Positions 1 to 64,000 of a stretch of DNA of 64,000 bases are shown one piece after another. Position numbers and translations under genes: made by a program. Each line of letters opens with the position of its first letter. Position 1 is the first letter of the stretch. The notes under the pieces were generated by a model. That model was not told the origin of the DNA, did no database searches, and saw nothing but the letters and a program-made list of their open reading frames with translations. This DNA comes from Lachnoclostridium sp. (GTDB lineage: Bacteria; Bacillota; Clostridia; Lachnospirales; Lachnospiraceae): contig JAETRR010000022.1 of NCBI GenBank assembly GCA_021770065.1, positions 17,979 through 81,978 on the forward strand, given 5' to 3'.

Positions 1-627
1 CTTTTGCTGACTGGGTTTTGTTATTATATGGTGTATCGCTGTTTTTCCGACTGTACTACAGCGGAAATGCAGCAAATGTTTTTGGTTTTCATTCCGATCT
101 TGATGAACTTTATTATGAGTGAGTACATTAATATGATTGCATTTGATTACCAGCATGTGGTCTTAGAGGAGGACGGATCTTTCGAGTATCTGCTCAGTCA
201 CTGGCAGCTGCTTGCTATGCATCTTTTGGGACTTTTGAGCCTGTTCTGCATCTTGTTCTCTTATAAGAAATTGCAGCAGAATTTCTGTCTCAGCACTGAA
301 ATTTCGTTGCTGGAGCAGGAAGAACATTCCCTGAACCTGTATGTGGAGGAGGCGAAGACCCGTCAGGCAGTCAGAAGCCTGGATGCCGGTATGGAAAAAT
401 ATATTCGTGTGTCCGGACGTATCCAGGGAGACTTCCTTATGATGGAAATAGAAAACAGTTTCCATGGAAAAGGCGCGTTCAAAAAAGGGACAGGTCTGTC
501 GAATGTAAAGAAGGTGGCTGCCGGCAATATCAAATTGAAGGAGGAAAATGCTTATGGCAATGCAGGCTCTAAGACAGGCTGGAAGAACTCTGATTCCTTT
601 ATTTACAAATCCCCTTGCATAAGTTAA
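1..627 (+). pseudogene. AgrC-like sensor histidine kinase remnant, internally deleted
   Basis: The reading frame is open from the window edge, so the 5' end lies outside. The N-terminal part has hydrophobic segments typical of membrane sensor kinases. It continues into a linker (EEAKTRQAVRSLD) that in AgrC/GHKL kinases precedes the phospho-accepting histidine helix. The sequence then jumps to the C-terminal ATPase: 'MMEIENSF' and 'GTGLSNVKK' resemble the late G-box of HATPase_c. The DHp histidine and N-box region are missing, and the last 40 residues lose family similarity. I infer a large internal deletion plus a 3' frameshift, so it is unlikely to be a working kinase. No partner regulator is visible in the window. 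Confidence 0.6.
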
Positions 628-673
628 AATAAAATAATGAATATTTATGCAAAAACAAAAGGAGAAATGTAAG

Positions 674-2176
674 ATGAACTACGGATGGCTGAGCCTTCTT
701 CCGCCGATTGTTGCGGTCGTGATGGCAATTAAGAGCAGGAATGTGATTTTGTCGCTGTTTTGCGGCGGTTTTGTGGGAACCATGATATTCTGTATGGGGA
801 ATCCCTTTATGGCCGTGAAATCTATGATCGGAGATTATTTCTTTGTACAGCTTACCGATTCCTACAATGCAGGCGTGATTGTACTCGTGATTTTTATCGG
901 AGGCTTTATTAAGCTGATGGAGAAGTCGGGCGGCGCCCAGGCATTCAGCAGGTTTGTTTATCGTTTTGTGAACACCGGCCTGAAGGCTCAGATGTGTGCC
1001 TGGGCAGGCGGAATTCTGATATTCTTCTCGGATTTGGGCACGCCCCTTTTGGTGGGGCCTGTATTCCGGCCCTTGTTCGACAAGCTGAAGATATCCAGAG
1101 AGAAGCTGGCCTGGATTCTGGATTCCACTTCCTCTCCGGTGGCGATTCTGATCCCTTTTATCGGATGGGGCGTATATATTATGGGACTTATACAGGCTGA
1201 ATTTGAGAATCTGAACATAAGCCAGTCGGATTATACTACCTTTGTACAGGCGATTCCTTTTCAGATTTATGCAATCCTGGCGATTCTGATGATTCCGCTG
1301 ATTGCATTTACGAAAAAGGATTTTTCACAGATGCGTAAGGCAGAGAAGAGGGCTTTGGAGCGTAATTTTGCGGAAGATGACAGGGGCTCGGATGTCAGCG
1401 CCGATGCTTCAGAAGGTTACTCTATTAAAAATGCCCGTCCCTCTATGGTGATTCTGCCCATCGTGGTTGTGTTTGTTACGCTGTTTGCCACACTGGCGCC
1501 TTTGGGATTTCCCTTTCAAAAGGTCGATGGCAACGCTTTCCGTGTGGCATTGACTATGGGATATTTCTTCGGGGCTCTGGTGCTGATGGCGCTGATTCGT
1601 ATCTATAAGGTAAAAACCTTCCAGGAGACCTTTAAACTCTATGTAGACGGTATGAAAGGAATGACGGATGTGGCGGTTACGCTGGTTCTTGCATGGTCCC
1701 TGGGCAGCATGATCAGCGGACTTGGCACGGCGGATTTTATCGTAGACGGAATGAAGGCCGTTCATTTCTCGGCAGGGCTGATTCCGGCAGCTATCTTTCT
1801 TTTCGGAACCTTTGTATCCTTTTCCACGGGAAGCTCCTGGGGAACCTTTGCCATTATGATGCCTCTTGCAATTCCTATGGCGCATGCATTTTCCATTCCC
1901 TATGCCATTGCAGTGGGAGCGGTGCTGTCCGGCGGGCTTTTCGGGGATCACTGTTCCCCGATCTCCGATACTACAATTCTTTCCTCTGCCGGGGCGGAGT
2001 GTGATCTGGTGGAGCATGTAAAGACACAGCTTCCTTATGCAGTGGTGAACGGGGTGATTGCATTTGCGGCATATCTGTTTGCCGGCTTTACCGGAAGCAG
2101 TCTGGCTGCAGTGCTGGCTGTGGCGGCGCTGGCAGGAGTGGTGTTTGTCTGGAATAGGAAGGAAATAAATCAGTAA
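674..2176 (+). CDS. Na+/H+ antiporter, NhaC family
   Basis: A 500-residue polytopic membrane protein of the NhaC/ion-transporter superfamily, expected to exchange Na+ (or an organic acid or amino acid) for protons at the cytoplasmic membrane. About a dozen hydrophobic segments are visible, with family-typical stretches such as 'FSDLGTPLLVGPVFRPL', 'STGSSWGTFAIMMP' and 'SGGLFGDHCSPISDTT'. The ATG at 674 is preferred over the in-frame ATG at 647 because aaaaggag at 657-664 is spaced correctly for it. A hydrophilic, acidic loop lies near residues 210-250. The substrate cannot be assigned from sequence. It stands alone, followed by a hairpin repeat element that can also act as its terminator. Confidence 0.85.
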   Translation: MNYGWLSLLPPIVAVVMAIKSRNVILSLFCGGFVGTMIFCMGNPFMAVKSMIGDYFFVQLTDSYNAGVIVLVIFIGGFIKLMEKSGGAQAFSRFVYRFVNTGLKAQMCAWAGGILIFFSDLGTPLLVGPVFRPLFDKLKISREKLAWILDSTSSPVAILIPFIGWGVYIMGLIQAEFENLNISQSDYTTFVQAIPFQIYAILAILMIPLIAFTKKDFSQMRKAEKRALERNFAEDDRGSDVSADASEGYSIKNARPSMVILPIVVVFVTLFATLAPLGFPFQKVDGNAFRVALTMGYFFGALVLMALIRIYKVKTFQETFKLYVDGMKGMTDVAVTLVLAWSLGSMISGLGTADFIVDGMKAVHFSAGLIPAAIFLFGTFVSFSTGSSWGTFAIMMPLAIPMAHAFSIPYAIAVGAVLSGGLFGDHCSPISDTTILSSAGAECDLVEHVKTQLPYAVVNGVIAFAAYLFAGFTGSSLAAVLAVAALAGVVFVWNRKEINQ

Positions 2177-2235
2177 GTTTAGCTGGTTACTGTTCTTTGT
2201 TCACTGCAGGTAATGATATTTTGTATACTGGGAGT

Positions 2236-2366
2236 TGTCTTGAAATAAGGCAGCAGACTTTTCTATATCCCCGGCGATAAGGAATCCTCCCGCTTTGCGA
2301 GTTCCTCCTTATCACAACGGTTCACACATCCGTACACTGGATACCAGAAAAGTCTGCTGCTTTTTT
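2236..2366. repeat. Palindromic intergenic element, copy A (also terminator-like)
   Basis: The arms GCAGCAGACTTTTCT at 2250-2264 and its exact complement at 2346-2360 enclose about 80 bp. An inner hairpin lies around gataaggaa...ttccttatc. The right arm runs directly into a T tract (2361-2366), so on the plus strand it should also terminate nhaC transcription. The outer segment (ctgtct...aaataaggcagcaga) resembles copies D and F. The inner segment ending in acactggata resembles the type-2 arm of copy E. I therefore place it in the same repeat family, as its most divergent long copy. Confidence 0.65.
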
Positions 2367-2404
2367 CTTTTTATAAAAATGTACGATAAAAAGTTACAGT
2401 GCTA

Positions 2405-2433
2405 TTGACAAAAGAATATCTATATGATATTAT
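2405..2433 (+). promoter_or_regulatory. Sigma-A promoter of the SPFH gene with overlapping TGATAT repeats
   Basis: TTGACA (2405-2410), a 17-bp spacer, then TATTAT (2428-2433). The -10 region is embedded in a repeated TGATAT...TTTGATATCA motif (2424-2443). This could be an operator, plausibly for the ribbon-helix-helix protein encoded two genes down. Confidence 0.7.
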
Positions 2434-2464
2434 TTTGATATCAAAAAGAACGGAGGATGTTTTT

Positions 2465-3493
2465 ATGAAGGAAAAAATTTTGAATCATAAGAAAAACGGT
2501 TTAGTTATGCTGATTCTGATTATCCTGTTGTATGCGGCGGGAATCGGATGTCTGGTATTAGGAGCCAATTTATCGGATGACGGTGCCGGAGCTCTCGCGG
2601 TACTGCTGATTGTGACAGGAGCTGTCTGGATTGCCGTGGGCTGGATTCCGCTGCTGGGCCTGAAGATTTTGAAACCTCAGGAAGCATTAGTTCTCACGCT
2701 GTTCGGAAATTATGCGGGCACCTTGAAGAAGGAAGGCTTCTATTATGTAAATCCATTCTGCAGCGGTGTGAATCCGGCTGCAAAGACAAGGCTGAACCAG
2801 AGCGGAGATGTGGACGGAGGTTCCAGTGTTCCTTTGAAGCTCGCTTATGGCCAGGCATCTGTCAGCAGTGAGGGAAGCAGCAAAAAGATTTCCCTTAAGA
2901 TTATGACGCTGAACAACAGCCGTCAGAAGATCAACGACTGCCTGGGCAATCCGGTAGAGATTGGAATAGCCGTTATGTGGCGCGTGGTGGATACAGCCAA
3001 GGCCGTATTTAATGTAGACAATTATAAGGAATACCTTTCCCTCCAGTGCGACAGCGCCCTCCGGGATATTGTGCGGATCTATCCTTATGATGTTGCGCCC
3101 AATGTGGATACCACGGGGGACGGCATAGCCGACGAGGGAAGCCTTCGGGGTTCCAGCGAGATTGTAGCCTCCCGTATCCGCAATGAGATTCAGCAGAAGG
3201 TGTCAGAAGCCGGCCTGGAGATTCTGGAAGCGCGGATTACTTATCTGGCTTATGCCCCGGAGATTGCGGCTGTCATGCTGCAGAGACAGCAGGCTTCCGC
3301 TATTGTGGATGCGCGGAAGATGATTGTGGACGGAGCTGTCGGGATGGTAGAACTTGCCCTGGAGCGCTTGAATGAGAAGCATACAGTGGAGCTGGATGAG
3401 GAACGTAAGGCGGCGATGGTATCCAATCTCCTGGTAGTTCTTTGCGGAAATCATGACGCACAGCCGGTTGTGAATTCCGGAAGCCTGTATTAA
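2465..3493 (+). CDS. SPFH/Band 7 domain membrane protein
   Basis: A 342-residue protein with two N-terminal hydrophobic helices (about residues 10-60) followed by an SPFH/Band 7 domain ('[30 protein letters not shown]'-type entry) and a C-terminal helical region ('[22 protein letters not shown]'). Proteins of this class form membrane-bound oligomeric scaffolds. The exact role of this bacterial subgroup is not known. The ATG at 2465 is chosen because cggagg at 2450-2455 precedes it; an upstream in-frame start at 2399 would fall inside the promoter. It is followed after 2 bp by a ribbon-helix-helix gene and then a strong terminator, making a two-gene unit. Confidence 0.85.
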
Positions 3494-3495
3494 TC

Positions 3496-3699
3496 ATGGC
3501 AGATGCGCAGAAAAAACAGATTCCCCTTCGCCTTTCTGCAAAGCTGTACGGTGAAATTGCCGCCTGGGCAGAGGACGATTTCCGCTCGGTCAACGGGCAG
3601 ATCGAATATCTTCTATCCGAATGTGTACGCCAGAGGAAGAAGAACGGGAAATATGTATCAGAGGAGCTGGATAAGCCTCTGGACATTGAGATTGAATAA
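3496..3699 (+). CDS. Ribbon-helix-helix (Arc-like) DNA-binding protein
   Basis: A 67-residue protein. The N-terminal stretch 'KKQIPLRLSAKLYGEIAAWAEDDFRSVNGQIEYLLSECV' has the beta-alpha-alpha pattern of MetJ/Arc repressors, with alternating polar residues on the strand (QIPLRL) and the 'SVNGQIEYLL' second helix. The gene starts 2 bp after the SPFH stop codon with no strong Shine-Dalgarno site of its own, so translational coupling is likely. I infer that it autoregulates the operon by binding the TGATAT repeats at the upstream promoter. The acidic tail (EELDKPLDIEIE) is not part of the fold. Confidence 0.8.
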   Translation: MADAQKKQIPLRLSAKLYGEIAAWAEDDFRSVNGQIEYLLSECVRQRKKNGKYVSEELDKPLDIEIE

Positions 3700-3748
3700 A
3701 ATTGGTTTGGATATGAGTGTTCCGGAAGTGTATTACGGAGCCGGAATC

Positions 3749-3800
3749 AAAAGCAGCTGCAGGGAAAGGCCGCAGGCCCCTTTCCCTGCAGCTGCTTTTT
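3749..3800 (+). terminator. Intrinsic terminator of the SPFH/RHH unit
   Basis: A near-perfect stem, AAAAGCAGCTGCAGGGAAAGG paired with its complement around a short loop (ccgcagg), ends in a T tract. The flanking A and T tracts make it able to work in both directions. Confidence 0.9.
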
Positions 3801-3805
3801 ACAGC

Positions 3806-3834
3806 TTGCGAAAGCCATATAAATGGGCTATAGT
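3806..3834 (+). promoter_or_regulatory. Sigma-A promoter for the small protein/PPTase genes
   Basis: TTGCGA (3806-3811), a 17-bp spacer, TATAGT (3829-3834), immediately downstream of the preceding terminator and about 30 bp before the next start codon. Confidence 0.65.
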
Positions 3835-3865
3835 AGAAAGGAAGTAAAAGCTGGGGAGGGCATTT

Positions 3866-4063
3866 ATGAAATTTAAAGAGAAGTATCTGGCAGGTGAGAT
3901 CCCGTTTGAAGAGATTGATACTTATATAGAAGCATGGGGCAGCAGCGACGAACCCTGTACTCTGCGGGAATATCTGGGGCTCAATGAAGAGGAAGAGGAT
4001 GTCTGGATCACGGACAGTGAGGAAGCATTGGAAGAGATGCTTCACAGGCAGAAAAAGCGGTAG
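3866..4063 (+). CDS. Small acidic protein of unknown function
   Basis: A 65-residue, strongly acidic protein ('MKFKEKYLAGEIPFEEIDTY...EWGSSDEPCTLREYLGLNEEEEDVWI'). A good Shine-Dalgarno site (ggggagg, 3852-3858) precedes the ATG. It is 4 bp upstream of the phosphopantetheinyl transferase gene and on the same transcript. I recognise no domain. Its conserved-looking length and spacing suggest a real gene, possibly a partner of the transferase, but that is inference. Confidence 0.65.
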   Translation: MKFKEKYLAGEIPFEEIDTYIEAWGSSDEPCTLREYLGLNEEEEDVWITDSEEALEEMLHRQKKR

Positions 4064-4067
4064 ACTT

Positions 4068-4691
4068 ATGGTGCGTGTATATTGGGCGGAGATACCGGAT
4101 AAAGAGAACGGACCAAAGACTCAGTCAAAATGGGCCCACAGGCTTTTTGAAACGGTTCTTCAAAGAGAGTACCCTTCTCTGAGCAGCCCTGTTCTGCTGG
4201 AGAAGGATGAGAATGGAAAGCCGTTTCTTGCGGAGTATCCAGAGATTTATATGAACCTTTCCCACAGCGGAAGATATGCGGCCTGTGCCCTGGGGGAAAA
4301 ACCGGTTGGTATAGATATAGAATGCAGGAGAAGCCGGAGGAAGCCGGAGCTTGTGATAAAAAAATTTCATCCTGAGGAACAGAAGCTTTATAAAGATACG
4401 GGGGAAGCGGAGAGGGAAAGGCTGTTTTATGATTTATGGGTATTGAAGGAAAGCTTTATGAAGGCAGAGGGAACAGGGCTTTTAATCCCTTTAAATTCCT
4501 TTTACATGGAGGAAATCAGTAAGGGAAGGGGAAAGGTCGTGCAGAACCGAAATCATAAAAACTATTATTATATGCTTTACCATTTAAAGGATATGCCGTT
4601 TAGTCTTGCGGCCTGCTCGGAGGAAGCTGTTTTTGCGGAGGAACCGGTTCGGACGGCCTTAAGTTTTTCGGTGCTGCCGGTCACGGAGTGA
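4068..4691 (+). CDS. 4'-phosphopantetheinyl transferase, Sfp-type
   Basis: A 207-residue enzyme that transfers the phosphopantetheine arm of CoA onto a serine of carrier proteins. Family signatures are present: 'KPFL...MNLSHSGRYAACALG', the Mg2+-binding 'VGIDIE' and the catalytic 'WVLKESFMKAEGTG' (W-x-x-K-E-x-x-x-K). The ATG at 4068 follows the previous stop by 4 bp. An in-frame start at 3984 would overlap the upstream gene and adds a non-homologous leader. No carrier-protein or polyketide/NRPS gene is in the window, so the substrate is unknown; it may serve the fatty-acid acyl carrier protein. Confidence 0.88.
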   Translation: MVRVYWAEIPDKENGPKTQSKWAHRLFETVLQREYPSLSSPVLLEKDENGKPFLAEYPEIYMNLSHSGRYAACALGEKPVGIDIECRRSRRKPELVIKKFHPEEQKLYKDTGEAERERLFYDLWVLKESFMKAEGTGLLIPLNSFYMEEISKGRGKVVQNRNHKNYYYMLYHLKDMPFSLAACSEEAVFAEEPVRTALSFSVLPVTE

Positions 4692-4764
4692 GCAGTAACT
4701 TTTCAGCATTTGGATCTGGTTTTTTGACTGTCAGTCTGATAGAATGAACAAGAGGTGATAGAAG

Positions 4765-5547
4765 ATGAAACGAAAGAAGAAAAGACGTGTACCGGTGGTT
4801 CTGATTGCAGCGCTTATTGTGTGCCTGGGCATGGTGATTTACTGCGGAAGCCAGCTGGCCGGTATTTTTCTGGAATATAAGGAAGGGACGGACGAGTATG
4901 ACGATCTCAAAAAGTATGTAGAGAAAGAAGTTCCAGATGCGGCATATGGGGAAGAGGCTTCGGATGAAGGAGAAGAAGAGGTACGTGAACAGCGGATCGC
5001 CTTTGAAGAGCTGAAGGAGCAGAACGAGGATGTGGTCGGCTGGATAGAGATTCCGGATACGGAGATCAGCTATCCTCTGATGCACGGAGAAGACGATCAG
5101 TATTACTTAAAGCATACCTTCAGCGGCAATACGAACAGTGCCGGAAGCATTTTTATAGAGGCCTTGAATAAACCGGATTTTTCGGAGAGGCATACCATAA
5201 TCTATGGACATAATATGAAGAACGGTTCCATGTTCGGCAGCCTCAAAGAGTACCGCAATGCATCTTACCTGGTGGATCATCCGATGGTTTACATAGATCT
5301 GGAGGACGGAACCCATGCCTATGAGATTTTTTCCTGTTACGAAACTCCGGCAAACAGCAATACCTATACCATAGGCTTTGCTTCACAGCCGGACGGGCGG
5401 TATGAGCAGTTTGTGCAGACGCTTAAGAACAGCTCTGCGTATGATACAGGGATTGAGGTATCCAAAAACGACAGAGTGATCACCCTCTCTACCTGTACAA
5501 AGAGAAGTGAGAATCGTTTTGTAGTACATGCAAAGAGAATTTATTAG
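4765..5547 (+). CDS. srtB: Class B sortase
   Basis: A 260-residue membrane-anchored cysteine transpeptidase that cleaves a sorting motif on secreted proteins and attaches them to peptidoglycan. A basic N-terminus and one membrane helix (about 10-30) precede an acidic linker. The sortase barrel carries His149 ('IIYGHNMKNGSMFG'), Cys244 ('LSTCT') and Arg251 ('ENRFVVHAK'), the full catalytic triad. The segment between the domains ('DVVGWIEIPDTEISYPL') is typical of class B. No substrate with an NPQTN-like motif lies nearby. The Shine-Dalgarno site aagaggtg precedes the ATG. Confidence 0.9.
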   Translation: MKRKKKRRVPVVLIAALIVCLGMVIYCGSQLAGIFLEYKEGTDEYDDLKKYVEKEVPDAAYGEEASDEGEEEVREQRIAFEELKEQNEDVVGWIEIPDTEISYPLMHGEDDQYYLKHTFSGNTNSAGSIFIEALNKPDFSERHTIIYGHNMKNGSMFGSLKEYRNASYLVDHPMVYIDLEDGTHAYEIFSCYETPANSNTYTIGFASQPDGRYEQFVQTLKNSSAYDTGIEVSKNDRVITLSTCTKRSENRFVVHAKRIY

Positions 5548-5561
5548 AAAGAAGGGACAGC

Positions 5562-6284
5562 ATGACAACAGAGGAACGAATCGGACGTTTGAAGGAATAT
5601 GTAGAGGAAAGCAGCCGGATTGTATTTTTCGGAGGAGCCGGAGTCTCTACGGAGAGCGGCATCCCGGATTTCCGCAGTACGGACGGATTGTATCACCAGG
5701 AATGGAAGTATCCGCCGGAGACCATTTTAAGCCACAGCTTTTTCGTGAGTAATACAGAAGAGTTTTACCGGTTTTACAAGAAGAAAATGCTGTGTCTGGA
5801 TGCAAAGCCGAATGCGGCCCATAAAAAGCTGGCGCAGCTTGAGGAAGAAGGGAAACTGACCGCGGTTGTAACCCAGAATATCGACGGTCTGCATCAGCTT
5901 GCAGGAAGTAAGAAGGTATATGAGCTCCATGGGTCCGTACATCGGAATTACTGCCAGAAATGCGGTAAATTTTATGATGCCGGATATATGCTCAGGGCAG
6001 AGGGCGTGCCCCACTGCGAGTGCGGCGGCTTGATTAAGCCGGATGTGGTTCTCTATGAAGAAGGGCTCGACAACCGCACTGTTCAGGGGGCGGTGGAAGC
6101 CATTGCCCGGGCGGATCTTCTGATCATCGGTGGAACATCGCTTGCGGTGTACCCTGCGGCGGGATTGATTGATTATTATACGGGAAAGCATCTGGTCGTG
6201 ATTAACAGGGCAGCCACTCCCAGGGATAAACATGCGGATCTGCTCATACAGGCTGATATAGGAGAGGTGCTGAGTGGAATATAA
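5562..6284 (+). CDS. cobB: NAD-dependent protein deacylase, sirtuin (CobB/Sir2)
   Basis: A 240-residue cytoplasmic sirtuin that removes acyl groups from lysines using NAD+. Visible motifs are the NAD-binding 'GAGVSTESGIPDFRS' (26-40), 'TQNIDGLHQ' (105-112), the catalytic His123 in 'ELHGSV', and a four-cysteine zinc site (C131, C134, C152, C154; 'CQKCG...CECGG'). The length fits class III/U bacterial sirtuins. The gene lies 14 bp after the sortase, and its last codons overlap the DUF951 gene, so it is probably co-transcribed with both. Confidence 0.93.
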   Translation: MTTEERIGRLKEYVEESSRIVFFGGAGVSTESGIPDFRSTDGLYHQEWKYPPETILSHSFFVSNTEEFYRFYKKKMLCLDAKPNAAHKKLAQLEEEGKLTAVVTQNIDGLHQLAGSKKVYELHGSVHRNYCQKCGKFYDAGYMLRAEGVPHCECGGLIKPDVVLYEEGLDNRTVQGAVEAIARADLLIIGGTSLAVYPAAGLIDYYTGKHLVVINRAATPRDKHADLLIQADIGEVLSGI

Positions 6285-6456
6285 AGTAGGAGATATCGTA
6301 AAGATGAAAAAGCAGCATCCCTGCGGAAGCCAGGAGTGGGAGATTCTCCGGGTGGGAGCGGATTTCCGCTTGAAATGCCTGGGCTGCGGCCATCAGATTA
6401 TGATTGCCAGAAAGCTGGTGGAGAAGAACACCAGAGGACTTCGCGGGCCGGAATAA
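6274..6456 (+). CDS. DUF951 family protein
   Basis: A 60-residue protein starting 'MEYKVGDIVKMKKQHPCGSQEWEILRVGADFRLKCLGCGH', the standard DUF951 form, with Cys residues (C17, C35, C38) that could bind metal. It begins at GTG 6274 inside the sirtuin stop region (11-bp overlap), with ggagagg at 6261-6267 as its ribosome-binding site. Its function is unknown. It is the last gene before a 246-bp palindromic element. Confidence 0.88.
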   Translation: MEYKVGDIVKMKKQHPCGSQEWEILRVGADFRLKCLGCGHQIMIARKLVEKNTRGLRGPE

Positions 6457-6466
6457 CGCCGTCTGC

Positions 6467-6712
6467 CCGTAACGGTTCAGCCAGGCAGCAGCGCAGGCAG
6501 GCCGACAGGCTTTTCCAAATATCAAGTGTACGGCTGTTCACGAACATACTGTTTGGTTTGGACGAACATTACCTTAAAATGTCTAAGTATTTTTCAAAGT
6601 TTATAAGGTAATGTCCGTCCAAAACAGACAGTGTGTACGTGAACCGTCCGAACACGGATATTGGAAAAGCCTGTCGGCCTGCCTGCGCTGCTGCCTGGCT
6701 GAACCGTTACGG
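6467..6712. repeat. Palindromic intergenic element, copy B (about 246 bp, longest)
   Basis: A nearly perfect palindrome. The left arm from 6467 and the complement of the right arm ending at 6712 are identical for about 50 bp (ccgtaacggttcagccaggc... to ...aggcttttcca). They then stay similar for another 55 bp up to ggacattacctta. The inner right arm, read on the minus strand, carries the family type-1 core (TGTTCGGACGGTTC ... GTACAC). The left arm carries type-2 (AAGTGTACGGCTGTTC). Loop: 20-30 bp of AT-rich DNA around 6575-6605. No coding frame is supported. Confidence 0.85.
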
Positions 6713-6750
6713 TTTGTCCCTTTTTGTATGCGGATTTTTTGGAAAAGCAC

Positions 6751-6779
6751 TTGAATTTCCCGGAAAAATATGTTATAGT
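6751..6779 (+). promoter_or_regulatory. Sigma-A promoter of rpsF-ssb-rpsR
   Basis: TTGAAT (6751-6756), a 17-bp spacer, TATAGT (6774-6779). The resulting leader of about 70 nt contains a short hairpin (ttccttc gca gggaggaa, near 6808-6828) just before the Shine-Dalgarno site. Ribosomal protein S6:S18 leaders regulate this operon in other bacteria, but I cannot assign the consensus here with certainty. Confidence 0.75.
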
Positions 6780-6854
6780 TTGAATTCGTGATAGAATATT
6801 CATTTCCTTGTTTCCTTCGCAGGGAGGAAGCCAGAGACCAAAAGGAGGTAAAGC

Positions 6855-7142
6855 ATGAACAAGTATGAATTAGCATTGGTTGTGAATGCAAAGGTAGAAG
6901 ATGACGTAAGAACAGCTACCGTAGAGAAGGCAAAAGAGTACATTGCCCGTTACGGCGGAACTGTGACCGAGGTTGAGGACTGGGGCAAGAAGAGACTTGC
7001 TTACGAGATTCAGCACATGAGAGAAGCATACTACTACTTTATTCAGTTTGACGCAGATACAACCTGCCCGGCTGAAGTGGAGAGACATGTTCGCATCATG
7101 GAGAATGTTGTCCGCTATCTGTGTGTTCGCAAAGACGCATAG
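6855..7142 (+). CDS. rpsF: 30S ribosomal protein S6
   Basis: A 95-residue S6 protein that binds with S18 on the platform of the small subunit. It begins 'MNKYELALVVNAKVEDD' and contains 'GGTVTEVEDWGKKRLAYEIQ', 'EAYYYFIQFDA' and 'ENVVRYLCVRKD', all typical of S6. A strong aaaggagg precedes the ATG. It is first in the classic rpsF-ssb-rpsR operon with its own promoter and terminator. Confidence 0.97.
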   Translation: MNKYELALVVNAKVEDDVRTATVEKAKEYIARYGGTVTEVEDWGKKRLAYEIQHMREAYYYFIQFDADTTCPAEVERHVRIMENVVRYLCVRKDA

Positions 7143-7178
7143 ACTGAGGTTTTAACCGGAAAGTAGAGGATTGTTAGT

Positions 7179-7634
7179 ATGAATAAAGTGATTTTAATGG
7201 GACGTTTGACGCGTGATCCGGATGTGCGCTACTCACAGGGTGAGAATGCCACGGCGGTAGCAAGATATACACTGGCCGTAGATCGGAGATTCCGCAGAGA
7301 CGGAGATCAGACTGCCGATTTTATCGGTTGTGTATCCTTTGGGAGACAGGCGGAGTTTGCAGAGAAGTATCTGCGCCAGGGTACCAAGATTGCGATTACC
7401 GGACGGATTCAGACCGGAAGCTATACCAACCGTGAGGGACAGAAGGTCTATACCACGGATGTAGTGGTAGAGGAGCAGGAGTTTGCAGAGAGCAAGGCAG
7501 CGGCAGGCGAGCACAGCGGCGGCTATCAGCAGCAGAATTCCTTCCATCAGAGCATGCCGGAGCCATCTGCGGCAGCCGGCGACGGCTTTATGAATATCCC
7601 GGACGGTATTGACGAGGAGCTGCCCTTCAACTAA
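7179..7634 (+). CDS. ssb: Single-stranded DNA-binding protein
   Basis: A 151-residue SSB. The OB-fold covers about residues 1-105 ('MNKVILMGRLTRDPDVRYS...', 'TADFIGCVSFGRQAEFAEKYLRQG', 'GRIQTGSYTNREGQKVYTTDV'). A flexible Gln/Ser/Gly-rich linker follows, then the acidic tip 'DEELPFN' that recruits replication and repair partners. Between S6 and S18 it is co-expressed with ribosomal proteins, as in most Firmicutes. The start is at ATG 7179. Confidence 0.97.
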   Translation: MNKVILMGRLTRDPDVRYSQGENATAVARYTLAVDRRFRRDGDQTADFIGCVSFGRQAEFAEKYLRQGTKIAITGRIQTGSYTNREGQKVYTTDVVVEEQEFAESKAAAGEHSGGYQQQNSFHQSMPEPSAAAGDGFMNIPDGIDEELPFN

Positions 7635-7678
7635 CAATCGCGGAATGAAAAGAGAGATTATATAAGGAGGTAACGGCC

Positions 7679-7945
7679 ATGGCTTACACAAAATCCGACA
7701 AAGGCGATGCTCCCATGAGAAGAAGAGGCATGGGGCGCAGAAGAAAGAAAGTCTGCGTATTCTGCGGAAAAGAGAACAATGAGATTAATTATAAAGATGT
7801 GAATAAATTAAAGAGATACGTTTCTGAGAGAGGAAAGATTCTTCCCCGCAGAATCACAGGAAACTGTGCAAAGCATCAGAGAGCGCTTACGGTTGCTATT
7901 AAGAGAGCGCGTCATATCAGCTTGATGCCCTATGTAATGGATTAA
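7679..7945 (+). CDS. rpsR: 30S ribosomal protein S18
   Basis: An 88-residue S18 that pairs with S6 in the 30S platform. The core '[45 protein letters not shown]' is characteristic. Cys residues in 'VCVFCG' and 'NCAKH' show it is the zinc-binding (C+) form. A basic N-terminal extension ([12 protein letters not shown]) is typical of clostridial S18. aaggaggtaa precedes the ATG, and an intrinsic terminator follows within 12 bp. Confidence 0.97.
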
Positions 7946-7956
7946 CCAGAAGAGAT

Positions 7957-8009
7957 AAAAAGACTGCCATATAAACAGGGATTACTGTTTATATGGCAGT
8001 CCTTTTTAT
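7957..8009 (+). terminator. Terminator of the rpsF operon (bidirectional)
   Basis: The 17-bp stem GACTGCCATATAAACAG with its exact complement around a 6-nt loop, flanked by A and T tracts. It lies between convergent rpsR and the gntR-type gene and can serve both. Confidence 0.93.
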
Positions 8010-8019
8010 ATGCAGAATT

Positions 8020-8736
8020 CTAATTTGCATAATAGAAGGCCCGGAATTTGTACTTATCTCCCCGTACAGTAGTCTTGTGAATGGCAATCAGCCTCTCGTT
8101 CTCGTAACAAAAACGCTCCAGAAGCATACATGGCTCCTGGGTAGAGATCCGGAGAAATCCGGCCTCCTGGACGGTGGGCATAATGGGGGAGAGGAGCTCG
8201 TTTGTATCATTGATACTCATAGAATAATAGAGCTCCAGATAGGCGTACAGGGAATTGGATTTTAAGTAATCCAGATCCAGACGGTAAAAACGTTCCCGGG
8301 GAAGATATGCCGTCTCGATCATCAGCGGATAGTTATTGGCAAGGCGGAGGCGCACAAGCTTGTGCCAGCGGCTGAATCCTTCCTCTCCGGTGAGGACTTC
8401 AGACAGATATTTATCTCCTTCAATGAGATCATAGCTTAAAATCTGATTTGTAATTTCAATATGCTGGGCGCGGAGGGAACCGGCAAAGGAATGGAACTGG
8501 GAAAGGGTCTGTTCATACATCTGGGGCTTGACAAAGTTGCCGCTGCCCTGCTTCTTTTCGATATATTTGTCCTTGCGCAGATCATCCAGGGCACGGCGTA
8601 TTGTGGCACGGCTTACATGATACATTTCACAGAGGGTTCGCTCGGATGGAAGATAAGTTTTCTCCAGATAATAACCGGACATAATTTTTTTGAGCAGATC
8701 GTTGTATATCTCACGGTAAAGAGGAAGGGTATTCAT
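8020..8736 (-). CDS. GntR-family regulator with UTRA domain
   Basis: A 238-residue transcription factor. Residues 1-70 form a GntR winged helix ('LPLYREIYNDLLKKIMSGYY...LPSERTLCEMYHVSRATIRRALDDLRKDKYIEKKQGSGNFV'). About residues 85-235 form the UTRA ligand-binding domain, which in HutC-type regulators senses a sugar phosphate or small metabolite. It is transcribed divergently from the SIS/PTS operon, whose promoter carries a matching inverted repeat. I infer it represses that operon and responds to the transported sugar. The ligand is unknown. Confidence 0.88.
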   Translation of the reverse strand: MNTLPLYREIYNDLLKKIMSGYYLEKTYLPSERTLCEMYHVSRATIRRALDDLRKDKYIEKKQGSGNFVKPQMYEQTLSQFHSFAGSLRAQHIEITNQILSYDLIEGDKYLSEVLTGEEGFSRWHKLVRLRLANNYPLMIETAYLPRERFYRLDLDYLKSNSLYAYLELYYSMSINDTNELLSPIMPTVQEAGFLRISTQEPCMLLERFCYENERLIAIHKTTVRGDKYKFRAFYYAN

Positions 8737-8868
8737 GGCTTTTCCTTTCGCAGAGGAGGCAGCAGGTTCCTGGTACAGTGCCGGGGATTACCTTTGCCAT
8801 ACAGCAGGCACCTGCAAAATGTCTTTCTAGATTCCAGTATACTCACAGAGACGGCCGCCGTCAAGAAC

Positions 8869-8912
8869 CGGGGCTGTCGCAATAAGACAGCATACTTTTC
8901 CGATATCCCCTC
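8869..8912. repeat. Palindromic-element remnant, copy F
   Basis: GGGGCTGTC...AATAAGACAGCATACTTTTC...ATATCC matches the outer half-arm seen in copies A and D (ggggctgtc..aaataaggcagcag..ttttct.tatcc). The expected core and the opposite arm are not recognisable, so this is a decayed or partial copy. The rest of the 524-bp interval 8737-9260 shows only the promoter/operator region at 9044-9077. Confidence 0.45.
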
Positions 8913-9043
8913 TCCCTCCCCTGCGCCGGTAATCCCTGCAGGCCCGGCTTAATGACATTATAAGCGAACAGTAGCGTAAGGGTCTCAAAAACTTATATGT
9001 TTTATCTAAAAAAAGGCTTTTTTATACGAATCAGTTAGTCCAT

Positions 9044-9077
9044 TTGCACAAGTGGTATGCTACCTATTATAATACCA
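9044..9077 (+). promoter_or_regulatory. Promoter and candidate GntR operator of the SIS/PTS operon
   Basis: TTGCAC (9044-9049), an 18-bp spacer, TATAAT (9068-9073). The inverted repeat TGGTAT (9053-9058) / ATACCA (9072-9077) spans the spacer and -10. A smaller GGTA-TGC-TACC palindrome lies within the spacer. Another AATTGG half-site follows near 9123-9128. A repressor bound here would block RNA polymerase; the divergent GntR/UTRA protein is the natural candidate. Confidence 0.6.
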
Positions 9078-9260
9078 ATTACGGATTGGGCTAAAAAGAC
9101 CCATATCACTTGCCAAGGGTCATAATTGGTTTACAATGAAAATAGAAAGGGCATCCGGAAGGGGGGAAAGAGGGAGCGGGCCCCGGGAAGTTCCTGTAAG
9201 GCCCAGATGTCAGAGATGCAGGAGAGAAATACTGATAAATTGAAAAGGAGTGGAGAAGGA

Positions 9261-9995
9261 TTGAAATATCAGGAATATTATCAGGTGATTACAGAACAAT
9301 TGGAACAGGAATTTGAGGAGGAGGGCGATCGGATCAGCAGGGCAGCAGAGTACTGTGCGGACTCGGTGCTGGCGGACCGTCTGATTCATGTTTTTGGATG
9401 CGGGCATTCCCAGATGTTTGCCATGGAGGTGTTTTACCGTGCCGGCGGCCTGGTTCCCGTCAATGCATTATTGATTCCCCATCTTGCACTGTTTCCCAAG
9501 GCGAAGCTGAGCACTATGCAGGAGCGGATCGAAGGGTTTGCAAAGGGATATCTGGAGCTGGAGGATGCGGATCCCAGAGATACCATGATTATTGTATCCA
9601 TATCCGGGCGCAATGCGGGGGTGGTTGACATGGCTCTGGCAGCCAAAGAAATCGGCATGAAGGTAGTGGCCCTGGTGTCCGGGAATTTTGCGAATGCTAC
9701 AACATCCCGGCATTCCAGCGGAAAGAATTTAAAGGACGTGGCAGATACGGTCATTGATATCAAATGTGTTGCCGGAGACGCGGCGCTGAGCATGGAGGGA
9801 ATGGACGCAAAGTTCTGCGGAACTTCCACAGTCCTTGGAATGACGGTCATGGAATCTATCATAGCCCAGACAGTAGAAAACTGTATGAAGCGCGGCTTCT
9901 GTCCCCCGGTATATGTGAGTTCCAACCTTGATAAAGGCGATGCTATCAATGCCGAGTACATTAAAAATTATTCAAAGCAGATATCCTGTCTCTAA
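9261..9995 (+). CDS. SIS-domain sugar-phosphate binding/isomerase protein (UPF0309-like)
   Basis: A 244-residue single-SIS-domain protein. The motifs 'HVFGCGHSQMFAMEVFYRAGGLVPVNALL', 'IVSISGRNAGVVDMALAAKEIGMKVVALVS' and 'TSRHSSGKNLKDVADTVIDI' match the UPF0309 family, which is thought to act on phosphosugars. The TTG at 9261 is chosen because aaaaggag (9243-9250) precedes it and homology begins there. An upstream in-frame start at 9126 would add a low-complexity basic leader. It is first in an operon with PTS IIB and IIC, suggesting it acts on the imported sugar phosphate. Confidence 0.82.
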   Translation: MKYQEYYQVITEQLEQEFEEEGDRISRAAEYCADSVLADRLIHVFGCGHSQMFAMEVFYRAGGLVPVNALLIPHLALFPKAKLSTMQERIEGFAKGYLELEDADPRDTMIIVSISGRNAGVVDMALAAKEIGMKVVALVSGNFANATTSRHSSGKNLKDVADTVIDIKCVAGDAALSMEGMDAKFCGTSTVLGMTVMESIIAQTVENCMKRGFCPPVYVSSNLDKGDAINAEYIKNYSKQISCL

Positions 9996-10024
9996 AGGCA
10001 GAAAGATTCAGAAAGGGGAAAAGA

Positions 10025-10300
10025 ATGAAGATTGTATGCGTGTGCGGAATGGGTATGGGGTCCAGCTTGATTATGAAAATGACTATCGACAAAGTTCTCA
10101 GGGAACTGGGGGTTGAAGCAGAGATAGAGCACTGGGATGCCGGTACGGTAGGAAGCAAGAATGTAGATCTGATTGTTACCAGTGAGGATTTTGCAGAGCG
10201 CTTTGCAGATCGGGATAATGTTGTATATTTAAAGAACGTGGTAAATGGAAATGAAGCGAAGGAAAAGCTTCAGGCATACCTGGAGAAGATGAACAAATAG
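10025..10300 (+). CDS. PTS sugar transporter subunit IIB (ascorbate/SgaB type)
   Basis: A 91-residue cytoplasmic IIB protein of the L-ascorbate PTS family. The phosphorylation cysteine is C7 in 'VCGMGMGSSLIMKMTIDKVL'; the rest is a Rossmann-like fold ('VDLIVTSEDFAERF', 'VVYLKNVVNGNEAKEKL'). It passes phosphate from a IIA domain to the sugar carried by IIC. A gaaaggggaaaag Shine-Dalgarno site precedes it. No IIA gene is visible in the operon, so phosphate must come from a subunit encoded elsewhere. Confidence 0.9.
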   Translation: MKIVCVCGMGMGSSLIMKMTIDKVLRELGVEAEIEHWDAGTVGSKNVDLIVTSEDFAERFADRDNVVYLKNVVNGNEAKEKLQAYLEKMNK

Positions 10301-10362
10301 GTACCTGCTGGCTGCTGGCCACGGAGTGAACAGCAGCACTTGCTAAAAGGAGGAGAGGGTAA

Positions 10363-11706
10363 ATGAAGTTTTTAGGATTCTTTTTGGAACTGTTACAGAC
10401 ACCGGCAATTGTCCTGGCATTTGTGTCACTGATAGGCTTGATTATGCAGAAAAGGGGATTTTCTTTTGTGCTGAGCGGAACGGTAAAGACAGCGCTGGGC
10501 TATCTAGTCCTCTCGGCAGGCTCCAGCCTGATTGTCACAGAGATTCTGCCGTTTGTAGGCCTGTTTCAGACTGTATTCGGGCTGGATGGTTTTGCCACCG
10601 GATCCGAGGTGATTGTAGGAGCCATGTCGGAAGCGGTTCCGGAAATTGCGTCGGCATCAGCCGTGATTATGGGCGGCGGTTTTCTGGTAAATATTCTTCT
10701 GGCAAGATTTACACCGCTGAAGTATATTTTCCTTACCGGCCATATGATGTGGATAAGCTCTATCGCAGTAGCCTACAGTCTGTACACGGCGGGAATGGGA
10801 AGCGGAATGATTATGCTCATCGGCGTGCTTCTCCAGGGAGCATTCCTGACACTCATTCCGGCTATTTCACAGCCCATGGTCCGCAGCGTAACCGGAACAA
10901 ATGATTTTGCCATTGGCCATCTGACAACTCTGGGTACCGTTTCCGCAGGATATATCGGCGGCCTTCTTGGAAATAAGGAAAAGGACGCGGAGGATCTGCA
11001 TCTCCCCAAGAAATTGTCCTTTTTCAAAGATACGGCCATGTCTATCTCAATTGTAATGGTAGTGTTCTACCTTATCGTTGTCATTGCGGCAGGACCGGCG
11101 GAAGTGGCTGCTTATGCGGGAACTACAAATTATATCATCTACGGGCTGCTGAAAGGCTTGGGCTTTACAGCAGGGATTCTGGTACTGCTCCAGGGCGTGC
11201 GCATGCTTCTTGGAGAGCTGGTTCCGGCATTTAAGGGAATTGCAGATAAGCTGGTGCCCCATGCTGTCCCGGCTCTGGATGTTCCGGTACTCTTTACCTA
11301 CGCGCCCAATTCTCTGATGCTCGGATTTATATTTGCAGTAGCAGGCATGCTGGCTGCCATGCTTGTAAGTTCTATCGTTCTCGGTGTGGTTCCGCTGGTT
11401 TCCATTATCGGCGCATTCTTTACCGGAGGCGTGGCAGGTGTATTCGGAAATGCAAAGGGCGGACGCCGGGGTGCAATGATAGCGGGCTTTGTCTATGGCT
11501 TTGAACTTATTTTTCTTTCCGGTCTCACTTACCGCATCTTTGACCGTTTTGCGGCAGTTGGGGCAGAGGGAACAGGACATGACTGTATCGACGCCATGAT
11601 GCTGATGCTGGCTATGAAGAATGTCTGGATCGGAATTGTGATTATTATAGCAGTATTCATTTTTCTTTCTGTCTTGAAAATGAAGAAGGACAAAGCAGCG
11701 GCATAA
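10363..11706 (+). CDS. PTS sugar transporter subunit IIC (UlaA/SgaT family)
   Basis: A 447-residue polytopic permease of the ascorbate-type PTS family with about 11 membrane helices. Typical features include 'FFLELLQTPAIVLAFVSLIGLIMQ', 'GSEVIVGAMSEAVPEIASASAVIMGGGFLVNILLARFT' and 'GHLTTLGTVSAGYIGGLLGNKEKDAEDL'. It translocates and, with IIB, phosphorylates its substrate. The pairing with a UPF0309 SIS protein and a UTRA regulator suggests a substrate other than ascorbate, but the sugar is unknown. A strong terminator follows. Confidence 0.9.
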   Translation: MKFLGFFLELLQTPAIVLAFVSLIGLIMQKRGFSFVLSGTVKTALGYLVLSAGSSLIVTEILPFVGLFQTVFGLDGFATGSEVIVGAMSEAVPEIASASAVIMGGGFLVNILLARFTPLKYIFLTGHMMWISSIAVAYSLYTAGMGSGMIMLIGVLLQGAFLTLIPAISQPMVRSVTGTNDFAIGHLTTLGTVSAGYIGGLLGNKEKDAEDLHLPKKLSFFKDTAMSISIVMVVFYLIVVIAAGPAEVAAYAGTTNYIIYGLLKGLGFTAGILVLLQGVRMLLGELVPAFKGIADKLVPHAVPALDVPVLFTYAPNSLMLGFIFAVAGMLAAMLVSSIVLGVVPLVSIIGAFFTGGVAGVFGNAKGGRRGAMIAGFVYGFELIFLSGLTYRIFDRFAAVGAEGTGHDCIDAMMLMLAMKNVWIGIVIIIAVFIFLSVLKMKKDKAAA

Positions 11707-11747
11707 ATAAAGGAAGTTAATCATAAGAGTTTCCCTGCTGAAGAAAG

Positions 11748-11792
11748 TGAGGGTATCCACAAGCCGAAATACATGCGGATACCCTCATTTTC
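11748..11792 (+). terminator. Terminator of the SIS/PTS operon
   Basis: The stem TGAGGGTATCC / GGATACCCTCA around an 18-nt loop, followed by ttttct. Confidence 0.85.
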
Positions 11793-11908
11793 TGCGTATA
11801 CCCGGAAATTATATGGCAAATATGAAGAATGTGTGATACAATAGGCAAAGAAGTTTGATACTCCGCCCATAGTTTATGGGAATAAGCACTGGATTATGGA
11901 GAAAAAGA

Positions 11909-13960
11909 ATGAAAAAGAAGGTTCATCTAAAGGGTCAGTTAAAAAGCTATACGCGATGGATTCTGCTGTTGAGTATTCTGCTGCTTGCCATGAATGCCTG
12001 TATGTATACAATATCCGTAAAAGCGGGAATTCTTGTGTCGGCGTTCCTGTCGGTTTATCTGCTGATTGTCTTCTTTTTGTATATGGGCAGCCGGACGCAG
12101 ATTTACAATGAGCTGATTTCATTTGCCACCCAATATGGACAGATTCAGAAAAAACTGTTGAAAGATCTGGCGCTGCCCTATGCGCTTCTGGATGATGAGG
12201 GAAGAGTGCAGTGGGCAAATACTGCTTTTTTTGAGGCGAGCGGAAAGACGAAAAAGGGGCTTCACAAGCCTGTTTCCTGGTTCTTTCCGGAGTTTGCAGG
12301 GGAAGAGCTGTTCGGGGAGAACGAAGGAGACAGTAAAATAATCCGTTTTTCCACAGAGGACATGGATTTCAGAGTGGACATCCGCAAGGTGTATCTGGAG
12401 CATGCCCTGGAAAACAATGTGCTTCTGGATGTGGAAGAGGAGGACGGATATCTGATTGCTCTCTACATGTTCGACGAGACAGAAATCAACCGGTATATCC
12501 GCATGAATAAGGAAGAACGTCTGGTAGCGGGACTGATTTACCTGGATAATTATGAGGAAGCGCTGGATACGGTAGAGGAGGTGCGGCGTTCGCTTCTGGT
12601 GGCGCTGGTGGACAGAAAGATTAATAAATATATCGGAGCGTTCGGCGGCATTGTGAAAAAGATGGAGAAGGATAAATACTTCATCGCAATTCAAGAAAAG
12701 CATCTGCCCATTATGAGAGAAAATAAGTTTGAGCTGCTTCAGGATGTCAAGACAGTAAACATCGGCAATGAGATGGCGGTAACCTTGAGTATAGGCCTTG
12801 GATTAAATGGTGCAAGCTTTGCGGAGAACTATGACTATGCCAGGATTGCCATTGATCTGGCGCTGGCCAGGGGCGGCGATCAGGTAGTTACCAAAGAGGG
12901 GGAGAGCATCACCTATTTCGGCGGCAAAACCCAGCAGATTGAGAAGGCAACCAGGGTGAAGGCACGGGTAAAGGCCCATGCCCTCCGGGAATTTATTGAG
13001 AGCCGTGATAAAGTCATAGTGATGGGGCATAAGATGGGAGATATGGACTCCTTCGGCGCTTCCATCGGCATTTACCGGGCAGCCAAGGTGCTGGGAAAAC
13101 GAGCCTATATTGTGATCAATGACATTACCAATTCTGTCCGCCCTCTCAGGGAAAGCTTTGACGATAACCCGGTCTACGAGACAGACATGTTTCTGCGGGG
13201 GGAACAGGCGCTGGAGATTATCGACCGGAATACGGTTCTGGTAGTGGTGGATACGAACAGGCCGAACTATACGGAGTGCAGCGAGCTCCTTGGCAGGACG
13301 CCTACCATAGTGGTTCTGGATCATCACCGTCAGACGAATGAACAGATTGAAAACGCCGTTTTGTCTTATATAGAGCCCTACGCTTCTTCTGCCTGTGAGA
13401 TGGTGGCAGAGATATTGCAGTATTTTGACGAGGGGCTGAAGATTAAGACGGCGGAAGCGGACTGTCTCTATGCCGGAATCGTTCTGGACACAGATAATTT
13501 TATGCGGAGAACGGGTGTCCGGACCTTTGAGGCAGCGGCATTTTTAAGACGCTGCGGCGCAGATGTGACCCGTGTACGCAAGATGTTCCGCAATGAGATG
13601 GCAGAGTACAAGGCAAGGGCCGAGGCAGTCCGCCATGCAGAGGTTTACCACGGATTTGCCATATCCATATGTCCCAATGAGAATATTGAGAGTCCTACCA
13701 TTGTGGGAGCCCAGGCGGCAGACGAGCTGCTGAATATAGTGGGTGTAAGGGCATCCATTGTGCTGACTTACTATCAGCACCGGACCTATGTCAGCGCCCG
13801 TTCGATTGATGAGGTCAATGTGCAGATTTTCGCTGAGCGCCTCGGGGGCGGCGGCCATATGAACATGGCGGGAGCCCAGCTGGACTGCGGTGTGGAGGAA
13901 GCTGTAGAAATTGTAAAGCATACTGTTGAGAAGATGCAGGAGGAAGGAGAATTCGAATGA
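11909..13960 (+). CDS. gdpP: Cyclic-di-AMP phosphodiesterase GdpP
   Basis: A 683-residue membrane enzyme that hydrolyses c-di-AMP. The order is: two membrane helices (about 10-65), a PAS-like domain ('LPYALLDDEGRVQWANTAFFEAS'), a degenerate GGDEF domain ('DNYEEALDTVEEVRRSLLVALVDRKI', 'ARGGDQVVTKEG'), then DHH ('VMGHKMGDMDSFGASIG', 'VVVDTNRPNY', 'VVLDHHRQ') and DHHA1 ('GGGGHMNMAGAQ'). The ATG at 11909 follows tggaga; an earlier in-frame start at 11876 adds no homology. The stop overlaps the rplI start (ATGA), the usual gdpP-rplI-dnaB arrangement. Confidence 0.95.
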   Translation: MKKKVHLKGQLKSYTRWILLLSILLLAMNACMYTISVKAGILVSAFLSVYLLIVFFLYMGSRTQIYNELISFATQYGQIQKKLLKDLALPYALLDDEGRVQWANTAFFEASGKTKKGLHKPVSWFFPEFAGEELFGENEGDSKIIRFSTEDMDFRVDIRKVYLEHALENNVLLDVEEEDGYLIALYMFDETEINRYIRMNKEERLVAGLIYLDNYEEALDTVEEVRRSLLVALVDRKINKYIGAFGGIVKKMEKDKYFIAIQEKHLPIMRENKFELLQDVKTVNIGNEMAVTLSIGLGLNGASFAENYDYARIAIDLALARGGDQVVTKEGESITYFGGKTQQIEKATRVKARVKAHALREFIESRDKVIVMGHKMGDMDSFGASIGIYRAAKVLGKRAYIVINDITNSVRPLRESFDDNPVYETDMFLRGEQALEIIDRNTVLVVVDTNRPNYTECSELLGRTPTIVVLDHHRQTNEQIENAVLSYIEPYASSACEMVAEILQYFDEGLKIKTAEADCLYAGIVLDTDNFMRRTGVRTFEAAAFLRRCGADVTRVRKMFRNEMAEYKARAEAVRHAEVYHGFAISICPNENIESPTIVGAQAADELLNIVGVRASIVLTYYQHRTYVSARSIDEVNVQIFAERLGGGGHMNMAGAQLDCGVEEAVEIVKHTVEKMQEEGEFE

Positions 13961-14403
13961 AAGTAATCTTGATAGAGGATGTAAAATCTCTGGGAAAAAA
14001 AGGACAGCTTGTCGATGTGAACGACGGCTATGCCAGAAACTTTATTCTGGCAAAAAAACTGGGTGTGGAGGCTACCCCCAAGAACCTGAATGATCTGAAG
14101 CTGAAAAAGGCCAATGAGGAAAAAGTAGCCAAAGAAGTCTATGAGGAGGCCGTTGCATTTGCAGAGAGAATCTCAAAGATGGAGGTCAATGTAAGCATAA
14201 AGGCCGGAGAGGGCGGTAAGATATTCGGTTCCGTTTCCTCAAAAGAGATAGCCCAGGCAGCTTTAGATCAGCTTGGAGTGGAACTGGATAAGAAGAAAAT
14301 GCAGCTTCCAAGTCCCATTAAGAGCATCGGAACGCAGATGGTTCCCATTAAGCTGCATCCCAGGGTGACGGCACAGCTTAAGGTGAATGTAAGAGAAGAA
14401 TAA
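13957..14403 (+). CDS. rplI: 50S ribosomal protein L9
   Basis: A 148-residue L9. The N-terminal RNA-binding domain 'MKVILIEDVKSLGKKGQLVDVNDGYARNFI' is diagnostic, followed by the long connecting helix and a C-terminal domain ('GKIFGSVSSKEIAQAA', 'IKSIGTQMVPIKLHPRVTAQLKVNV'). The ATG overlaps the gdpP stop codon by 4 bp, so translation is probably coupled. aggaggaag lies inside the gdpP 3' end. Confidence 0.97.
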   Translation: MKVILIEDVKSLGKKGQLVDVNDGYARNFILAKKLGVEATPKNLNDLKLKKANEEKVAKEVYEEAVAFAERISKMEVNVSIKAGEGGKIFGSVSSKEIAQAALDQLGVELDKKKMQLPSPIKSIGTQMVPIKLHPRVTAQLKVNVREE

Positions 14404-14404
14404 G

Positions 14405-15748
14405 ATGGAAGAAGCAATTATCAAGCGAACGATGCCCCACAGCCAGGAGGCAGAGCAGGCAGTGATCGGTTCTATGATTATGGACAGGGAAGCGATTCTT
14501 GCTGCCGCTGAAACGATCACAGGAGAAGATTTTTATCAGAGACAGTACGGCGTTGTTTTTGAGGCCATGGTAGAGCTGTTCAATCAGAATGAGCCGGTAG
14601 ACCTGGTTACGCTGCAGAACAGGCTGCGTGCGAAGGAGGTTCCGGAAGAAATCAGCAGCATGGAGTTTGTACGGGATATTCTGGAGCATCTGCCTACCTC
14701 TGCCAATATTAAGTATTATGCTAATATTGTTGCGGAGAAATCTACCCTGCGGAAGCTGATTCGGGTAAATGACGAGATCAGCAAGCTCTGTTATGGAGGT
14801 GTGGAATCATTAGAGGAAGTTCTGGAGCAGACAGAGAAAAAGGTATTTGATCTGGTGCAGCGAAGGAATGCAGGGGAGTTTGTGCCTATCAGGCAGGTGG
14901 TGCTGAATGCGATCCAGAAGATTGAGACTGCTTCCAGGACAAAGGGAAATGTGACAGGGATTGCCACCGGCTTTAAAGACCTGGATTATCAGACTTCCGG
15001 ATTTCAGCCTTCCGATTTGATTCTTATTGCGGCCCGGCCCTCCATGGGAAAGACGGCTTTTGTATTAAATATTGCCCAGTATATGGCTTTCCGCCATGAC
15101 GTGACAGTGGCGATTTTCAGTCTGGAGATGTCCAAGGAGCAGCTGGTGAATCGTCTGCTGTCCATGGAGTCCGGTGTGGATGCGCAGAAGCTGCGTAACG
15201 GAAATCTGACCGACAATGACTGGGAGCGCCTGGTGGAGGGCGCCGAGGGAGTAGCCCGTTCAAATCTGATAATAGACGATACGCCGGGTATTACATTGGC
15301 GGATCTGCGAAGCAAATGCAGGAAATATAAGCTGGAGCATGGTCTGGGAATTGTGATGATTGACTATCTGCAGCTTATGACAGGCGGCGGGCGTTCCTCT
15401 GATTCCAGGCAGCAGGAGATTTCCGATATTTCCCGCGGACTGAAGAGCCTGGCAAGGGAACTGAATGTGCCGGTGGTCGCATTGTCCCAGCTGAGCCGTG
15501 CAGTGGAGCAGAGACCGGATCACCGCCCGATACTTTCGGATCTCCGTGATTCCGGAGCGATTGAGCAGGATGCGGATATGGTTATGTTCCTGTACCGGGA
15601 CAATTATTATAATAAGGATTCTGAGATGAAGAATCTGGCGGAAGTGATTGTGGCGAAACAGAGAAATGGTCCTATCGGGACAATCAATCTTTTGTGGATG
15701 CCGGAATACACTGCATTTAAGAATTATAATCCGAGGCCTGTCATGTAG
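14405..15748 (+). CDS. dnaB: Replicative DNA helicase DnaB
   Basis: A 447-residue hexameric helicase that unwinds the fork. The N-terminal collar domain ('TMPHSQEAEQAVIGSMIMD', 'FYQRQYGVVFEAMVELF') is followed by the RecA-like domain with Walker A 'AARPSMGKTAF', 'FSLEMSKEQLV', Walker B 'IVMIDYLQLM', 'SRGLKSLARELNVPVVALSQLSR' and the arginine finger region. The length is normal and there is no intein. It starts 1 bp after rplI. No convincing terminator is seen before the next promoter. Confidence 0.97.
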   Translation: MEEAIIKRTMPHSQEAEQAVIGSMIMDREAILAAAETITGEDFYQRQYGVVFEAMVELFNQNEPVDLVTLQNRLRAKEVPEEISSMEFVRDILEHLPTSANIKYYANIVAEKSTLRKLIRVNDEISKLCYGGVESLEEVLEQTEKKVFDLVQRRNAGEFVPIRQVVLNAIQKIETASRTKGNVTGIATGFKDLDYQTSGFQPSDLILIAARPSMGKTAFVLNIAQYMAFRHDVTVAIFSLEMSKEQLVNRLLSMESGVDAQKLRNGNLTDNDWERLVEGAEGVARSNLIIDDTPGITLADLRSKCRKYKLEHGLGIVMIDYLQLMTGGGRSSDSRQQEISDISRGLKSLARELNVPVVALSQLSRAVEQRPDHRPILSDLRDSGAIEQDADMVMFLYRDNYYNKDSEMKNLAEVIVAKQRNGPIGTINLLWMPEYTAFKNYNPRPVM

Positions 15749-15801
15749 GCCTTAGACAGCGCCTTGAAAATAAGCGGCTCAATCGCCTCCCTGAATTTTC
15801 C

Positions 15802-15876
15802 ATTTTATGTAAATTTTTCTTGCAATTCTGACTGAAACTGTTATAATGTAGAATATGGAAAAAATTTACATAAAAT
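15802..15876 (+). promoter_or_regulatory. MerR-type gene promoter flanked by a 17-bp perfect inverted repeat
   Basis: The arm ATTTTATGTAAATTTTT (15802-15818) and its exact complement (15860-15876) bracket TTGCAA (15820-15825), a 16-bp spacer and TATAAT (15842-15847). The right arm lies in the transcribed leader, just before the Shine-Dalgarno site cggagg (15877-15882). The layout suggests an autoregulatory operator that could be closed into a loop. Confidence 0.75.
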
Positions 15877-15889
15877 CGGAGGGATAATT

Positions 15890-16486
15890 ATGAGCGAAGT
15901 GCGGTATATGATTTCCGATGCGGCCAGGCTGGTGGACGTGGAAGCCCATGTGCTCCGCTACTGGGAAGAAGAGCTGGAGCTTCCCATCGGCCGCAATGAA
16001 ATGGGGCACCGCTATTATACAGAAGAAAATGTCCGGCTGTTTCAGCGCATCCGGGAACTAAAGGAGCAGGGGGTCCAGCTGAAGGCGATTAAAATGCTGA
16101 TTCCCGATTTGGAGAAGGGAGAGACGGAGATTACGCATCTGCTGGCCCGTGTGGACAAGCTTCCCGTTGCGGCAGAGGGACAGGCTGCTGCCAGGGAGGA
16201 AAAGATGCAGCAGTTTCAATGCATTATGAGCCGGCTGATTTCGGAAGCCCTGGAGGATCATACAGAGCGGATGGGAAAAGAAATCAGCACCCAGGTCAGC
16301 GGACATGTGATTAAGGAGGTCGACTACCTTCTTCGGATGAAAGAGGAACGTGAGGATGAGCGGTTTAAGCGTCTGGATGAGGCCATACGCAATTCCCAGA
16401 AGGCCCGGAAGGAACGGGCGCTGTTAAAGAAGGAAGAAAAGAAAAAGCGGAGTTTTTTCGGGCTCAAAAAGGGGCAGACTGTGTAG
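15890..16486 (+). CDS. MerR-type HTH protein with coiled-coil and basic tail
   Basis: A 198-residue protein. Residues 5-75 are a MerR-like winged helix ('YMISDAARLVDVEAHVLRYWEEELELPIGRNEMGHRYYTEENVRLFQRIRELKEQG'). A long charged helical, probably coiled-coil region (about 95-170) follows, then a very basic tail (KKEEKKKRSFFGLKKG). There is no metal- or drug-binding cysteine set. The layout resembles chromosome-associated MerR-like proteins such as RacA more than classical metal sensors, but this is only similarity of architecture. Its promoter lies between two long inverted-repeat arms. Confidence 0.75.
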   Translation: MSEVRYMISDAARLVDVEAHVLRYWEEELELPIGRNEMGHRYYTEENVRLFQRIRELKEQGVQLKAIKMLIPDLEKGETEITHLLARVDKLPVAAEGQAAAREEKMQQFQCIMSRLISEALEDHTERMGKEISTQVSGHVIKEVDYLLRMKEEREDERFKRLDEAIRNSQKARKERALLKKEEKKKRSFFGLKKGQTV

Positions 16487-16531
16487 GTCTGTCCTTGCTG
16501 CGAAATAAGAAGCATTCCGAGAGGTAGACAC

Positions 16532-17956
16532 ATGATAAGAAGTTTTTTAATATGCATTCTGGCAGCAGGAGTAATGACCGGAGAGATCGGCAGCCAGCCG
16601 TTTGAAGACGGAGATGTGGTCGGTTTTTGCGGAGACAGCATTACACACGCAGAATATTCGGAGATAAATTATACACATGTATTGTACAATTATTATGTGA
16701 CACATATGCCGGAGGAAGAGATAGAGCTGCGGAATCTGGGAGTAGGGGGTGCCCGGATAATAAACGGATTGGAGCTCTATGGGAGAGATCCGGCTGCTGC
16801 CGGGCTTAATAAGGCTGTTCTGGAATATGGAATTAATGATTTAAATGCCGGCTATTATGAAAATGAGGCGGCATTTGAGGAAAGCGGGGAAGAAAGGGAG
16901 AATAATCTGGAAGAGTACCGGGGAAATCTGTCCGCATTCCTGAAAGAGCTGAGGGAGGACTCAATAGAGGGAGAGGAAGTTTATATAACAACCTTAGCGC
17001 TCCCCGGCAGTGAAGAAGAGCAGAACGGAGAGAGCCCGGATACAGCCGCGTCTCTGGCACGGGAGGGCTATGGAGAAATATCGGAAATCGTGCGAGAGGC
17101 TTCGGGGGAACAGGGAACCGTCCTGATAGAATTTCAAAATCCGCTGACAGAGCTGATACAGACACTTTCCGGGGAAGAGATTATGGAGGAGGATAATCTG
17201 CATGTCAATACAAATGGGCAGATTTATCTTGCATACCTTTTTCTGCAGCACCAGGGAGCTTTGAAGGATGTTTCCAGGGTTGAAATTGAAAAGGGAAGTA
17301 TATCTTCAGACAACGCACGGGCTTTTAATCTGCATTATAAGGACGGGTATTTGTATTATGATTACCAGCCGCACTGTCTGCCTATGGGGATATCTGAGGA
17401 ATACAGAGAAGCAGATGCCGTCCTTAATATTCTTGATAAAATGAGCCGGGAGATAATACAGATAAAGGATCTGCAGGATGATGAGGTATATGATATTTAT
17501 ATCAATGGTGGGCTGATTGGAAGTTATGAGGGCGCAGACTTTGCAGGGGGCGTTAATATTGCGAATCTTGCGGAAAATCCGGCCCAGAAATATGCGCTTA
17601 TCATAGAGCAGATGAACCGTGGAAGAAGAGTAACAGAACTTGCTTACCGGAAGCAGGTACAGAATTCCACAGACTGCGGTTCCGGCCGGGTGACAGAAGA
17701 AGAACTTGCAGAAGCCTATGAGACATGGCGGGAAGAAGATGCCGCATACCGCCGCAGTATGTATGAGCTGGCGCAGGAGGGAATCCGGGTTACAAAGCGT
17801 GTGGCCGTTGTACGCCGGGGGGCGGAAGCACCGGAGGCAGCGTTTTTTATTCCGGGAAGGAATTACAAAAAAATAATTGCAGTTATTATGATATTTGTAA
17901 CAGGCGCTGCAGCAGGCGGTTTGTTTTATATAAAAAGAAAAAAAAGGAAACAGTAA
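16532..17956 (+). CDS. Membrane-anchored SGNH/GDSL hydrolase
   Basis: A 474-residue exported protein with an N-terminal signal peptide (about 1-20), an SGNH esterase domain and a C-terminal membrane helix followed by KRKKRKQ. All four SGNH blocks are seen: 'GFCGDSITHA' (nucleophile Ser), 'LGVGGARI', 'YGINDLNA' (G-x-N-D) and 'DNLHVN' (D-x-x-H). It probably deacylates a cell-surface or dietary carbohydrate ester outside the cell. The middle region (about 250-430) is not a recognised domain. It overlaps its own terminator by a few bases. gaggtagac precedes the ATG. Confidence 0.8.
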   Translation: MIRSFLICILAAGVMTGEIGSQPFEDGDVVGFCGDSITHAEYSEINYTHVLYNYYVTHMPEEEIELRNLGVGGARIINGLELYGRDPAAAGLNKAVLEYGINDLNAGYYENEAAFEESGEERENNLEEYRGNLSAFLKELREDSIEGEEVYITTLALPGSEEEQNGESPDTAASLAREGYGEISEIVREASGEQGTVLIEFQNPLTELIQTLSGEEIMEEDNLHVNTNGQIYLAYLFLQHQGALKDVSRVEIEKGSISSDNARAFNLHYKDGYLYYDYQPHCLPMGISEEYREADAVLNILDKMSREIIQIKDLQDDEVYDIYINGGLIGSYEGADFAGGVNIANLAENPAQKYALIIEQMNRGRRVTELAYRKQVQNSTDCGSGRVTEEELAEAYETWREEDAAYRRSMYELAQEGIRVTKRVAVVRRGAEAPEAAFFIPGRNYKKIIAVIMIFVTGAAAGGLFYIKRKKRKQ

Positions 17957-17977
17957 ACAGAATACTGTTTCCTTTTC
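17945..17977. terminator. Terminator between SGNH hydrolase and ferredoxin (bidirectional)
   Basis: GGAAACAGTA / TACTGTTTCC stem with A and T tracts on both sides. It includes the last codon and the stop of the hydrolase gene. Confidence 0.82.
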
Positions 17978-18009
17978 CTAACCTTCTTTACCCGTAAAAA
18001 GGGATCCGG

Positions 18010-18180
18010 TTATTCTGCACTGATAGCACCGGTGGGACATTCTGCTTCGCAGGTTCCGCAATCCAGGCACGCATCGGGATCGATTACGTACTTGCCATCG
18101 CCCTCGCTGATAGCTTCTGCAGGACATACAGCAGCACAGGAACCACAGTTAGCGCAATCATCATTGATTACATATGCCAT
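18010..18180 (-). CDS. 2[4Fe-4S] ferredoxin
   Basis: A 56-residue clostridial-type ferredoxin: 'MAYVINDDCANCGSCAAVCPAEAI', then 'DACLDCGTCEAECPTGAISAE'. Two C-x2-C-x2-C-x3-C-P motifs give eight cysteines for two 4Fe-4S clusters. It acts as a low-potential electron carrier in the cytoplasm, for example for pyruvate:ferredoxin oxidoreductase or hydrogenase. The gene is short but the coding signature is unambiguous. ggaggag lies upstream of its ATG on the minus strand. It is monocistronic. Confidence 0.96.
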   Translation of the reverse strand: MAYVINDDCANCGSCAAVCPAEAISEGDGKYVIDPDACLDCGTCEAECPTGAISAE

Positions 18181-18298
18181 TATACCGCTCCTCCTTATAT
18201 TGTCTCATTGTGATCCGTATGGGACCTTACGTGTATTTTAATATAAAGTACAAGATTATACAAGTGGAAAAATTATAAAAAGAGCAAATTAAAATTCC

Positions 18299-18327
18299 TT
18301 GCAAAATAGTCGGAATTACTTTATAAT
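18299..18327 (+). promoter_or_regulatory. Sigma-A promoter of the DUF1858 gene
   Basis: TTGCAA (18299-18304), a 17-bp spacer, TATAAT (18322-18327), with aaaggagg before the ATG at 18382. Confidence 0.8.
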
Positions 18328-18381
18328 AAATTCTGCAGTTATAGAGATAATAAGAAATACAGATAAAGGAGGAAGCTTCAA

Positions 18382-18585
18382 ATGGCAAAGATAACCAAGG
18401 ACATGCTGATGGGACAGATCCTTCAGGTGGATGAGAATATGGCAGGAATTCTGATGAGAGAAGGCATGCACTGTGTAGGCTGCCCCTCACACCAGTTTGA
18501 ATCACTGGAGGAGGCTGCACTGGTTCATGGGATGGATCCCGATGTGCTGACGGCGCGGCTGAACGCATTTCTGGAAGCACAATAA
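18382..18585 (+). CDS. DUF1858 redox-disulfide domain protein
   Basis: A 67-residue DUF1858 protein ('ITKDMLMGQILQVDENMAGILMREGMHCVGCPSHQFESLEEAALVHGMDPD'). The C-x2-C pair (C34, C37) is the conserved redox disulfide or metal site of this family, which is often found near hybrid-cluster proteins. The biochemical role is not established. It has its own promoter and terminator, convergent with mecA. Confidence 0.9.
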   Translation: MAKITKDMLMGQILQVDENMAGILMREGMHCVGCPSHQFESLEEAALVHGMDPDVLTARLNAFLEAQ

Positions 18586-18602
18586 AAAATCCCGATAAAA
18601 AT

Positions 18603-18652
18603 GAGCCGGGATGGGCTCTCCGGTGGAGAAAGCATCCCGGCTCTGTTTTTTT
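18603..18652 (+). terminator. Terminator of the DUF1858 gene
   Basis: GAGCCGGGATG (18603-18613) pairs with CATCCCGGCTC (18633-18643), followed by TGTTTTTTT. Confidence 0.92.
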
Positions 18653-18688
18653 GTCTTTGCTTTTTGTTTCCCGCTTCTGCTTTGTCCT

Positions 18689-19429
18689 TTACAGGAGAGA
18701 CAGCTTCTGAAGAGCCTCATCCCGGATCAGCAGTTCTTCATGCTCCTCCAGATAGGCTTCGCTGGCAGATGCATATTTTTCACTGGTGCCATACTCGGAG
18801 AGAATATTGGAAACCTTATTAAATTCTTCCGGTGTATGGCCGCTTTTTCTTGCCACCAGACAATAGCTGCCGTCTCTTTTTAAGCGGAACAGGCTGTTTC
18901 GTCCGTTGTAGCAGTTTTGAAGCACATGTGAGGCAGAGATAACCGTATCAAGGCTGGAGAAAAGGTACAGACGGGTCAAATCCAGCTCCTGGGCCAGAGC
19001 AATAGCCTTTTCCTCCTGTTCCTCCTGTGTGCCTTCTTTCAGATGGCGTTCAATCAGCTTGCGGAACATATCCAGTACATTATCCGCTCCCTCCGGAAGG
19101 ACGCTGCCCAGATCGGAAACCTCTTCAAAGCGGTTATCATTTCCGGGAGCAAACTTGGAAAAACGCGTATCCAGTTCCTCGGGATCCTCGACCTTGGTAA
19201 TAATGAGGACAATGCACTCATTAGGCAGAGGAATGGCCTCAATCATAAGAGGAATGTTATCTGCTTCAAATCCGAAATCAACAGAGGCCTGCTGCATCAT
19301 ATCACGAAACAGCTCTTTGGCCTTTTCGGTGCCGTAGGCCAGTTCGCTGAGCTTGATCTGCCGTGTGGCCAGATCATCACGGGTCAGAGTGCAGCGTATC
19401 TGATTCTCGTTCAATTTTTCTATTCTCAT
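18689..19429 (-). CDS. mecA: Adaptor protein MecA
   Basis: A 246-residue adaptor that delivers proteins to the ClpC/ClpP protease. The N-terminal substrate-binding part is 'MRIEKLNENQIRCTLTRDDLATRQIKLSELAYGTEKAKELFRDMM'. A central acidic linker is followed by a C-terminal ClpC-binding domain ('TRLYLFSSLDTVISASHVLQNCYNGRNSLFRLKRDGSYCLVARKSGHTPEEFNKVSNILSEYG'). The ATG at 19429 starts the homology; an in-frame start 69 bp upstream lies in the promoter region. MecA usually controls competence and sporulation-related turnover. Confidence 0.92.
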   Translation of the reverse strand: MRIEKLNENQIRCTLTRDDLATRQIKLSELAYGTEKAKELFRDMMQQASVDFGFEADNIPLMIEAIPLPNECIVLIITKVEDPEELDTRFSKFAPGNDNRFEEVSDLGSVLPEGADNVLDMFRKLIERHLKEGTQEEQEEKAIALAQELDLTRLYLFSSLDTVISASHVLQNCYNGRNSLFRLKRDGSYCLVARKSGHTPEEFNKVSNILSEYGTSEKYASASEAYLEEHEELLIRDEALQKLSLL

Positions 19430-19487
19430 AATCACCACATCCAAATTTGAAATCACATTGTTTACAACTATTATATACATTTTTGAA

Positions 19488-19516
19488 AGTATATACAATA
19501 TTTAAACAGAAGTCAA
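19488..19516 (-). promoter_or_regulatory. Sigma-A promoter of mecA
   Basis: Read on the minus strand: TTGACT (19516-19511), a 17-bp spacer, TATACT (19493-19488). A second TATAAT-like box lies about 20 bp further downstream. Confidence 0.75.
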
Positions 19517-19599
19517 TATGCCAAAAATGCCAATTTTTTTATTAAAAATTTCTAAATTTTTTCCTGCACATGCATTTTTAAAGAAAATCCGAATATAAT

Positions 19600-19935
19600 A
19601 TACATGGGAGGACCGCCTGCGGAAAGGAGGCGGAGCATATTCATATTACATAGGACTTGTGTAAGCCAGGCATTTTATTCTGTCACCGGTTCGGTGAAGC
19701 ATTCCACGATTGTTAAAACAGCAGATATGAAAAAGCAGTCAGGTCGCTCCTGAATATCTATCACGATCTCCTTTTGGAGGAAGCAGACGCCCTGCGGATC
19801 CTGCGCGTGCGGACCGGTCCCCTCTGATGCGGACGCGGAAGTCAAAAATGATCCGCAGTGCGGCAGCTTCAAAATTACTATGAAGGTTCCCGGGTTTAGG
19901 GACAGTTCCTTAGAGTTTTCTTAAAATTTATAAAA
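19600..19935. other. Structured non-coding interval, candidate RNA
   Basis: This roughly 340-bp stretch lies between the mecA promoter and the GH18 promoter and has no credible gene. It contains several stems: CCGCCT/AGGCGG (about 19612-19633), a small hairpin near 19680-19695 (caccgg ttcggtg), and CTGCGGATC (19792-19800) pairing with GATCCGCAG (19850-19858), with an inner CGCGT/ACGCG stem. A TATAAT-like box precedes it at about 19594. I could not match it to 6S RNA, tmRNA, RNase P RNA or a riboswitch. Confidence 0.35.
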
Positions 19936-19979
19936 TGTCGAAAAATGGGGATGACGTGTCGAAAAAATTCTGCTATTAT
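19936..19979 (+). promoter_or_regulatory. Two Spo0A boxes and -10 of the GH18 gene
   Basis: Perfect TGTCGAA boxes at 19936-19942 and 19957-19963 are spaced 21 bp apart, two helical turns. The -10 TATTAT (19974-19979) has no good -35: the expected position 19951-19956 reads ATGACG, next to the proximal box. This is the layout of Spo0A-activated sigma-A promoters. Confidence 0.65.
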
Positions 19980-20003
19980 GATAAAGAATAGGAGGATTCT
20001 TTC

Positions 20004-21824
20004 ATGGCAGCAAAAAAAAGAAGAAAAAGAAGGAGATCCAGTGCGCGGAATAGCAGTGACAGAAGGCAGCTGGTGCCTGTCCTGGCAGCAGTGTTTTTGA
20101 TTATTATTATTCTGATCATTATGCTGATCAATTATCTGGTGAAAAAATACAGTCCATCCGATGAGAGAATGGATTTATATTCATATTTTAATCTGGAACA
20201 GGGAGATGAGGCGGCGATCATTCTGGAGGACAGACTTACGGAATTTCGTGCACGGATTATGGACGGGGAGGCGTATGTGACGACGGATTTCCTGTATGAA
20301 CAGCTGAATCAGCGTTTCTATTGGGATGCAAAGGAAAATCTTCTTCTGTACACGACTCCCACTGAGGTTATCACTGCAAATGTGGGAAGCAAAGAATATA
20401 CCGTGGCCAAGGAAAAATATACGGAAAGCTATGTGCCGGTAAAGGTAGACGGCGACACGGCTTACGTGGCGCTGAAATACATTCAGAAATATACAGCCAT
20501 GGAATTCGAGGTTATGACGGATGAAGTCAACAGGGTGCACATTCAGAAGAACTTCGGCACCTTTGACACAGTGGCCGTGAAAAAAGATGCCAGGGTGCGT
20601 TTTGAGCCGGACATTAAGAGCCCTATCCTCACGGACACAGTGAAGGGAGACGCCCTCTATGTACTGCCCCCGGATACGGAAGCGGAGACGGAGATGCCGG
20701 ATGACTGGACCAGAGTGCGCACGAGTAACGGCTTCATCGGCTATATCCGCAATAAATATCTGGGAGAGAAAGGGCAGGAGACAAAGGAGCCGAATTATAC
20801 GGATCCGGAGTATCCCTGTATTAAGAAGGATTATACCATTAATCTGGCATGGCATCAGGTAACGAATGCAGATGCCAATAATACAGTCCTGGAGATGATT
20901 GCCAAAACCAAGGGACTGACTACCATTTCTCCTACCTGGTTTTTCCTCAGTGACAATGAGGGCAATATCGAGTCTCTGGCAAGCCAGACTTATGTGAACT
21001 ACTGCCATCAAAACGGGATCGAGGTATGGGCTCTGGTAAATGATATTGAATACAAGGACACCATCAAAGATTATGATATTTTGTCCAGAACTTCATCCCG
21101 TCAGCGGCTGGTGAACAATCTGATTGCCAAAGCCATAGAATTTGACCTGGACGGCCTGAACATTGACTTTGAGTTCATCAACGGAGATTCTGCAAAGGCA
21201 TTCGTTCAGTTTATACGGGAATTGTCCATTATGTGCCGTCTGAACGGAATTGTCCTTTCGGTGGATAACTATGTCCCTGCGGACCATAATCTGCTTTATA
21301 ACCGGACGGAGCAGGGAATTGTGGCGGACTATGTGATTATCATGGGCTATGATGAACATTATGCCACTTCACCGGAAGCCGGTTCTGTCGCAAGCATTGA
21401 GTGGGTGAGAAAAGGAATTGAGGATACTTTGACAGAGGTTCCGGCGGAAAAGGTGATTAATGCAGTTCCTTTCTACACAAGGCTGTGGGAGGAACGGCCC
21501 AAGACAGAGGAAGAGCTGGCTGAGGAATCGGAAAGTGAAGAATTTGTACCTTATGTGGTAACCAGTAAAGCCTACGGCATGGATACGGCAGACAGCCTGG
21601 TATCGGAGCATGGCGCAGAGAAGGTCTGGAACGATGAATGCGGCCAATATTATGCGGAATATACGGAGAATGGGAATACCTATAAGATTTGGCTGGAGAA
21701 TGAGGATTCTATTGAATTGAAGGCCGCACTGATCCGTGAGTACAATCTGGCCGGCATAGCGGCCTGGAAGCTCGGATTTGAGCGCCAGGATATCTGGGAC
21801 ATTATTCTGCGTTACGTGAATTGA
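20004..21824 (+). CDS. GH18 family hydrolase with SH3 domain (SleL/YaaH-like)
   Basis: A 606-residue protein. A very basic N-terminus and a membrane helix (about 24-45) are followed by a copper-amine-oxidase-like beta domain (about 65-180), a bacterial SH3 domain (about 192-250, 'DARVRFEPDIKSPILTDTVKGDALYV...NGFIGYIRNKYLG') and a GH18 barrel (about 280-606). The catalytic motif 'DGLNIDFE' has the D-x-x-D-x-D-x-E acid. GH18 enzymes with such targeting domains cleave peptidoglycan or spore-cortex muramic-lactam chains. The upstream Spo0A boxes and downstream cwlD support a sporulation or germination role. The Shine-Dalgarno site is aggagg. Confidence 0.85.
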   Translation: MAAKKRRKRRRSSARNSSDRRQLVPVLAAVFLIIIILIIMLINYLVKKYSPSDERMDLYSYFNLEQGDEAAIILEDRLTEFRARIMDGEAYVTTDFLYEQLNQRFYWDAKENLLLYTTPTEVITANVGSKEYTVAKEKYTESYVPVKVDGDTAYVALKYIQKYTAMEFEVMTDEVNRVHIQKNFGTFDTVAVKKDARVRFEPDIKSPILTDTVKGDALYVLPPDTEAETEMPDDWTRVRTSNGFIGYIRNKYLGEKGQETKEPNYTDPEYPCIKKDYTINLAWHQVTNADANNTVLEMIAKTKGLTTISPTWFFLSDNEGNIESLASQTYVNYCHQNGIEVWALVNDIEYKDTIKDYDILSRTSSRQRLVNNLIAKAIEFDLDGLNIDFEFINGDSAKAFVQFIRELSIMCRLNGIVLSVDNYVPADHNLLYNRTEQGIVADYVIIMGYDEHYATSPEAGSVASIEWVRKGIEDTLTEVPAEKVINAVPFYTRLWEERPKTEEELAEESESEEFVPYVVTSKAYGMDTADSLVSEHGAEKVWNDECGQYYAEYTENGNTYKIWLENEDSIELKAALIREYNLAGIAAWKLGFERQDIWDIILRYVN

Positions 21825-21860
21825 CTTTGTGTTCCGGATGAAATGAGACATGGAATAAAA

Positions 21861-21902
21861 GAAACCGCCATATATTTTACAAAGAAATATATGGCGGTTT
21901 TT
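21861..21902 (+). terminator. Strong hairpin between GH18 gene and cwlD
   Basis: AAACCGCCATATATTT pairs with its complement ending at 21900, followed by T5. It leaves only about 30 bp before cwlD. So either cwlD depends on partial read-through or its promoter lies within this hairpin. CATGGTA at 21903-21909 fits the sigma-G -10 pattern (CATnnTA), but no matching -35 is clear. Confidence 0.85.
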
Positions 21903-21933
21903 CATGGTAATTTTGCGGAAATTAAAGGAGAAA

Positions 21934-22629
21934 ATGATAAGGAGAAGCCGTGTCATCGGATCGGGAATGGCTCTCCTGGTTCTGGCAAGCGCCTGCTATT
22001 TTGCAAGAGGAAGCTTCTGGGAACAGGCAGAAGGAAAAGCGGGTCGGACGGATTCCGGGCTGGTGATTCTGGATGCCGGACATGGAGGAAATGATCCCGG
22101 CAAAATCAGTGTGGACGGAACCCAGGAAAAGGATCTGAACCTTAAGATTGCAGGGAAGCTGAAAGAGCTTCTGGAACAGCAGGATATTGAGGTGGTGATG
22201 ACCCGTGAGGGGGATCAGGGCCTGTATGATGAAAATGCCTCCAACAAAAAGGCCCAGGACATGAAGCGGCGCTGTGAACTGATCAATGAGGAGCAGCCGG
22301 CCTGTGTGATCAGCATACACCAGAACAGCTACCACGAAGAGGCGATTCACGGGGCGCAGGTATTCTACTATGGAACATCCAGGGAGAGCCAGAGCCTTGC
22401 GGAGCTGATTCAAGAGGAACTGGTCCGCTTTGCGGATCCCGAGAACCACAGACAGGCCAAGGCCAATGATACCTATTATCTGCTGAAAAAGACCCAGGTG
22501 CCGGTGGTAATTGTGGAGTGCGGTTTTTTAAGCAACTGGGAGGAAAATGGAAAGCTTAAGGATGAGGGGTATCAGGATCAGCTGGTGTGGGCTATACATA
22601 TGGGAGTTATGAGGTATCTGAACCAGTAG
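21934..22629 (+). CDS. cwlD: N-acetylmuramoyl-L-alanine amidase CwlD
   Basis: A 231-residue Amidase_3 enzyme. A signal/membrane segment (about 8-28) precedes the zinc amidase domain: 'VILDAGHGGNDPGK' (first Zn His), 'VVMTREGD', 'VISIHQNSYHEEAIHGAQVFYYG' (second Zn His) and 'VPVVIVECGFLSN' (catalytic Glu). Its size and sequence fit CwlD, which removes peptides from the spore cortex so that muramic-delta-lactam can form. The ATG at 21934 is preferred because aaaggag (21924-21930) is close by. The in-frame ATG at 21904 sits on the terminator tail. It is probably active in the forespore or mother cell. Confidence 0.88.
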   Translation: MIRRSRVIGSGMALLVLASACYFARGSFWEQAEGKAGRTDSGLVILDAGHGGNDPGKISVDGTQEKDLNLKIAGKLKELLEQQDIEVVMTREGDQGLYDENASNKKAQDMKRRCELINEEQPACVISIHQNSYHEEAIHGAQVFYYGTSRESQSLAELIQEELVRFADPENHRQAKANDTYYLLKKTQVPVVIVECGFLSNWEENGKLKDEGYQDQLVWAIHMGVMRYLNQ

Positions 22630-22703
22630 AAACAGATAAAGAAAGCATTATTCTGAGGGTATATGCGGCAGAGATAATTTTTGGCCTTTTTGTATAGTTG
22701 TGG

Positions 22704-22731
22704 TTGCAAATGGGCAAAAATATGCTATAAT
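22704..22731 (+). promoter_or_regulatory. Sigma-A promoter of the RADAR-like operon
   Basis: TTGCAA (22704-22709), a 16-bp spacer, TATAAT (22726-22731), giving a transcript start near 22738. It drives the leader peptide and attenuator before the first large gene. Confidence 0.75.
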
Positions 22732-22757
22732 AGATAAAAACACATGAGGTAAATACA

Positions 22758-22802
22758 ATGGATAAGCAGCTGAGAGGAAAAAATGCCCAAGGATGGGGAT
22801 AA
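22758..22802 (+). CDS. Putative 14-residue leader peptide
   Basis: The short frame MDKQLRGKNAQGWG (ATG 22758, TAA 22800-22802) has a well-spaced gaggt (22745-22749). Its last seven codons run through the left half of the terminator hairpin and its stop codon is in the loop. Ribosome position would therefore decide whether the hairpin forms. This geometry is that of transcription attenuators. No homopolymeric run of regulatory codons is present, so the sensed signal is unclear. Confidence 0.5.
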   Translation: MDKQLRGKNAQGWG

Positions 22803-22829
22803 TATACACCCATAATTGGGCATTTTTTT
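22778..22829 (+). terminator. Intrinsic terminator/attenuator upstream of the RADAR-like operon
   Basis: AAAAAATGCCCA (22778-22789) pairs with TGGGCATTTTTT (from 22817), with an inner TGGG/CCCA stem and a T7 tail. It stands between the promoter and the first gene (22866), so operon transcription must read through it. Confidence 0.8.
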
Positions 22830-22865
22830 AGTTTGAAGCATTGCGAAAGGAAAGTCGGGTATGTT

Positions 22866-24182
22866 ATGAAGAATGGAATTCGGACAGTACTGATTATACA
22901 TGATGAACTGAAGGACAGGAGAACGCTATGCCTGTCCTCTTTTTTGGAGTTTTGCGGAATATGGACGGATGAGATCTCGGATAGCTGCGGAGAAGAAATC
23001 GTGGAATTACTGGATGGAAGATATGACCTGTCTTTATACTTATGGGAGACAGAACAGTCTATGGAGCCGGATCCGTCCTGGAGAGAATCCGTAGTGGCGA
23101 TTAACTATGGGGACGTGGAGCAGGTAAAAGATGGCGTGTGCCTCAAGACGATAGACAAGTGTCTGGAGATGATGGAGGAGTGCTATGATGAAAAGGATTC
23201 ATGCGATATAAAGACATTAAAAAAGCTGAGTGAGATTTATCTAAGCGAACAGTTAAGAATATATGATTATAATGGAAAGTACTATTTTTATAGTAAGGAA
23301 TCCTCCCAAAAGGCCTACCAATGCTATTCGGAGGCGTATCAGAAATTGGATGATATTTTATTAAATGGCTTAAATGAGTCTTTTGTGGAATATGCAAAAG
23401 CGTACTGTATAAAATGCATGCATCAGCTGGCATTAGCCATGAAATGGATTCAGAGATATGATGTGCCCAGGGTTATTGAAACATTGAAGGATATTACAGA
23501 CAATGATAAAAAGCTTATTTCCTGCTGGTATTTAATGGGCCAGCTGTCAGCCGGAGAGCGAACAACCTATTTGAAATTTCCGGCAGTCAATTACTATCAA
23601 AAGTGTGTAAATGAGATGTGTCAGACGGGCCGTCCCATAATCGGGATTGAAAAAGTTTATTATGCCATGGGAGGCTACTGGGAAAAGGTGCGCAGAAAAT
23701 GGAGCAGGGCTATAGTGGATTACAAAAAAGCTTACGCTGCGAACAGGAGCTCCTTCCGGGCGTTATATAAAATTGGAGTATATAAGCAGGAAACAGAATG
23801 TAATTACAAGGAAGCATTGAATGATTACAGAGGAATCCTGGAACTATTGAACAGGAAGACGGAAGCGGATTATTTACAGCCGATAGAGGCGGAGTATATA
23901 TTTAAAACACTTATCCGGATGTTGGATATTTATATGGAATTATCAGAGGATAGACGGGTGCAGGCGGTTTATCAACAGTTAAAAGATTTGAATGAACGCC
24001 ATAAGAACAACCGCTTTTATCCGGAATTTTATGGGCTGACAGAAGAAGCTGCAGGATTCCGAAGATTAACACAGGAACGGATATCGTTAAAAAAGGCAGA
24101 AATTAAAGTTCACAATTACTATAATGGTAATCGGAAAAGTTTAAATTACAATTATGAGATAAGAGGGAAGAACTATGGCTGA
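22866..24182 (+). CDS. Unrecognised protein: N-terminal alpha/beta domain plus TPR-like repeats
   Basis: A 438-residue protein that I cannot assign to a named family. Residues 1-75 alternate hydrophobic strands and helices ('IRTVLIIHDELKDRRTLCLSS', 'GRYDLSLYLWE', 'SVVAINYGD'), like a small Rossmann-type domain. From about 110 on it is helical with tetratricopeptide-like pairs ('QKAYQCYSEAYQKLDDIL', 'FPAVNYYQKCVNEMC', 'SRAIVDYKKAYAANRSSFRALYKIGVYKQE', 'YKEALNDYRGILELL'). The stop overlaps the rdrA-like start by 8 bp, so it is translationally coupled to the defence genes. I infer a sensor or adaptor subunit; published RADAR accessory proteins known to me are of other types. Confidence 0.7.
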   Translation: MKNGIRTVLIIHDELKDRRTLCLSSFLEFCGIWTDEISDSCGEEIVELLDGRYDLSLYLWETEQSMEPDPSWRESVVAINYGDVEQVKDGVCLKTIDKCLEMMEECYDEKDSCDIKTLKKLSEIYLSEQLRIYDYNGKYYFYSKESSQKAYQCYSEAYQKLDDILLNGLNESFVEYAKAYCIKCMHQLALAMKWIQRYDVPRVIETLKDITDNDKKLISCWYLMGQLSAGERTTYLKFPAVNYYQKCVNEMCQTGRPIIGIEKVYYAMGGYWEKVRRKWSRAIVDYKKAYAANRSSFRALYKIGVYKQETECNYKEALNDYRGILELLNRKTEADYLQPIEAEYIFKTLIRMLDIYMELSEDRRVQAVYQQLKDLNERHKNNRFYPEFYGLTEEAAGFRRLTQERISLKKAEIKVHNYYNGNRKSLNYNYEIRGKNYG

Positions 24183-26757
24183 GAAAAAGATGATCCTGGA
24201 GATAGAGAGTGAGCATGGGGTTAAATATGAAAGCATAGAGGAATTCTCCCGGTCTTTATTTGGAGATGTATATTACAATGCTTTCAAAATGACGGAACGC
24301 GTTATTGATGTGAACTCGAAGTATGAGGAGGGGAAGCATGAACGTCTCTATAATATAATATCCTTTATGGGAGAAAGAGGGACAGGAAAAACGTCTGTTA
24401 TGCGTTCGTTTGCAGAGGCTTTGAAAACCTGCGATGAGAAGAAATACAGGAAGTTTTTTAAGGAACATACCGGATTTGAAATGGAAGAAGGATATACGCC
24501 CTTTTTGAATACAGAGTTTATTGCGCTGGAAAATATTGATGCTTCTCTTCTTGAGGAGAGAGAAGACATATTTGAAGTTGTTCTGGCTAAAATGATGGCA
24601 AAGTTTATGAAGGCGGCGGAAGAGAAAAACGGAAAGGAACGCATGCGGTTTCAAGACTCGGATTTGCTGAGAGAATTTGAGGAAATATACAGAAGCAAGC
24701 GCAATATGAACGGCAAGGAGCAGGATAATTACGGCTATGGGATATCTCCGGTAGAGCTGCTGCAGAATTTGTCAGGAAGCCTGGCATTGAGGGACAAATT
24801 TTGTAAATTTGTCCCTGATTTTTTGAAAGCGATTTCCGGAAATTCTGCAAAAGAGCAATTCCTGGTTATCTGTATTGATGACCTGGATATTAATAAAGAG
24901 AATGGCTTTGATATGCTGGAACAGATTCACCGGTATTTTATGGTTCCGCGGGTTCTTATCTATCTGGCAGTTTCTGAAGAACATCTTATGGATATTTGCA
25001 AAAATCACTTTGACGGCGTGTATAGGGAAAGTGAACGGCTGGCGCGGGCTTATACGGATAAAGTACTTCCCTTTTCGCAGAGAATCTATATGCCGGTGCT
25101 GCTGGCCAAAAAATCCGGTATCACAATAGGGAATAAGACAATTCAGCAGAGCCGTGACGGGGATAAGAATGACTATACAATTAAAAAGGCGATTCTCTGG
25201 AAAATGGCTCACAGGACAAATATTCTTTTTGACGGCTGTGGTTTGAAAACTCATTTTTACGAGCCGGAAGATATCAGAGCGCTGACGAATTTGTACTGTT
25301 TTCTGAACTCGCTGAAAAAACTGCATATGAATAACTGCCGGCTGTATACGAGAACAGAGAAAGATGCAGAAAAAGGCGGTGAAGTTGAGAAAGCAAATAC
25401 TGGATTTCTGGAAACCCTGGATCTTAACATTTCAAATATTCTGGATGACATCTGCAATCGTATGGCTAATGATAAATTGAACGAGATGCAGATAAAAGTA
25501 CTGCAGCGGATATATAAAACGGATCCTACGCGCCAGGGAGAGGAAATATTGAATTATATCGAACAGATGATAGATGATGCTGATTTTGTAAATGATTTAC
25601 AGTTTTTTAAAAAGTATAATATAGGAGAGATTTTCCGTGGAATTTATGTTTTAGGGCGCGAGAATAAGGAAGAAAAGCCTATGCTGCATTGTATTATGGC
25701 TTTGGCCTCGGCACTTATGACCAGGCTGTATATGCATTCCCTATACGAAAAAACAAAAGAAAAAAGACAAAGAGACTACGATATTTTGCAAAGCTATATA
25801 TCGGATACTGTAGTGGGAAGCTGGGGAAATTATTTATCTCCGCTGCTCAATGTGGAAGAGTTATTTGAATCACATCAAAAGTATGAAATGGGTTACATAA
25901 ATGTGGCCAATACAGATGATGATATGGAAATCACTTCTGTTCCAGATGCGGATTTTGATACGTTTCTAAAAAATATGCAAGAGCAGGATACGGTAAAGGA
26001 ATTGGAAGTGCTGCTGATGTTTTTTGTAAATTGGGGGTATGGAAAGAAAGGGACGGCCTGTGTCCTGGAGATGGAAAAGATAGGAGTACCACAAACGAAG
26101 GAAAAGGAAAATGCGGAAAATCATTTTTCAGATGACACACAAAACGGAGTCATACGAATAAAGTGCAAAAATGAAAGAATTACTTTTGACAGATGGGGAT
26201 TTGTGATAAATTCCGCTCGTTATGTTGAATATTTCGAACAAGTGCATAAGACTCTCTGCGATGCGGTTGTGAAATGCTTTCATATTGAGGAAGAAAAAGA
26301 AAAGATTAAAAAAATAGAAGAAGTAATTACAAACAATTCATTGTACCAGAATTATAAAGAATGGGAGAAAGGATATGGCTATGCGGTAATACCCTTTTAT
26401 AATATTGATATGCTCTATAACATTGAAAAAAGAATAAAAGCGGAAAATGAAAAGCGCTATCCAAATGGGATTGGGAAAGAGATGATTTTTGAATCTATCC
26501 TGCAGGACTATGATTTATTGGAAGAGCAGCTGAATAAAGAAGATGATTTTTACCGGGATGAATATCCCAAAGAGGAATTTTCCAAACATAAAACGTTTGT
26601 GGATATATATAGAAGTTGTCCTTTTATTCAGTATTTACGGGAGAAAAAGAACAGCCTGAAGGACAGAATGAACGATTTCATCTATGAGAAAGTTGTCCTG
26701 GCAGATTACACAAGAGGAGAAGAAAGAGAACTGTCATCAGAGATTGGAGAATACTGA
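24175..26757 (+). CDS. rdrA: RdrA-like KAP/AAA-type P-loop ATPase (RADAR)
   Basis: An 860-residue cytoplasmic ATPase. Walker A is G66-E-R-G-T-G-K-T-S74 ('FMGERGTGKTSVMRSF'); Walker B is 'FLVICIDDLD' with D235 and D236. A KAP-like segment follows ('GFDMLEQIHRYFMVPRVLIYLAVSEEHLMDI', 'AYTDKVLPFSQRIYMPVL'). The C-terminal 500 residues are helical and charged, without a named domain. Size, ATPase type and position directly before an adenosine-deaminase-like gene match RdrA, which assembles with RdrB and triggers nucleotide/RNA deamination during phage infection. Composition is AT-rich. It starts inside the upstream gene's stop region. Confidence 0.82.
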   Translation: MAEKKMILEIESEHGVKYESIEEFSRSLFGDVYYNAFKMTERVIDVNSKYEEGKHERLYNIISFMGERGTGKTSVMRSFAEALKTCDEKKYRKFFKEHTGFEMEEGYTPFLNTEFIALENIDASLLEEREDIFEVVLAKMMAKFMKAAEEKNGKERMRFQDSDLLREFEEIYRSKRNMNGKEQDNYGYGISPVELLQNLSGSLALRDKFCKFVPDFLKAISGNSAKEQFLVICIDDLDINKENGFDMLEQIHRYFMVPRVLIYLAVSEEHLMDICKNHFDGVYRESERLARAYTDKVLPFSQRIYMPVLLAKKSGITIGNKTIQQSRDGDKNDYTIKKAILWKMAHRTNILFDGCGLKTHFYEPEDIRALTNLYCFLNSLKKLHMNNCRLYTRTEKDAEKGGEVEKANTGFLETLDLNISNILDDICNRMANDKLNEMQIKVLQRIYKTDPTRQGEEILNYIEQMIDDADFVNDLQFFKKYNIGEIFRGIYVLGRENKEEKPMLHCIMALASALMTRLYMHSLYEKTKEKRQRDYDILQSYISDTVVGSWGNYLSPLLNVEELFESHQKYEMGYINVANTDDDMEITSVPDADFDTFLKNMQEQDTVKELEVLLMFFVNWGYGKKGTACVLEMEKIGVPQTKEKENAENHFSDDTQNGVIRIKCKNERITFDRWGFVINSARYVEYFEQVHKTLCDAVVKCFHIEEEKEKIKKIEEVITNNSLYQNYKEWEKGYGYAVIPFYNIDMLYNIEKRIKAENEKRYPNGIGKEMIFESILQDYDLLEEQLNKEDDFYRDEYPKEEFSKHKTFVDIYRSCPFIQYLREKKNSLKDRMNDFIYEKVVLADYTRGEERELSSEIGEY

Positions 26758-26762
26758 TAATC

Positions 26763-29546
26763 ATGCTGGATAATTTAGAAAAGGTACTGAAGATAATGTT
26801 TGGGAAGGTCTCTCCCGAAATGGTCTTTCAAGAGAGAATTCACAGTGAAGCAATCAGAGAAAGTGAATTTGTGCGCATGATGCGGGGATATGAAGGCACG
26901 TACAGCGATACGGAGCTTTCAAATCTGTATGATTATCTGGTGCGCAATTTTGAAAGCAGCTTTTTTGCTTTGGATGTTATGCCGGGAAGAAGCCCTTCGC
27001 TCAATGTCTTTCATCTTTTGTTCTGGTATGGGAATTGGATATTAACAATTGAGAACGGAGAAATTCTGTGTCAGTATAAATGGCTTCTGCATTGGAGAAT
27101 GAGTACCATTAGTTTAAGTGAAGATTTGTTTATCGCAGCATTTCTGGCATACAGGGAAAAGAATGAACGCATACGTAGAACGGCATTTGGCTGGAAACCT
27201 GTTATTACACATAACAATGTTCAGCTGCATCGGGTTCTTGAACACGGAATGTCAGAAAATCATTATCATTTAAAGGGATCGGGGCCCATTTTTCACTTAT
27301 CCTGGATTAGCATTATGAACGATATTATGGATGCTAATTTTTTGAAGTATTTCCGAAAACTGGATTCGGAACGGCGGATGTTTCATGTGAACTATGATGC
27401 CGGTTGCTGCGAAGCTCCCTTTGAGGTTCAAATTTTACAGGCAGCATTGATAAGAGTGTTTTTATGTTACCAATATATGAGACAGCCTCTGGAACTATGT
27501 GAAGAAAATTGGTACGGGGATGTGCAAAAGGTCATTCAATGCCTGCAGAATCCGGAGGCAATATGCTTAAAACGCTATGAGATACAAGGATTTATCCGGA
27601 AGATGAATCGTGTAAGGGGGCTTTGGCATGCCGCAGAGCTTCCGGATTATGCATTGAACGGTCTGGGAGCAGCCAATTACAATATGGAGGAGGAAACAGC
27701 AGTCTATCAGGGGGAGCGCTGGTTTTTATATACATCTTTCTGGTATTTAAACAGGGAACCGGCGGATATGGGATATTTGCCGGATTTACTTTATGCTTAT
27801 ATACTGATAAAAGAAAATATACGTTCCGAATTGATTCAGAGCAATAATTATATAGGCTTTGAAAATTTTCAGATATATCAGGATAGGAAAGAATTTTTTT
27901 TGGAATCTCCTTTTTATCAGAGAGGGCTTGTGAGGGAAGCTGTCCGCAATAACCTGCTGAGCGGAAATGTATTGACTCTGGAGGCCAGAATTGCGCCGAA
28001 AGAAAGTGCGGAAAAAATGATGGCCTGCATAAGAAAACTGGATAACTTTATAGTAAAAAATGAAGCTTACAAAAGCAGGTTTTTTTACACGGTTCATTTT
28101 ATTAAAGAAACAGAAAAAATGCCGGATAAAAGCCCGGTTCTTTTATGCAGAGATTGTAAAGTACGTGAAAAGGCAAAAAAAGGAGCCCTGGCATTGGCAG
28201 ATATGCGAGAGAGGTATCCGGAGTATGCAGTGAGAATAAGAGGTATTGATGCGGCTTCACAGGAAATCTCCTGTCGGCCGGAAGTATTTGCGCAGGTATT
28301 CCGCTTCCTTTCGGATCATGTCCGGCAGGGCACAGAGTTTTTTGGAAAATCATTGCCGCAATTGAGGATGACGTATCATGTGGGAGAAGATTTTTTTGAT
28401 ATACTAAGCGGGATTCGGGCAATTGATGAGGCGATTCACTTTTTAAATATGCCATGCGGTGCAAGAATGGGGCATGCACTTGCTCTCGGGGTGGATGTTG
28501 AGGACTGGTATCGTTCTAAGAATAACAGGATTTTACTTTCACAACAGGAATATCTGGATAATGTGGTCTGGCTGTATCATGTGCTGGCTGCATTCAGAAT
28601 AGAAGATACATCGGCAATAAAAGAGCATTTAAAGAAGGAGTATGACTACTATTTTCAGCTTATATATGGTAATTCGATGGATGAAGAAGATTTGGACTGC
28701 ATAAACAGGAAGGCCAGGGAGTACTATCAGGGAACCGAGTGGGAAAATTATTACAGAGTAAAAAAACTGCAATTTAGTATCGAAACGTATTATGCAGCAT
28801 GGCGGCTGAGGGGGGACGATCCAGACCTGTACAGACGGGGGTTTTTTGAGAACAGGAGAACCTTTGACTGTATGAGATATACGTATTCTTTTTATGCAGT
28901 CAACAGAAAATTTCCTCAAAAGAGGCAGGATACCAGGTATTTTCAGGAAAATGCACTTTTGTATTACTATTATCATTTTGACTGGAATGTGCGGTATGAG
29001 GGAGGAAAACGGGTAGAGATCAAAATACTGCCGATGTACAAAAAGGCAGTGGCAAAGATACAAAAGGAAATGCAGAGGAGAGTAGCAGAGTACGGCATCG
29101 GTATAGAAACGAATCCGTCTTCAAATTATTTGATTGGAACATTTAAACGTTATGACAAGCATCCGATTATTCAATTTTATAATAGGAATTTGACAAATGA
29201 CTGGGAGCAGCTGGCGGACTGCCCGCAGCTTTGTGTTTCAATCAATACAGATGACAGCGGTGTTTTTAGTGTTTCACTTGAAAATGAATATGCATATATG
29301 GCGCTTGCTTTGGAGAAAATGAAGGATCAAAATGGCAGACCTTTATATAATAAAAGCATGATTTACCAGTGGCTGGATGATATAAGGAACATGGGCATCG
29401 GGCAGACCTTTTTAGACAGAAATGAAATGGTAAGAGCCAGACAGGAATGGGAGGGCAGTTCCGGTTCTGAAAATGCCGGGAGTGAAATGGGAAAAAAATC
29501 CCATTCTACACTCCTTTCATCCATTCATCCATCCGATCCTCAATAA
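26763..29546 (+). CDS. rdrB: RdrB-like divergent adenosine deaminase (RADAR)
   Basis: A 927-residue protein with a full adenosine-deaminase metal site spread through a large body: H167-x-H169 ('SENHYHLKGSG'), H539 with catalytic E542 ('TYHVGED'), H571 ('RMGHALALG') and D830-D831 ('NTDDSGVF'). Ordinary deaminases are about 340 residues; the long insertions and length match RdrB, which forms large cages and deaminates ATP/dATP or RNA adenosine to inosine. It is 5 bp after the ATPase gene. The last 20-30 residues (from about 'GKKSHSTLL') are encoded by DNA that overlaps the convergent DUF885 gene, so they are probably not family sequence. Confidence 0.85.
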   Translation: MLDNLEKVLKIMFGKVSPEMVFQERIHSEAIRESEFVRMMRGYEGTYSDTELSNLYDYLVRNFESSFFALDVMPGRSPSLNVFHLLFWYGNWILTIENGEILCQYKWLLHWRMSTISLSEDLFIAAFLAYREKNERIRRTAFGWKPVITHNNVQLHRVLEHGMSENHYHLKGSGPIFHLSWISIMNDIMDANFLKYFRKLDSERRMFHVNYDAGCCEAPFEVQILQAALIRVFLCYQYMRQPLELCEENWYGDVQKVIQCLQNPEAICLKRYEIQGFIRKMNRVRGLWHAAELPDYALNGLGAANYNMEEETAVYQGERWFLYTSFWYLNREPADMGYLPDLLYAYILIKENIRSELIQSNNYIGFENFQIYQDRKEFFLESPFYQRGLVREAVRNNLLSGNVLTLEARIAPKESAEKMMACIRKLDNFIVKNEAYKSRFFYTVHFIKETEKMPDKSPVLLCRDCKVREKAKKGALALADMRERYPEYAVRIRGIDAASQEISCRPEVFAQVFRFLSDHVRQGTEFFGKSLPQLRMTYHVGEDFFDILSGIRAIDEAIHFLNMPCGARMGHALALGVDVEDWYRSKNNRILLSQQEYLDNVVWLYHVLAAFRIEDTSAIKEHLKKEYDYYFQLIYGNSMDEEDLDCINRKAREYYQGTEWENYYRVKKLQFSIETYYAAWRLRGDDPDLYRRGFFENRRTFDCMRYTYSFYAVNRKFPQKRQDTRYFQENALLYYYYHFDWNVRYEGGKRVEIKILPMYKKAVAKIQKEMQRRVAEYGIGIETNPSSNYLIGTFKRYDKHPIIQFYNRNLTNDWEQLADCPQLCVSINTDDSGVFSVSLENEYAYMALALEKMKDQNGRPLYNKSMIYQWLDDIRNMGIGQTFLDRNEMVRARQEWEGSSGSENAGSEMGKKSHSTLLSSIHPSDPQ

Positions 29547-31260
29547 TCTCAAACTGGGCAGGCCCTATATCCAGCAGGAAGGTATGGAAATCCTTTAGGT
29601 TAAATTTTTCGCCAAGGGTTTCCTCCGCCTTCTCCCTGAGCTTTGTAAACTCCAGATATCCCCCGTAATAAGCGAGATAGAGAGCAGGTTCCTCCACCAT
29701 AATCTCATAAATCTCCCTGCAGGTATTCTCGTCAACCCCCAGAAACTCCACTGTATCCTCAAAGGTCCAGCCCTCATAGTTAATGCCGATATCAGTCAGG
29801 CAGTAGAGAGCCAGGGTGTAAGTCTTGTTCAGCTCATTCAGTTGAACCATTTTATCATCTAACCCGGCCAGCCGGTAAGCATAGATTTCGGCATAGGTCC
29901 CCCATCCTTCCGAGTACCCGGAGAAGCCGAAAAGTTTACGGATAGCAGAAGGATTCTTCCCGTAGAAATAGGTTGTCTGATACAGATGTCCCGGAAAGCC
30001 CTCATGGGCAAGCGTGACAAATTGTTCAATGTCATCGCTGGAATGCTTATTGTTAATATAAATAGCGTTGTTTTCCAGATAATCAACAGGCGGAAGAATA
30101 TAGTAAGCCGGATTCATATATTCCTCCATAGAGGCCGGAACATAGCTCACCTTAAAGGGAAGTTCGCCGGAGGCCGGGAAATCCCCGGCAATCCCATCCT
30201 TTAACAGATTCAGAACCGTGTAAGGGTCACTAAGATCCACCGGACATTCCATCATGCGGTCAAAATCATCATATTCCAGGGACAGATTCCAGATGTTTTC
30301 CAAGTCGTTTTGAAGATTCGTCATAATCAGGTCTTCAAATTCCTTTACGGATTTATCCGAGCCGGTAGAATCCCGTACAAGAAGCTCATAGAATTCTCTT
30401 CCGTCCTCAAAATAACAGAGACCCGCATCATTTTCGGAAGAGCCTTTAAGCCCGGCCAGCTCATCTGCCAGATAGCCGTAGGCAGGAATCAGCGTGTTCC
30501 GGATCAGATCTTCATTTTCTGCCCGATAACTCTCTTTTTCCTCCTCCGTGAGGAAATCCGTTTCTTCAAGACGCAGGTTAAAGCTGTCAATGAGATAGTG
30601 ATTTTCCGGATCCTCCATAAACTGCCGGCACTGATCGATTACCTTGTCGGCTTCAAAGTCCGGCATAAAAAATCCGTTATCCGCCTGCTCCTGTTCAAAA
30701 GCCATCAAATCCTTAAAATAATCGGGGAACAGCCGCAGCGTGTCGAGGTAATCTGCAACATCCTGCTTTTTATAAAATTTGTATTCTGCCAGAAGGGTAG
30801 GCAGATAGGACTGTACTCCATTAGTAGGCGAGAGATAATCATAATAGAGCCGGAACTTTTCTGTCTTTAAATTATCTTCCCCATAAGTCAGCATGATATC
30901 ATAAATCAGCTTTTGATCTTCCGTCAGCTGTTCATAATCAAATTCTTTCAGTTCCTTTAACATATCCCGGAGTTCCCGAAAGGATTCCTCCTCATATTCC
31001 TTCGAGAAGCTGCCGAAGGATATCTCGTAATCGTCAATTCCATAGCTCTCGGGAAAGGCGAGAGTCCAATGGAGATTCATAATATTCTCTGTGATATCAG
31101 ACACAAAAACCTCATTGGTAAAGGCGTCAAAGCGCTCCTGTGTCTCATCCGCTTTTTTCCCGGACTTACAGGCGGCTATGGGGAGAATCATCAGAGATAA
31201 GGCGAGAAACAGGGCCATGGAATGTCTGCAAAGTGTGCGGCTGGTAGTCTTTTTCTTCAT
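29506..31260 (-). CDS. DUF885 family lipoprotein, putative metallopeptidase
   Basis: A 584-residue exported lipoprotein: a signal peptide with lipobox 'LPIAAC' (Cys at about 31), then a DUF885 domain covering nearly the whole length. The gluzincin-like motif 'TLAHEGFPGHLYQ' (H-E-x-x-x-G-H) and 'SEGWGTYAE' carry the likely zinc and catalytic residues. Related proteins are carboxypeptidase-like enzymes with unclear substrates. It is last in a minus-strand run behind mutS2 and a two-component system, 59 bp after the kinase gene. Its 3' end overlaps rdrB by 41 bp. Confidence 0.87.
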   Translation of the reverse strand: MKKKTTSRTLCRHSMALFLALSLMILPIAACKSGKKADETQERFDAFTNEVFVSDITENIMNLHWTLAFPESYGIDDYEISFGSFSKEYEEESFRELRDMLKELKEFDYEQLTEDQKLIYDIMLTYGEDNLKTEKFRLYYDYLSPTNGVQSYLPTLLAEYKFYKKQDVADYLDTLRLFPDYFKDLMAFEQEQADNGFFMPDFEADKVIDQCRQFMEDPENHYLIDSFNLRLEETDFLTEEEKESYRAENEDLIRNTLIPAYGYLADELAGLKGSSENDAGLCYFEDGREFYELLVRDSTGSDKSVKEFEDLIMTNLQNDLENIWNLSLEYDDFDRMMECPVDLSDPYTVLNLLKDGIAGDFPASGELPFKVSYVPASMEEYMNPAYYILPPVDYLENNAIYINNKHSSDDIEQFVTLAHEGFPGHLYQTTYFYGKNPSAIRKLFGFSGYSEGWGTYAEIYAYRLAGLDDKMVQLNELNKTYTLALYCLTDIGINYEGWTFEDTVEFLGVDENTCREIYEIMVEEPALYLAYYGGYLEFTKLREKAEETLGEKFNLKDFHTFLLDIGPAQFEIIEDRMDEWMKGV

Positions 31261-31319
31261 TGTCTGTCAGCTCCTCCTTGGGATTTATATTAGTTTTGAC
31301 TTTATAGGTAAAGAGATAT

Positions 31320-32753
31320 TTATGCATCCTCCGATTCCGGTACACGGGGCAGAGTGAAGATAAATTCTGTTCCGACACCTTCTGTGGAAATGGCGTTGAT
31401 ATGCTCCCCGTGGGAGGTGATGATTTCCTTTACAATAGACAGGCCCAGCCCGGTTCCGCGTTTGTCCCTGCCCCGGGAGGCATCCGTCTTGTAAAAGCGT
31501 TCCCAGATCTTTTTCATACTGTCCCTGGGGATTCCGATTCCTTCATCCTTTACGGAGATAAAGACCTTTTCGTGACGCAGGGTAGTCTCGATGGTAATGA
31601 CGGAGTTGTTACGGCTGAACTTAATGGCATTATCAATGAGATTATACATGACCTGTTGAATCTTTCCCATATCTGCGGACACATACTGCTGCTTTGCGTC
31701 GAAGAGAAGTTCAATGGTAATATGGCGCTCGCGGCATTGCCCCTCGAAGGAAGCAATGGTATTTTTTATCACTCCATTGATATCAAAATTTGTGATATCC
31801 AGGCGGTTCCGTTTGGTGTCAAAAGAATTCAGGGCCAGTAAACCGCTTGTGAGCTTGTTGAGCCGTTCCGTTTCCATAAGGACTGTATTCAGATATTTTT
31901 CCTGCATTTCCGGAGGGATGGTTCCGTCCAGGATGGCTTCCAGGTAGCCCTTGATAGAAGTTAAGGGAGAGCGGAAGTCATGGGAAATGTTGGCTACGAA
32001 TTTTTTCTGGTACTCGTCGCTTTCTCCCAGTTCGTGGGCCATAAAATTCAAGGTATCCGCCAGCTGCCCAATCTCATCCTCTTCATAGATTTCCAGGGTA
32101 TACTTGAAGTTGCCCTGCGCATACTGCCGGGCGGCCTCCGTGATCTTCATCAGCGGCCGGTACACCGTAAACGTAAATACGGCCAGGACTAAGAGGGAGA
32201 GAAGAAATACCAGCAAAACGGTAAGGTAGGTGATATTTAGAAGCTGATCCCGCTGATACAGAATGGACGACAGGGGGATATGAATCAATACATAGCCCCT
32301 GGTTCTGAAGTTATAAGTAATGGGAGCGGCGACAGACAGCATCTCTTCTTCAAAAGTATCATAGAAGCTTCCGATCATGTAATAGCGGTTTCCCATATCA
32401 GTGGGATCAAAATCGCTCATGGACAAAGAGGAGCCTTCCGAAAAGCCGGCATCAGAGTCAACCAGAATGCTTCCGTCTGAATTCAAAAGCCAGATGGAGG
32501 CACCCAGATAAGTGTCCAGAGCCTGAAATTGGGAGTGAATGGCTCTAAGTGAGTCTGAGTCGGAGCTTCGGGAATAATAGCTCCGCACAAAATTGGTCGA
32601 AATGTAGTTGGCTTCCTTATAGAGGCTTTCCGCTTTTTCAGAGGTCAGATGATTTAAGGTCATCTGTGAACTGAAGGTGGCAATGATAAAGAAACTTAAG
32701 AAGCCGAATACCACATATGTTAATATAAATTTTAAAAAGAGGGAGTGTTTCAT
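31320..32753 (-). CDS. HAMP-containing sensor histidine kinase
   Basis: A 477-residue membrane kinase. Two membrane helices (about 8-30 and 165-190) flank an extracytoplasmic sensor region. HAMP, HisKA ('VANISHDFRSPLTSIKGYLEAI', phospho-His in SHDFR) and HATPase_c ('NLIDNAIKFSRN', 'DEGIGIP', 'GTGLGLSIVKEI') follow. The ATG at 32753 is chosen because an in-frame upstream start would overlap the response regulator gene by 100 bp. It is 7 bp downstream of its response regulator. The signal sensed is unknown; PhoR/ResE-like architecture. Confidence 0.93.
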   Translation of the reverse strand: MKHSLFLKFILTYVVFGFLSFFIIATFSSQMTLNHLTSEKAESLYKEANYISTNFVRSYYSRSSDSDSLRAIHSQFQALDTYLGASIWLLNSDGSILVDSDAGFSEGSSLSMSDFDPTDMGNRYYMIGSFYDTFEEEMLSVAAPITYNFRTRGYVLIHIPLSSILYQRDQLLNITYLTVLLVFLLSLLVLAVFTFTVYRPLMKITEAARQYAQGNFKYTLEIYEEDEIGQLADTLNFMAHELGESDEYQKKFVANISHDFRSPLTSIKGYLEAILDGTIPPEMQEKYLNTVLMETERLNKLTSGLLALNSFDTKRNRLDITNFDINGVIKNTIASFEGQCRERHITIELLFDAKQQYVSADMGKIQQVMYNLIDNAIKFSRNNSVITIETTLRHEKVFISVKDEGIGIPRDSMKKIWERFYKTDASRGRDKRGTGLGLSIVKEIITSHGEHINAISTEGVGTEFIFTLPRVPESEDA

Positions 32754-32760
32754 AAAGCGT

Positions 32761-33462
32761 CTATCCTCTGACTTCAAATTTGTAACCGATTCCCCATACG
32801 GTAGCCAGGCTCCAGGCAGGGTGATCTTTGATCTTTTCCCGGAGACGCTTGATATGTACATCTACAGTACGCGTATCTCCGATATACTCATATCCCCAGA
32901 TATGATCCAAAAGCTGCTCTCTGGTAAATACCTGGTTAGGCGAGGAGGCCAGAAAATAGAGGAGCTCAAGCTCCTTGGGCGGCATATCTACGGGTACGCC
33001 TTTATAGAGCACCGAGTAGTTCGTCTGATTGATTACCAGATCGGGATATTCCACCACTTTTGCCGAGGATTTGGGTACATCCTGCTTGGACGGCTGATAG
33101 CGCCGGAGCACGGCCTTTACCCGGGCTACCAGCTCTTTGGAATCAAAGGGCTTGATAATATAATCATCGGCGCCCAGTTCCAGGCCCAGCACCTTGTCAA
33201 AGACCTCGCCTTTGGCAGAGAGCATAATAATCGGAGTCGCTGATTTGGCCCGGACCTCCCGGCACACCTGATAACCGTCAATGCCGGGAAGCATCAGATC
33301 CAGCAGAATCAGATTGGGTTCAAAGCTGTCAAATACAGACAGGGCTTCCTCACCGTCATGGACCATCATGGTCTCGAAGCATTCTTTAGTAAGATAGAGG
33401 GAAATAAGTTCCGCAATATTGGCATCATCATCAACAATGAGAATTTTTTGTTTTGCTACCAT
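32761..33462 (-). CDS. OmpR-family response regulator
   Basis: A 233-residue regulator. The receiver domain (1-120) has the acidic pocket D11-D13, phospho-acceptor D55 ('LLDLMLPG') and K in 'YIIKPFDSKEL'. The C-terminal winged helix (about 135-230) reads 'KELELLYFLASSPNQVFTREQLLDHIWGYEYIGDTRTVDVHIKRLREKI'. It is the partner of the adjacent kinase. The target genes cannot be told. It lies 15 bp after mutS2, which may make the pair part of that transcript. Confidence 0.94.
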   Translation of the reverse strand: MVAKQKILIVDDDANIAELISLYLTKECFETMMVHDGEEALSVFDSFEPNLILLDLMLPGIDGYQVCREVRAKSATPIIMLSAKGEVFDKVLGLELGADDYIIKPFDSKELVARVKAVLRRYQPSKQDVPKSSAKVVEYPDLVINQTNYSVLYKGVPVDMPPKELELLYFLASSPNQVFTREQLLDHIWGYEYIGDTRTVDVHIKRLREKIKDHPAWSLATVWGIGYKFEVRG

Positions 33463-33477
33463 AATATATCTGTCTCC

Positions 33478-35856
33478 TTACTTAAATTCCGCAATGGTAA
33501 CGCCGGCATCGCCCTCCCCGAATTCACCCAGGCGGAATGATTTTACATATTTACAGCGCTTAAGATGGCTGTGAACCGCCTTTCTCAGAGCGCCGGTTCC
33601 CTTTCCGTGGACAATGCGCACAGAAGGAAGGTGTGCCAGGGAAGCGTCATCCAGATATTTGTCCAGGTGTGCCAGGGCCTCATCTACCGTCATGCCGATG
33701 AGGTTGATCTCTGTGCTGACACTGGCGGACTTGCTCATTTTAATCTTTCCGGCACCGCTCCTGCTGAAATTCTTTCCGGTAATCACCGGTTCGTCAATCA
33801 GCTCCAGATCCGAAATATTGACCTGTGACCGCAGAATGCCCATCTGTACGAAAAGATTTCCCCTTGCATCCGGCAGGGAAGAAACAGATCCTTCCAGGTT
33901 GAGGCTTAACACGCGGACTGCATCCCCCAGATGCAGAGCCGACGGCTTCAGCTGTTTCCCGGGCGCCTGATCCTTTTTGAGGGAAAGCTTTTCTTCTGTT
34001 TTCTGAATGCGCTCCCGAAGCCGGGCGCGCTCCGCTTCCATCTCGCTTACGGAAATATTGGACTTGCCGAACTTGTGGAAGTCCTTCATGGTCTGATCCG
34101 CATAGGCTTTGGCTTCCTTAAGAATCTTCCGGGCCTGTTCGTTGGCTTCCCGCAGAATGCGTTCTCTCTGATCCTCCAGTTTCTCCTGTTTCTTTTCCAG
34201 GGCGGCGCGGAGACGTTCAATCTCTTCTTTGTGAAGGCGGATTTCCTCCTGCTCCAGGGCACTGGTTCTGCGGCTGGCCTCCAGATCCGCCAGGAGCTCC
34301 TCAAAGCTTTCATTCTGCTCGCCAAGATGCGTTTTTGCCTCCTTGATTAAGAAAGGGGGAAGCCCGAGCTTCGAGGAAATGGCGAAGGCATTGCTCTTGC
34401 CCGGAATTCCGATCAGCAGCCGGTAGGTAGGGCTTAAGGTATCCACATTGAATTCACAGGAGGCATTTTCCACCCGGGGCGTGGAGAGGGCAAAAACCTT
34501 CAGCTCACTGTAGTGGGTGGTAGCCATGGTCCGGATGCCCATCTTGTGGAGATGGGAGAGAATGGAGATGGCGAGTGCCGCTCCTTCTGCGGGATCGGTT
34601 CCGGCACAGAGTTCATCGAAAAGCACCAGTGAGTTCAGCGAAGCCTCCTTCAATATACGGATAATATTCGTCATATGGGAGGAGAAGGTGCTTAAGGACT
34701 GCTCAATGCTCTGCTCATCGCCGATATCAGCATACACATCCTCAAATAAAGCCAGCTCTGAGTGCGGGGCGGCGGGAATCTGAAGTCCGGCCTGGCCCAT
34801 AAGGGTCAGCAGTCCCACTGTTTTCAGAGACACGGTTTTTCCTCCCGTGTTCGGTCCTGTTACAATGAGCAGATCGAAATCTTTTCCAAGCTGAATCGTC
34901 ACGGGAACTACTATGTTCGGGTCAAGGAGGGGATGCCGCCCGTCCCTGATATGGATCTGCCCTCTGGTATTGAATTCGGGCCGGGATGCATTCATGCTTT
35001 TTGCAAGAGCGGCTTTTGCAAAGATAAAATCAAGCTCTGTCAAAAGCTCATAGTCCTGGAGAATGGCTTCCGTAAAAGAAGCGGTTTCCTCGCTTAAGCG
35101 CTCCAGAACGTGCTCAATCTCTTCCTGTTCCTTTAAATACAATTCTTTTAGATCGTTATTCAGTTTTACCACTGCCATAGGTTCTACAAACAGGGTGGAG
35201 CCCGTGGAGGATTGATCGTGTATCATGCCGGGAACTTGGCTGCGGTATTCTGCCCGGACAGGAACACAGTAACGGCCGTTTCTCTGGGTAATTACAGCAT
35301 CCTGCAGGTAGCTGCGCGAAGAGCCGTTGATGAGTCCTGAGAGAGTGCTGTGAATCCGCCCGTTTGCGGTCTGGATATTTTTTCGCACCTGCTTAAGCCC
35401 CGGGCTGGCATCGTCGCTTATCTCATCCTCTGACAGGATACATCTTCGGATCTCTGCGGACAGAGGAGTACAGGGCTCAAGGGCCGAAAAGAGGGGATCA
35501 AGGCTGTCCGTGGAATCCTCATCCGTTTCCGCATTCCGGGCGTACCGTTTGGCCCGTCCTGCAGTTTCCAGGAGGCTGCATACCTGTAAAAGCTCCCCGG
35601 CATTTAAGGAACCTCCGATCTCCAGTCTTTTGAAGGAAGCTCTCACATCCCGGATACCGGAGAAGGAGACGCTTCCATTCCGGTATAAGCGTTTCAGTGC
35701 GTCATCGGTCTCGTTCTGCGCCTGAAGGATCTCCCCAAGACTGTGTCCGGGAACCAGGGAGAGGCAGCGCTTCCTGCCGCCTTCGCTTCCGGCAAGAAGA
35801 GCCAGCTGTTCTGTAATTTTGTCATACTCTAATGTTTTTAATACTTTCTCGTTCAT
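33478..35856 (-). CDS. mutS2: Endonuclease MutS2
   Basis: A 792-residue MutS2. MutS core helices lead to the ABC-type ATPase ('LLIVTGPNTGGKTVSLKTVGLLTLMGQAG', 'LVLFDELCAGTDPAEGAALA'). A charged coiled-coil (about 520-640) and a C-terminal Smr nuclease domain ('INLIGMTVDEALAHLDKYLDDASL', 'VRIVHGKGTGALRKAV') follow. In Firmicutes MutS2 acts in recombination control and in rescuing collided ribosomes. No MutS1-type mismatch-binding domain is present, as expected for the family. The start is at ATG 35856. Confidence 0.95.
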   Translation of the reverse strand: MNEKVLKTLEYDKITEQLALLAGSEGGRKRCLSLVPGHSLGEILQAQNETDDALKRLYRNGSVSFSGIRDVRASFKRLEIGGSLNAGELLQVCSLLETAGRAKRYARNAETDEDSTDSLDPLFSALEPCTPLSAEIRRCILSEDEISDDASPGLKQVRKNIQTANGRIHSTLSGLINGSSRSYLQDAVITQRNGRYCVPVRAEYRSQVPGMIHDQSSTGSTLFVEPMAVVKLNNDLKELYLKEQEEIEHVLERLSEETASFTEAILQDYELLTELDFIFAKAALAKSMNASRPEFNTRGQIHIRDGRHPLLDPNIVVPVTIQLGKDFDLLIVTGPNTGGKTVSLKTVGLLTLMGQAGLQIPAAPHSELALFEDVYADIGDEQSIEQSLSTFSSHMTNIIRILKEASLNSLVLFDELCAGTDPAEGAALAISILSHLHKMGIRTMATTHYSELKVFALSTPRVENASCEFNVDTLSPTYRLLIGIPGKSNAFAISSKLGLPPFLIKEAKTHLGEQNESFEELLADLEASRRTSALEQEEIRLHKEEIERLRAALEKKQEKLEDQRERILREANEQARKILKEAKAYADQTMKDFHKFGKSNISVSEMEAERARLRERIQKTEEKLSLKKDQAPGKQLKPSALHLGDAVRVLSLNLEGSVSSLPDARGNLFVQMGILRSQVNISDLELIDEPVITGKNFSRSGAGKIKMSKSASVSTEINLIGMTVDEALAHLDKYLDDASLAHLPSVRIVHGKGTGALRKAVHSHLKRCKYVKSFRLGEFGEGDAGVTIAEFK

Positions 35857-35902
35857 GTATCTTATTTTACCCTACTTTTGACGGAAAAGAAAGGGCTTTT
35901 TC

Positions 35903-36060
35903 GCTGCGAAGCCGGGCCATGGCTTTTCCATATCCGTGTTCGGACGGTTCGTGTACACCATGTCTGCTCTTGCCGGATGTAAAATCCGTCAATATCAGAC
36001 ATGGCGTTCACGAACAGCCGGACACTTGATATTGGAAAAGCTATGACCCGGTTTCGCAGC
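35903..36060. repeat. Palindromic intergenic element, copy C
   Basis: The outer arm 35903-35930 (gctgcgaagccgggcc...) is complementary to 36033-36060 except for three transition changes. The inner left arm carries the type-1 core TGTTCGGACGGTTC (35938-35951), and the right arm carries the type-2 core GAACAGCCGGACAC (about 36012-36025). It separates the divergent mutS2 and HtrA-like genes and lies upstream of the latter's promoter. Confidence 0.8.
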
Positions 36061-36092
36061 TGCCGCTTGAACTGTAACAACATAACAAAATC

Positions 36093-36121
36093 TGGACAGA
36101 AAAGAGAAAATGTATTAGAAT
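36093..36121 (+). promoter_or_regulatory. Sigma-A promoter of the HtrA-like gene
   Basis: TGGACA (36093-36098), a 17-bp spacer, TAGAAT (36116-36121); start codon at 36170. Confidence 0.6.
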
Positions 36122-36169
36122 GTAATATAGTGTACATGGTCAGCAGATTTACAGCAGTGGAGAAATCTT

Positions 36170-37447
36170 ATGGCGGAAGAAAAGAATCGGGAAGAAGAGG
36201 AATTTTCCTTTGTGAAGGAGAAGATTAAGCGTCAGCGTTTTTATCAGAATAAGACATTCCGAAAGGTGGTATTTCATCTTGTACTGGCAGTTGTGTGCGG
36301 AATCACGGCCTGCTTCGTCTTTGTGATTTCCTATCCCTGGATGGAAGAACGGTTTCAGAAAGAGGAGCGCCAGCAGATCAGCCTGCCCCGGGAGGAAGAA
36401 GAGGAAGAGCCGGTGCCGGTGGTGCCCCAGGAACCGGAACCGCCCCAGGAGCCCATTGTCATCACGGAATCTGTGGAGCTGGAGCTTGAGGACTACAGGA
36501 AGCTTTATACAAAGCTGAAAAGCATAGCCGACGAGTGTGCCAGAAGTCTGGTTACGGTAACGGCGGCAAGCAATGATAAGGACTGGTTCAACGAGACTTA
36601 CGAGAGCCGGGAGCAGACCAGCGGGCTTCTGGTGGGAAATAACGGAGTGGAGCTTCTGGTGCTTACGATTTATTCCAGGGTTCAGTCGGCGGATCGGCTT
36701 CAGGTAACTCTGGCCAGCCATACAAGCATTGACGCGGTTTTGAAGAATTATGACACGGTGACGGATCTGGCGGTGCTCAGTGTGAATCTGGCGGATCTGC
36801 CGGAGGGAACCATGGATCAGATTGAGATGGCAGATCTGGGAGGAAGTTCCCGGAATATGCGTGCGGGTGAGCTGGTGATTGCAGCGGGAAGCCCGGCAGG
36901 CGTGTCCGGCTCTGTACTTTACGGCAATCTGGTATCCTCCGGATATACGGTGAGCGTTATTGACGGGGAATACGAGCTGCTTCTCACAGATATGCCGAAG
37001 GCTTCCGAGAGCAGCGGTGTGCTTTTGAATCTGGAAGGGCAGATTGTGGGAATTATCCAACAGGGCTATCAGGGATCGGGAGATACGCTGACGGCCTATG
37101 GGATTTCCGATATGAAGGACGTGATAGAGCATCTTTCCAACAGCCAGGATCTGGTATATATCGGTATTTTCGGAACGGATGTGACAGAGGAGACGGCTGC
37201 GGCTCAGGAACTGCCGGAGGGTGTATATGTAACCGGCGTGGAAATGAATTCTCCGGCCATGGATGCCGGAATCCAGCAGGGAGATGTCATTATAGAGATT
37301 AACGGACAGCCTATCACCGGGATTTCGGAGATCCAGGAGATGCTGCTGAAGTTTTCCAGAGAGCAGGTGATACAGGTACTTGTGATGCGCCTTGGAAAAG
37401 AGGGGTATAAAGAAATTCCATTCAGCGTGACCCTGGATCAGCTGTAA
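36170..37447 (+). CDS. HtrA/DegP-like membrane protein with PDZ domain, probable pseudoprotease
   Basis: A 425-residue protein: an acidic cytoplasmic N-terminus, one membrane helix (about 33-55), a Pro/Glu-rich linker, a trypsin-like domain (about 115-320) and a PDZ domain ('GVYVTGVEMNSPAMDAGIQQGDVIIEINGQPITGISEIQEML'). The HtrA catalytic histidine motif (TNxHV) is replaced by 'LTIYSRV', and the 'GNSGGP' serine loop by 'SESSGVLLN'. The Asp region 'TDLAVLSV' remains. Loss of His implies no protease activity. It heads a run with yhaM and rlmD. The role may be substrate binding or signalling at the membrane; that is inference. Confidence 0.85.
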   Translation: MAEEKNREEEEFSFVKEKIKRQRFYQNKTFRKVVFHLVLAVVCGITACFVFVISYPWMEERFQKEERQQISLPREEEEEEPVPVVPQEPEPPQEPIVITESVELELEDYRKLYTKLKSIADECARSLVTVTAASNDKDWFNETYESREQTSGLLVGNNGVELLVLTIYSRVQSADRLQVTLASHTSIDAVLKNYDTVTDLAVLSVNLADLPEGTMDQIEMADLGGSSRNMRAGELVIAAGSPAGVSGSVLYGNLVSSGYTVSVIDGEYELLLTDMPKASESSGVLLNLEGQIVGIIQQGYQGSGDTLTAYGISDMKDVIEHLSNSQDLVYIGIFGTDVTEETAAAQELPEGVYVTGVEMNSPAMDAGIQQGDVIIEINGQPITGISEIQEMLLKFSREQVIQVLVMRLGKEGYKEIPFSVTLDQL

Positions 37448-37470
37448 AGGGATGATATGAGGAGGGTGTT

Positions 37471-38442
37471 ATGAAATATATTGAGAGCTTTCGGGAGGGT
37501 GACAGGATTTCCGGCGTTTATCTGTGCAAATACAGACAGTCTGCCGTGACGAAGAACGGCAAGGCATACGAGAATGTTATTATGCAGGACAAGACGGGCA
37601 CCATTGATTCCAAGATCTGGGATCCGAACTCCCAGGGAATTGAGGAGTTTGAGGTTCTGGACTACGTGGATGTTATGGCAGAAGTTACCAGTTTTCAGGG
37701 AACTCTGCAGCTTAATATCAAGCGGGCCAGGAAAGCAAGGGAAAGCGAATATAAGGCGGCGGATTACCTTCCGGTCAGCGACAGGGACATTGAGGTGATG
37801 TACCGGGAACTGATGGAATTTGCGGATCGGGTGCAGGAGCCTCATCTAAGAGCGCTGCTCCAGGATTTTTTTGTAAAGGATCAGGAATTTATCAGAGCCT
37901 TTAAGCTTCATTCCGCAGCGAAAAGCGTGCACCACAGCTTTGTGGGCGGCCTTTTGGAGCATACCTTAAGTGTGTGCAGGCTCTGCGGCTTTTATGTGGA
38001 GGCATATCCTGTTTTGAACCGGGATCTGCTGTTTGCGGCGGCCATGTGCCATGACATCGGCAAGGTCTATGAGCTGTCGGATTTCCCGGAAAATGATTAT
38101 ACCGATGAAGGACAGCTTCTGGGACATATTGCCATGGGAAGCGAGATGGTGGGGGAACGGGCAAGGCGGATTCCCGGATTTCCGCGCCGTCTGGAAAATG
38201 AGCTGAAGCACTGTATTCTGGCTCATCACGGGGAGCTGGAATACGGCTCACCCAAGAAGCCGGCGCTCATTGAGGCGGTGGCCCTGAATATGGCGGATAA
38301 TACGGATGCCAAGATGGAGACCCTGAAAGAGCTCTTTAAGTCGGCCGGAGGCAGCCAGGAATGGCTTGGCTATAACCGTCTGTTTGAGTCCAATATCCGC
38401 AGAAGCTCCCAGCCCGGTTCTCAGTCCGGGGAGCAGCAGTAA
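37471..38442 (+). CDS. yhaM: 3'-5' exoribonuclease YhaM
   Basis: A 323-residue enzyme. The N-terminal OB-fold ('SFREGDRISGVYLCKYRQSAVTKNGKAYENVIMQDKTGTIDSKIWD') is followed by an HD phosphohydrolase domain ('HHSFVGGLLEHTLSVC', 'AAMCHDIGKVYEL', 'HCILAHHGELEYGSPKKP'). YhaM trims RNA (and ssDNA) from the 3' end. All HD metal ligands are visible. It lies 23 bp after the HtrA-like gene with a ggaggg site. The C-terminal 20 residues are Ser/Gln-rich and not conserved. Confidence 0.92.
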   Translation: MKYIESFREGDRISGVYLCKYRQSAVTKNGKAYENVIMQDKTGTIDSKIWDPNSQGIEEFEVLDYVDVMAEVTSFQGTLQLNIKRARKARESEYKAADYLPVSDRDIEVMYRELMEFADRVQEPHLRALLQDFFVKDQEFIRAFKLHSAAKSVHHSFVGGLLEHTLSVCRLCGFYVEAYPVLNRDLLFAAAMCHDIGKVYELSDFPENDYTDEGQLLGHIAMGSEMVGERARRIPGFPRRLENELKHCILAHHGELEYGSPKKPALIEAVALNMADNTDAKMETLKELFKSAGGSQEWLGYNRLFESNIRRSSQPGSQSGEQQ

Positions 38443-38473
38443 ACCGGGAACAGGGTTTGGTGAGGAGCGCAGA

Positions 38474-39832
38474 ATGAAAAAAAATGATTTGCTTACGTTA
38501 AAAATAGAAGGAATGGGGAACGAAGGGGAAGGCATTGGAAAGGCGGATGGCTTTCCTTTGTTTATTAAAGATGCACTGCCGGGGGATGTGATCCGGGCAA
38601 AGATACTGAAGGTAAAAAAGACATATGGCTATGCACGGCTGACGGAGATTCTGACGCCTTCGCCGGATCGGGCAAAGCCTCCCTGCCCCCTTCACCGCTC
38701 CTGCGGCGGCTGCCAGATCCAGGCTCTTTCCTATGAGAAGCAGCTGGAATATAAACGGGAGAAGGTACGGAACCATCTGATCCGGATTGGAGGATTTACC
38801 GATCCGGAGGTTTTTCCGGTTCTGGGAATGGAGGAGCCTTTCCGCTATCGGAACAAGGCGCAGTTTCCCTTTGGACGGGATCGGGAGGGAAACATTATTA
38901 CCGGCTTTTATGCCGGCAGAACCCACAGCATCATTTCGAATACGGACTGTATGTTAGGGGTGCCGGAAAATCAGAGGATTTTAAAGACAATTCTGGATTT
39001 TATGGAGAAAGAGAAGATTGCGCCCTATGATGAGACATCGGGGGAGGGGCTGCTGCGGCATGTGCTGATACGCAAGGGATTTGCCACGGGAGAACTGATG
39101 GTCTGCCTGATTATCAATGGCAGCAGGGTTCCGGCAGTGGAAGAGCTGGCGGATCGCCTTTTTGAGATTCCGGGAATGACCAGTCTGACCTTGAATGTGA
39201 ATCAGAAGAATACCAATGTGATTATGGGAGAGAAACTCATCCCGGTGCGGGGGCCGGCTTTTATTACCGATTGGATTGGTTCTGTACGATATCAGATTTC
39301 TCCCTTATCTTTTTACCAGGTCAATCCGGCGCAGACAAAAAGGCTGTATGAGACGGCTTTGGACTATGCAGGACTGACCGGCAGTGAGACTGTCTGGGAT
39401 CTGTACTGCGGGATTGGAACAATTTCCCTGTTTCTGGCTCAGAAGGCAGGGAAGGTCTATGGGGTGGAGGCAGTGCCTCAGGCAGTGGAGGATGCCGGGA
39501 AAAATGCACGGCTTAACGGCTTGTCCAATGTGGAATTTTATCTGGGAAAGGCAGAGGAGGTTCTGCCAAAGCAGTATGAGCAGAACAAAGTCCGGGCAGA
39601 TGTGATTGTGGTGGATCCGCCAAGGAAAGGCTGCGGCAGGGCGTGCCTTGATACTATGCTCTCTATGGCGCCGAAGCGCATTGTCTATGTGAGCTGTGAT
39701 TCGGCTACGCTGGCCAGGGATTTGAAGATTCTGTGTGAGGGCGGCTATGAGCTGAGAGAGGTGCAGCCTGTGGATATGTTCCCTCAAACAGCCGGGATCG
39801 AAACGGTGTGCTTATTGACCGGGCGCTTTTAA
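38474..39832 (+). CDS. rlmD: 23S rRNA (uracil-C5)-methyltransferase, RlmD/RlmCD type
   Basis: A 452-residue TrmA-family enzyme that makes 5-methyluridine in 23S rRNA using SAM. The N-terminal TRAM domain ('DLLTLKIEGMGNEGEGIGKADGFPLFI'), Fe-S cysteines ('CPLHRSCGGCQ' and 'NTDCMLG'), the SAM motif ('VWDLYCGIGTISLFLA') and the catalytic region ('VVDPPRKGCG', 'YVSCDSATLARDL') are all present. The start ATG at 38474 follows gaggagcg; an in-frame start at 38366 lies inside yhaM. In Firmicutes one enzyme (RlmCD) often modifies both U747 and U1939, so the exact site is uncertain. Confidence 0.92.
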   Translation: MKKNDLLTLKIEGMGNEGEGIGKADGFPLFIKDALPGDVIRAKILKVKKTYGYARLTEILTPSPDRAKPPCPLHRSCGGCQIQALSYEKQLEYKREKVRNHLIRIGGFTDPEVFPVLGMEEPFRYRNKAQFPFGRDREGNIITGFYAGRTHSIISNTDCMLGVPENQRILKTILDFMEKEKIAPYDETSGEGLLRHVLIRKGFATGELMVCLIINGSRVPAVEELADRLFEIPGMTSLTLNVNQKNTNVIMGEKLIPVRGPAFITDWIGSVRYQISPLSFYQVNPAQTKRLYETALDYAGLTGSETVWDLYCGIGTISLFLAQKAGKVYGVEAVPQAVEDAGKNARLNGLSNVEFYLGKAEEVLPKQYEQNKVRADVIVVDPPRKGCGRACLDTMLSMAPKRIVYVSCDSATLARDLKILCEGGYELREVQPVDMFPQTAGIETVCLLTGRF

Positions 39833-39869
39833 TCAGGAGATAACCCATCAAAACTCAAAGGAGATATCC

Positions 39870-40640
39870 ATGAATCGGGAAGAATTTCAGCAGAAACTCG
39901 CAGAACTCGGCGGACTGGCAGAGAAAAACGGGAACCGTCTGACAGGGGATCGGGTGAGGGATTTTTTTAAGTCAATGGAACTTACAGAGGAACAATATGA
40001 ATTGATTTTCGCTTATCTGGCTTCTCGCCGGGTGGTTGTAGAAGGCTATGTTCCGGTGCAGAGGGAAGAAGAAAAACAGAAACCAGAACTTCCTCTGTCG
40101 GAGGAGGAAAAAAGTTTTCTAAAGAGCTATCAGGCAGATCTTGACCGCCTGGAGCGCCTGGAGGAAGAAGAGCTTCTAAAGCTGTGCCGTCGGGTGGAGG
40201 AGACAGGCGACGGATTTGCGAAGGCAAAGCTGACAGAACAGCTTTTGCCGGAGGTTCTGCGGCTGGCCCATGATTTCCGGGGGCGTGAGGTGCTTCTGAG
40301 CGATCTGGTTCAGGAGGGAAATATCGGATTAATGCTTGCCATGGAAACTTTAGGGCTCCGGGAACCGGGAAATTCACCGCTTCAATATCTGCGGCAGGAG
40401 GTCTGCCGGGCTATGATTCAGGCTGTGGAAGATGACAGAGCGGAAAAGGAGGCCGGAAGCCTTATAGCGGAGCGTCTGAATCATCTGCGCGATGAGATTA
40501 AGAAGCTGACCGATGAATTGGAACGTAAGGTTTCTGTGGAAGAACTGGCTGTGTATATGGATATGCCGGTGGAAGAGGTGGAGAATTTGTTAAAGCTTGC
40601 CGGCGAGACGCCATATGACGAGCCGGAAAAAGAGACTTGA
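39870..40640 (+). CDS. Sigma-70-like protein lacking region 4
   Basis: A 256-residue protein. The N-terminus resembles sigma region 1.1 ('FQQKLAELGGLAEKNGNRLTGDRVRDFF...YLASRRVVVEGYV'). A region-2-like segment ('LLKLCRRVEETGDGFAKAKLTEQLLPEVLRLAHDF...LLSDLVQEGNIGLMLAMETL') and a region-3-like HTH ('LERKVSVEELAVYMDMPVEEVENLLKLA') follow. The -10-binding 2.3/2.4 residues are poorly kept (QYLRQEVCRAMIQA) and region 4 is absent. It cannot be an ordinary sigma factor. It may modulate RNA polymerase or be a stable decayed paralogue. It is co-oriented with rlmD, 37 bp apart. Confidence 0.8.
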   Translation: MNREEFQQKLAELGGLAEKNGNRLTGDRVRDFFKSMELTEEQYELIFAYLASRRVVVEGYVPVQREEEKQKPELPLSEEEKSFLKSYQADLDRLERLEEEELLKLCRRVEETGDGFAKAKLTEQLLPEVLRLAHDFRGREVLLSDLVQEGNIGLMLAMETLGLREPGNSPLQYLRQEVCRAMIQAVEDDRAEKEAGSLIAERLNHLRDEIKKLTDELERKVSVEELAVYMDMPVEEVENLLKLAGETPYDEPEKET

Positions 40641-40692
40641 TCCATGGCGGAATGAAGAGTTAAAATATTTCGAGAAAGGGGTAAGAATACGG

Positions 40693-41571
40693 ATGAAGCG
40701 GTTTGTGAGCATAATAGCAGTCATGGCATTGCTGCTTTCCGGATGTTCGGGAAAAAAGGAAGTAAAGATGAAGGAAGAGAGCTATACTACGGCGGGAGGA
40801 GAAGAAGGCTGGATGTATCTTCCGGATGCCGCTGTCGATAACCCGGAAGAAAAACGCCCCCTGGTTCTGGTAACCTGTGCTTTCGGCGGACATCCCGAGG
40901 AAAAACTCCGGCAGGCTGGCTGGATCCGGCAGGCCCAGGAGGCCGGGCTTCTGCTTCTGGTTCCGAAGTATAAAACTACGGAAAGCTACAGCCAGACAGA
41001 ACGGGTTATGGAAATCCTGAATTACGCCATAGAGCATTATCCCGTGGACACCACCCGCATCTATGCTTCGGGCTTTTCCAATGGAGGCGGAGTGGTGGGC
41101 GCACTGACGAATGATTATCCGGGAACCTTTGCCGGGATCTGCTTTATGAGCTGGATGATGCCCATTAAGCATCTGAGTTCCCCCTATGAGATGCCGTTCC
41201 AGATTATACAGGGCAGCAGGGATCTGACTCTGGAAACGGATTCCGGCGCTATGCGCGTGATTGACGATGAAGTGTGGGGAATTGAATCCCTGATGCGGTT
41301 TAACGGCCTTTTGGAATCCGGGGAGGCTAAGGACTTTGATAAAACAGAGTACTGGGGCTATGAACCGGACGAGGTAGAGACGGCAGTTATTGAGGAAACA
41401 ACATGGACATTCAGCAATTATTATAAGGAGGGACATACTGCGCCTCTCGGACAGCTGGTGATGATTGAGGGAGGCAGACATGAGCTGACAGAGCAGAAGG
41501 CGTTTGTGGCATGGGACTTTCTGCGTCATTATGCCAGAGGTGAGAACGGGGAACTTATAGAGATAGAATAG
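40693..41571 (+). CDS. Alpha/beta-hydrolase lipoprotein (esterase-like)
   Basis: A 292-residue exported lipoprotein: signal peptide and lipobox 'LLLSGC' (Cys17), then an alpha/beta-hydrolase domain. The nucleophile elbow 'ASGFSNGGGVV' (G-x-S-x-G), strand 'RPLVLVTCAFGG', acidic residue region 'QIIQGSRDLTLETDS' and a late histidine ('IEGGRHELTEQ') resemble PHB-depolymerase/feruloyl-esterase-like enzymes. The substrate is unknown. The ATG at 40693 is chosen for its signal peptide and the aaagggg site; an earlier in-frame start lies inside the sigma-like gene. Confidence 0.8.
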   Translation: MKRFVSIIAVMALLLSGCSGKKEVKMKEESYTTAGGEEGWMYLPDAAVDNPEEKRPLVLVTCAFGGHPEEKLRQAGWIRQAQEAGLLLLVPKYKTTESYSQTERVMEILNYAIEHYPVDTTRIYASGFSNGGGVVGALTNDYPGTFAGICFMSWMMPIKHLSSPYEMPFQIIQGSRDLTLETDSGAMRVIDDEVWGIESLMRFNGLLESGEAKDFDKTEYWGYEPDEVETAVIEETTWTFSNYYKEGHTAPLGQLVMIEGGRHELTEQKAFVAWDFLRHYARGENGELIEIE

Positions 41572-41593
41572 GGTTCATAATGGAATGTAAAAA

Positions 41594-41718
41594 GGGGCTG
41601 TCAAGAAATAAGGCAGCAGCCATTTCTATACCCTGTGTTCGGACGGTTTGTGTACATTCTGTCTGCTCTGTACGGACATTGCTAAAGCAATATCCGTCCA
41701 TATCAGACAGCCTGTTCA
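41594..41718. repeat. Palindromic intergenic element, copy D (right arm truncated)
   Basis: The left outer arm (ggggctgtc..aaataaggcagcag) is shared with copies A and F. The type-1 core TGTTCGGACGGTTT lies at about 41636-41649. A central hairpin GGACATTGC / GCAATATCC flanks the loop, followed by ATATCAGACAG and GTTCAC. The right outer arm is absent: the sequence passes directly into the truncated cold-shock gene at 41716-41718, whose stop codon is supplied by the element. Confidence 0.75.
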
Positions 41719-41844
41719 CAGTGTCTTGAATCCTTCGGCCACAATACCGGAGAAATGTACGAATACGTCCTCGCCAGTCTCGGAGTTGGTAATGAAACCA
41801 TATCCTTTTGTGCCGTTGAACCATTTTACTGTACCTTTGTTCAT
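41716..41844 (-). pseudogene. Cold-shock protein, 3'-truncated at a repeat element
   Basis: A 42-residue frame: '[20 protein letters not shown]' then '[22 protein letters not shown]'. This is the first two-thirds of a CspA-type OB-fold (normally about 66 residues), including RNP1 (KGYGFI) and RNP2 (VFVHFS). It stops exactly where palindromic copy D begins. The last two beta strands are missing, so stable folding is doubtful. It keeps a good Shine-Dalgarno site (ggaggt) and a consensus promoter, so it is probably still transcribed. I infer insertion of, or recombination with, the repeat. Confidence 0.8.
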
Positions 41845-41988
41845 TAAAAGATACCTCCTAATTTAAGTACTATTCCGCATATCTTCTCCGAGATAAAAAA
41901 AACATGTCCTGTAAGCATCATGCATAGAATGATGACTTACAAAACATGTGAATCAAATTCATCAAAAATATACTTCAATGCACCATTC

Positions 41989-42017
41989 ATATTAGCCTAT
42001 CCCAAGCCAAATGTCAA
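41989..42017 (-). promoter_or_regulatory. Cold-shock gene promoter and long leader
   Basis: Minus strand: TTGACA (42017-42012), a 17-bp spacer, TAATAT (41994-41989). The transcript start near 41982 gives a leader of about 140 nt with a strong hairpin (41908-41947; GTAAGCATCAT / ATGATGACTTAC inside ACATGT ends). This is typical of temperature-responsive csp leaders. Confidence 0.75.
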
Positions 42018-42063
42018 GCATAAATAATGGAATTTTGTGGAAATATTGTGGAAATAATGTCGT

Positions 42064-43020
42064 TCAGGCGATCCATGATTTTTGGATGGCGTTTAATATT
42101 TTTATAGCATTTACAGTCATTGTTTCTGTCATTACAGGGCTTTCCGTCAGCCCCTTCCGGATGCATTGTTCCATATGGATGACCTCGTACATAAGCTCAT
42201 GTTCGCAGGGAAATTCCAGAATGACCGGTTCCCGATCCGGGTAATGCAGGATGGCTTTGCGCGCTTTCCAGTAGTCGGGGATCTCTGCATATCCTTTTTC
42301 GCCGTATAGATAGGCGGTGTGGGAGGTGGTTACGGCGGTGCTTGTCTTGTTTGTGAATAAAAGGCCGTTTTCCATCAGCATAGAGAGGGAAAACTGATTT
42401 TCTACAGAGGTCCGGCTTCTGGTGCACAGGCCGCTCCAGTCCGTAACCCGGCAGTCGAACAGGTACTGCATGAGCTGGAGGCTGTATATGGCATTGCCGT
42501 AAAGGGGGCCTCCGCCTTTTTCCGGGTCAAAAAACCAGGAGTTGTAGCCGGGGTCGAAGGAGCTGGAGAAGTCCGCCATTTTTACCTCGCCTAAGGCTCC
42601 GGAGCGGATCAGCTCTTTCAATTTTTGTATCACGGGAAGGAAGAGTACTTTCTGGGCTTCCATTATAAAAAGCTTTTTCTCTCTTGCAAGGGCGAACAGC
42701 TCCCGGGATTCCCGGGCGCTTAAAGTAAAGGGTTTTTCGCAGAGCACATGCTTTCCGTGTTCCAGAGCCATTTTTGCATAGCGGTAGTGCTCGCTGTTGA
42801 TCATGGCTACGTAAGCCGCGTCAATTTCATCGGAGCTTAAAAGCTCCTCATAACTGCCGCAGGCTCTTGGAACGTTCCAGAGAGCAGCTTTTTCCCGGGC
42901 TTTCTCAAGGCTTCGGGAGGCCAGGGCAGATGCCTCGCAGTTTTCTGCAGCCTGAACGCCCTTGATAAAGCGCGGGGCAATGGAGGAGGTGCTTAAGATT
43001 CCAAAACGTAATTTTTCCAT
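42064..43020 (-). CDS. Gfo/Idh/MocA family oxidoreductase
   Basis: A 318-residue NAD(P)-dependent dehydrogenase. The N-terminal Rossmann domain ('LRFGILSTSSIAPRFIKGVQAAENCEASALASRS') with 'AAYVAMINSEHYRYAKMALEHGKHVLCEKPFTLSARE' (catalytic Lys in EKP) leads to a C-terminal alpha/beta substrate domain. Such enzymes oxidise sugars, inositols or dihydrodiols; the substrate is unknown. It is last in the minus-strand series after murF with a 20-bp gap, so its link to the wall genes may be only positional. Confidence 0.9.
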   Translation of the reverse strand: MEKLRFGILSTSSIAPRFIKGVQAAENCEASALASRSLEKAREKAALWNVPRACGSYEELLSSDEIDAAYVAMINSEHYRYAKMALEHGKHVLCEKPFTLSARESRELFALAREKKLFIMEAQKVLFLPVIQKLKELIRSGALGEVKMADFSSSFDPGYNSWFFDPEKGGGPLYGNAIYSLQLMQYLFDCRVTDWSGLCTRSRTSVENQFSLSMLMENGLLFTNKTSTAVTTSHTAYLYGEKGYAEIPDYWKARKAILHYPDREPVILEFPCEHELMYEVIHMEQCIRKGLTESPVMTETMTVNAIKILNAIQKSWIA

Positions 43021-43040
43021 AATATTTTTCCTTTTGAAGA

Positions 43041-44423
43041 CTATGGCTCGCTTCCTGCTTTTTTCAAATAATCTACGATTTTTTCGAACTCCATGAAATG
43101 AGAAGCCTTTACCAGAATCGAATCCCCCTTGGAAAGAAGAAGCGGCAGAGCGCTGATAAGCTCTTCTCTTGTATCAAAATGCCGGAAAGTGAGAGAGGGG
43201 TTCTTGGCTCCTATCCCGCGGGCGGTTTCTTTTGACAGTTCGCCCGCAAGAAAGACCGCATCAATGCCGGCATCGGCTGCATGGCAGCCTACATTGTAAT
43301 GCAGAAGCTTCTCGTTCTCGCCCAGCTCGCCCATATCACCCAGAACGGCAACTTTTCTGCCCAGGGCACAGCTCAGTACATCAAGAGAAGCGCACATGGA
43401 AACGGGATTGGCGTTGTAACAGTCATCTAAAATCGTCCATTTCCCAGTGTGGATCAGATTGTTTCGTCCGCTGACCGGAGTGAGGTTTTCTATGCCGGTT
43501 CTGATTTGCTCTAAAGTCAGATCCAGAGCCAGGCCTACAGCAATTCCGGCCAGTGCATTGTAAACCATGTGACGGCCGGGAATGGGAATATGTGCCGTAA
43601 AGCTTCCGGCTCTGGTCACAAAGGTACAGCGTGTGCCGTCAAGCCCCAGATTCTCGATCTGCTTTGCATAGAGATCGCCGGAGGGGTCAAGGCCGAAAAA
43701 GCAAGGGGTGGGGGAACGGCTTTCCCGGAGGGTTATCAGCTTGTCGTCGTCTCCGTTTAAAATCACCTGAGCCCCCGGCTGAGCCTCCCCGAACATTTCT
43801 GTTTTGGCCTTCAGGATGCCGTCCCTGTCTTTGAGATTCTCCAGGTGGCAGAGGCCGATGTTGGTAATTACGCAGAGGTTTGGCTTAGCCATACGGCTTA
43901 GACGGGTCATCTCACCGAAATCGCTGATGCCCATTTCCAGCACGGCGGCCTCATGTTCCTCGCGGATGCGGAAAATTGTCAGAGGAAGTCCGATCTCGTT
44001 GTTGAAGTTTCCTTCTGTCTTTAATACTTTATATTTTTGCTCCAGCACGGATGCAATCATTTCCTTTGTGCTGGTCTTGCCCACGCTGCCCGTGATCCCC
44101 ACAACAGGAATGGACAGGGTGCTGCGGTAGTATTCCGCCAGGCTTTTTAAAGCCTCCAGGCAGGATTCTACCAGAATATAAGGTCCGGCAGGATACTCGG
44201 GAGCCCGTTCACAGAGGACACAGGCAGCGCCCTTGGCAAAGACGGAGGGGATGAAGCTGTGGCCGTCTGCCCGTTCACCCTTGATGGCAATAAAGAGATA
44301 ACCGGGCTCCACCTTCCGGCTGTCTATCACAATGCCGGATACCTCCAGATGCCTTTTGGAATCCTCCCCCGTATAGGTTCCCCCGCAGGCGCGGGCAATC
44401 TGATTTAACGACATTTCTTTCAT
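43041..44423 (-). CDS. murF: UDP-N-acetylmuramoyl-tripeptide--D-alanyl-D-alanine ligase
   Basis: A 460-residue MurF that adds the D-Ala-D-Ala dipeptide to UDP-MurNAc-tripeptide. It has the N-terminal domain 'EMSLNQIARACGGTYTG', the ATP loop 'VVGITGSVGKTSTKEMIASVLEQ', 'NFNNEIGLPLTIF' and the C-terminal 'LDDCYNANPVSM'. Located just after ddl in the same orientation, the two genes encode sequential steps of peptidoglycan precursor synthesis. The length is normal. Confidence 0.95.
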   Translation of the reverse strand: MKEMSLNQIARACGGTYTGEDSKRHLEVSGIVIDSRKVEPGYLFIAIKGERADGHSFIPSVFAKGAACVLCERAPEYPAGPYILVESCLEALKSLAEYYRSTLSIPVVGITGSVGKTSTKEMIASVLEQKYKVLKTEGNFNNEIGLPLTIFRIREEHEAAVLEMGISDFGEMTRLSRMAKPNLCVITNIGLCHLENLKDRDGILKAKTEMFGEAQPGAQVILNGDDDKLITLRESRSPTPCFFGLDPSGDLYAKQIENLGLDGTRCTFVTRAGSFTAHIPIPGRHMVYNALAGIAVGLALDLTLEQIRTGIENLTPVSGRNNLIHTGKWTILDDCYNANPVSMCASLDVLSCALGRKVAVLGDMGELGENEKLLHYNVGCHAADAGIDAVFLAGELSKETARGIGAKNPSLTFRHFDTREELISALPLLLSKGDSILVKASHFMEFEKIVDYLKKAGSEP

Positions 44424-44474
44424 GGTATTAGTTTCCTATTCCAGTTTCAAAGAGCTTTTGCGAAGAATGAATGC

Positions 44475-45527
44475 TTACATGCTTTCATACCGGGCCAGGG
44501 ACACTTCAATCAGCTTTTCACACAGATCCTCAAAGGACATTCCGACAGCTGCGGCCTCCTGGGGAAGCAGGCTGGTAGGTGTCATGCCCGGCAGGGTATT
44601 GGCCTCCAGGCAGTAAAAGGACTGATCCGCCGTATCCATCATAAAATCAATCCGTGCATAGGAGCTGAGCTTTAAGGTTTCAAAGACCCGCTCTGCATAC
44701 TGCTGTAACTGTGCGGTCAGATCAGCGCTCAGATCTGCCGGGCAGGTTTCGATGGTGCTGCCGGGCTGATATTTATTCTTATAGTCATAGTAGCCCTGCA
44801 GAGGGGCAATCTCAATAACGGGAAGAGCCTTTCCGTCAATCACGCCCACGGAGAATTCGCGGCCGGTGATAAACTGCTCTACAATTACATCTTCCCCGAA
44901 GGCATAGGCATCGGCGAGCACATCCGGCAGCTCTTCCGGACGCTCCACCCGGTAGGTTCCCACACTGGAGCCGCCGCAGATCGTCTTTACCATGCAGGGA
45001 TAGGGAACGGAAGCGGGATCTGCCTGCATGCCGTTCTTTAGAGTGATTCCCGCAGGAGTGGGAATCCCGGCCTGCCGGAACAGCTGCTTGGACAGATCCT
45101 TATCCATGGCAACTGCACTGCTTAAATATCCCGTTCCGGTGTAGGGAATACCCATCAGATCAAAGGCTGCCTGTATCCGGCCGTCCTCGCCGTTTGCCCC
45201 GTGAAGACCCAGAAACACAATGTCAGCCATCTCGCACAGAGCCAGCACATTTGGGCCGAACATACTTTTTCCTCCGTCTTTGCGCTGCTCCTTCAGCCGG
45301 GACAGATCCGGGTGAGATTCGGAAATGGCCCGGATATCCTTTGCCCAGTCAATGTTTTCCTGAAAAAGTTCTTCTGTTACAGGTTTTTCGGACTCGAGGC
45401 CCAGATAGACATCCAGAAGGACAGCGTGGTGTCCTTTTGCTTTTAAGGCATAATAAATCTTACTTCCGGAGCTTAAGGATACATCCCGTTCCGTGCTGGT
45501 ACCTCCGGCTAATACAACGATTTTCAT
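44475..45527 (-). CDS. ddl: D-alanine--D-alanine ligase
   Basis: A 350-residue ATP-grasp enzyme that makes D-Ala-D-Ala for the cell wall. Motifs: 'VVLAGGTSTERDVSLSSGSKI', 'FLGLHGANGEDGRIQAAFDLMGIPYTG', 'VKTICGGSSVGTYRV', 'EQFITGREFSVGVIDG' and 'CLEANTLPGMTPTSLLPQEAAAVGMSF'. The active-site YxxK/Phe loop that distinguishes D-Ala- from D-Lac-specific ligases reads 'YYDYKNKYQPG', consistent with the D-Ala (Tyr) type. It is in one run with plsC, 13 bp upstream. Confidence 0.94.
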   Translation of the reverse strand: MKIVVLAGGTSTERDVSLSSGSKIYYALKAKGHHAVLLDVYLGLESEKPVTEELFQENIDWAKDIRAISESHPDLSRLKEQRKDGGKSMFGPNVLALCEMADIVFLGLHGANGEDGRIQAAFDLMGIPYTGTGYLSSAVAMDKDLSKQLFRQAGIPTPAGITLKNGMQADPASVPYPCMVKTICGGSSVGTYRVERPEELPDVLADAYAFGEDVIVEQFITGREFSVGVIDGKALPVIEIAPLQGYYDYKNKYQPGSTIETCPADLSADLTAQLQQYAERVFETLKLSSYARIDFMMDTADQSFYCLEANTLPGMTPTSLLPQEAAAVGMSFEDLCEKLIEVSLARYESM

Positions 45528-45540
45528 AAGCTTTTACTCC

Positions 45541-46272
45541 TCATACCAGATTTTTATTTTTGTCCAGCATCTCCTGAATCCGGTTCTGGGTATAGGAACC
45601 CAGAAATTTTTTTTCTTCCTTTGTCAGCTCCATTGGGAGAATAGGGGTGCCGTATTCCAGAATCACATGGCAGGGGCGGATAAAGGGAATGTGGTTTTCA
45701 AATATTTCCGCAGAATTGGTAATTGCCATAGGGATAATGGGACATCCCGTTTTTTCGGCAATTTTCATACTGCCTTCTTTAAAGGGAAGCATCTCGTCCG
45801 TGCGGTTTCTGGTTCCTTCCGGGAAAATGCAGATGGAAATTCCCCTTTTAATATATTCAATTCCCTGCAGGATGGTTTTTAATCCCGCTTTGATATCCTT
45901 CCTGTCCAGAAACAGGCAGTAGAGCGCTTTCATCCAGTCCCGGAGGAGCCAGTAGCGGAGCATCTCAACCTTTGCCACATAGCCCGTGAGTCCGGGACAC
46001 CGGGAGTAGGTAAGGAGAATATCAAAATAGCTGCGGTGGTTCCCGATATAGAGGACGGCCTGATCCCTGGGGACATTTTCTTCCCCTATGACGGTCAGGC
46101 GCACACCGGCTGCCTTAAGCATCAGTTTAAAGGCTGCCTGCACCATGCGCAGACAGCTGTAGTCCTTTGCTTTCTGATTAAATTTTCCGACAATCCATTC
46201 TATCAGAAGAACGGGAATGCCCAGAAGCAGATACAAAAAAAGTATCAGAACGATAATGATGAATCTTACCAC
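45541..46272 (-). CDS. plsC: 1-acyl-sn-glycerol-3-phosphate acyltransferase (PlsC family)
   Basis: A 243-residue membrane-associated acyltransferase in phosphatidic acid synthesis. An N-terminal hydrophobic helix (about 3-28) precedes 'YIGNHRSYFDILL' (catalytic H-x4-D) and 'ICIFPEGTRNRTDEMLPFKEGSMKIA' (G3P-binding EGTR). 'GCPIIPMAITNS' completes the family motif set. It lies 9 bp after malQ and 13 bp before ddl, so it shares their transcript. Confidence 0.9.
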   Translation of the reverse strand: MVRFIIIVLILFLYLLLGIPVLLIEWIVGKFNQKAKDYSCLRMVQAAFKLMLKAAGVRLTVIGEENVPRDQAVLYIGNHRSYFDILLTYSRCPGLTGYVAKVEMLRYWLLRDWMKALYCLFLDRKDIKAGLKTILQGIEYIKRGISICIFPEGTRNRTDEMLPFKEGSMKIAEKTGCPIIPMAITNSAEIFENHIPFIRPCHVILEYGTPILPMELTKEEKKFLGSYTQNRIQEMLDKNKNLV

Positions 46273-46281
46273 TGCTGCCTC

Positions 46282-47802
46282 CTATCTGCCGAACAATTCA
46301 GTCATCTGCCGTAATCCGGAGGCTATGCCGGAATTCAGATCTTCACTGCGGTAGCGCCATTCCCAGTTGCCCAGGGCAACGCCGGGCGTATTCATGCGCG
46401 CTTCGCTGCCGAGCTTCAGAACATCCTGAAGAGGGAAGATGGCATAACGTGCAATAGTTCCAAGGCAGATACGGATAAAATCCCAGCTTATGCTGGATGC
46501 GTCCGTATTCATATAGCGGCGGACCTTATCACGGGCGTATTCTGAGGTATTCTGATACCAGCCGGTGCTGGTGTCGTTATCGTGAGTACCGGTATAGCAG
46601 ATACAGTTGCGTGTGTTGAGCTGGTGGGGCAGGAAGGTGCTCTCGCCGCCTTCAAAGGCAAACTGGAGAATCCGCATGCCTGGAAAGCCGAGCGTATCCC
46701 GCAGATGCTCTACCTCCGGAGTGATTAATCCCAGATCTTCGGCAAAAATAGGAAGATCTTCGCCAAGCTCCTTTTCGATGGCGAGGAAAAGCGCTTCCCC
46801 CGGCCCTTTTTTCCAGGTGCCGTTGATGGCGGTCTCCTCTTTTGCATCAACTTCCCAGTAAGCTTCAAAGCCGCGGAAATGGTCGATGCGCAGGTAGTCG
46901 ACCTGATCGATCTGATTGCGGATTCGGGCAATCCACCACTGATAGCCCTCTTTTTTATGAGCGTCCCAATCATACAGGGGGTTGTTCCATTTCTGGCCGG
47001 TGGCGCTGAAATAATCCGGCGGTACACCTGCCACGGAATCCGGATAGCCGTCCTCATTGACCTGGAACAGATGCCGGTTGGCCCACACATCGGCGCCGTC
47101 CGGGGATACAAAAATGGGAATATCTCCGATGACAGCTATATTTTTGTCATTGGCATATTTTTTCAGATCATACCACTGAATATAGAATAAATACTGTAAA
47201 AACTGCTGATAAGCAATACCGTCCGCCAGCTTCTCCTCCCACAGAGGACGGTCCTTTGCGGAAAGGTTACGGAGATTTTCCGGCCACTCTGTCCAGGAAG
47301 CTTCTTCCTGTTCCTCCCGGATCGCCATAAACAGGCAGTAATCGGAAAGCCAGAAGGCATTTGCCTCACAGAAAGAATTGTATTCCTCCAGGAAATTCTT
47401 GTCGGCAGTATGGCGGAAGGCTTCGTATGCCTTTTTAAACAGGCCGTATTTGTAAGTACGCACCTTATCGTAATCTATCCGTATCGGATCAAAATCGGGA
47501 ATATCCTCCAGATCCGCTGCTGTCAAAAGTTCTTTTTCCTTCAAAAGCTCCGGGCTGATCAGCAAAGGCTCGCCCGCAAACACGGAATAACCCTGGTAGG
47601 GGGAATTGCCGTAGGAGGTAATGGGAACCAGAGGAAGTATCTGCCAGAGATGCTGTCCGGAGGCTTCCAGAAAATCAATAAATTCATAGGCACCCTTTCC
47701 GAAATCCCCGATTCCGTAGGGAGACGGGAAAGAAACAGGGTGCAGCAAAATGCCGCTGTACCTGTGATTCACATGGTCATCGGCAGCTGTTTTAAAACGC
47801 AT
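46282..47802 (-). CDS. malQ: 4-alpha-glucanotransferase
   Basis: A 506-residue GH77 amylomaltase that rearranges alpha-1,4-glucans during glycogen or maltodextrin use. Markers are 'YSGILLHPVSFPSPYGIGDFG', 'WQILPLVPITSYGNSPYQGYSVFAG', 'YLRIDHFRGFEAYWEV' (nucleophile Asp), 'PIFAEDLGLITPEVEHLRDTLGFPGMRILQFAF' (acid Glu) and 'TGTHDNDTS'. It is probably first in the minus-strand run that continues with plsC, divergent from the lipoprotein at 47971. Confidence 0.94.
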   Translation of the reverse strand: MRFKTAADDHVNHRYSGILLHPVSFPSPYGIGDFGKGAYEFIDFLEASGQHLWQILPLVPITSYGNSPYQGYSVFAGEPLLISPELLKEKELLTAADLEDIPDFDPIRIDYDKVRTYKYGLFKKAYEAFRHTADKNFLEEYNSFCEANAFWLSDYCLFMAIREEQEEASWTEWPENLRNLSAKDRPLWEEKLADGIAYQQFLQYLFYIQWYDLKKYANDKNIAVIGDIPIFVSPDGADVWANRHLFQVNEDGYPDSVAGVPPDYFSATGQKWNNPLYDWDAHKKEGYQWWIARIRNQIDQVDYLRIDHFRGFEAYWEVDAKEETAINGTWKKGPGEALFLAIEKELGEDLPIFAEDLGLITPEVEHLRDTLGFPGMRILQFAFEGGESTFLPHQLNTRNCICYTGTHDNDTSTGWYQNTSEYARDKVRRYMNTDASSISWDFIRICLGTIARYAIFPLQDVLKLGSEARMNTPGVALGNWEWRYRSEDLNSGIASGLRQMTELFGR

Positions 47803-47970
47803 AGTGCTTCTCCTTTCGCGGTATGGCGGATACTTGTATTTACTTCAGAATGAAAACAGGGATGTACCGTGCCGTAACCGGATTCTTCTTTTCCCATTAT
47901 AATAAAGTCAGCGTTAAAAAACAAGGATATTACAAGCTTTTTCCACGTAAATATAAGTGAGGTGATGAAT

Positions 47971-48372
47971 ATGTGGAAACGCGTTCTCTTGATTGGCAGC
48001 ATTCTGATTTTTCTGTCCGGATGCAGCATTCAGACAAATGACCGGGAAAAACTGCATGATCTGGAATATACCATTGTGGAGGAAGGGAAGGCCCCGGAGG
48101 GGCTCCAGACGATTCTTGAGGAAAAAAGAAAGGGAGAATTCAAACTGACGTATGAGGAGGAAGGGCAGCTTTACCTGTGTATCGGTTACGGGGAACAGAA
48201 GACGAGCGGTTACAGTATTGCAGTCAATGAACTGTATCTGTCGGAAAATGCCATTTATTTTGACACCAGCCTCATCGGCCCGAGCAGGGAGGAGCAGGCT
48301 GCGGAGGTGCCAAGCTATCCCTGTCTGGTGGTGCGGACAGAATATGTGGATAAACCGGTGGTATTTCAGTAG
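47971..48372 (+). CDS. PrcB-like domain lipoprotein
   Basis: A 133-residue lipoprotein with lipobox 'IFLSGC' (Cys16). The C-terminal part 'GYSIAVNELYLSENAIYFDTSLIGPSREEQAAEVPSYPCLVVRTEYVDKPVVF' matches the PrcB C-terminal domain, named for a spirochaete protease-complex subunit. Its role in Firmicutes is unknown. The ATG at 47971 is used because gtgagg (47957-47962) is well placed; two in-frame starts at 47962 and 47965 are too close to that site. It precedes sipL, 49 bp apart. Confidence 0.75.
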   Translation: MWKRVLLIGSILIFLSGCSIQTNDREKLHDLEYTIVEEGKAPEGLQTILEEKRKGEFKLTYEEEGQLYLCIGYGEQKTSGYSIAVNELYLSENAIYFDTSLIGPSREEQAAEVPSYPCLVVRTEYVDKPVVFQ

Positions 48373-48421
48373 AGATGCGTGCATAGATTGGTAGAAAAGA
48401 AATAGTGGAAAGGTGTATGTT

Positions 48422-49987
48422 ATGGAGCTTGTTCGCAGAAATATACATATGAACCGGCAAAAAGGAAAAGCAGTCAGCCAGATGACGCTGGATGATGACT
48501 ATAATATTCCGGATAACATGCCGGATGCCGGTATGATTATCCAGGAAAAAGGAAGTATCGAGATCGGAGAGGTACGGGCGGAGGCCGGCCGGGTGAAGGT
48601 CAAAGGTGCTCTGAACTTTTTTGTACTCTATATGGAAGAAGGGCCGGAGAGCGGATTACATAGTGTGCAGGGGCAGATTCCCTTTGAGGAAATGATGAAC
48701 GTGGAGGATGCCAGGGACGGAGACAGCCTGCAGTTAAAGTGGATGCTGGAGGATGTGTCCTCGGCGCTGATTAACTCCAGAAAGCTGAGTATCAAGACGA
48801 TCGTGACGCTGGAGCTTTCCGTGGAGGAGCTTTTTGATGCGGAGGTTCCGGTAGAGGCGGAGGGCTCCGATACGGTTCAGGTAAAGACCTGCCACGTGTC
48901 TACGGCCGGCCTGGCAGTCAGGAAGAAGGATACCTGCCGGATCAAGGATGAGATGATTCTGCCGGCCAATAAGCCGAATATCCGTCAATTGCTCTGGCAG
49001 GATATTTCCATGCAGGGTACGGAACTTCGGATTGGCGAGGGTGAGATTCTGGTAAAGGGCGAGCTGGCGGTGTTTGTTCTGTATGAGGGCGAGGAGGAGA
49101 GCGGAAAGGCTTTCTGGATGGAACAGATGATACCCTTCAGCAGCCATGTGGACGTGAGCGGCTGCCAGGAAGGAATGCTCGGAAATCTGGGGCTTAATCT
49201 GTCACACAGTGATCTGGAAGTGAAGCCGGATTATGACGGGGAGCTCAGAGTACTGAATCTGGATGCTGTATTGGAGCTGGATATCCAGCTTTATGAGGAA
49301 GAGCATCTCAGTATGATCTGTGACCTGTACAGTCCGGTCCGGGAACTGAAGCTTGTTACGGCTCCGGCGGTTTACGAGAGTATTCTGGTGAGCAATTCTT
49401 CCAAGTGCCGGGTTGCGGATCGGATGAAGACCGGAAGCCCGGAGGTGCAGATTCTTCAGATTTGCCACAGCCGGGGCGAGGTGAAGGTGGATGAGAGCTC
49501 TGTTACGCCGGAAGGACTTCTGGTGGAGGGTGTGATCTCGATCCAGGTTCTCTATGTGACTTCGGATGACAATCATCCCTTCCTGTGCCTGAAAGGAGTG
49601 GTTCCTTTTGAGCATTTGATTGAGGCGCCGGGGATTGGGAAGGACAGTATTTATTACCTTCAGACTTCTTTGGAGCAGCTTGGGGTTACGATGGTGAACA
49701 GCGGAGAACTGGAAGTGAAGGCGGTTGTGCAGGTGAACGCGCTGGTGCTGAACCGCGTGAGTATGCAGTGTATTTCTGCGGTGGAGGAGCAGCCTCTTGA
49801 TATGGATGTGGTGAAGGGACTGCCGGGATTTTTGATCTATACGGCGCAGCCGTCGGATACGCTTTGGGATATTGCAAAGGCTTATCATACGACGGTAGAC
49901 TGGATTTGCGAGCTGAATGAGCTGAGTAATGACCAGATCCGGCAGGGGCAGAAGCTGCTGCTGGTGAAACAGATGGAGAATTTTTAG
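48422..49987 (+). CDS. sipL: Spore coat morphogenetic protein SipL (DUF3794 + LysM)
   Basis: A 521-residue protein with repeated DUF3794/SPOCS beta domains (about 30-150, 180-280 and 335-440; e.g. 'DYNIPDNMPDAGMIIQEKGSIEIGEVRAEAGRVKVKGALNFFVLYM'). A C-terminal LysM domain ('IYTAQPSDTLWDIAKAYHTTVDWICELNELSNDQIRQGQKLLLV') ends the protein. In Clostridioides SipL binds SpoIVA through its LysM and is needed to place the coat around the forespore. The ATG at 48422 fits ggaaagg (48407-48413). It would act in the mother cell. Confidence 0.9.
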   Translation: MELVRRNIHMNRQKGKAVSQMTLDDDYNIPDNMPDAGMIIQEKGSIEIGEVRAEAGRVKVKGALNFFVLYMEEGPESGLHSVQGQIPFEEMMNVEDARDGDSLQLKWMLEDVSSALINSRKLSIKTIVTLELSVEELFDAEVPVEAEGSDTVQVKTCHVSTAGLAVRKKDTCRIKDEMILPANKPNIRQLLWQDISMQGTELRIGEGEILVKGELAVFVLYEGEEESGKAFWMEQMIPFSSHVDVSGCQEGMLGNLGLNLSHSDLEVKPDYDGELRVLNLDAVLELDIQLYEEEHLSMICDLYSPVRELKLVTAPAVYESILVSNSSKCRVADRMKTGSPEVQILQICHSRGEVKVDESSVTPEGLLVEGVISIQVLYVTSDDNHPFLCLKGVVPFEHLIEAPGIGKDSIYYLQTSLEQLGVTMVNSGELEVKAVVQVNALVLNRVSMQCISAVEEQPLDMDVVKGLPGFLIYTAQPSDTLWDIAKAYHTTVDWICELNELSNDQIRQGQKLLLVKQMENF

Positions 49988-49998
49988 GAGGGACGGAC

Positions 49999-50211
49999 GG
50001 GGCAGGCAGAAAATAAGCCATCCGGTATTTCTGTATCCGGTGTTCGGACGGTTCACGTACACGCTGTCTGCTCTGTGTGAACATTACCTTGGGGTGTTTG
50101 GAAGATGTGAGGCGCTTTGAGGTAATGTTCGCCCATATCAGACAGCGTGTGCGTGAACAGCCGGACACCTGGATATCAGAAATACCGGATGGCTTATTTT
50201 CTGCCTGCCCC
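49999..50211. repeat. Palindromic intergenic element, copy E
   Basis: The outer 35 bp from 49999 (ggggcaggcagaaaataagc...) and the complement ending at 50211 are identical. The type-1 core TGTTCGGACGGTTC (about 50040-50053) opposes the type-2 core GAACAGCCGGACAC (50155-50168). The inner arms include AACATTACCT / AGGTAATGTT around a loop of about 30 bp. It starts 11 bp after the sipL stop. The following 50212-50294 holds nothing recognisable. Confidence 0.85.
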
Positions 50212-50294
50212 TGGCTTTGGGGACGGGAGATGGCAGGTTTCGATTTGAGGCGGTACCGGTTTTGAGAAGAAGGGTGATTTGAGGTATTTTGGGG

Positions 50295-50323
50295 TTGTGT
50301 GAGAGGGGGAAGTTTGTTATACT
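50295..50323 (+). promoter_or_regulatory. Sigma-A promoter of ispE
   Basis: TTGTGT (50295-50300), a 17-bp spacer, TATACT (50318-50323); the start codon lies 59 bp downstream. Confidence 0.55.
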
Positions 50324-50381
50324 TTTGTGTATACAAAAAACAGTGTAAATACAATGGTGTGGAAACAGAGGATGACCGGGT

Positions 50382-51269
50382 ATGGATAGGATGCAGCTTA
50401 AAGCTATGGCGAAGATTAATCTGGGACTGGATGTTCTGCGGCGCAGGGAGGATGGATACCATGAGGTCCGCATGATTATGCAGACAGTACATATTTTTGA
50501 TCAGCTTCAGCTGGAGAAAAGGCAGGAGGAGGGTATCCGGGTCAGGACAAACCTTTATTATCTGCCGGAAGATGAGAATAATCTGGTGTATAAGGCGGCG
50601 AAACTTTTGCGGGATGAGTTCGGGCTGCCGGGAGGGATTTCGATTCAGCTGAAGAAGTATATTCCGGTGGCCGCCGGGATGGCCGGGGGAAGCTCGGATG
50701 CGGCGGCAGTGCTTTTTGGAATGAACCGGATGTATGAGCTGGGGCTGTCTTTGGAGGAGCTTATGCAGAGGGGAGTGAAGATCGGAGCGGATGTGCCCTA
50801 TTGTATTATGAGGGGGACTGCCCTGGCGGAGGGGATTGGAGAAGTTTTAAGCCCGCTTCCGCCGATGCCGCCCTGTACGATTCTGGTGGCGAAGCCGGGA
50901 ATCGGGGTTTCTACCCGGTTTGTGTTTGAGAATCTGAAGGCGGATGAGCTTTTGCGGCATCCGGATATTGACGGGATGGCAGAGGCTCTTAAGAAGCAGG
51001 ATTTGAAGGGGCTTGCAAGGCTTATGGAATCGGGGAATGTGCTGGAGACAGTGACGGTTCCGGCTTATCCGGTGATACAGAGGATCAAGGATACCATGCT
51101 CCGGGCCGGAGCCCTGGGGGCGCTGATGAGCGGAAGCGGCCCTACAGTGTTTGGGATTTTTGACAGCAGGCAGACGGCAAAAAGGGCTTATGGTGTTCTG
51201 AAACGGGGACATCTGGCCAGGCAGATTTTTTTGACTACGCCTTATAACAGCCGGCAGTCCGGCATCTGA
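50382..51269 (+). CDS. ispE: 4-diphosphocytidyl-2-C-methyl-D-erythritol kinase
   Basis: A 295-residue GHMP kinase of the non-mevalonate isoprenoid pathway. Signatures: 'AMAKINLGLDVLRRREDGYHEVRMIMQTV' at the N-terminus, the ATP loop 'VAAGMAGGSSDAAAVLFGMN', 'IGADVPYCIMRGTALAEGIGE' and a C-terminal 'LMSGSGPTVFGIF'. The length is standard. No other MEP-pathway gene is in the window. The following GntR gene is 169 bp away and separately controlled. Confidence 0.95.
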   Translation: MDRMQLKAMAKINLGLDVLRRREDGYHEVRMIMQTVHIFDQLQLEKRQEEGIRVRTNLYYLPEDENNLVYKAAKLLRDEFGLPGGISIQLKKYIPVAAGMAGGSSDAAAVLFGMNRMYELGLSLEELMQRGVKIGADVPYCIMRGTALAEGIGEVLSPLPPMPPCTILVAKPGIGVSTRFVFENLKADELLRHPDIDGMAEALKKQDLKGLARLMESGNVLETVTVPAYPVIQRIKDTMLRAGALGALMSGSGPTVFGIFDSRQTAKRAYGVLKRGHLARQIFLTTPYNSRQSGI

Positions 51270-51438
51270 CAGAGAATGCGGCCGGGCTGCCGATGCGGAA
51301 TGCTTTACGGGATTATTGATATCAGGGTGCAGGTACATTATAAATTAAATAACTAACGCATTTGTTTGCCTGCATTTCGATAGTACAGGGTAAATGTGTC
51401 AGCTGTTTAATCTTCGATATACTGGAATAGGAGCAGAG

Positions 51439-52116
51439 ATGAGTAAGGAAATTCATACAACGATCAATGAATATCTTCCTTTGAGGGACGTTGTGTTTCA
51501 GACGCTCCGGCAGGCAATTCTTCATGGGGAGCTGAAGCCGGGGGAAAGACTGATGGAGGTTCATCTTGCAGAGCGCCTGGGCGTGAGCCGCACGCCGATC
51601 CGGGAGGCTATCCGAAAGCTGGAACTGGAGGGGCTGGTGGTGATGATTCCCCGACGGGGAGCGGTGGTGGCGAGCATTACGGAAAAGGATCTTAAGGATG
51701 TACTGGAGGTGCGCCGCACATTGGAGATTCTGGCCGGCGAGGTGGCCTGTGAACGGATTACGCCTGAGATTCTGGATGAGCTTAAGAAGGCGGGAGAGGA
51801 GTTCGGGCGTCTGAAGGAGACGGAAGATGCAAACCGCCTGGCCGAGGCAGATGTCCGCTTTCATGAGATTATTTATACTGCTACGGGAAATGCAAGGCTG
51901 ATTCATATATTGAGTAACCTCAGAGAACAGATGTACCGATACCGTCTGGAATATCTGAAGGACAGGAGCAGCCGGGAGAGGCTTGACCGTGAGCATTGGG
52001 AGATTTATACGGCAATCAGAAACGGCGATAAAAAAGCGGTTGAGGCAGCGGTCTGTGAACACATTGACAATCAGGAGACTGCAATTCTGGCAGGAATCCG
52101 GGAGCAGCAGGTATAA
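51439..52116 (+). CDS. GntR-family regulator, FadR/FCD type
   Basis: A 225-residue regulator: winged helix 'LRDVVFQTLRQAILHGELKPGERLMEVHLAERLGVSRTPIREAIRKLELEGLVVMIPRRGAVV' (about 15-80), then an all-helical FCD domain (about 90-215) whose 'DVRFHEIIYTATGNARLIHIL' supplies metal-binding Asp/His residues. The ligand is typically an organic acid. No adjacent catabolic operon identifies the target. The ATG at 51439 follows taggag; an in-frame start at 51394 gives a non-homologous leader. Confidence 0.88.
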   Translation: MSKEIHTTINEYLPLRDVVFQTLRQAILHGELKPGERLMEVHLAERLGVSRTPIREAIRKLELEGLVVMIPRRGAVVASITEKDLKDVLEVRRTLEILAGEVACERITPEILDELKKAGEEFGRLKETEDANRLAEADVRFHEIIYTATGNARLIHILSNLREQMYRYRLEYLKDRSSRERLDREHWEIYTAIRNGDKKAVEAAVCEHIDNQETAILAGIREQQV

Positions 52117-52205
52117 ATATAGAAGAATATGGGAATCCTCTGATGGACAAGGCTTATTTCCTCGGTTTGCTGCCGGGGATTTGGGCGGAATTCGGGAGGA
52201 GAGCC

Positions 52206-52460
52206 ATGAAAAAGAAGATTCAGTTAGTGATTTTAACTTTGTCAGTGATAATCGGAGGTGCGGGCACTTATCTGTGTGCCGGACAGATTCCTGCGTGCAG
52301 CCCGGCGCCCAGGGCCCAGATGGCCTGGTGGGGAGGTATTTTTCCGGAATACTGTCTGTCAGGGGCTGTGGAAGCCGCGGGAGAAGAAGAGGACGGCGGC
52401 CCGGAGACGGATATTCCGGTAAAAGTGCGTTTTAAATATCTGACATTCTTGAATGACTGA
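52206..52460 (+). CDS. Small signal-anchored protein of unknown function
   Basis: An 84-residue frame with a strong ggaggag before ATG 52206. A basic start and hydrophobic helix (KKKIQLVILTLSVIIGGAGTY) form a signal peptide or anchor. The rest is short, with two Cys (residues 31 and 50) and an acidic stretch (EAAGEEEDGGPETD). I recognise no family. It sits between the GntR regulator and murI, all in the same direction. Confidence 0.5.
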   Translation: MKKKIQLVILTLSVIIGGAGTYLCAGQIPACSPAPRAQMAWWGGIFPEYCLSGAVEAAGEEEDGGPETDIPVKVRFKYLTFLND

Positions 52461-52531
52461 TAAAATATCAGGAAATTTTTCTAAATGCAGGTACAGAATA
52501 AGATATTGCGGAACTGGAATGGGAGAGAGAT

Positions 52532-53356
52532 ATGAGCGATATAAGGGAAGCGCCCATAGGGGTCTTTGACTCCGGTGTGGGAGGCCTGACTGTGGTGAGA
52601 GAGATTATGCGCCAGATTCCACAGGAGCGGATTGTTTATTTTGGAGATACGGCCCGGGTACCCTACGGAACCAAGTCCCGGGATACGGTCATCCGTTATT
52701 CACGGCAGATCGTGCGTTTTTTGAAAACCAGAGGCGTGAAGGTCATCGTGATAGCCTGCAATACTGCCAGTGCCTATGCACTGGAAACCCTGCAGCAGGA
52801 GATTGAACTTCCGGTTATCGGGGTGGTGAAGCCGGGAGCAAGGGTGGCGGCCAGGGAGACACCCGGCGGAAATATCGGTGTGATTGGAACGGAAGCGACG
52901 GTAGGAAGCCATATTTACCGTGATTACATACAGAACCTGCGGCCGGACGCCAGGGTATTTGAAAAGGCATGTCCGCTTTTTGTTTCTCTGGCGGAGGAGG
53001 GATGGTGGAAGGATCCGATTACGGAGGCCGTAGCCAGGAGATATCTCCAGGAGATGAAGGATCGGCAGGTGGATACTCTGATTCTGGGATGTACGCATTA
53101 CCCTTTACTGCGCTCTACGGTGCGGAAGGTAATGGGGGAAGAGGTTAATCTGGTAAATCCCGCTTATGAGACGGCCATAAGCCTGCGGGAGCTTCTTCAC
53201 AGGGGGCAGATGGACAATCAGGGACACAATAAGACAGGGGAGAACCCCTATGAGTTTTTTGTCAGTGATGCGGCAAAGCGTTTTAAGGCTTTTGCCAATT
53301 CTATTTTGCCCTTTGATATTACAAGTACACGACAGATTCAGATAGAGGAGTTTTAA
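52532..53356 (+). CDS. murI: Glutamate racemase
   Basis: A 274-residue enzyme that supplies D-glutamate for peptidoglycan. The motifs 'IGVFDSGVGGLTVVREI', 'GDTARVPYGTKS', the first catalytic cysteine C76 ('IACNTASA') and the second C187 ('LGCTHYPLL') are intact. It is followed after 3 bp by the DUF1934 gene, a common clostridial pair. The N-terminal 'MSDIREAP' is short, so the start at 52532 with gggagag is confident. Confidence 0.95.
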   Translation: MSDIREAPIGVFDSGVGGLTVVREIMRQIPQERIVYFGDTARVPYGTKSRDTVIRYSRQIVRFLKTRGVKVIVIACNTASAYALETLQQEIELPVIGVVKPGARVAARETPGGNIGVIGTEATVGSHIYRDYIQNLRPDARVFEKACPLFVSLAEEGWWKDPITEAVARRYLQEMKDRQVDTLILGCTHYPLLRSTVRKVMGEEVNLVNPAYETAISLRELLHRGQMDNQGHNKTGENPYEFFVSDAAKRFKAFANSILPFDITSTRQIQIEEF

Positions 53357-53359
53357 TGT

Positions 53360-53809
53360 ATGACAAATGAGGTACTGCTTACGATTTCAGGACTTCAGCT
53401 TCTGGACGGAGAAGAAGGAGTTCCGATAGAGGTTGTGACGCCAGGGAGCTATTATTATCGGAACGGAAAGCATTATATTCTCTATGACGAAGTAATGGAG
53501 GGCTGTACGGACCATATTCACAATACAGTGAAAATCGGCGAGGAATCCCTGGAGGTTATTAAGAAGGGTGCTTCCAATACGCATATGGTATTTGAAAAAA
53601 ATAAGAAAAATGTGACCTGCTATGCTACGCCCTTTGGAAATCTGTCCGTGGGGATCATGGCCCATCGGATCCGGATTGATGAGAGCGACACAGATATTGA
53701 TGTTGAAGTGGGGTATTCTCTGGATGTGAACGACGAGTATCTTGCGGACTGCTCCATTGCACTGAATGTAAAGTCCAAGAACGCAGGGAATTTCTGCCTC
53801 AGGCAGTAA
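53360..53809 (+). CDS. DUF1934 family beta-barrel protein
   Basis: A 149-residue protein of the DUF1934/YwiB family, a small lipocalin-like beta barrel of unknown function ('VLLTISGLQLLDGEEGVPIEVVTPGSYYYRNGKHYILYDEVMEG', 'NTVKIGEESLEVIKKG', 'MVFEKNKKNVTCYATPFGNLSVGI'). The start ATG lies 3 bp past the murI stop codon, with aggagttt inside murI as its ribosome site. Co-transcription with murI is likely. Confidence 0.85.
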   Translation: MTNEVLLTISGLQLLDGEEGVPIEVVTPGSYYYRNGKHYILYDEVMEGCTDHIHNTVKIGEESLEVIKKGASNTHMVFEKNKKNVTCYATPFGNLSVGIMAHRIRIDESDTDIDVEVGYSLDVNDEYLADCSIALNVKSKNAGNFCLRQ

Positions 53810-53833
53810 ACGGATGCAAAGAGACAGCCGAGC

Positions 53834-53920
53834 GGCCCGTGCGCCGCTTCAGCGGCAGTTTCCCTGCACGGGCCTGGCATAAAAAAGAAGTGCCGGATAT
53901 AAAATCCGCACTTCTTTTTT
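53834..53920. terminator. GC hairpin and bidirectional terminator between convergent genes
   Basis: GGCCCGTGC (53834-53842) pairs with GCACGGGCC (53866-53874), enclosing a CCGCTTCAGCGG hairpin. Then AAAAAAGAAGTGC (53881-53893) pairs with GCACTTCTTTTTT (53908-53920). The second stem terminates both strands. Confidence 0.9.
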
Positions 53921-53929
53921 ACAACCGAT

Positions 53930-54370
53930 TTACTTTTTAAACAGGCGCTTGAAAAAGCCTTTCTTAGGCGGAGGTGTCTCAAGCCCGCCTCTTGCACTCT
54001 TGACAGCGCTGATGTAGATGCCGCTGACTACAACCTTTACCTCGCGCTTTACGGGAATCAGCTCAAATACTTTATCGTCACAAACCAGCGTCATTACCTT
54101 GGGACCGATCTTTGCCTTCACAATGGGAAGTTTATTCCAGCGCAGGAGCTTGGGCGTCTGTTCGATTACCTGGGAGGGCAGCCCGGATTGTGAAATCTTC
54201 ATGCGCTTTTTGTCGATAACCAGCATACTGACGGTCTGGGCCATGGCCTGCATCTGCTCTTCCTGAGCAGCCTGGCGCCGCTGTGCCTTTTTTCCGAAGA
54301 AATATAATGCTACCAGTGCGGCAATTAAGACAACAATGATAACAATTAAAACAATACTTAATGTTGACAT
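53930..54370 (-). CDS. Single-pass membrane protein of unknown function
   Basis: A 146-residue protein: an N-terminal membrane helix ('LSIVLIVIIVVLIAALVALYFF', about 4-25), a Gln/Arg-rich helix, then a small basic domain ('VSMLVIDKKRMKISQSGLPSQVIEQTPKLLRWNKLPIVKAKIGPKVMTLVCDDKVFELIPVKREVKVVVSGIYI') and a Lys-rich end. The ATG at 54370 is taken because aggagg lies just upstream and the helix begins there; a longer frame overlaps the divergent cls gene. I cannot name a family. Confidence 0.75.
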   Translation of the reverse strand: MSTLSIVLIVIIVVLIAALVALYFFGKKAQRRQAAQEEQMQAMAQTVSMLVIDKKRMKISQSGLPSQVIEQTPKLLRWNKLPIVKAKIGPKVMTLVCDDKVFELIPVKREVKVVVSGIYISAVKSARGGLETPPPKKGFFKRLFKK

Positions 54371-54509
54371 TAATTCGATTCCTCCTGCGTATTTCAAACA
54401 AAAGATATTATAACAGTTTTTCTGGTAAAGCGCAAGGGAAAATGATATACTAGCAGATAGCGGACAGCTTTGTGTTAGGTAAAGCTGGCCCCGGAGAGGA
54501 GAAAACATT

Positions 54510-55994
54510 ATGCTGGCTGTCTTTGGCGGCTTGTGGAATGGTCTCATCCAGCTTGTGGGATTCTGGATGGATCATCTTATTTTTATCAATATTATTTTGT
54601 CCATAGTGATTGTATTTTTTGAACGCCGGGAGCCGCGGACCGTCTGGACCTGGCTTCTTCTGTTGTATTTTATTCCTATTTTGGGAATCTTTTTGTATTT
54701 TATGATCGGACATGACTTTCACAAGCAGCACATGTTCCGGACCAAGGAAATAGAAGATGCCATGTATTCCGCAATCAGCAGGCAGGAGGAAATCATTATC
54801 CGGGACGAATTTGAGCCAAAGGATCCCAGGCTCCGCAAATACCTGGATGTTGTACTGATGAACTTGGAGGCGGCGGATGCCGTGTATACGGCAGATAATG
54901 ATATAGAAATCTACACGGACGGAAAAGAAAAATTCAAGGCGCTCTATGAAGCCATGGAGAAGGCGGAGGAGTACATCCATATTCAGTATTACATTATAAA
55001 AAACGATGAACTATGGCAGCCGTTTGAGAAGCTGCTGACGGAAAAGGTCAGACAGGGGGTGGAGGTCCGCCTTCTGTATGACAGTATGGGGAGCAGATCG
55101 ATGAAGAGGAGTGACTGGAAACGGCTGCGTGAGGCCGGTATCCAGGTGGGAGAGTTTTTTCCGGCTCTTTTCGGGCGGCTGCAGCTCCGTGTCAATTACC
55201 GCAATCACCGGAAGATTGTGGTAATTGATGGGAAAACGGCTTTTGTGGGAGGCTTCAATATCGGAAGGGAGTATGTCGGGTTAGATCCAAAGTTTGGATA
55301 TTGGCGTGATACCCATTTACAAATCCGCGGTTCTGCGGTACTCTCTTTGCATATCCGTTTTATTTTGGACTGGAATTATGCCACAAAGCAGAATCTTTTT
55401 ATTACGGATCGGTATTTTGAAGAATACAAGCAGGAACGCCGGGGGGATGAAGCCGTTCAGATTGTCACCAGCGGACCGGACTCTAAATGGCAGAATATCC
55501 GGAATGTTTACCTTAAGATGATCAGCAAAGCCAGAAAGAATATTTATATCCAGACGCCCTACTTTATTCCGGACGAAACCATTATGAATGCCATCCGCAT
55601 TGCGGCTATGTCCGGCGTGGATGTGCGGGTGATGATTCCCTGTAAACCGGATCATCCCTTTGTCTACTGGGCTACTTATTCCTATATCGGAGATTTGCTG
55701 GAGGCCGGGGCAAAGTGTTATACTTATGACAATGGCTTTCTTCATGCTAAGGGTATGGTGGTGGACGGAGTGGTAAGCTGCTATGGAACCGCCAATATGG
55801 ATATCCGCAGCTTCTGCCTTAACTTTGAAGTGAATGCGGTGATTTACAGTGTGCAGACGGCGGAGAGGCTGGAGGCTCTGTTTCTGGAGGATTTGAAATA
55901 CTGTACAAGGGTGACTCCTTATCTCTACGGAAGGCGGTCGTACCTGGTACGTTTAAAAGAGCAGTTTTCCAGATTATTTTCGCCATTGCTATAG
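54510..55994 (+). CDS. cls: Cardiolipin synthase
   Basis: A 494-residue membrane phospholipase-D-family enzyme that joins two phosphatidylglycerols. Two N-terminal helices (about 15-65) precede two PLD motifs: 'NHRKIVVIDGKTAFVGGFNIGREY' (H-x-K-x4-D) and 'FLHAKGMVVDGVVSCYGTANMDIRS'. The family's 'IGRQLRVNYR'-like region is seen as 'FGRLQLRVNYRNHRK'. It is followed after 50 bp by a lipoprotein PPIase gene. Confidence 0.95.
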   Translation: MLAVFGGLWNGLIQLVGFWMDHLIFINIILSIVIVFFERREPRTVWTWLLLLYFIPILGIFLYFMIGHDFHKQHMFRTKEIEDAMYSAISRQEEIIIRDEFEPKDPRLRKYLDVVLMNLEAADAVYTADNDIEIYTDGKEKFKALYEAMEKAEEYIHIQYYIIKNDELWQPFEKLLTEKVRQGVEVRLLYDSMGSRSMKRSDWKRLREAGIQVGEFFPALFGRLQLRVNYRNHRKIVVIDGKTAFVGGFNIGREYVGLDPKFGYWRDTHLQIRGSAVLSLHIRFILDWNYATKQNLFITDRYFEEYKQERRGDEAVQIVTSGPDSKWQNIRNVYLKMISKARKNIYIQTPYFIPDETIMNAIRIAAMSGVDVRVMIPCKPDHPFVYWATYSYIGDLLEAGAKCYTYDNGFLHAKGMVVDGVVSCYGTANMDIRSFCLNFEVNAVIYSVQTAERLEALFLEDLKYCTRVTPYLYGRRSYLVRLKEQFSRLFSPLL

Positions 55995-56044
55995 GTATGA
56001 GGGGATCGGGAGGATATTACAGAACGAATAATAGGAGGATGATT

Positions 56045-57151
56045 ATGAAAAAAAGATGGATTTTAGTGTTAACTCTTGCAGGCGTTTTGACGATGGCGGC
56101 GGCCTGCAAAAGCAAAGAGGAAGCCGGGGCAAATGAAGCACCGGATGTAGTATCGGATGAGGCTGCAGAAGAAGCCGGTGAGAGTAAGAGCAGAGTAGTT
56201 AAGCTTGGAAATTACAAGGGCGTAAAGGCGGAGGCTGTCAGCACAGAAGTGACGGAGGAAGAGATTCAGGCAGAGATTGACGCCCTGCTGGCCTTTTATC
56301 CGGCTACAAAACCGATAGAGGGCAAGACTGTCATAGAGGAAGGAGATACGGTCAACATTGACTTTGTGGGCCGGAGGGACGGAGAACCTTTTGAGGGAGG
56401 AAGCTCCCAGGATCAGGGTTATGATCTGACAATCGGTTCCGGTTCCTTTATTGCCGGTTTTGAGGAGGGGCTGATTGGAAAAGAGATTGGCAATACGTAC
56501 GAGCTGAATCTGACATTTCCGGATCCTTATAAGAATAACCCGGATTTGGCAGGAAAAGAAGTAGTGTTCGAGGTCACTGTGCACAACATAGTGGAATATG
56601 TGGATGCAGAGTGGACGGATGAATTTGTGCAGAAATATACGGAGTACGATTCCATAGAGGCATACCGGGAGGGTACAAAATCTACGCTGGAAACGGAAAA
56701 GATCCAGAACCAGCCGGCAGAGTGGGAGAACCGCGTGATCCAGGCTGTCGTTGCGGATACGGAGTTTGACTGTGATCAGGAGGAGATTGAGAGCATAAAG
56801 ACAGGTATTGTCCAGGAATATGAGATGTACGCCTCATTTTCCGGCGTGGAGCTGACGGATTTTCTGAAGTATTATATGAACGGCATATCGGAAGAGGAAT
56901 TCTACCGGCAGGCTGCGGACAGGGCGGAGAACCAGTTGAAAAGCCAGCTGGTGATTGAAGCCATAAGCGCCGCGGAGGATATTACGGTGACTGAGGAGGA
57001 ATATGAGGAAGGCTTAAAGAACCTGGCCGATCAGTATGGAGCGGAGAGCCCGGAGGCATTTGAAGAGCAGTATGGCCGGGAAACGGTGGAGGACGGACTG
57101 ATCTTTGATAAAACTGTTGATTTTGTGGTGGGGCAGGCTGTGGAGATTTAG
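56045..57151 (+). CDS. Trigger-factor-like FKBP peptidyl-prolyl isomerase lipoprotein
   Basis: A 368-residue exported lipoprotein: signal peptide with lipobox 'MAAAC' (Cys22), an acidic linker, an FKBP domain ('EGDTVNIDFVGRRDGEPFEGGSSQDQGYDLTIGSGSFIAGFEEGLIGKEIG') and a C-terminal helical part like trigger factor ('DEFVQKYTEYDSIEAYREGTKSTLE...'). It lacks the ribosome-binding domain of true trigger factor, so it probably folds proteins outside the membrane. The ATG at 56045 is used because aggagg (56033-56038) touches the alternative ATG at 56039. Confidence 0.88.
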   Translation: MKKRWILVLTLAGVLTMAAACKSKEEAGANEAPDVVSDEAAEEAGESKSRVVKLGNYKGVKAEAVSTEVTEEEIQAEIDALLAFYPATKPIEGKTVIEEGDTVNIDFVGRRDGEPFEGGSSQDQGYDLTIGSGSFIAGFEEGLIGKEIGNTYELNLTFPDPYKNNPDLAGKEVVFEVTVHNIVEYVDAEWTDEFVQKYTEYDSIEAYREGTKSTLETEKIQNQPAEWENRVIQAVVADTEFDCDQEEIESIKTGIVQEYEMYASFSGVELTDFLKYYMNGISEEEFYRQAADRAENQLKSQLVIEAISAAEDITVTEEEYEEGLKNLADQYGAESPEAFEEQYGRETVEDGLIFDKTVDFVVGQAVEI

Positions 57152-57215
57152 CATACAGTCTGCCTGGCAGCCTGTCCTGATACCGCATTGCCGGTATATT
57201 TGAAGCCCCTGGGGA

Positions 57216-57242
57216 ATAATCTTATTTTATTTTTCATAAGAT
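57216..57242 (+). promoter_or_regulatory. Candidate sigma-E promoter of spoIIID
   Basis: ATA (57216-57218), a 16-bp spacer, CATAAGAT (57235-57242). This fits the mother-cell sigma-E pattern (-35 ATA, -10 CATAnnnT) and gives a start about 20 bp before the spoIIID codon 1. No sigma-A-like alternative is visible. Confidence 0.6.
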
Positions 57243-57269
57243 GTAAAAAACGTTCTCAGGGGGATTACC

Positions 57270-57527
57270 TTGAAGGAATATATCGAAGAACGGGCGGTGG
57301 CCATCGCTAATTACATCATAGAGAACAACGCAACGGTGCGGCAGACGGCAAAGCGGTTTGGGATTAGTAAGTCTACGGTACATAAAGATGTTGCAGAGCG
57401 CCTGGTTCATATCAATCCGGCACTTGCAAAGCAGGCCAGAATCGTATTGGACATCAACAAGTCGGAGCGCCATATTCGGGGAGGAATGGCAACTAAGGAA
57501 AAGTATCTTCATCAAAAGAATGTATAG
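57270..57527 (+). CDS. spoIIID: Sporulation transcription factor SpoIIID
   Basis: An 85-residue mother-cell regulator that activates or represses many sigma-E genes. The diagnostic sequence is 'KEYIEERAVAIANYIIENNATVRQTAKRFGISKSTVHKDVAERL', with the HTH at about 22-42, and a basic C-terminal helix ('ERHIRGGMATKEKYL'). It starts at TTG 57270 with agggggatt upstream, a weak start consistent with limited expression. It is monocistronic, preceded by a sigma-E-like promoter. Confidence 0.95.
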   Translation: MKEYIEERAVAIANYIIENNATVRQTAKRFGISKSTVHKDVAERLVHINPALAKQARIVLDINKSERHIRGGMATKEKYLHQKNV

Positions 57528-57537
57528 ACAAAACCCG

Positions 57538-57565
57538 TTGACATTTGCATGAAACTTGCTAGAAT
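57538..57565 (+). promoter_or_regulatory. Sigma-A promoter of the MATE transporter gene
   Basis: TTGACA (57538-57543), a 16-bp spacer, TAGAAT (57560-57565), starting 10 bp after the spoIIID stop codon. Confidence 0.7.
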
Positions 57566-57616
57566 AGAGGGATAAAGTCTGACGACAGGCAGATTACCAA
57601 TGAGGAGAGTGTGAAA

Positions 57617-58939
57617 ATGTTTACCAAGCAGGATTTGAGAAAGCTGATTCTGCCATTGATCATAGAACAGGTTCTTCTGGTAGCTGTGGGAATGGCAGAT
57701 ACGATTATGATTTCCAGCGTGGGTGAGGCGGCTGTATCAGGCGTATCTCTGGTGGATACGGTGAATGTATTGCTGATTAATTTATTTACTGCCCTGGCCA
57801 CGGGGGGCGCTGTTGTCGCAGGCCACAGTCTTGGGGAGGGCTCGAAGGAACGTGCATGTGAGGCAGCCGAACAGCTTTTACTGTTTGTGTCTCTGGCTTC
57901 CATAGGAATTATGCTTGTACTTCTGGCAGGCCGTTCATGGATTCTGACCCACGTATTTGGAAGGATTGAAGCGGATGTTATGGCAGATGCCAGGCTCTAT
58001 CTGCTGATCACGGCTTTTTCTATCCCTTTTATTGCTGTTTACAACGCAGGAGCAGCTATTTTCCGTGCTATGAGTGATTCGCGAACATCCATGCTGGTGT
58101 CTCTGATTATGAATGGCGTTAATATTGCGGGAAATGCGCTCCTGATTTACGGCCTGAAAATGGGGGTAGAGGGAGCGGCTGTTCCGACTCTTGTGTCCCG
58201 GATACTGGCCGCGGTGATTATTACGGTGCTCCTGCGCAGACAGGAGCTTGATATCCATCTGCGCAGAGGGGAGCGGCTGCGTCCCCGGAAAAAAATTATA
58301 AAAAAGATATGCTTTATCGGGATTCCCAACAGCTTAGAGAACAGCGTCTTTCAGCTTGGGAAAATTTTGGTGTTAAGCCTGGTGACCAGTTTTGGAACTA
58401 CGGCCCTTGCGGCAAACGCGGTGGCAAATAATATTGCACTTTTTCAGATTATTCCCGGCATGGCAATCGGATATGCCATTGTTACGGTTGTTTCCCAGTG
58501 CGTGGGAGCAAGAAAATACGATGAGGCGAAATATTATACAAAGCTTCTTTTAAAATATATCTATGCAGGTATGTGGATGGTAAATCTGGCGGTTATCTTT
58601 ATCTGCCCGTTAATCGTAAAAGCCTACCATCTGTCTGCGGCAACCGGAGAGCTGACCACAAAAATTCTGATTTACCATGCTGTCTGCTGTATGTTTATCT
58701 GGCCGTTGGCCTTCAGTCTGCCAAACACGCTGCGTGCGGCAGGAGATGTGAAGATAACGCTGATTGTGAGTCTTTTATCTATGTGGATCTTCCGGATTGG
58801 ATTCAGCTTTCTTTTGGGAAAGGAACTGGGATGGGGCGTATTTGGAATCTGGGTTGCAATGACTATTGACTGGCTGTTCCGGGCCGTGTTATTTGTCATC
58901 CGGTACTGTGGGGGAAAATGGCAGGAGATCCGGTTTTAA
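57617..58939 (+). CDS. MATE family efflux transporter
   Basis: A 440-residue, 12-helix multidrug/toxin extrusion protein. Typical sequence includes 'LRKLILPLIIEQVLLVAVGMADTIMISSVGEAAVSGVSLVDTVN', 'MNGVNIAGNALLIYGLKMGVEGAAVPTLVSRILAAVI' in the middle and 'CFIGIPNSLENSVFQLGKILV' starting the second half. It probably exports cationic compounds using a Na+ or H+ gradient. The ATG at 57617 is preferred to the GTG at 57611, because gaggag (57602-57607) is spaced for it. The 164 bp after it show no terminator. Confidence 0.92.
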   Translation: MFTKQDLRKLILPLIIEQVLLVAVGMADTIMISSVGEAAVSGVSLVDTVNVLLINLFTALATGGAVVAGHSLGEGSKERACEAAEQLLLFVSLASIGIMLVLLAGRSWILTHVFGRIEADVMADARLYLLITAFSIPFIAVYNAGAAIFRAMSDSRTSMLVSLIMNGVNIAGNALLIYGLKMGVEGAAVPTLVSRILAAVIITVLLRRQELDIHLRRGERLRPRKKIIKKICFIGIPNSLENSVFQLGKILVLSLVTSFGTTALAANAVANNIALFQIIPGMAIGYAIVTVVSQCVGARKYDEAKYYTKLLLKYIYAGMWMVNLAVIFICPLIVKAYHLSAATGELTTKILIYHAVCCMFIWPLAFSLPNTLRAAGDVKITLIVSLLSMWIFRIGFSFLLGKELGWGVFGIWVAMTIDWLFRAVLFVIRYCGGKWQEIRF

Positions 58940-59103
58940 AAGACGGATAATTAAGGCTTGTAAAGCAGCCGGTGATTACATATAATTGGTAAAAACAGTG
59001 CGGACATTCGGCAGCACAGGTTTTTATGGCTGAAAAAGGGTTTGTATATTCATGTAGAGCCGGGTAATAGTTAAAACAGGGGAGTACACAGGAGGAAGAT
59101 GGA

Positions 59104-60645
59104 TTGAACAGGGAGATGATTATTGTGCTGGACTTTGGCGGACAGTACAATCAGCTGATAGCCCGAAGAGTCAGAGAGTGTGGTGTGTACTGTGAAGTGC
59201 ACCCTTATACGATATCGTTGGACAGGCTTCGGGAAATGAATCCGAAAGGAATTATTTTCACAGGGGGACCGAACAGTGTCTATGAGGAGACTTCGCCTCA
59301 TTATCAGAGGGAGATATTTGATCTGAACATTCCGATTCTCGGGATCTGCTATGGCTCTCAAGTGATAGCTTATACTCTGGGCGGCTCGGTGAAGACGGCT
59401 CCGGTCGGCGAATACGGCCATACGGAGGTTCAGGTAGATAAGAGCTCCGTGCTGTTTCGGGATGTAGAGGAAACCACGGCTGTGTGGATGAGCCATACGG
59501 ATTATATTGAGATACCGCCGGAGGGCTTTCGGGTTACGGCGCATACGCCTGTGTGCCCGGTGGCGGCTATGGAGTGCCAGGAGAGAAAGCTGTATGCAAC
59601 GCAGTTCCATCCGGAGGTGATGCATACCAAAGAGGGGCAGAAGATGCTCCGGGCTTTTGTGTATGAGGTGTGCGGATGTTCCGGTGACTGGCGGATGGGT
59701 TCCTTCGTGGAGGAGACGATTCGGCAGATCCGGGACAAGGTCGGAAGCGGAAAGGTGCTCTGTGCGTTGTCCGGAGGCGTGGATTCTTCGGTGGCAGCGG
59801 TTCTGCTTTCCAAGGCAATCGGGAAGCAGCTGACTTGTGTGTTTGTTGATCATGGCCTCCTTCGAAAAAACGAGGGCGATGAGGTGGAAGCGGTCTTCGG
59901 GCCGGAGGGGCCTTATGAGCTGAATTTCATTCGGGTGAATGCGCAGCAGAGGTATTATGAGAAGCTCAAAGGAGTGACGGAGCCGGAGGCGAAGCGGAAG
60001 ATTATCGGTGAGGAGTTTATCCGTGTCTTTGAGGAAGAGGCGCGGAAGATTGGGGCTGTGGATTTTCTAGTGCAGGGGACGATTTATCCGGATGTGATCG
60101 AGTCCGGGCTTGGGAAGTCTGCGGTGATTAAATCGCATCACAATGTGGGCGGTCTGCCCGGAGTTGTGGACTTTAAGGAGATTATTGAGCCTCTTCGGAT
60201 GCTGTTTAAGGACGAGGTGCGCAAGGCCGGACTGGAACTCGGGATTCCGGAGTATCTGGTGTACCGTCAGCCGTTCCCGGGGCCGGGGCTTGGCGTGCGG
60301 ATTGTGGGCGAGATTACGGAGGAAAAGGTCCGGATTGTGCAGGACGCGGATGCGATCTACCGGGAGGAGATTGCCAGAGCCGGATTGGATAAAGGACTTG
60401 GCCAATATTTTGCAGGGCTTACGAATATGCGATCTGTAGGGGTTATGGGGGATTTTCGTACCTATGATTACGCAGTGGCGCTCCGGGCTGTGAATACCAG
60501 TGATTTTATGACGGCGGAGTGTGCCCAGATTCCTTATGATGTGCTGTTTAAGGTGACGAGCAGGATTATTAATGAGGTGAAGGGAGTGAATCGGGTTATG
60601 TACGATCTGACTTCGAAGCCGCCTGGGACGATAGAGTTCGAATAG
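59104..60645 (+). CDS. guaA: GMP synthase (glutamine-hydrolysing)
   Basis: A 513-residue enzyme converting XMP to GMP. The glutaminase domain (1-190) has 'GGPNSVY', catalytic C82 ('GICYGSQ') and the late His/Glu ('QFHPEV'). The ATP-PPase domain shows '[16 protein letters not shown]'. The C-terminal dimerisation domain ends '[15 protein letters not shown]'. It starts at TTG 59104 with ggagg (59091-59095). No purine riboswitch is seen upstream. The 3' end of guaA is a known integration site for mobile elements, and an AT-rich element does begin just downstream. Confidence 0.96.
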
Positions 60646-60652
60646 TAAACAG

Positions 60653-60693
60653 AAAGCCGGGAAGCCGCATAAACAGCGGACTTTCCGGCTTTT
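60653..60693 (+). terminator. Terminator of guaA
   Basis: AAAGCCGG (60653-60660) pairs with CCGGCTTT (60685-60692), with an inner GCCGC/GCGG stem and a short T tail. Confidence 0.8.
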
Positions 60694-60736
60694 GATGTGG
60701 GGCGTGATACCTTTTTGATACCTATATAGAGAGGTT

Positions 60737-61696
60737 TTATAATTTATAATAGTGTTCCGAACTTGCTAATTTCATATTCATCAGTCTGTTTTCTTTGTCA
60801 ATATCTGACTCAAGATCAATGGGCATACAACCTCGTATTAAGTCTCCTTTTGCTCCCGTTAGATTTTCTATTTCTACAATACTAACACCTGCTTTTAATA
60901 AATTAGTAATTCCGTATTTTGAAATTCCGGTAGTATCCATTCTTAAAATTGTGACAGATAAGAAATCAGCAATTCCAGAATAAATGGATTTATGCCATTG
61001 AGAACTATCTTGATTGCAAAATAGATACTTGGAAGATAAATTAAGAACATTTTCTCGCAATTTGCAAAAAATTCGGAATTGTAAGCTCAAATTGACAGGA
61101 AGTCTTATTGTATATTTTTGAATGGTAATAGTATTTTCGTCAAGTTTTAAATGATCAAATTTTAAATCTCGAATAACAGAATATTTTGCACCCGTTAAAA
61201 TCATTAGTTTAATTGCTAACATTGAAGAAACTTTTGAAAAGGACATAGATTCAATGTTATTTGTATACTCTCTAAAATACGAATCTATAGTTATTATGAT
61301 GTCATTTATTTCTGTATTTGTGCAGGGAGATTTGACAGCTTTATTGGCAAGTTTTGGATTATTTCTAATATAATTCCCGATCATATTGTAATATGATGAT
61401 TCGCTTAGACGATATGAATTTATTTGTGCTAATAAATCATTGTTGGCAAACCACATTTGATCTATAGCATATCTGTAAAACTGTGCTATAGCTATGGCGT
61501 ATTTGGAAGCAATAGATTTTGAAGTATATCCGTTATGCGCTATGTTGTAATCTATACTTTCGATAATATGTTCAGTTCGTATTCCACCGAGTAATTTAGT
61601 GTTTATACTTTGAGAATCAGACAATAAGTAACTTTTAAAATTTTTTAGTTCGGGAATGTAGATATTAAAATCTTCAATCATTTCGTCAAAAGTCAT
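60737..61696 (-). CDS. Tyrosine-recombinase-like protein without catalytic residues
   Basis: A 319-residue AT-rich gene. The middle and C-terminus follow the tyrosine recombinase fold: 'AIKLMILTGAKYSVIRDLKFDHLKLDENTITIQKYTIRLP' corresponds to the usual 'TGxRxxEllxLxwxDid' segment, and 'GISKYGITNLLKAGVSIVEIENLTGAKGDLI' to the 'HxLRHtfathLlxxGxxlxxIqxlLGH' segment. The first Arg and the H-x-x-R pair are replaced, so it is probably not a recombinase. It may be a DNA-binding structural or regulatory relative. It is followed upstream by an XRE regulator, 6 bp apart. Confidence 0.6.
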   Translation of the reverse strand: MTFDEMIEDFNIYIPELKNFKSYLLSDSQSINTKLLGGIRTEHIIESIDYNIAHNGYTSKSIASKYAIAIAQFYRYAIDQMWFANNDLLAQINSYRLSESSYYNMIGNYIRNNPKLANKAVKSPCTNTEINDIIITIDSYFREYTNNIESMSFSKVSSMLAIKLMILTGAKYSVIRDLKFDHLKLDENTITIQKYTIRLPVNLSLQFRIFCKLRENVLNLSSKYLFCNQDSSQWHKSIYSGIADFLSVTILRMDTTGISKYGITNLLKAGVSIVEIENLTGAKGDLIRGCMPIDLESDIDKENRLMNMKLASSEHYYKL

Positions 61697-61702
61697 TTTT
61701 TC

Positions 61703-62278
61703 TCATCCTTTCTTATTTCGCCAATTATAGCTACATTTTTGGTCATCTCTTCCATTGTAATCAACTTTACTACTCGTAGCAGGCCAGTTGATTTTCCACT
61801 CAAAATACTCGTCCTCGGAAATTTCTCCATTTTTCAATTGCTCTTTCCGCAGACACCACTCCCGCATGAAATCATTGACTAAACCGTACTCTAGCCACAT
61901 ACCCACTGGGGCATGAGCAGGCCAGTCGTCATTGTCATAGTAACGCACCGATTTATCATCAGAAGCGTTGCACTTGCCGGGATTGCGGACAAGCTGAAAT
62001 AAATGAATCGTGCTGCGGTCATCTTCGTCAAGCCAAAGGAATGTGAGCATAATATCTTCGGCGCAACCGGGGGTAACACCAATAAAGTGAATATAATTGA
62101 CGTTCAGTATCTTTGCCATTTCCATTAAAGTGTTGTTTTTGGGAACACGATAGCCAGATTCATACTGTGCGATACGAACATCAGCGTTGCGTTCCTCATA
62201 GCCCAATTTCAAGCCTAATTCACGTTGTGTCATACCCCGAAATGTGCGTATTCTCTTTATCCGTTCTCCTAATACCAT
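61703..62278 (-). CDS. XRE-family HTH regulator
   Basis: A 191-residue regulator. Residues 4-65 are a Cro/C1-type HTH ('LGERIKRIRTFRGMTQRELGLKLGYEERNADVRIAQYESGYRVPKNNTLMEMAKILNV'). The rest is a Trp/Asp/Tyr-rich domain of unknown role ('FLWLDEDDRSTIHLFQL', 'WLEYGLVNDFMREWCLRKEQLKNGEISEDEYFEWKINWP') seen in Firmicutes mobile elements. It probably binds the TTTARCA half-sites in the divergent control region and keeps excision genes off. gaaagga precedes its ATG. Confidence 0.82.
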   Translation of the reverse strand: MVLGERIKRIRTFRGMTQRELGLKLGYEERNADVRIAQYESGYRVPKNNTLMEMAKILNVNYIHFIGVTPGCAEDIMLTFLWLDEDDRSTIHLFQLVRNPGKCNASDDKSVRYYDNDDWPAHAPVGMWLEYGLVNDFMREWCLRKEQLKNGEISEDEYFEWKINWPATSSKVDYNGRDDQKCSYNWRNKKG

Positions 62279-62317
62279 GTTAATTCTGTCCTTTCTGAAA
62301 TTATATATTTAAGGGAA

Positions 62318-62896
62318 TCATTTCTTTTGATATCTCATGTATATTTTTGCTGAAAATCCTTTCTGTTTGCTGTGCTTTTCTTTTACTCTTTTAAATTCCT
62401 TGAATCCTAATGCAGAATAGCAAGAGATAGCGGCAGTGTTGATATCTGTAACGTCAAGTACATAATCTTCATAGGGACTCTGTATCATACTTTCTTTCAG
62501 CATAGATGTAGCAATTCCTTTTCTTTGGTGTGTATTTCGGACAGCGACAAATTCAATATAGCCTGTGGTTGGCGGATAGTCTAATGATGATTCAAATTCT
62601 TCTTTTAATACTAAATTTGCAATGTTCCCTTTGATAAATCCAAAATTTTCTTTATAAGAAGTTATATCTGTTACTGCGGCTCTGCCGTTGCAATCAGATA
62701 TAGCTACGACACCAACTACTTTATTTTCGGATTCTGCTACATAAAACTTTGAAATCTGTATGCCTGTACTGATTGCGGTTGCTACGGTATGTGTATTTTT
62801 GCATAATACATCAAAATCTTTTTTAAATCCTTCTGCGATACACAAAGCGATATCACTCCTATCATTTTCGTTAGCTTGTCTGATATTTATGTTCAT
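62318..62896 (-). CDS. GNAT family N-acetyltransferase
   Basis: A 192-residue acetyltransferase. 'ITSYKENFGFIKGNIANLVLKEEF', 'IEFVAVRNTHQRKGIATSMLKESM' (acetyl-CoA loop Q/R-x-x-G-x-A) and 'LDVTDINTAAISCYSALGFKEFKRV' mark the GNAT fold. The substrate is unknown; such cargo genes in mobile elements may modify antibiotics, toxins or proteins. The ATG at 62896 is chosen for homology and the gaaagg site. It has low GC like its neighbours and lies 39 bp upstream of the XRE gene on the same strand. Confidence 0.85.
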   Translation of the reverse strand: MNINIRQANENDRSDIALCIAEGFKKDFDVLCKNTHTVATAISTGIQISKFYVAESENKVVGVVAISDCNGRAAVTDITSYKENFGFIKGNIANLVLKEEFESSLDYPPTTGYIEFVAVRNTHQRKGIATSMLKESMIQSPYEDYVLDVTDINTAAISCYSALGFKEFKRVKEKHSKQKGFSAKIYMRYQKK

Positions 62897-62967
62897 GCAA
62901 TTTCCTTTCAAAAGTTCGATTGTTTTATTCACTATATTTTAGCACATTTCAAATAATACGGCAAGAA

Positions 62968-63081
62968 AAACTTATCAGAAATGCTAAATTTAATAAAAAA
63001 GATAAGTTTAACAAATAAGCTATTGACAATAACAGAAATGTTAAGTATAATTCAAATACAGAATTTAACAAAAATGCTAAA
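62968..63081. promoter_or_regulatory. Divergent control region of the element with repeated operators
   Basis: A perfect promoter for xis-int: TTGACA (63023-63028), 17 bp, TATAAT (63046-63051). Half-sites TTTARCA or the complement occur at 62982-62988, 63007-63013, 63039-63045 (inside the spacer; TGTTAAG), 63064-63070 and 63075-63081. The last two form TTTAACA-aaaa-TGCTAAA. In addition AAACTTATC (62968-62976) and GATAAGTTT (63001-63009) are an exact inverted repeat. This arrangement suits a lysogeny-type switch controlled by the XRE protein. Confidence 0.7.
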
Positions 63082-63098
63082 CAAAAGGAGGATATTGA

Positions 63099-63290
63099 AT
63101 GAAGAATGAACTATTTGTAACTGCCGGGGAGGTAGCGCAGGAGTTGGGTGTTTCCAAACCATTTGCTTACAAATTAGTACGACAGATGAATGAGGAACTG
63201 GAAGAAAAAGGGTTTATCACAATCGCAGGACGTGTCAGTAGAAAATATTATGAAGAAAAATTCTACGGCATGGCGCAGGCGGCGAACTAA
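63099..63290 (+). CDS. Excisionase-like winged-helix protein
   Basis: A 63-residue protein 'MKNELFVTAGEVAQELGVSKPFAYKLVRQMNEELEEKGFITIAGRVSRKYYEEKFYG' with a MerR/Xis-like helix-turn-helix. It lies 12 bp before the integrase gene and has a strong aaaaggagg. Such proteins bend attachment-site DNA and direct the integrase towards excision. The assignment rests on size, HTH and context, as no single residue motif proves it. Confidence 0.78.
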   Translation: MKNELFVTAGEVAQELGVSKPFAYKLVRQMNEELEEKGFITIAGRVSRKYYEEKFYGMAQAAN

Positions 63291-63302
63291 GGAGGGCAGA
63301 TT

Positions 63303-64000
63303 ATGGCGGCATATAAAGATGAACAACGTGGAACATGGTATGTATCGTTCCATTATTATGACTGGACGGGGAAGAACTGCCGAAAAGTCAAGAGAGGTTT
63401 CAAAACCAAAAGAGAAGCTACGGAGTGGGAACATCATTTCCGCATGAAAGAAGCGGCTGACTTGGATATGACTTTCGGGGAATTTGTACAGGCATACACA
63501 AGGGATATGAAGCCGAAGCTGAAGCACAATACTTGGCTTACAAAGGAGCATATCTTACGCACAAAATTGTTACCGTACTTTGAGAATAAGAAAATGTGTG
63601 ATATTCGTGCAAAAGATATTATCCAGTGGCAGAATGAGCAGATTTCCTATCGTGATGAAAAAGGAAAGCCCTATGCACCGACTTACTTGAAAACTCTGCA
63701 ATCTGAATTGAGTGCATTGTTTAATCATGCGGTGCGGTTCTACGAATTAAAGAGCAATCCCGTTGTTAAAGCCGGGCCGCTTGGGAAAGGGAAAGCGGAA
63801 GAAATGCTTTTTTGGACGAAAGAAGAATATCTGAAATTTATCGAAGCAGTAAAGGATAAGCCATATTCCTATCAAGCATTTCAGATTTTATACTGGTGTG
63901 GCTTGCGTGTTGGCGAACTTTTAGCACTCACACCGCAGGATATAGATTTTGATAACAAGGTCATTCGGATAACAAAATCTTATCAGCGGTTAGAGGGAAA
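63303..64000 (+). CDS. int: Tyrosine-type integrase (partial, runs off the window)
   Basis: The first 232 codons of a site-specific tyrosine recombinase. The N-terminal arm-binding domain 'AAYKDEQRGTWYVSFHYYDWTGKNCRKVKRGFKTKREATEWE' and core-binding SAM-like domain ('FGEFVQAYTRDMKPKLKHNTWLTKEHILRTKLLPYFENKKMCDI') lead to the catalytic domain with the first Arg in 'WCGLRVGELLALTPQDIDF'. The remaining catalytic residues lie beyond 64000. The start ATG at 63303 follows ggaggg. It should catalyse insertion and, with the excisionase, removal of the element. Confidence 0.92.
   Translation, partial: MAAYKDEQRGTWYVSFHYYDWTGKNCRKVKRGFKTKREATEWEHHFRMKEAADLDMTFGEFVQAYTRDMKPKLKHNTWLTKEHILRTKLLPYFENKKMCDIRAKDIIQWQNEQISYRDEKGKPYAPTYLKTLQSELSALFNHAVRFYELKSNPVVKAGPLGKGKAEEMLFWTKEEYLKFIEAVKDKPYSYQAFQILYWCGLRVGELLALTPQDIDFDNKVIRITKSYQRLEG

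Follow-up and report, generated by a model that had tools for sequence, protein, structure and literature searches.

A divergent RADAR operon with a third gene

The locus at positions 22,866 to 29,546 of the window (the whole 64,000-nucleotide stretch of Lachnoclostridium sp. DNA analysed here) raises the question of whether it encodes a RADAR anti-phage system and, if so, what the first of its genes contributes. Three open reading frames, ORF1, rdrA and rdrB, lie in tandem on the forward strand (Table 1). A preliminary description made from the sequence alone had reported an ATPase gene followed 5 bp later by a gene for a 927-residue deaminase, in a region of lower GC than its flanks. We confirm the two frames (860 and 927 aa) and their spacing, and find a GC content of 39.7% compared to 46.3% and 47.9% in the adjoining 5 kb on each side. 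The RADAR operon proposed in that description is supported for these two genes, but the conserved third gene of the interval, ORF1, which overlaps rdrA by 8 bp, had been missed. Our analysis supports a very divergent RADAR operon with ORF1 as its third gene. RADAR itself is already known; what is new is this upstream gene, found in nearly all operons of one RADAR lineage and likely the phage-sensing part.

The gene directly 3′ of rdrB is on the minus strand and runs towards it. The names cwlD and DUF885 for the flanking genes are labels of the preliminary description, and both flanking proteins were searched in the genus. No empty insertion site could be demonstrated in 15 same-genus genomes from the best matches of these two proteins, which fell on different contigs in 14 genomes and approximately 78 kb apart in the other. 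Apart from ORF1, the genes beside RADAR differ between loci.

An alternative ORF1 start at 22,833 is possible and would add 11 residues. Evidence for the promoter-like site is weak, since the stretch holds two such sites and 1.5 are expected by chance. The leader (22,735–22,840) gives a minimum free energy of −31.8 kcal/mol (z −5.88), and a terminator-like hairpin of any kind is seen in 7/29 ORF1 leaders, window included, at varied positions (5/580 in shuffled sequences). Rfam returned only chance-level matches on the leader; with these and so few leaders carrying any hairpin, the hairpin was dropped as a conserved element.

Table 1 Features of the ORF1–rdrA–rdrB locus, in window coordinates.
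Feature	Position	Strand	Basis or remark
Promoter-like site	22704..22731	+	Consensus match 10/12
Terminator-like leader hairpin with T run	22780..22829	+	Between promoter-like site and ORF1
ORF1, 438 aa	22866..24182	+	First gene of operon; proposed RADAR receptor/adaptor
rdrA, 860 aa AAA+ ATPase	24175..26757	+	PADLOC, NCBIfam, RdrA fold
Walker A, residues 66–73 GERGTGKT (S74 next)	24370..24393	+	Read from translation
Walker B, D235–D236	24877..24882	+	Read from translation
rdrB, 927 aa adenosine-deaminase-family protein	26763..29546	+	PADLOC, NCBIfam, PDB, Pfam
Predicted zinc ligands H167, H169	27261..27269	+	Residue read
Predicted zinc ligand H539 and predicted catalytic E542	28377..28388	+	Aligned with PDB deaminase chain
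Predicted zinc ligand H571	28473..28475	+	Residue read
Conserved D830	29250..29252	+	Residue read

Identification of RdrA and RdrB

RADAR models are the top matches for both core proteins: RdrA for the ATPase (PADLOC 8.7e-14, NCBIfam 4.6e-21) and RdrB for the deaminase (PADLOC 1.6e-34, NCBIfam 2.1e-48). The ATPase scores 75 bits against NCBIfam NF041743 (RdrA, cut-off 600) and the deaminase 165.5 bits against NF041744 (RdrB, cut-off 800), and neither reaches its cut-off, which is an annotation threshold for naming and no biological feature. As both proteins fall far below these equivalog cut-offs, we file the locus as a divergent RADAR variant, not an equivalog.

The preliminary description had named unrelated ATPases, housekeeping deaminases and a lack of co-occurrence as outcomes that would speak against RADAR. 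Instead, the best 20 Foldseek matches of the predicted RdrA model are all RdrA chains, aligned over nearly the full length (approximately residues 5–843) and well above the rows for other AAA+ proteins. In this model the ATPase is predicted to comprise an AAA+ part and an RdrA C-terminal lobe. The only PDB sequence matches of the deaminase are the RADAR deaminase chains 8fnv_A (E. coli RdrB, E 1.7e-30) and 8fnw_A, from an entry whose title gives the E. coli RdrA–RdrB complex, and Pfam A_deaminase is above its cut-off. Across 82 loci, a tally in which the window itself and a single duplicate of L002 are counted, rdrA adjoins rdrB in 80; the two exceptions, L040 and L057, both begin inside rdrB at a contig end.

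The Walker A (66–74) and Walker B residues and the six deaminase residues reported previously can all be read in place. G66, R68, G69, G71 and K72, together with D235 and D236, are invariant across 40 aligned RdrA rows, as are H167, H169, H539, E542, H571 and D830 in 23 aligned RdrB rows. The spacing of the His tetrad and Glu matches the published H152/H154, H498, E501 and H530 of E. coli RdrB.

ORF1 is a predicted alpha/beta–TPR protein

The AlphaFold2 model of ORF1 (pLDDT 88.4, pTM 0.89) shows a small alpha/beta N-terminal domain and a TPR superhelix, with superhelix matches spanning residues ~89–420. TPR folds are common, and this match points to no function. By eye, the N-terminus resembles a short TIR or receiver domain, and FISY-like starts are seen in L009 and in the second copy of L003. 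Comparison of the N-terminus by hhalign gave probabilities below 1% against 20 TIR domains, drawn from 24 retained loci of which four had no usable stretch, and three receivers; with so small a receiver set and no positive control, this comparison is weak. TIR is absent from the 25 of 53 Pfam families listed for ORF1 and from a second Pfam listing. No alpha/beta family appears among the rows of the fold-match list, but since that list is filled by TPR rows this carries little weight.

Distribution of ORF1 among RADAR loci

Relatives of ORF1 share 11–69% identity with the copy in the window. Among 80 related loci, taken as the best 80 of 194 relatives, 27 carry one immediately upstream of rdrA. 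On the RdrB tree, ORF1 is present in 30 of the 34 rows of one side and in none of the 48 rows of the other; it is thus confined to one side, and the full-length copies in view are all directly upstream of rdrA. Two ORF1-side rows, L037 and L071, lack ORF1 though the sequence is in view, while in L023 and L056 its absence is explained by a contig that ends in rdrA. Left out of the tree were L032 and L040, with broken or short RdrB, and L001, L082 and L083, which are duplicates or a fragment.

Full-length ORF1 was found in 7/299 genomes of the family, adjoining rdrA–rdrB in all seven. Three of the ten family genomes with the region upstream of rdrA in view have RdrB without ORF1 (G183, G300 and G311). 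Since only the top five, four or two candidates per genome were scored, depending on the survey, absences in these surveys are not proven. No ORF1 without rdrA was found among eight genomes retrieved by ORF1 alone, and ORF1 is absent from the seven plasmid or viral RADAR loci examined, with plasmids represented by six of seven matches (H6 left out).

Some weaker candidates were rejected. A 361-aa protein after rdrB in L016 matched the iterated ORF1 profile at 1.1e-32 yet covers only profile positions 206–314, the repeats; one tally of 29 ORF1 matches still includes it. Thirteen of 20 genomes matched by ORF1 were set aside because the match covered the TPR part incompletely (E 8.4e-10 to 8.7e-7), and the surroundings of two such matches (L108 and L109) gave no rdrA or rdrB match. 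Separately, G183 has a 126-aa ORF near, though not adjacent to, rdrA with a weak ORF1-profile match (6.8e-6), and G068 has a second RdrB match. A literature search whose scope excluded supplements and the original report of Gao et al. 2020 turned up no publication that connects a TPR gene with RADAR.

Covariation of ORF1 with RdrA

Across 30 related operons, with loci treated as independent, the TPR part of ORF1 covaries most with the C-terminal lobe of RdrA. This link exceeds that with the AAA+ part in 93% of bootstraps and that with the N-terminal half of RdrB in 90%. The covariation suggests that the TPR part may bind the C-terminal lobe. In the available text of PMC9994260, the infection feature that activates RADAR is stated to be unclear and the RdrA C-terminal domain is the suspected sensor.

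A proposed receptor and alternative explanations

We infer that ORF1 is a RADAR receptor or adaptor. In our preferred reading, to which we give an even chance, the locus encodes a divergent RADAR made up of three genes, which would convert ATP and dATP to ITP and dITP upon infection. ORF1 would meet the phage signal and likely dock, via its TPR part, on the C-terminal lobe of RdrA, to which it would pass that signal on. By analogy with characterised RADARs, heptameric RdrA funnels would sit on a dodecameric RdrB shell, and the nucleotide pool poisoned by the predicted RdrB activity would stop phage replication. More tentatively, and with somewhat less than even confidence, we propose a Clostridia RADAR lineage with a dedicated third core subunit, an alpha/beta–TPR receptor that would sit where the RdrA funnel opens at its C-terminal end, with RdrB at the opposite end, and would switch the ATP-to-ITP machine on at a phage product.

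ORF1 could instead be a brake that keeps RdrA/RdrB inactive, or a chaperone that helps to build the very large complex. Its place as first gene, overlapping rdrA, favours this role, the covariation with RdrA fits it equally well, and a brake would be useful given that E. coli RdrB is toxic when overexpressed (PMC9994260, available text). However, the strongest link of ORF1 is to the C-terminal lobe of RdrA and not to RdrB, its strong divergence is more in keeping with a sensor than with a chaperone, and both related and characterised RADARs manage without it; we consider a brake or chaperone rather unlikely. Less probable still is an ordinary two-gene RADAR in which ORF1 plays no part, whether as a passenger or as a separate module that only shares the promoter. 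Two genes suffice for defence by E. coli RADAR according to the available text of PMC9994260, 48 of the 82 tree rows lack ORF1, and the other genes adjoining RADAR vary by locus, but ORF1 holds its position in 30 of the 34 rows of its lineage and was not seen apart from rdrA in the eight genomes retrieved by ORF1 alone.

The preliminary description had left the substrate as adenosine nucleotides or RNA. The balance should lean towards ATP/dATP to ITP/dITP conversion, as shown for E. coli RADAR in the available text of PMC9994260, where purified RdrB deaminates ATP and dATP and not a hairpin RNA. Editing of adenosines in RNA, the first model proposed for RADAR, goes back to the original report as described in the available portions of PMC9994260 and PMC7699616, and it would fit the wording of some PDB entries, for example 'RdrA ring in RNA-loading state'. 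For the window we think it very improbable, as its active-site residues are those found in deaminases that act on free nucleosides and nucleotides.

If the receptor reading is true, ORF1 would answer what activates RADAR, and a conserved extra subunit evolving in step with the RdrA C-terminal domain would make the question of the trigger directly testable. The RADAR lineage that ORF1 marks comes mainly from Lachnospiraceae and other Clostridia. As the window's member of this lineage falls below current naming models, such systems are likely undercounted.

Comparison with known systems

The tandem of a large AAA+ ATPase and a large deaminase is common to the window and to the RADARs of E. coli, Citrobacter rodentium and Streptococcus suis, as are the RdrA fold, predicted for the window, and the spacing of the RdrB His tetrad and catalytic Glu. 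The window differs from the characterised systems in sequences far below curated cut-offs and in the extra gene upstream of rdrA. As those systems work with two genes, ORF1 is not needed in general. RADAR subtypes with added Csx27 or SLATT genes (rdrC, rdrD) are described in the available text of PMC7699616, and the ORF1 lineage likewise combines the core with added genes: some relatives have Csx27-like or DUF4231/SLATT-like genes after rdrB, and ORF1 occurs both with and without these. Neither gene is found directly after rdrB in the window. ORF1 differs from both in its upstream position and in being a TPR protein, not a small membrane protein.

The TPR superhelix of the ORF1 model is shared with Rap regulators and LGN, to which ORF1 adds an alpha/beta N-terminal domain. 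Pfam and PADLOC scans of the three proteins gave no CARF domain, and PADLOC CARF_ADA matches only the deaminase part of RdrB. Adenosine-deaminase-family enzymes like the window's RdrB also serve in other anti-phage systems, where they make ITP or dITP, namely Cad1, a CARF-fused deaminase (PMC11645235, available text), and Kongming, a deaminase with a dITP-sensing partner (PMC12948488, available text). The window differs from both by having RdrA.

The RADAR operon in the window begins with a third gene

The block at 22866-29546 had been presented in the preliminary description as a two-gene operon. The ATPase gene (rdrA) and the deaminase-like gene (rdrB) are both there, but the interval holds three genes, the first being ORF1, which overlaps rdrA by 8 bp; 5 bp separate rdrA from rdrB. 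On direct reading, every one of the ATPase and deaminase residues previously listed is present, and the GC content reported as lower than that of the flanks is indeed so (39.7% in the block vs 46.3% and 47.9% in the 5 kb on each side). The ORF1 leader contains a hairpin that lies 36 bp from ORF1 and is preceded by a promoter-like site and by what may be a leader ORF of 14 codons; this hairpin may be an attenuator or the terminator of the upstream gene. At the other end, rdrB is directly followed by a convergent minus-strand gene, whose 3′ end is overlapped by the final 41 bp of rdrB (29506-29546), so the RdrB tail may derive from an insertion junction. In the window's nearest relative (L002/L110), no same-strand ORF of at least 100 aa lies within 350 bp after rdrB.

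Operon features in the window and genes observed in other loci (L-numbers)
Feature	Locus	Position	Strand	Basis
Terminator-like hairpin in ORF1 leader	window	22780-22829	+	folding score, strong (z -5.88)
ORF1, 438 aa	window	22866-24182	+	ORF
ATPase gene (rdrA), 860 aa	window	24175-26757	+	ORF
Deaminase-like gene (rdrB), 927 aa	window	26763-29546	+	ORF
HAM1-SIR2 fusion gene	L003	6762-8246		Pfam, HAM1 4.1e-23, SIR2 3.8e-27; PADLOC ThsA 3.5e-30
Separate HAM1 and SIR2 genes, 4-bp overlap	L141	9914-11304		
SIR2 + STAND-NTPase gene, 4-bp overlap with rdrB end	L018	9345-11969		
HD-domain gene with phosphohydrolase-associated domain, dNTPase-like; ORF opens 3 bp past rdrB	L009	12668-14185		
Prokaryotic STING domain gene, 2 bp after rdrB	L039	12649-13308		Pfam 4.3e-12
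AbiV-type HEPN gene, just 5′ of rdrA	L019	6736-7458		Pfam 8e-25
Relative of the L019 HEPN gene, just 5′ of rdrA	L047	6553-7278		54% identical

ORF1 is found beside rdrA and rdrB

The ORF1 model (pLDDT 88.4, pTM 0.89) predicts a small α/β domain followed by a helical superhelix. The structural matches listed for the superhelix are helical-repeat proteins, of the TPR type or otherwise (Rap and LGN, for example), and TPR_2 was the commonest Pfam match (22 of 33 ORF1 members, at E up to 1); profile and Pfam comparisons gave the N-terminal fold no name. Against 5.8 billion proteins, the single ORF1 sequence gave 5 matches and a 33-row alignment gave 22. Judged by score and length, 16 of the 22 resemble full-length relatives, with E 2.8e-51 or better; the other 6, at E 1e-11 or worse, are proteins rich in TPRs.

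A profile search of ORFs placed ORF1 immediately 5′ of rdrA in 27 of 80 RdrB-encoding loci (the best 80 of 194 relatives), with gaps of -68 to 171 bp; one locus, L003, has two ORF1-rdrA operons, the second interrupted by the contig end. Among 299 family genomes, ORF1 was matched in 20 and was full-length and strong in 7, all 7 with rdrA and rdrB immediately beside it. RdrB was present in 11 of the same 299, so the ORF1 genomes form a subset (P 8.4e-12). Of the four RdrB genomes without a full-length ORF1 match, G183, G300 and G311 show none in front of rdrA, whereas the G290 contig stops within rdrA. An order-level survey of 392 genomes found 3 with ORF1, one of them new (G516), again adjoining rdrA-rdrB.

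On an 82-row RdrB tree, ORF1 occurs in 30 of the 34 rows on one side and in 0 of 48 on the other, and its label needs 4 changes vs 24.6 in shuffles, contrasts that are inflated by near-copies and by sampling by similarity to the window. As for the ORF1-less rows on the ORF1 side, the contig end cuts the locus in L023 and L056; L037 and L071 lack ORF1 with the sequence in view, and a search there for a remnant found none.

The closest relative among the best 80 of 194 is Lachnoclostridium sp. An131 (L002; RdrB 63% identical), and RdrB occurs in 2 of 16 genomes of the window's genus, its own included. RdrB had 0 matches in 50,697 phage records, 7 in 72,556 plasmid records and 1 relative in viral contigs; ORF1 was absent from six plasmid RADARs and one viral-contig RADAR (0/7). 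The IMG/VR viral contig L140 carries rdrA plus an rdrB truncated by the contig end, so RADAR may be carried by phage-like elements.

ORF1 covaries most closely with RdrA

Pairwise tree distances across 30 operons, a small and related set, gave the highest correlation for ORF1-RdrA (0.84), with 0.71 for RdrA-RdrB and 0.70 for ORF1-RdrB; 0 of 2000 label shuffles reached any of the three. By domain, the top partial correlation of ORF1 to another protein joined its TPR region to the RdrA C-lobe (0.40 [0.15, 0.65]), a link that exceeded TPR-AAA+ in 93% of bootstraps, TPR-RdrB N-half in 90% and TPR-RdrB C-half in 99.6%. The top RdrA-RdrB partial correlation was from AAA+ to the RdrB N-half (0.49 [0.14, 0.77]); published RdrA-RdrB contacts do run through the AAA+ crown (PMC9994260). 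The covarying pieces are not DNA neighbours, so recombination by distance would predict different pairs.

The main rival explanation is that ORF1 is a brake or an assembly factor. Most likely, we infer, ORF1 is instead the sensor: seated on the RdrA C-lobe, it would recognise a phage product or state during infection, RdrA would then activate the RdrB shell at the cost of ATP, and RdrB would convert ATP and dATP to ITP and dITP, blocking phage replication. This last step is modelled on E. coli RADAR, for which it has been demonstrated (PMC9994260).

In L019, L038, L042, L044 and L051 (Bacteroidota), and in L037 and L046, rdrA is divided at a similar breakpoint, with the AAA+ part (310-364 aa) and the C-terminal part (472-696 aa) in separate genes, and RdrA may there consist of two subunits.

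Accessory genes and comparison with known systems

Several ORF1-bearing loci have further genes downstream of rdrB: Csx27-like genes in L005, L011 and L069 (PADLOC) and in L012 and L105 (BLAST); DUF4231-like genes, DUF4231 being a SLATT-like family, in L015, L031 and L072 (sub-threshold Pfam matches) and in L025, L026, L030 and L054 (BLAST); and SIR2-bearing genes in L003 and L018. The accessories already known from RADAR are Csx27 and SLATT (PMC7699616, PMC11676413). As these genes occur alongside it, ORF1 is in these loci added to the known accessories and does not replace them.

The L003 HAM1-SIR2 gene sits immediately 3′ of rdrB and 5′ of the second ORF1-rdrA pair. The separate HAM1 and SIR2 genes of L141 are flanked by purine-biosynthesis-like genes, as judged by eye, and RdrA and RdrB profiles had no match in the 15 kb seen. 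HAM1 is the ITP/dITP pyrophosphatase family, and KomB of the Kongming system is HAM1-like. By analogy with Kongming, in which dITP triggers an NADase (PMC12948488), the L003 HAM1-SIR2 gene might enable ITP produced by RADAR to trigger an NADase.
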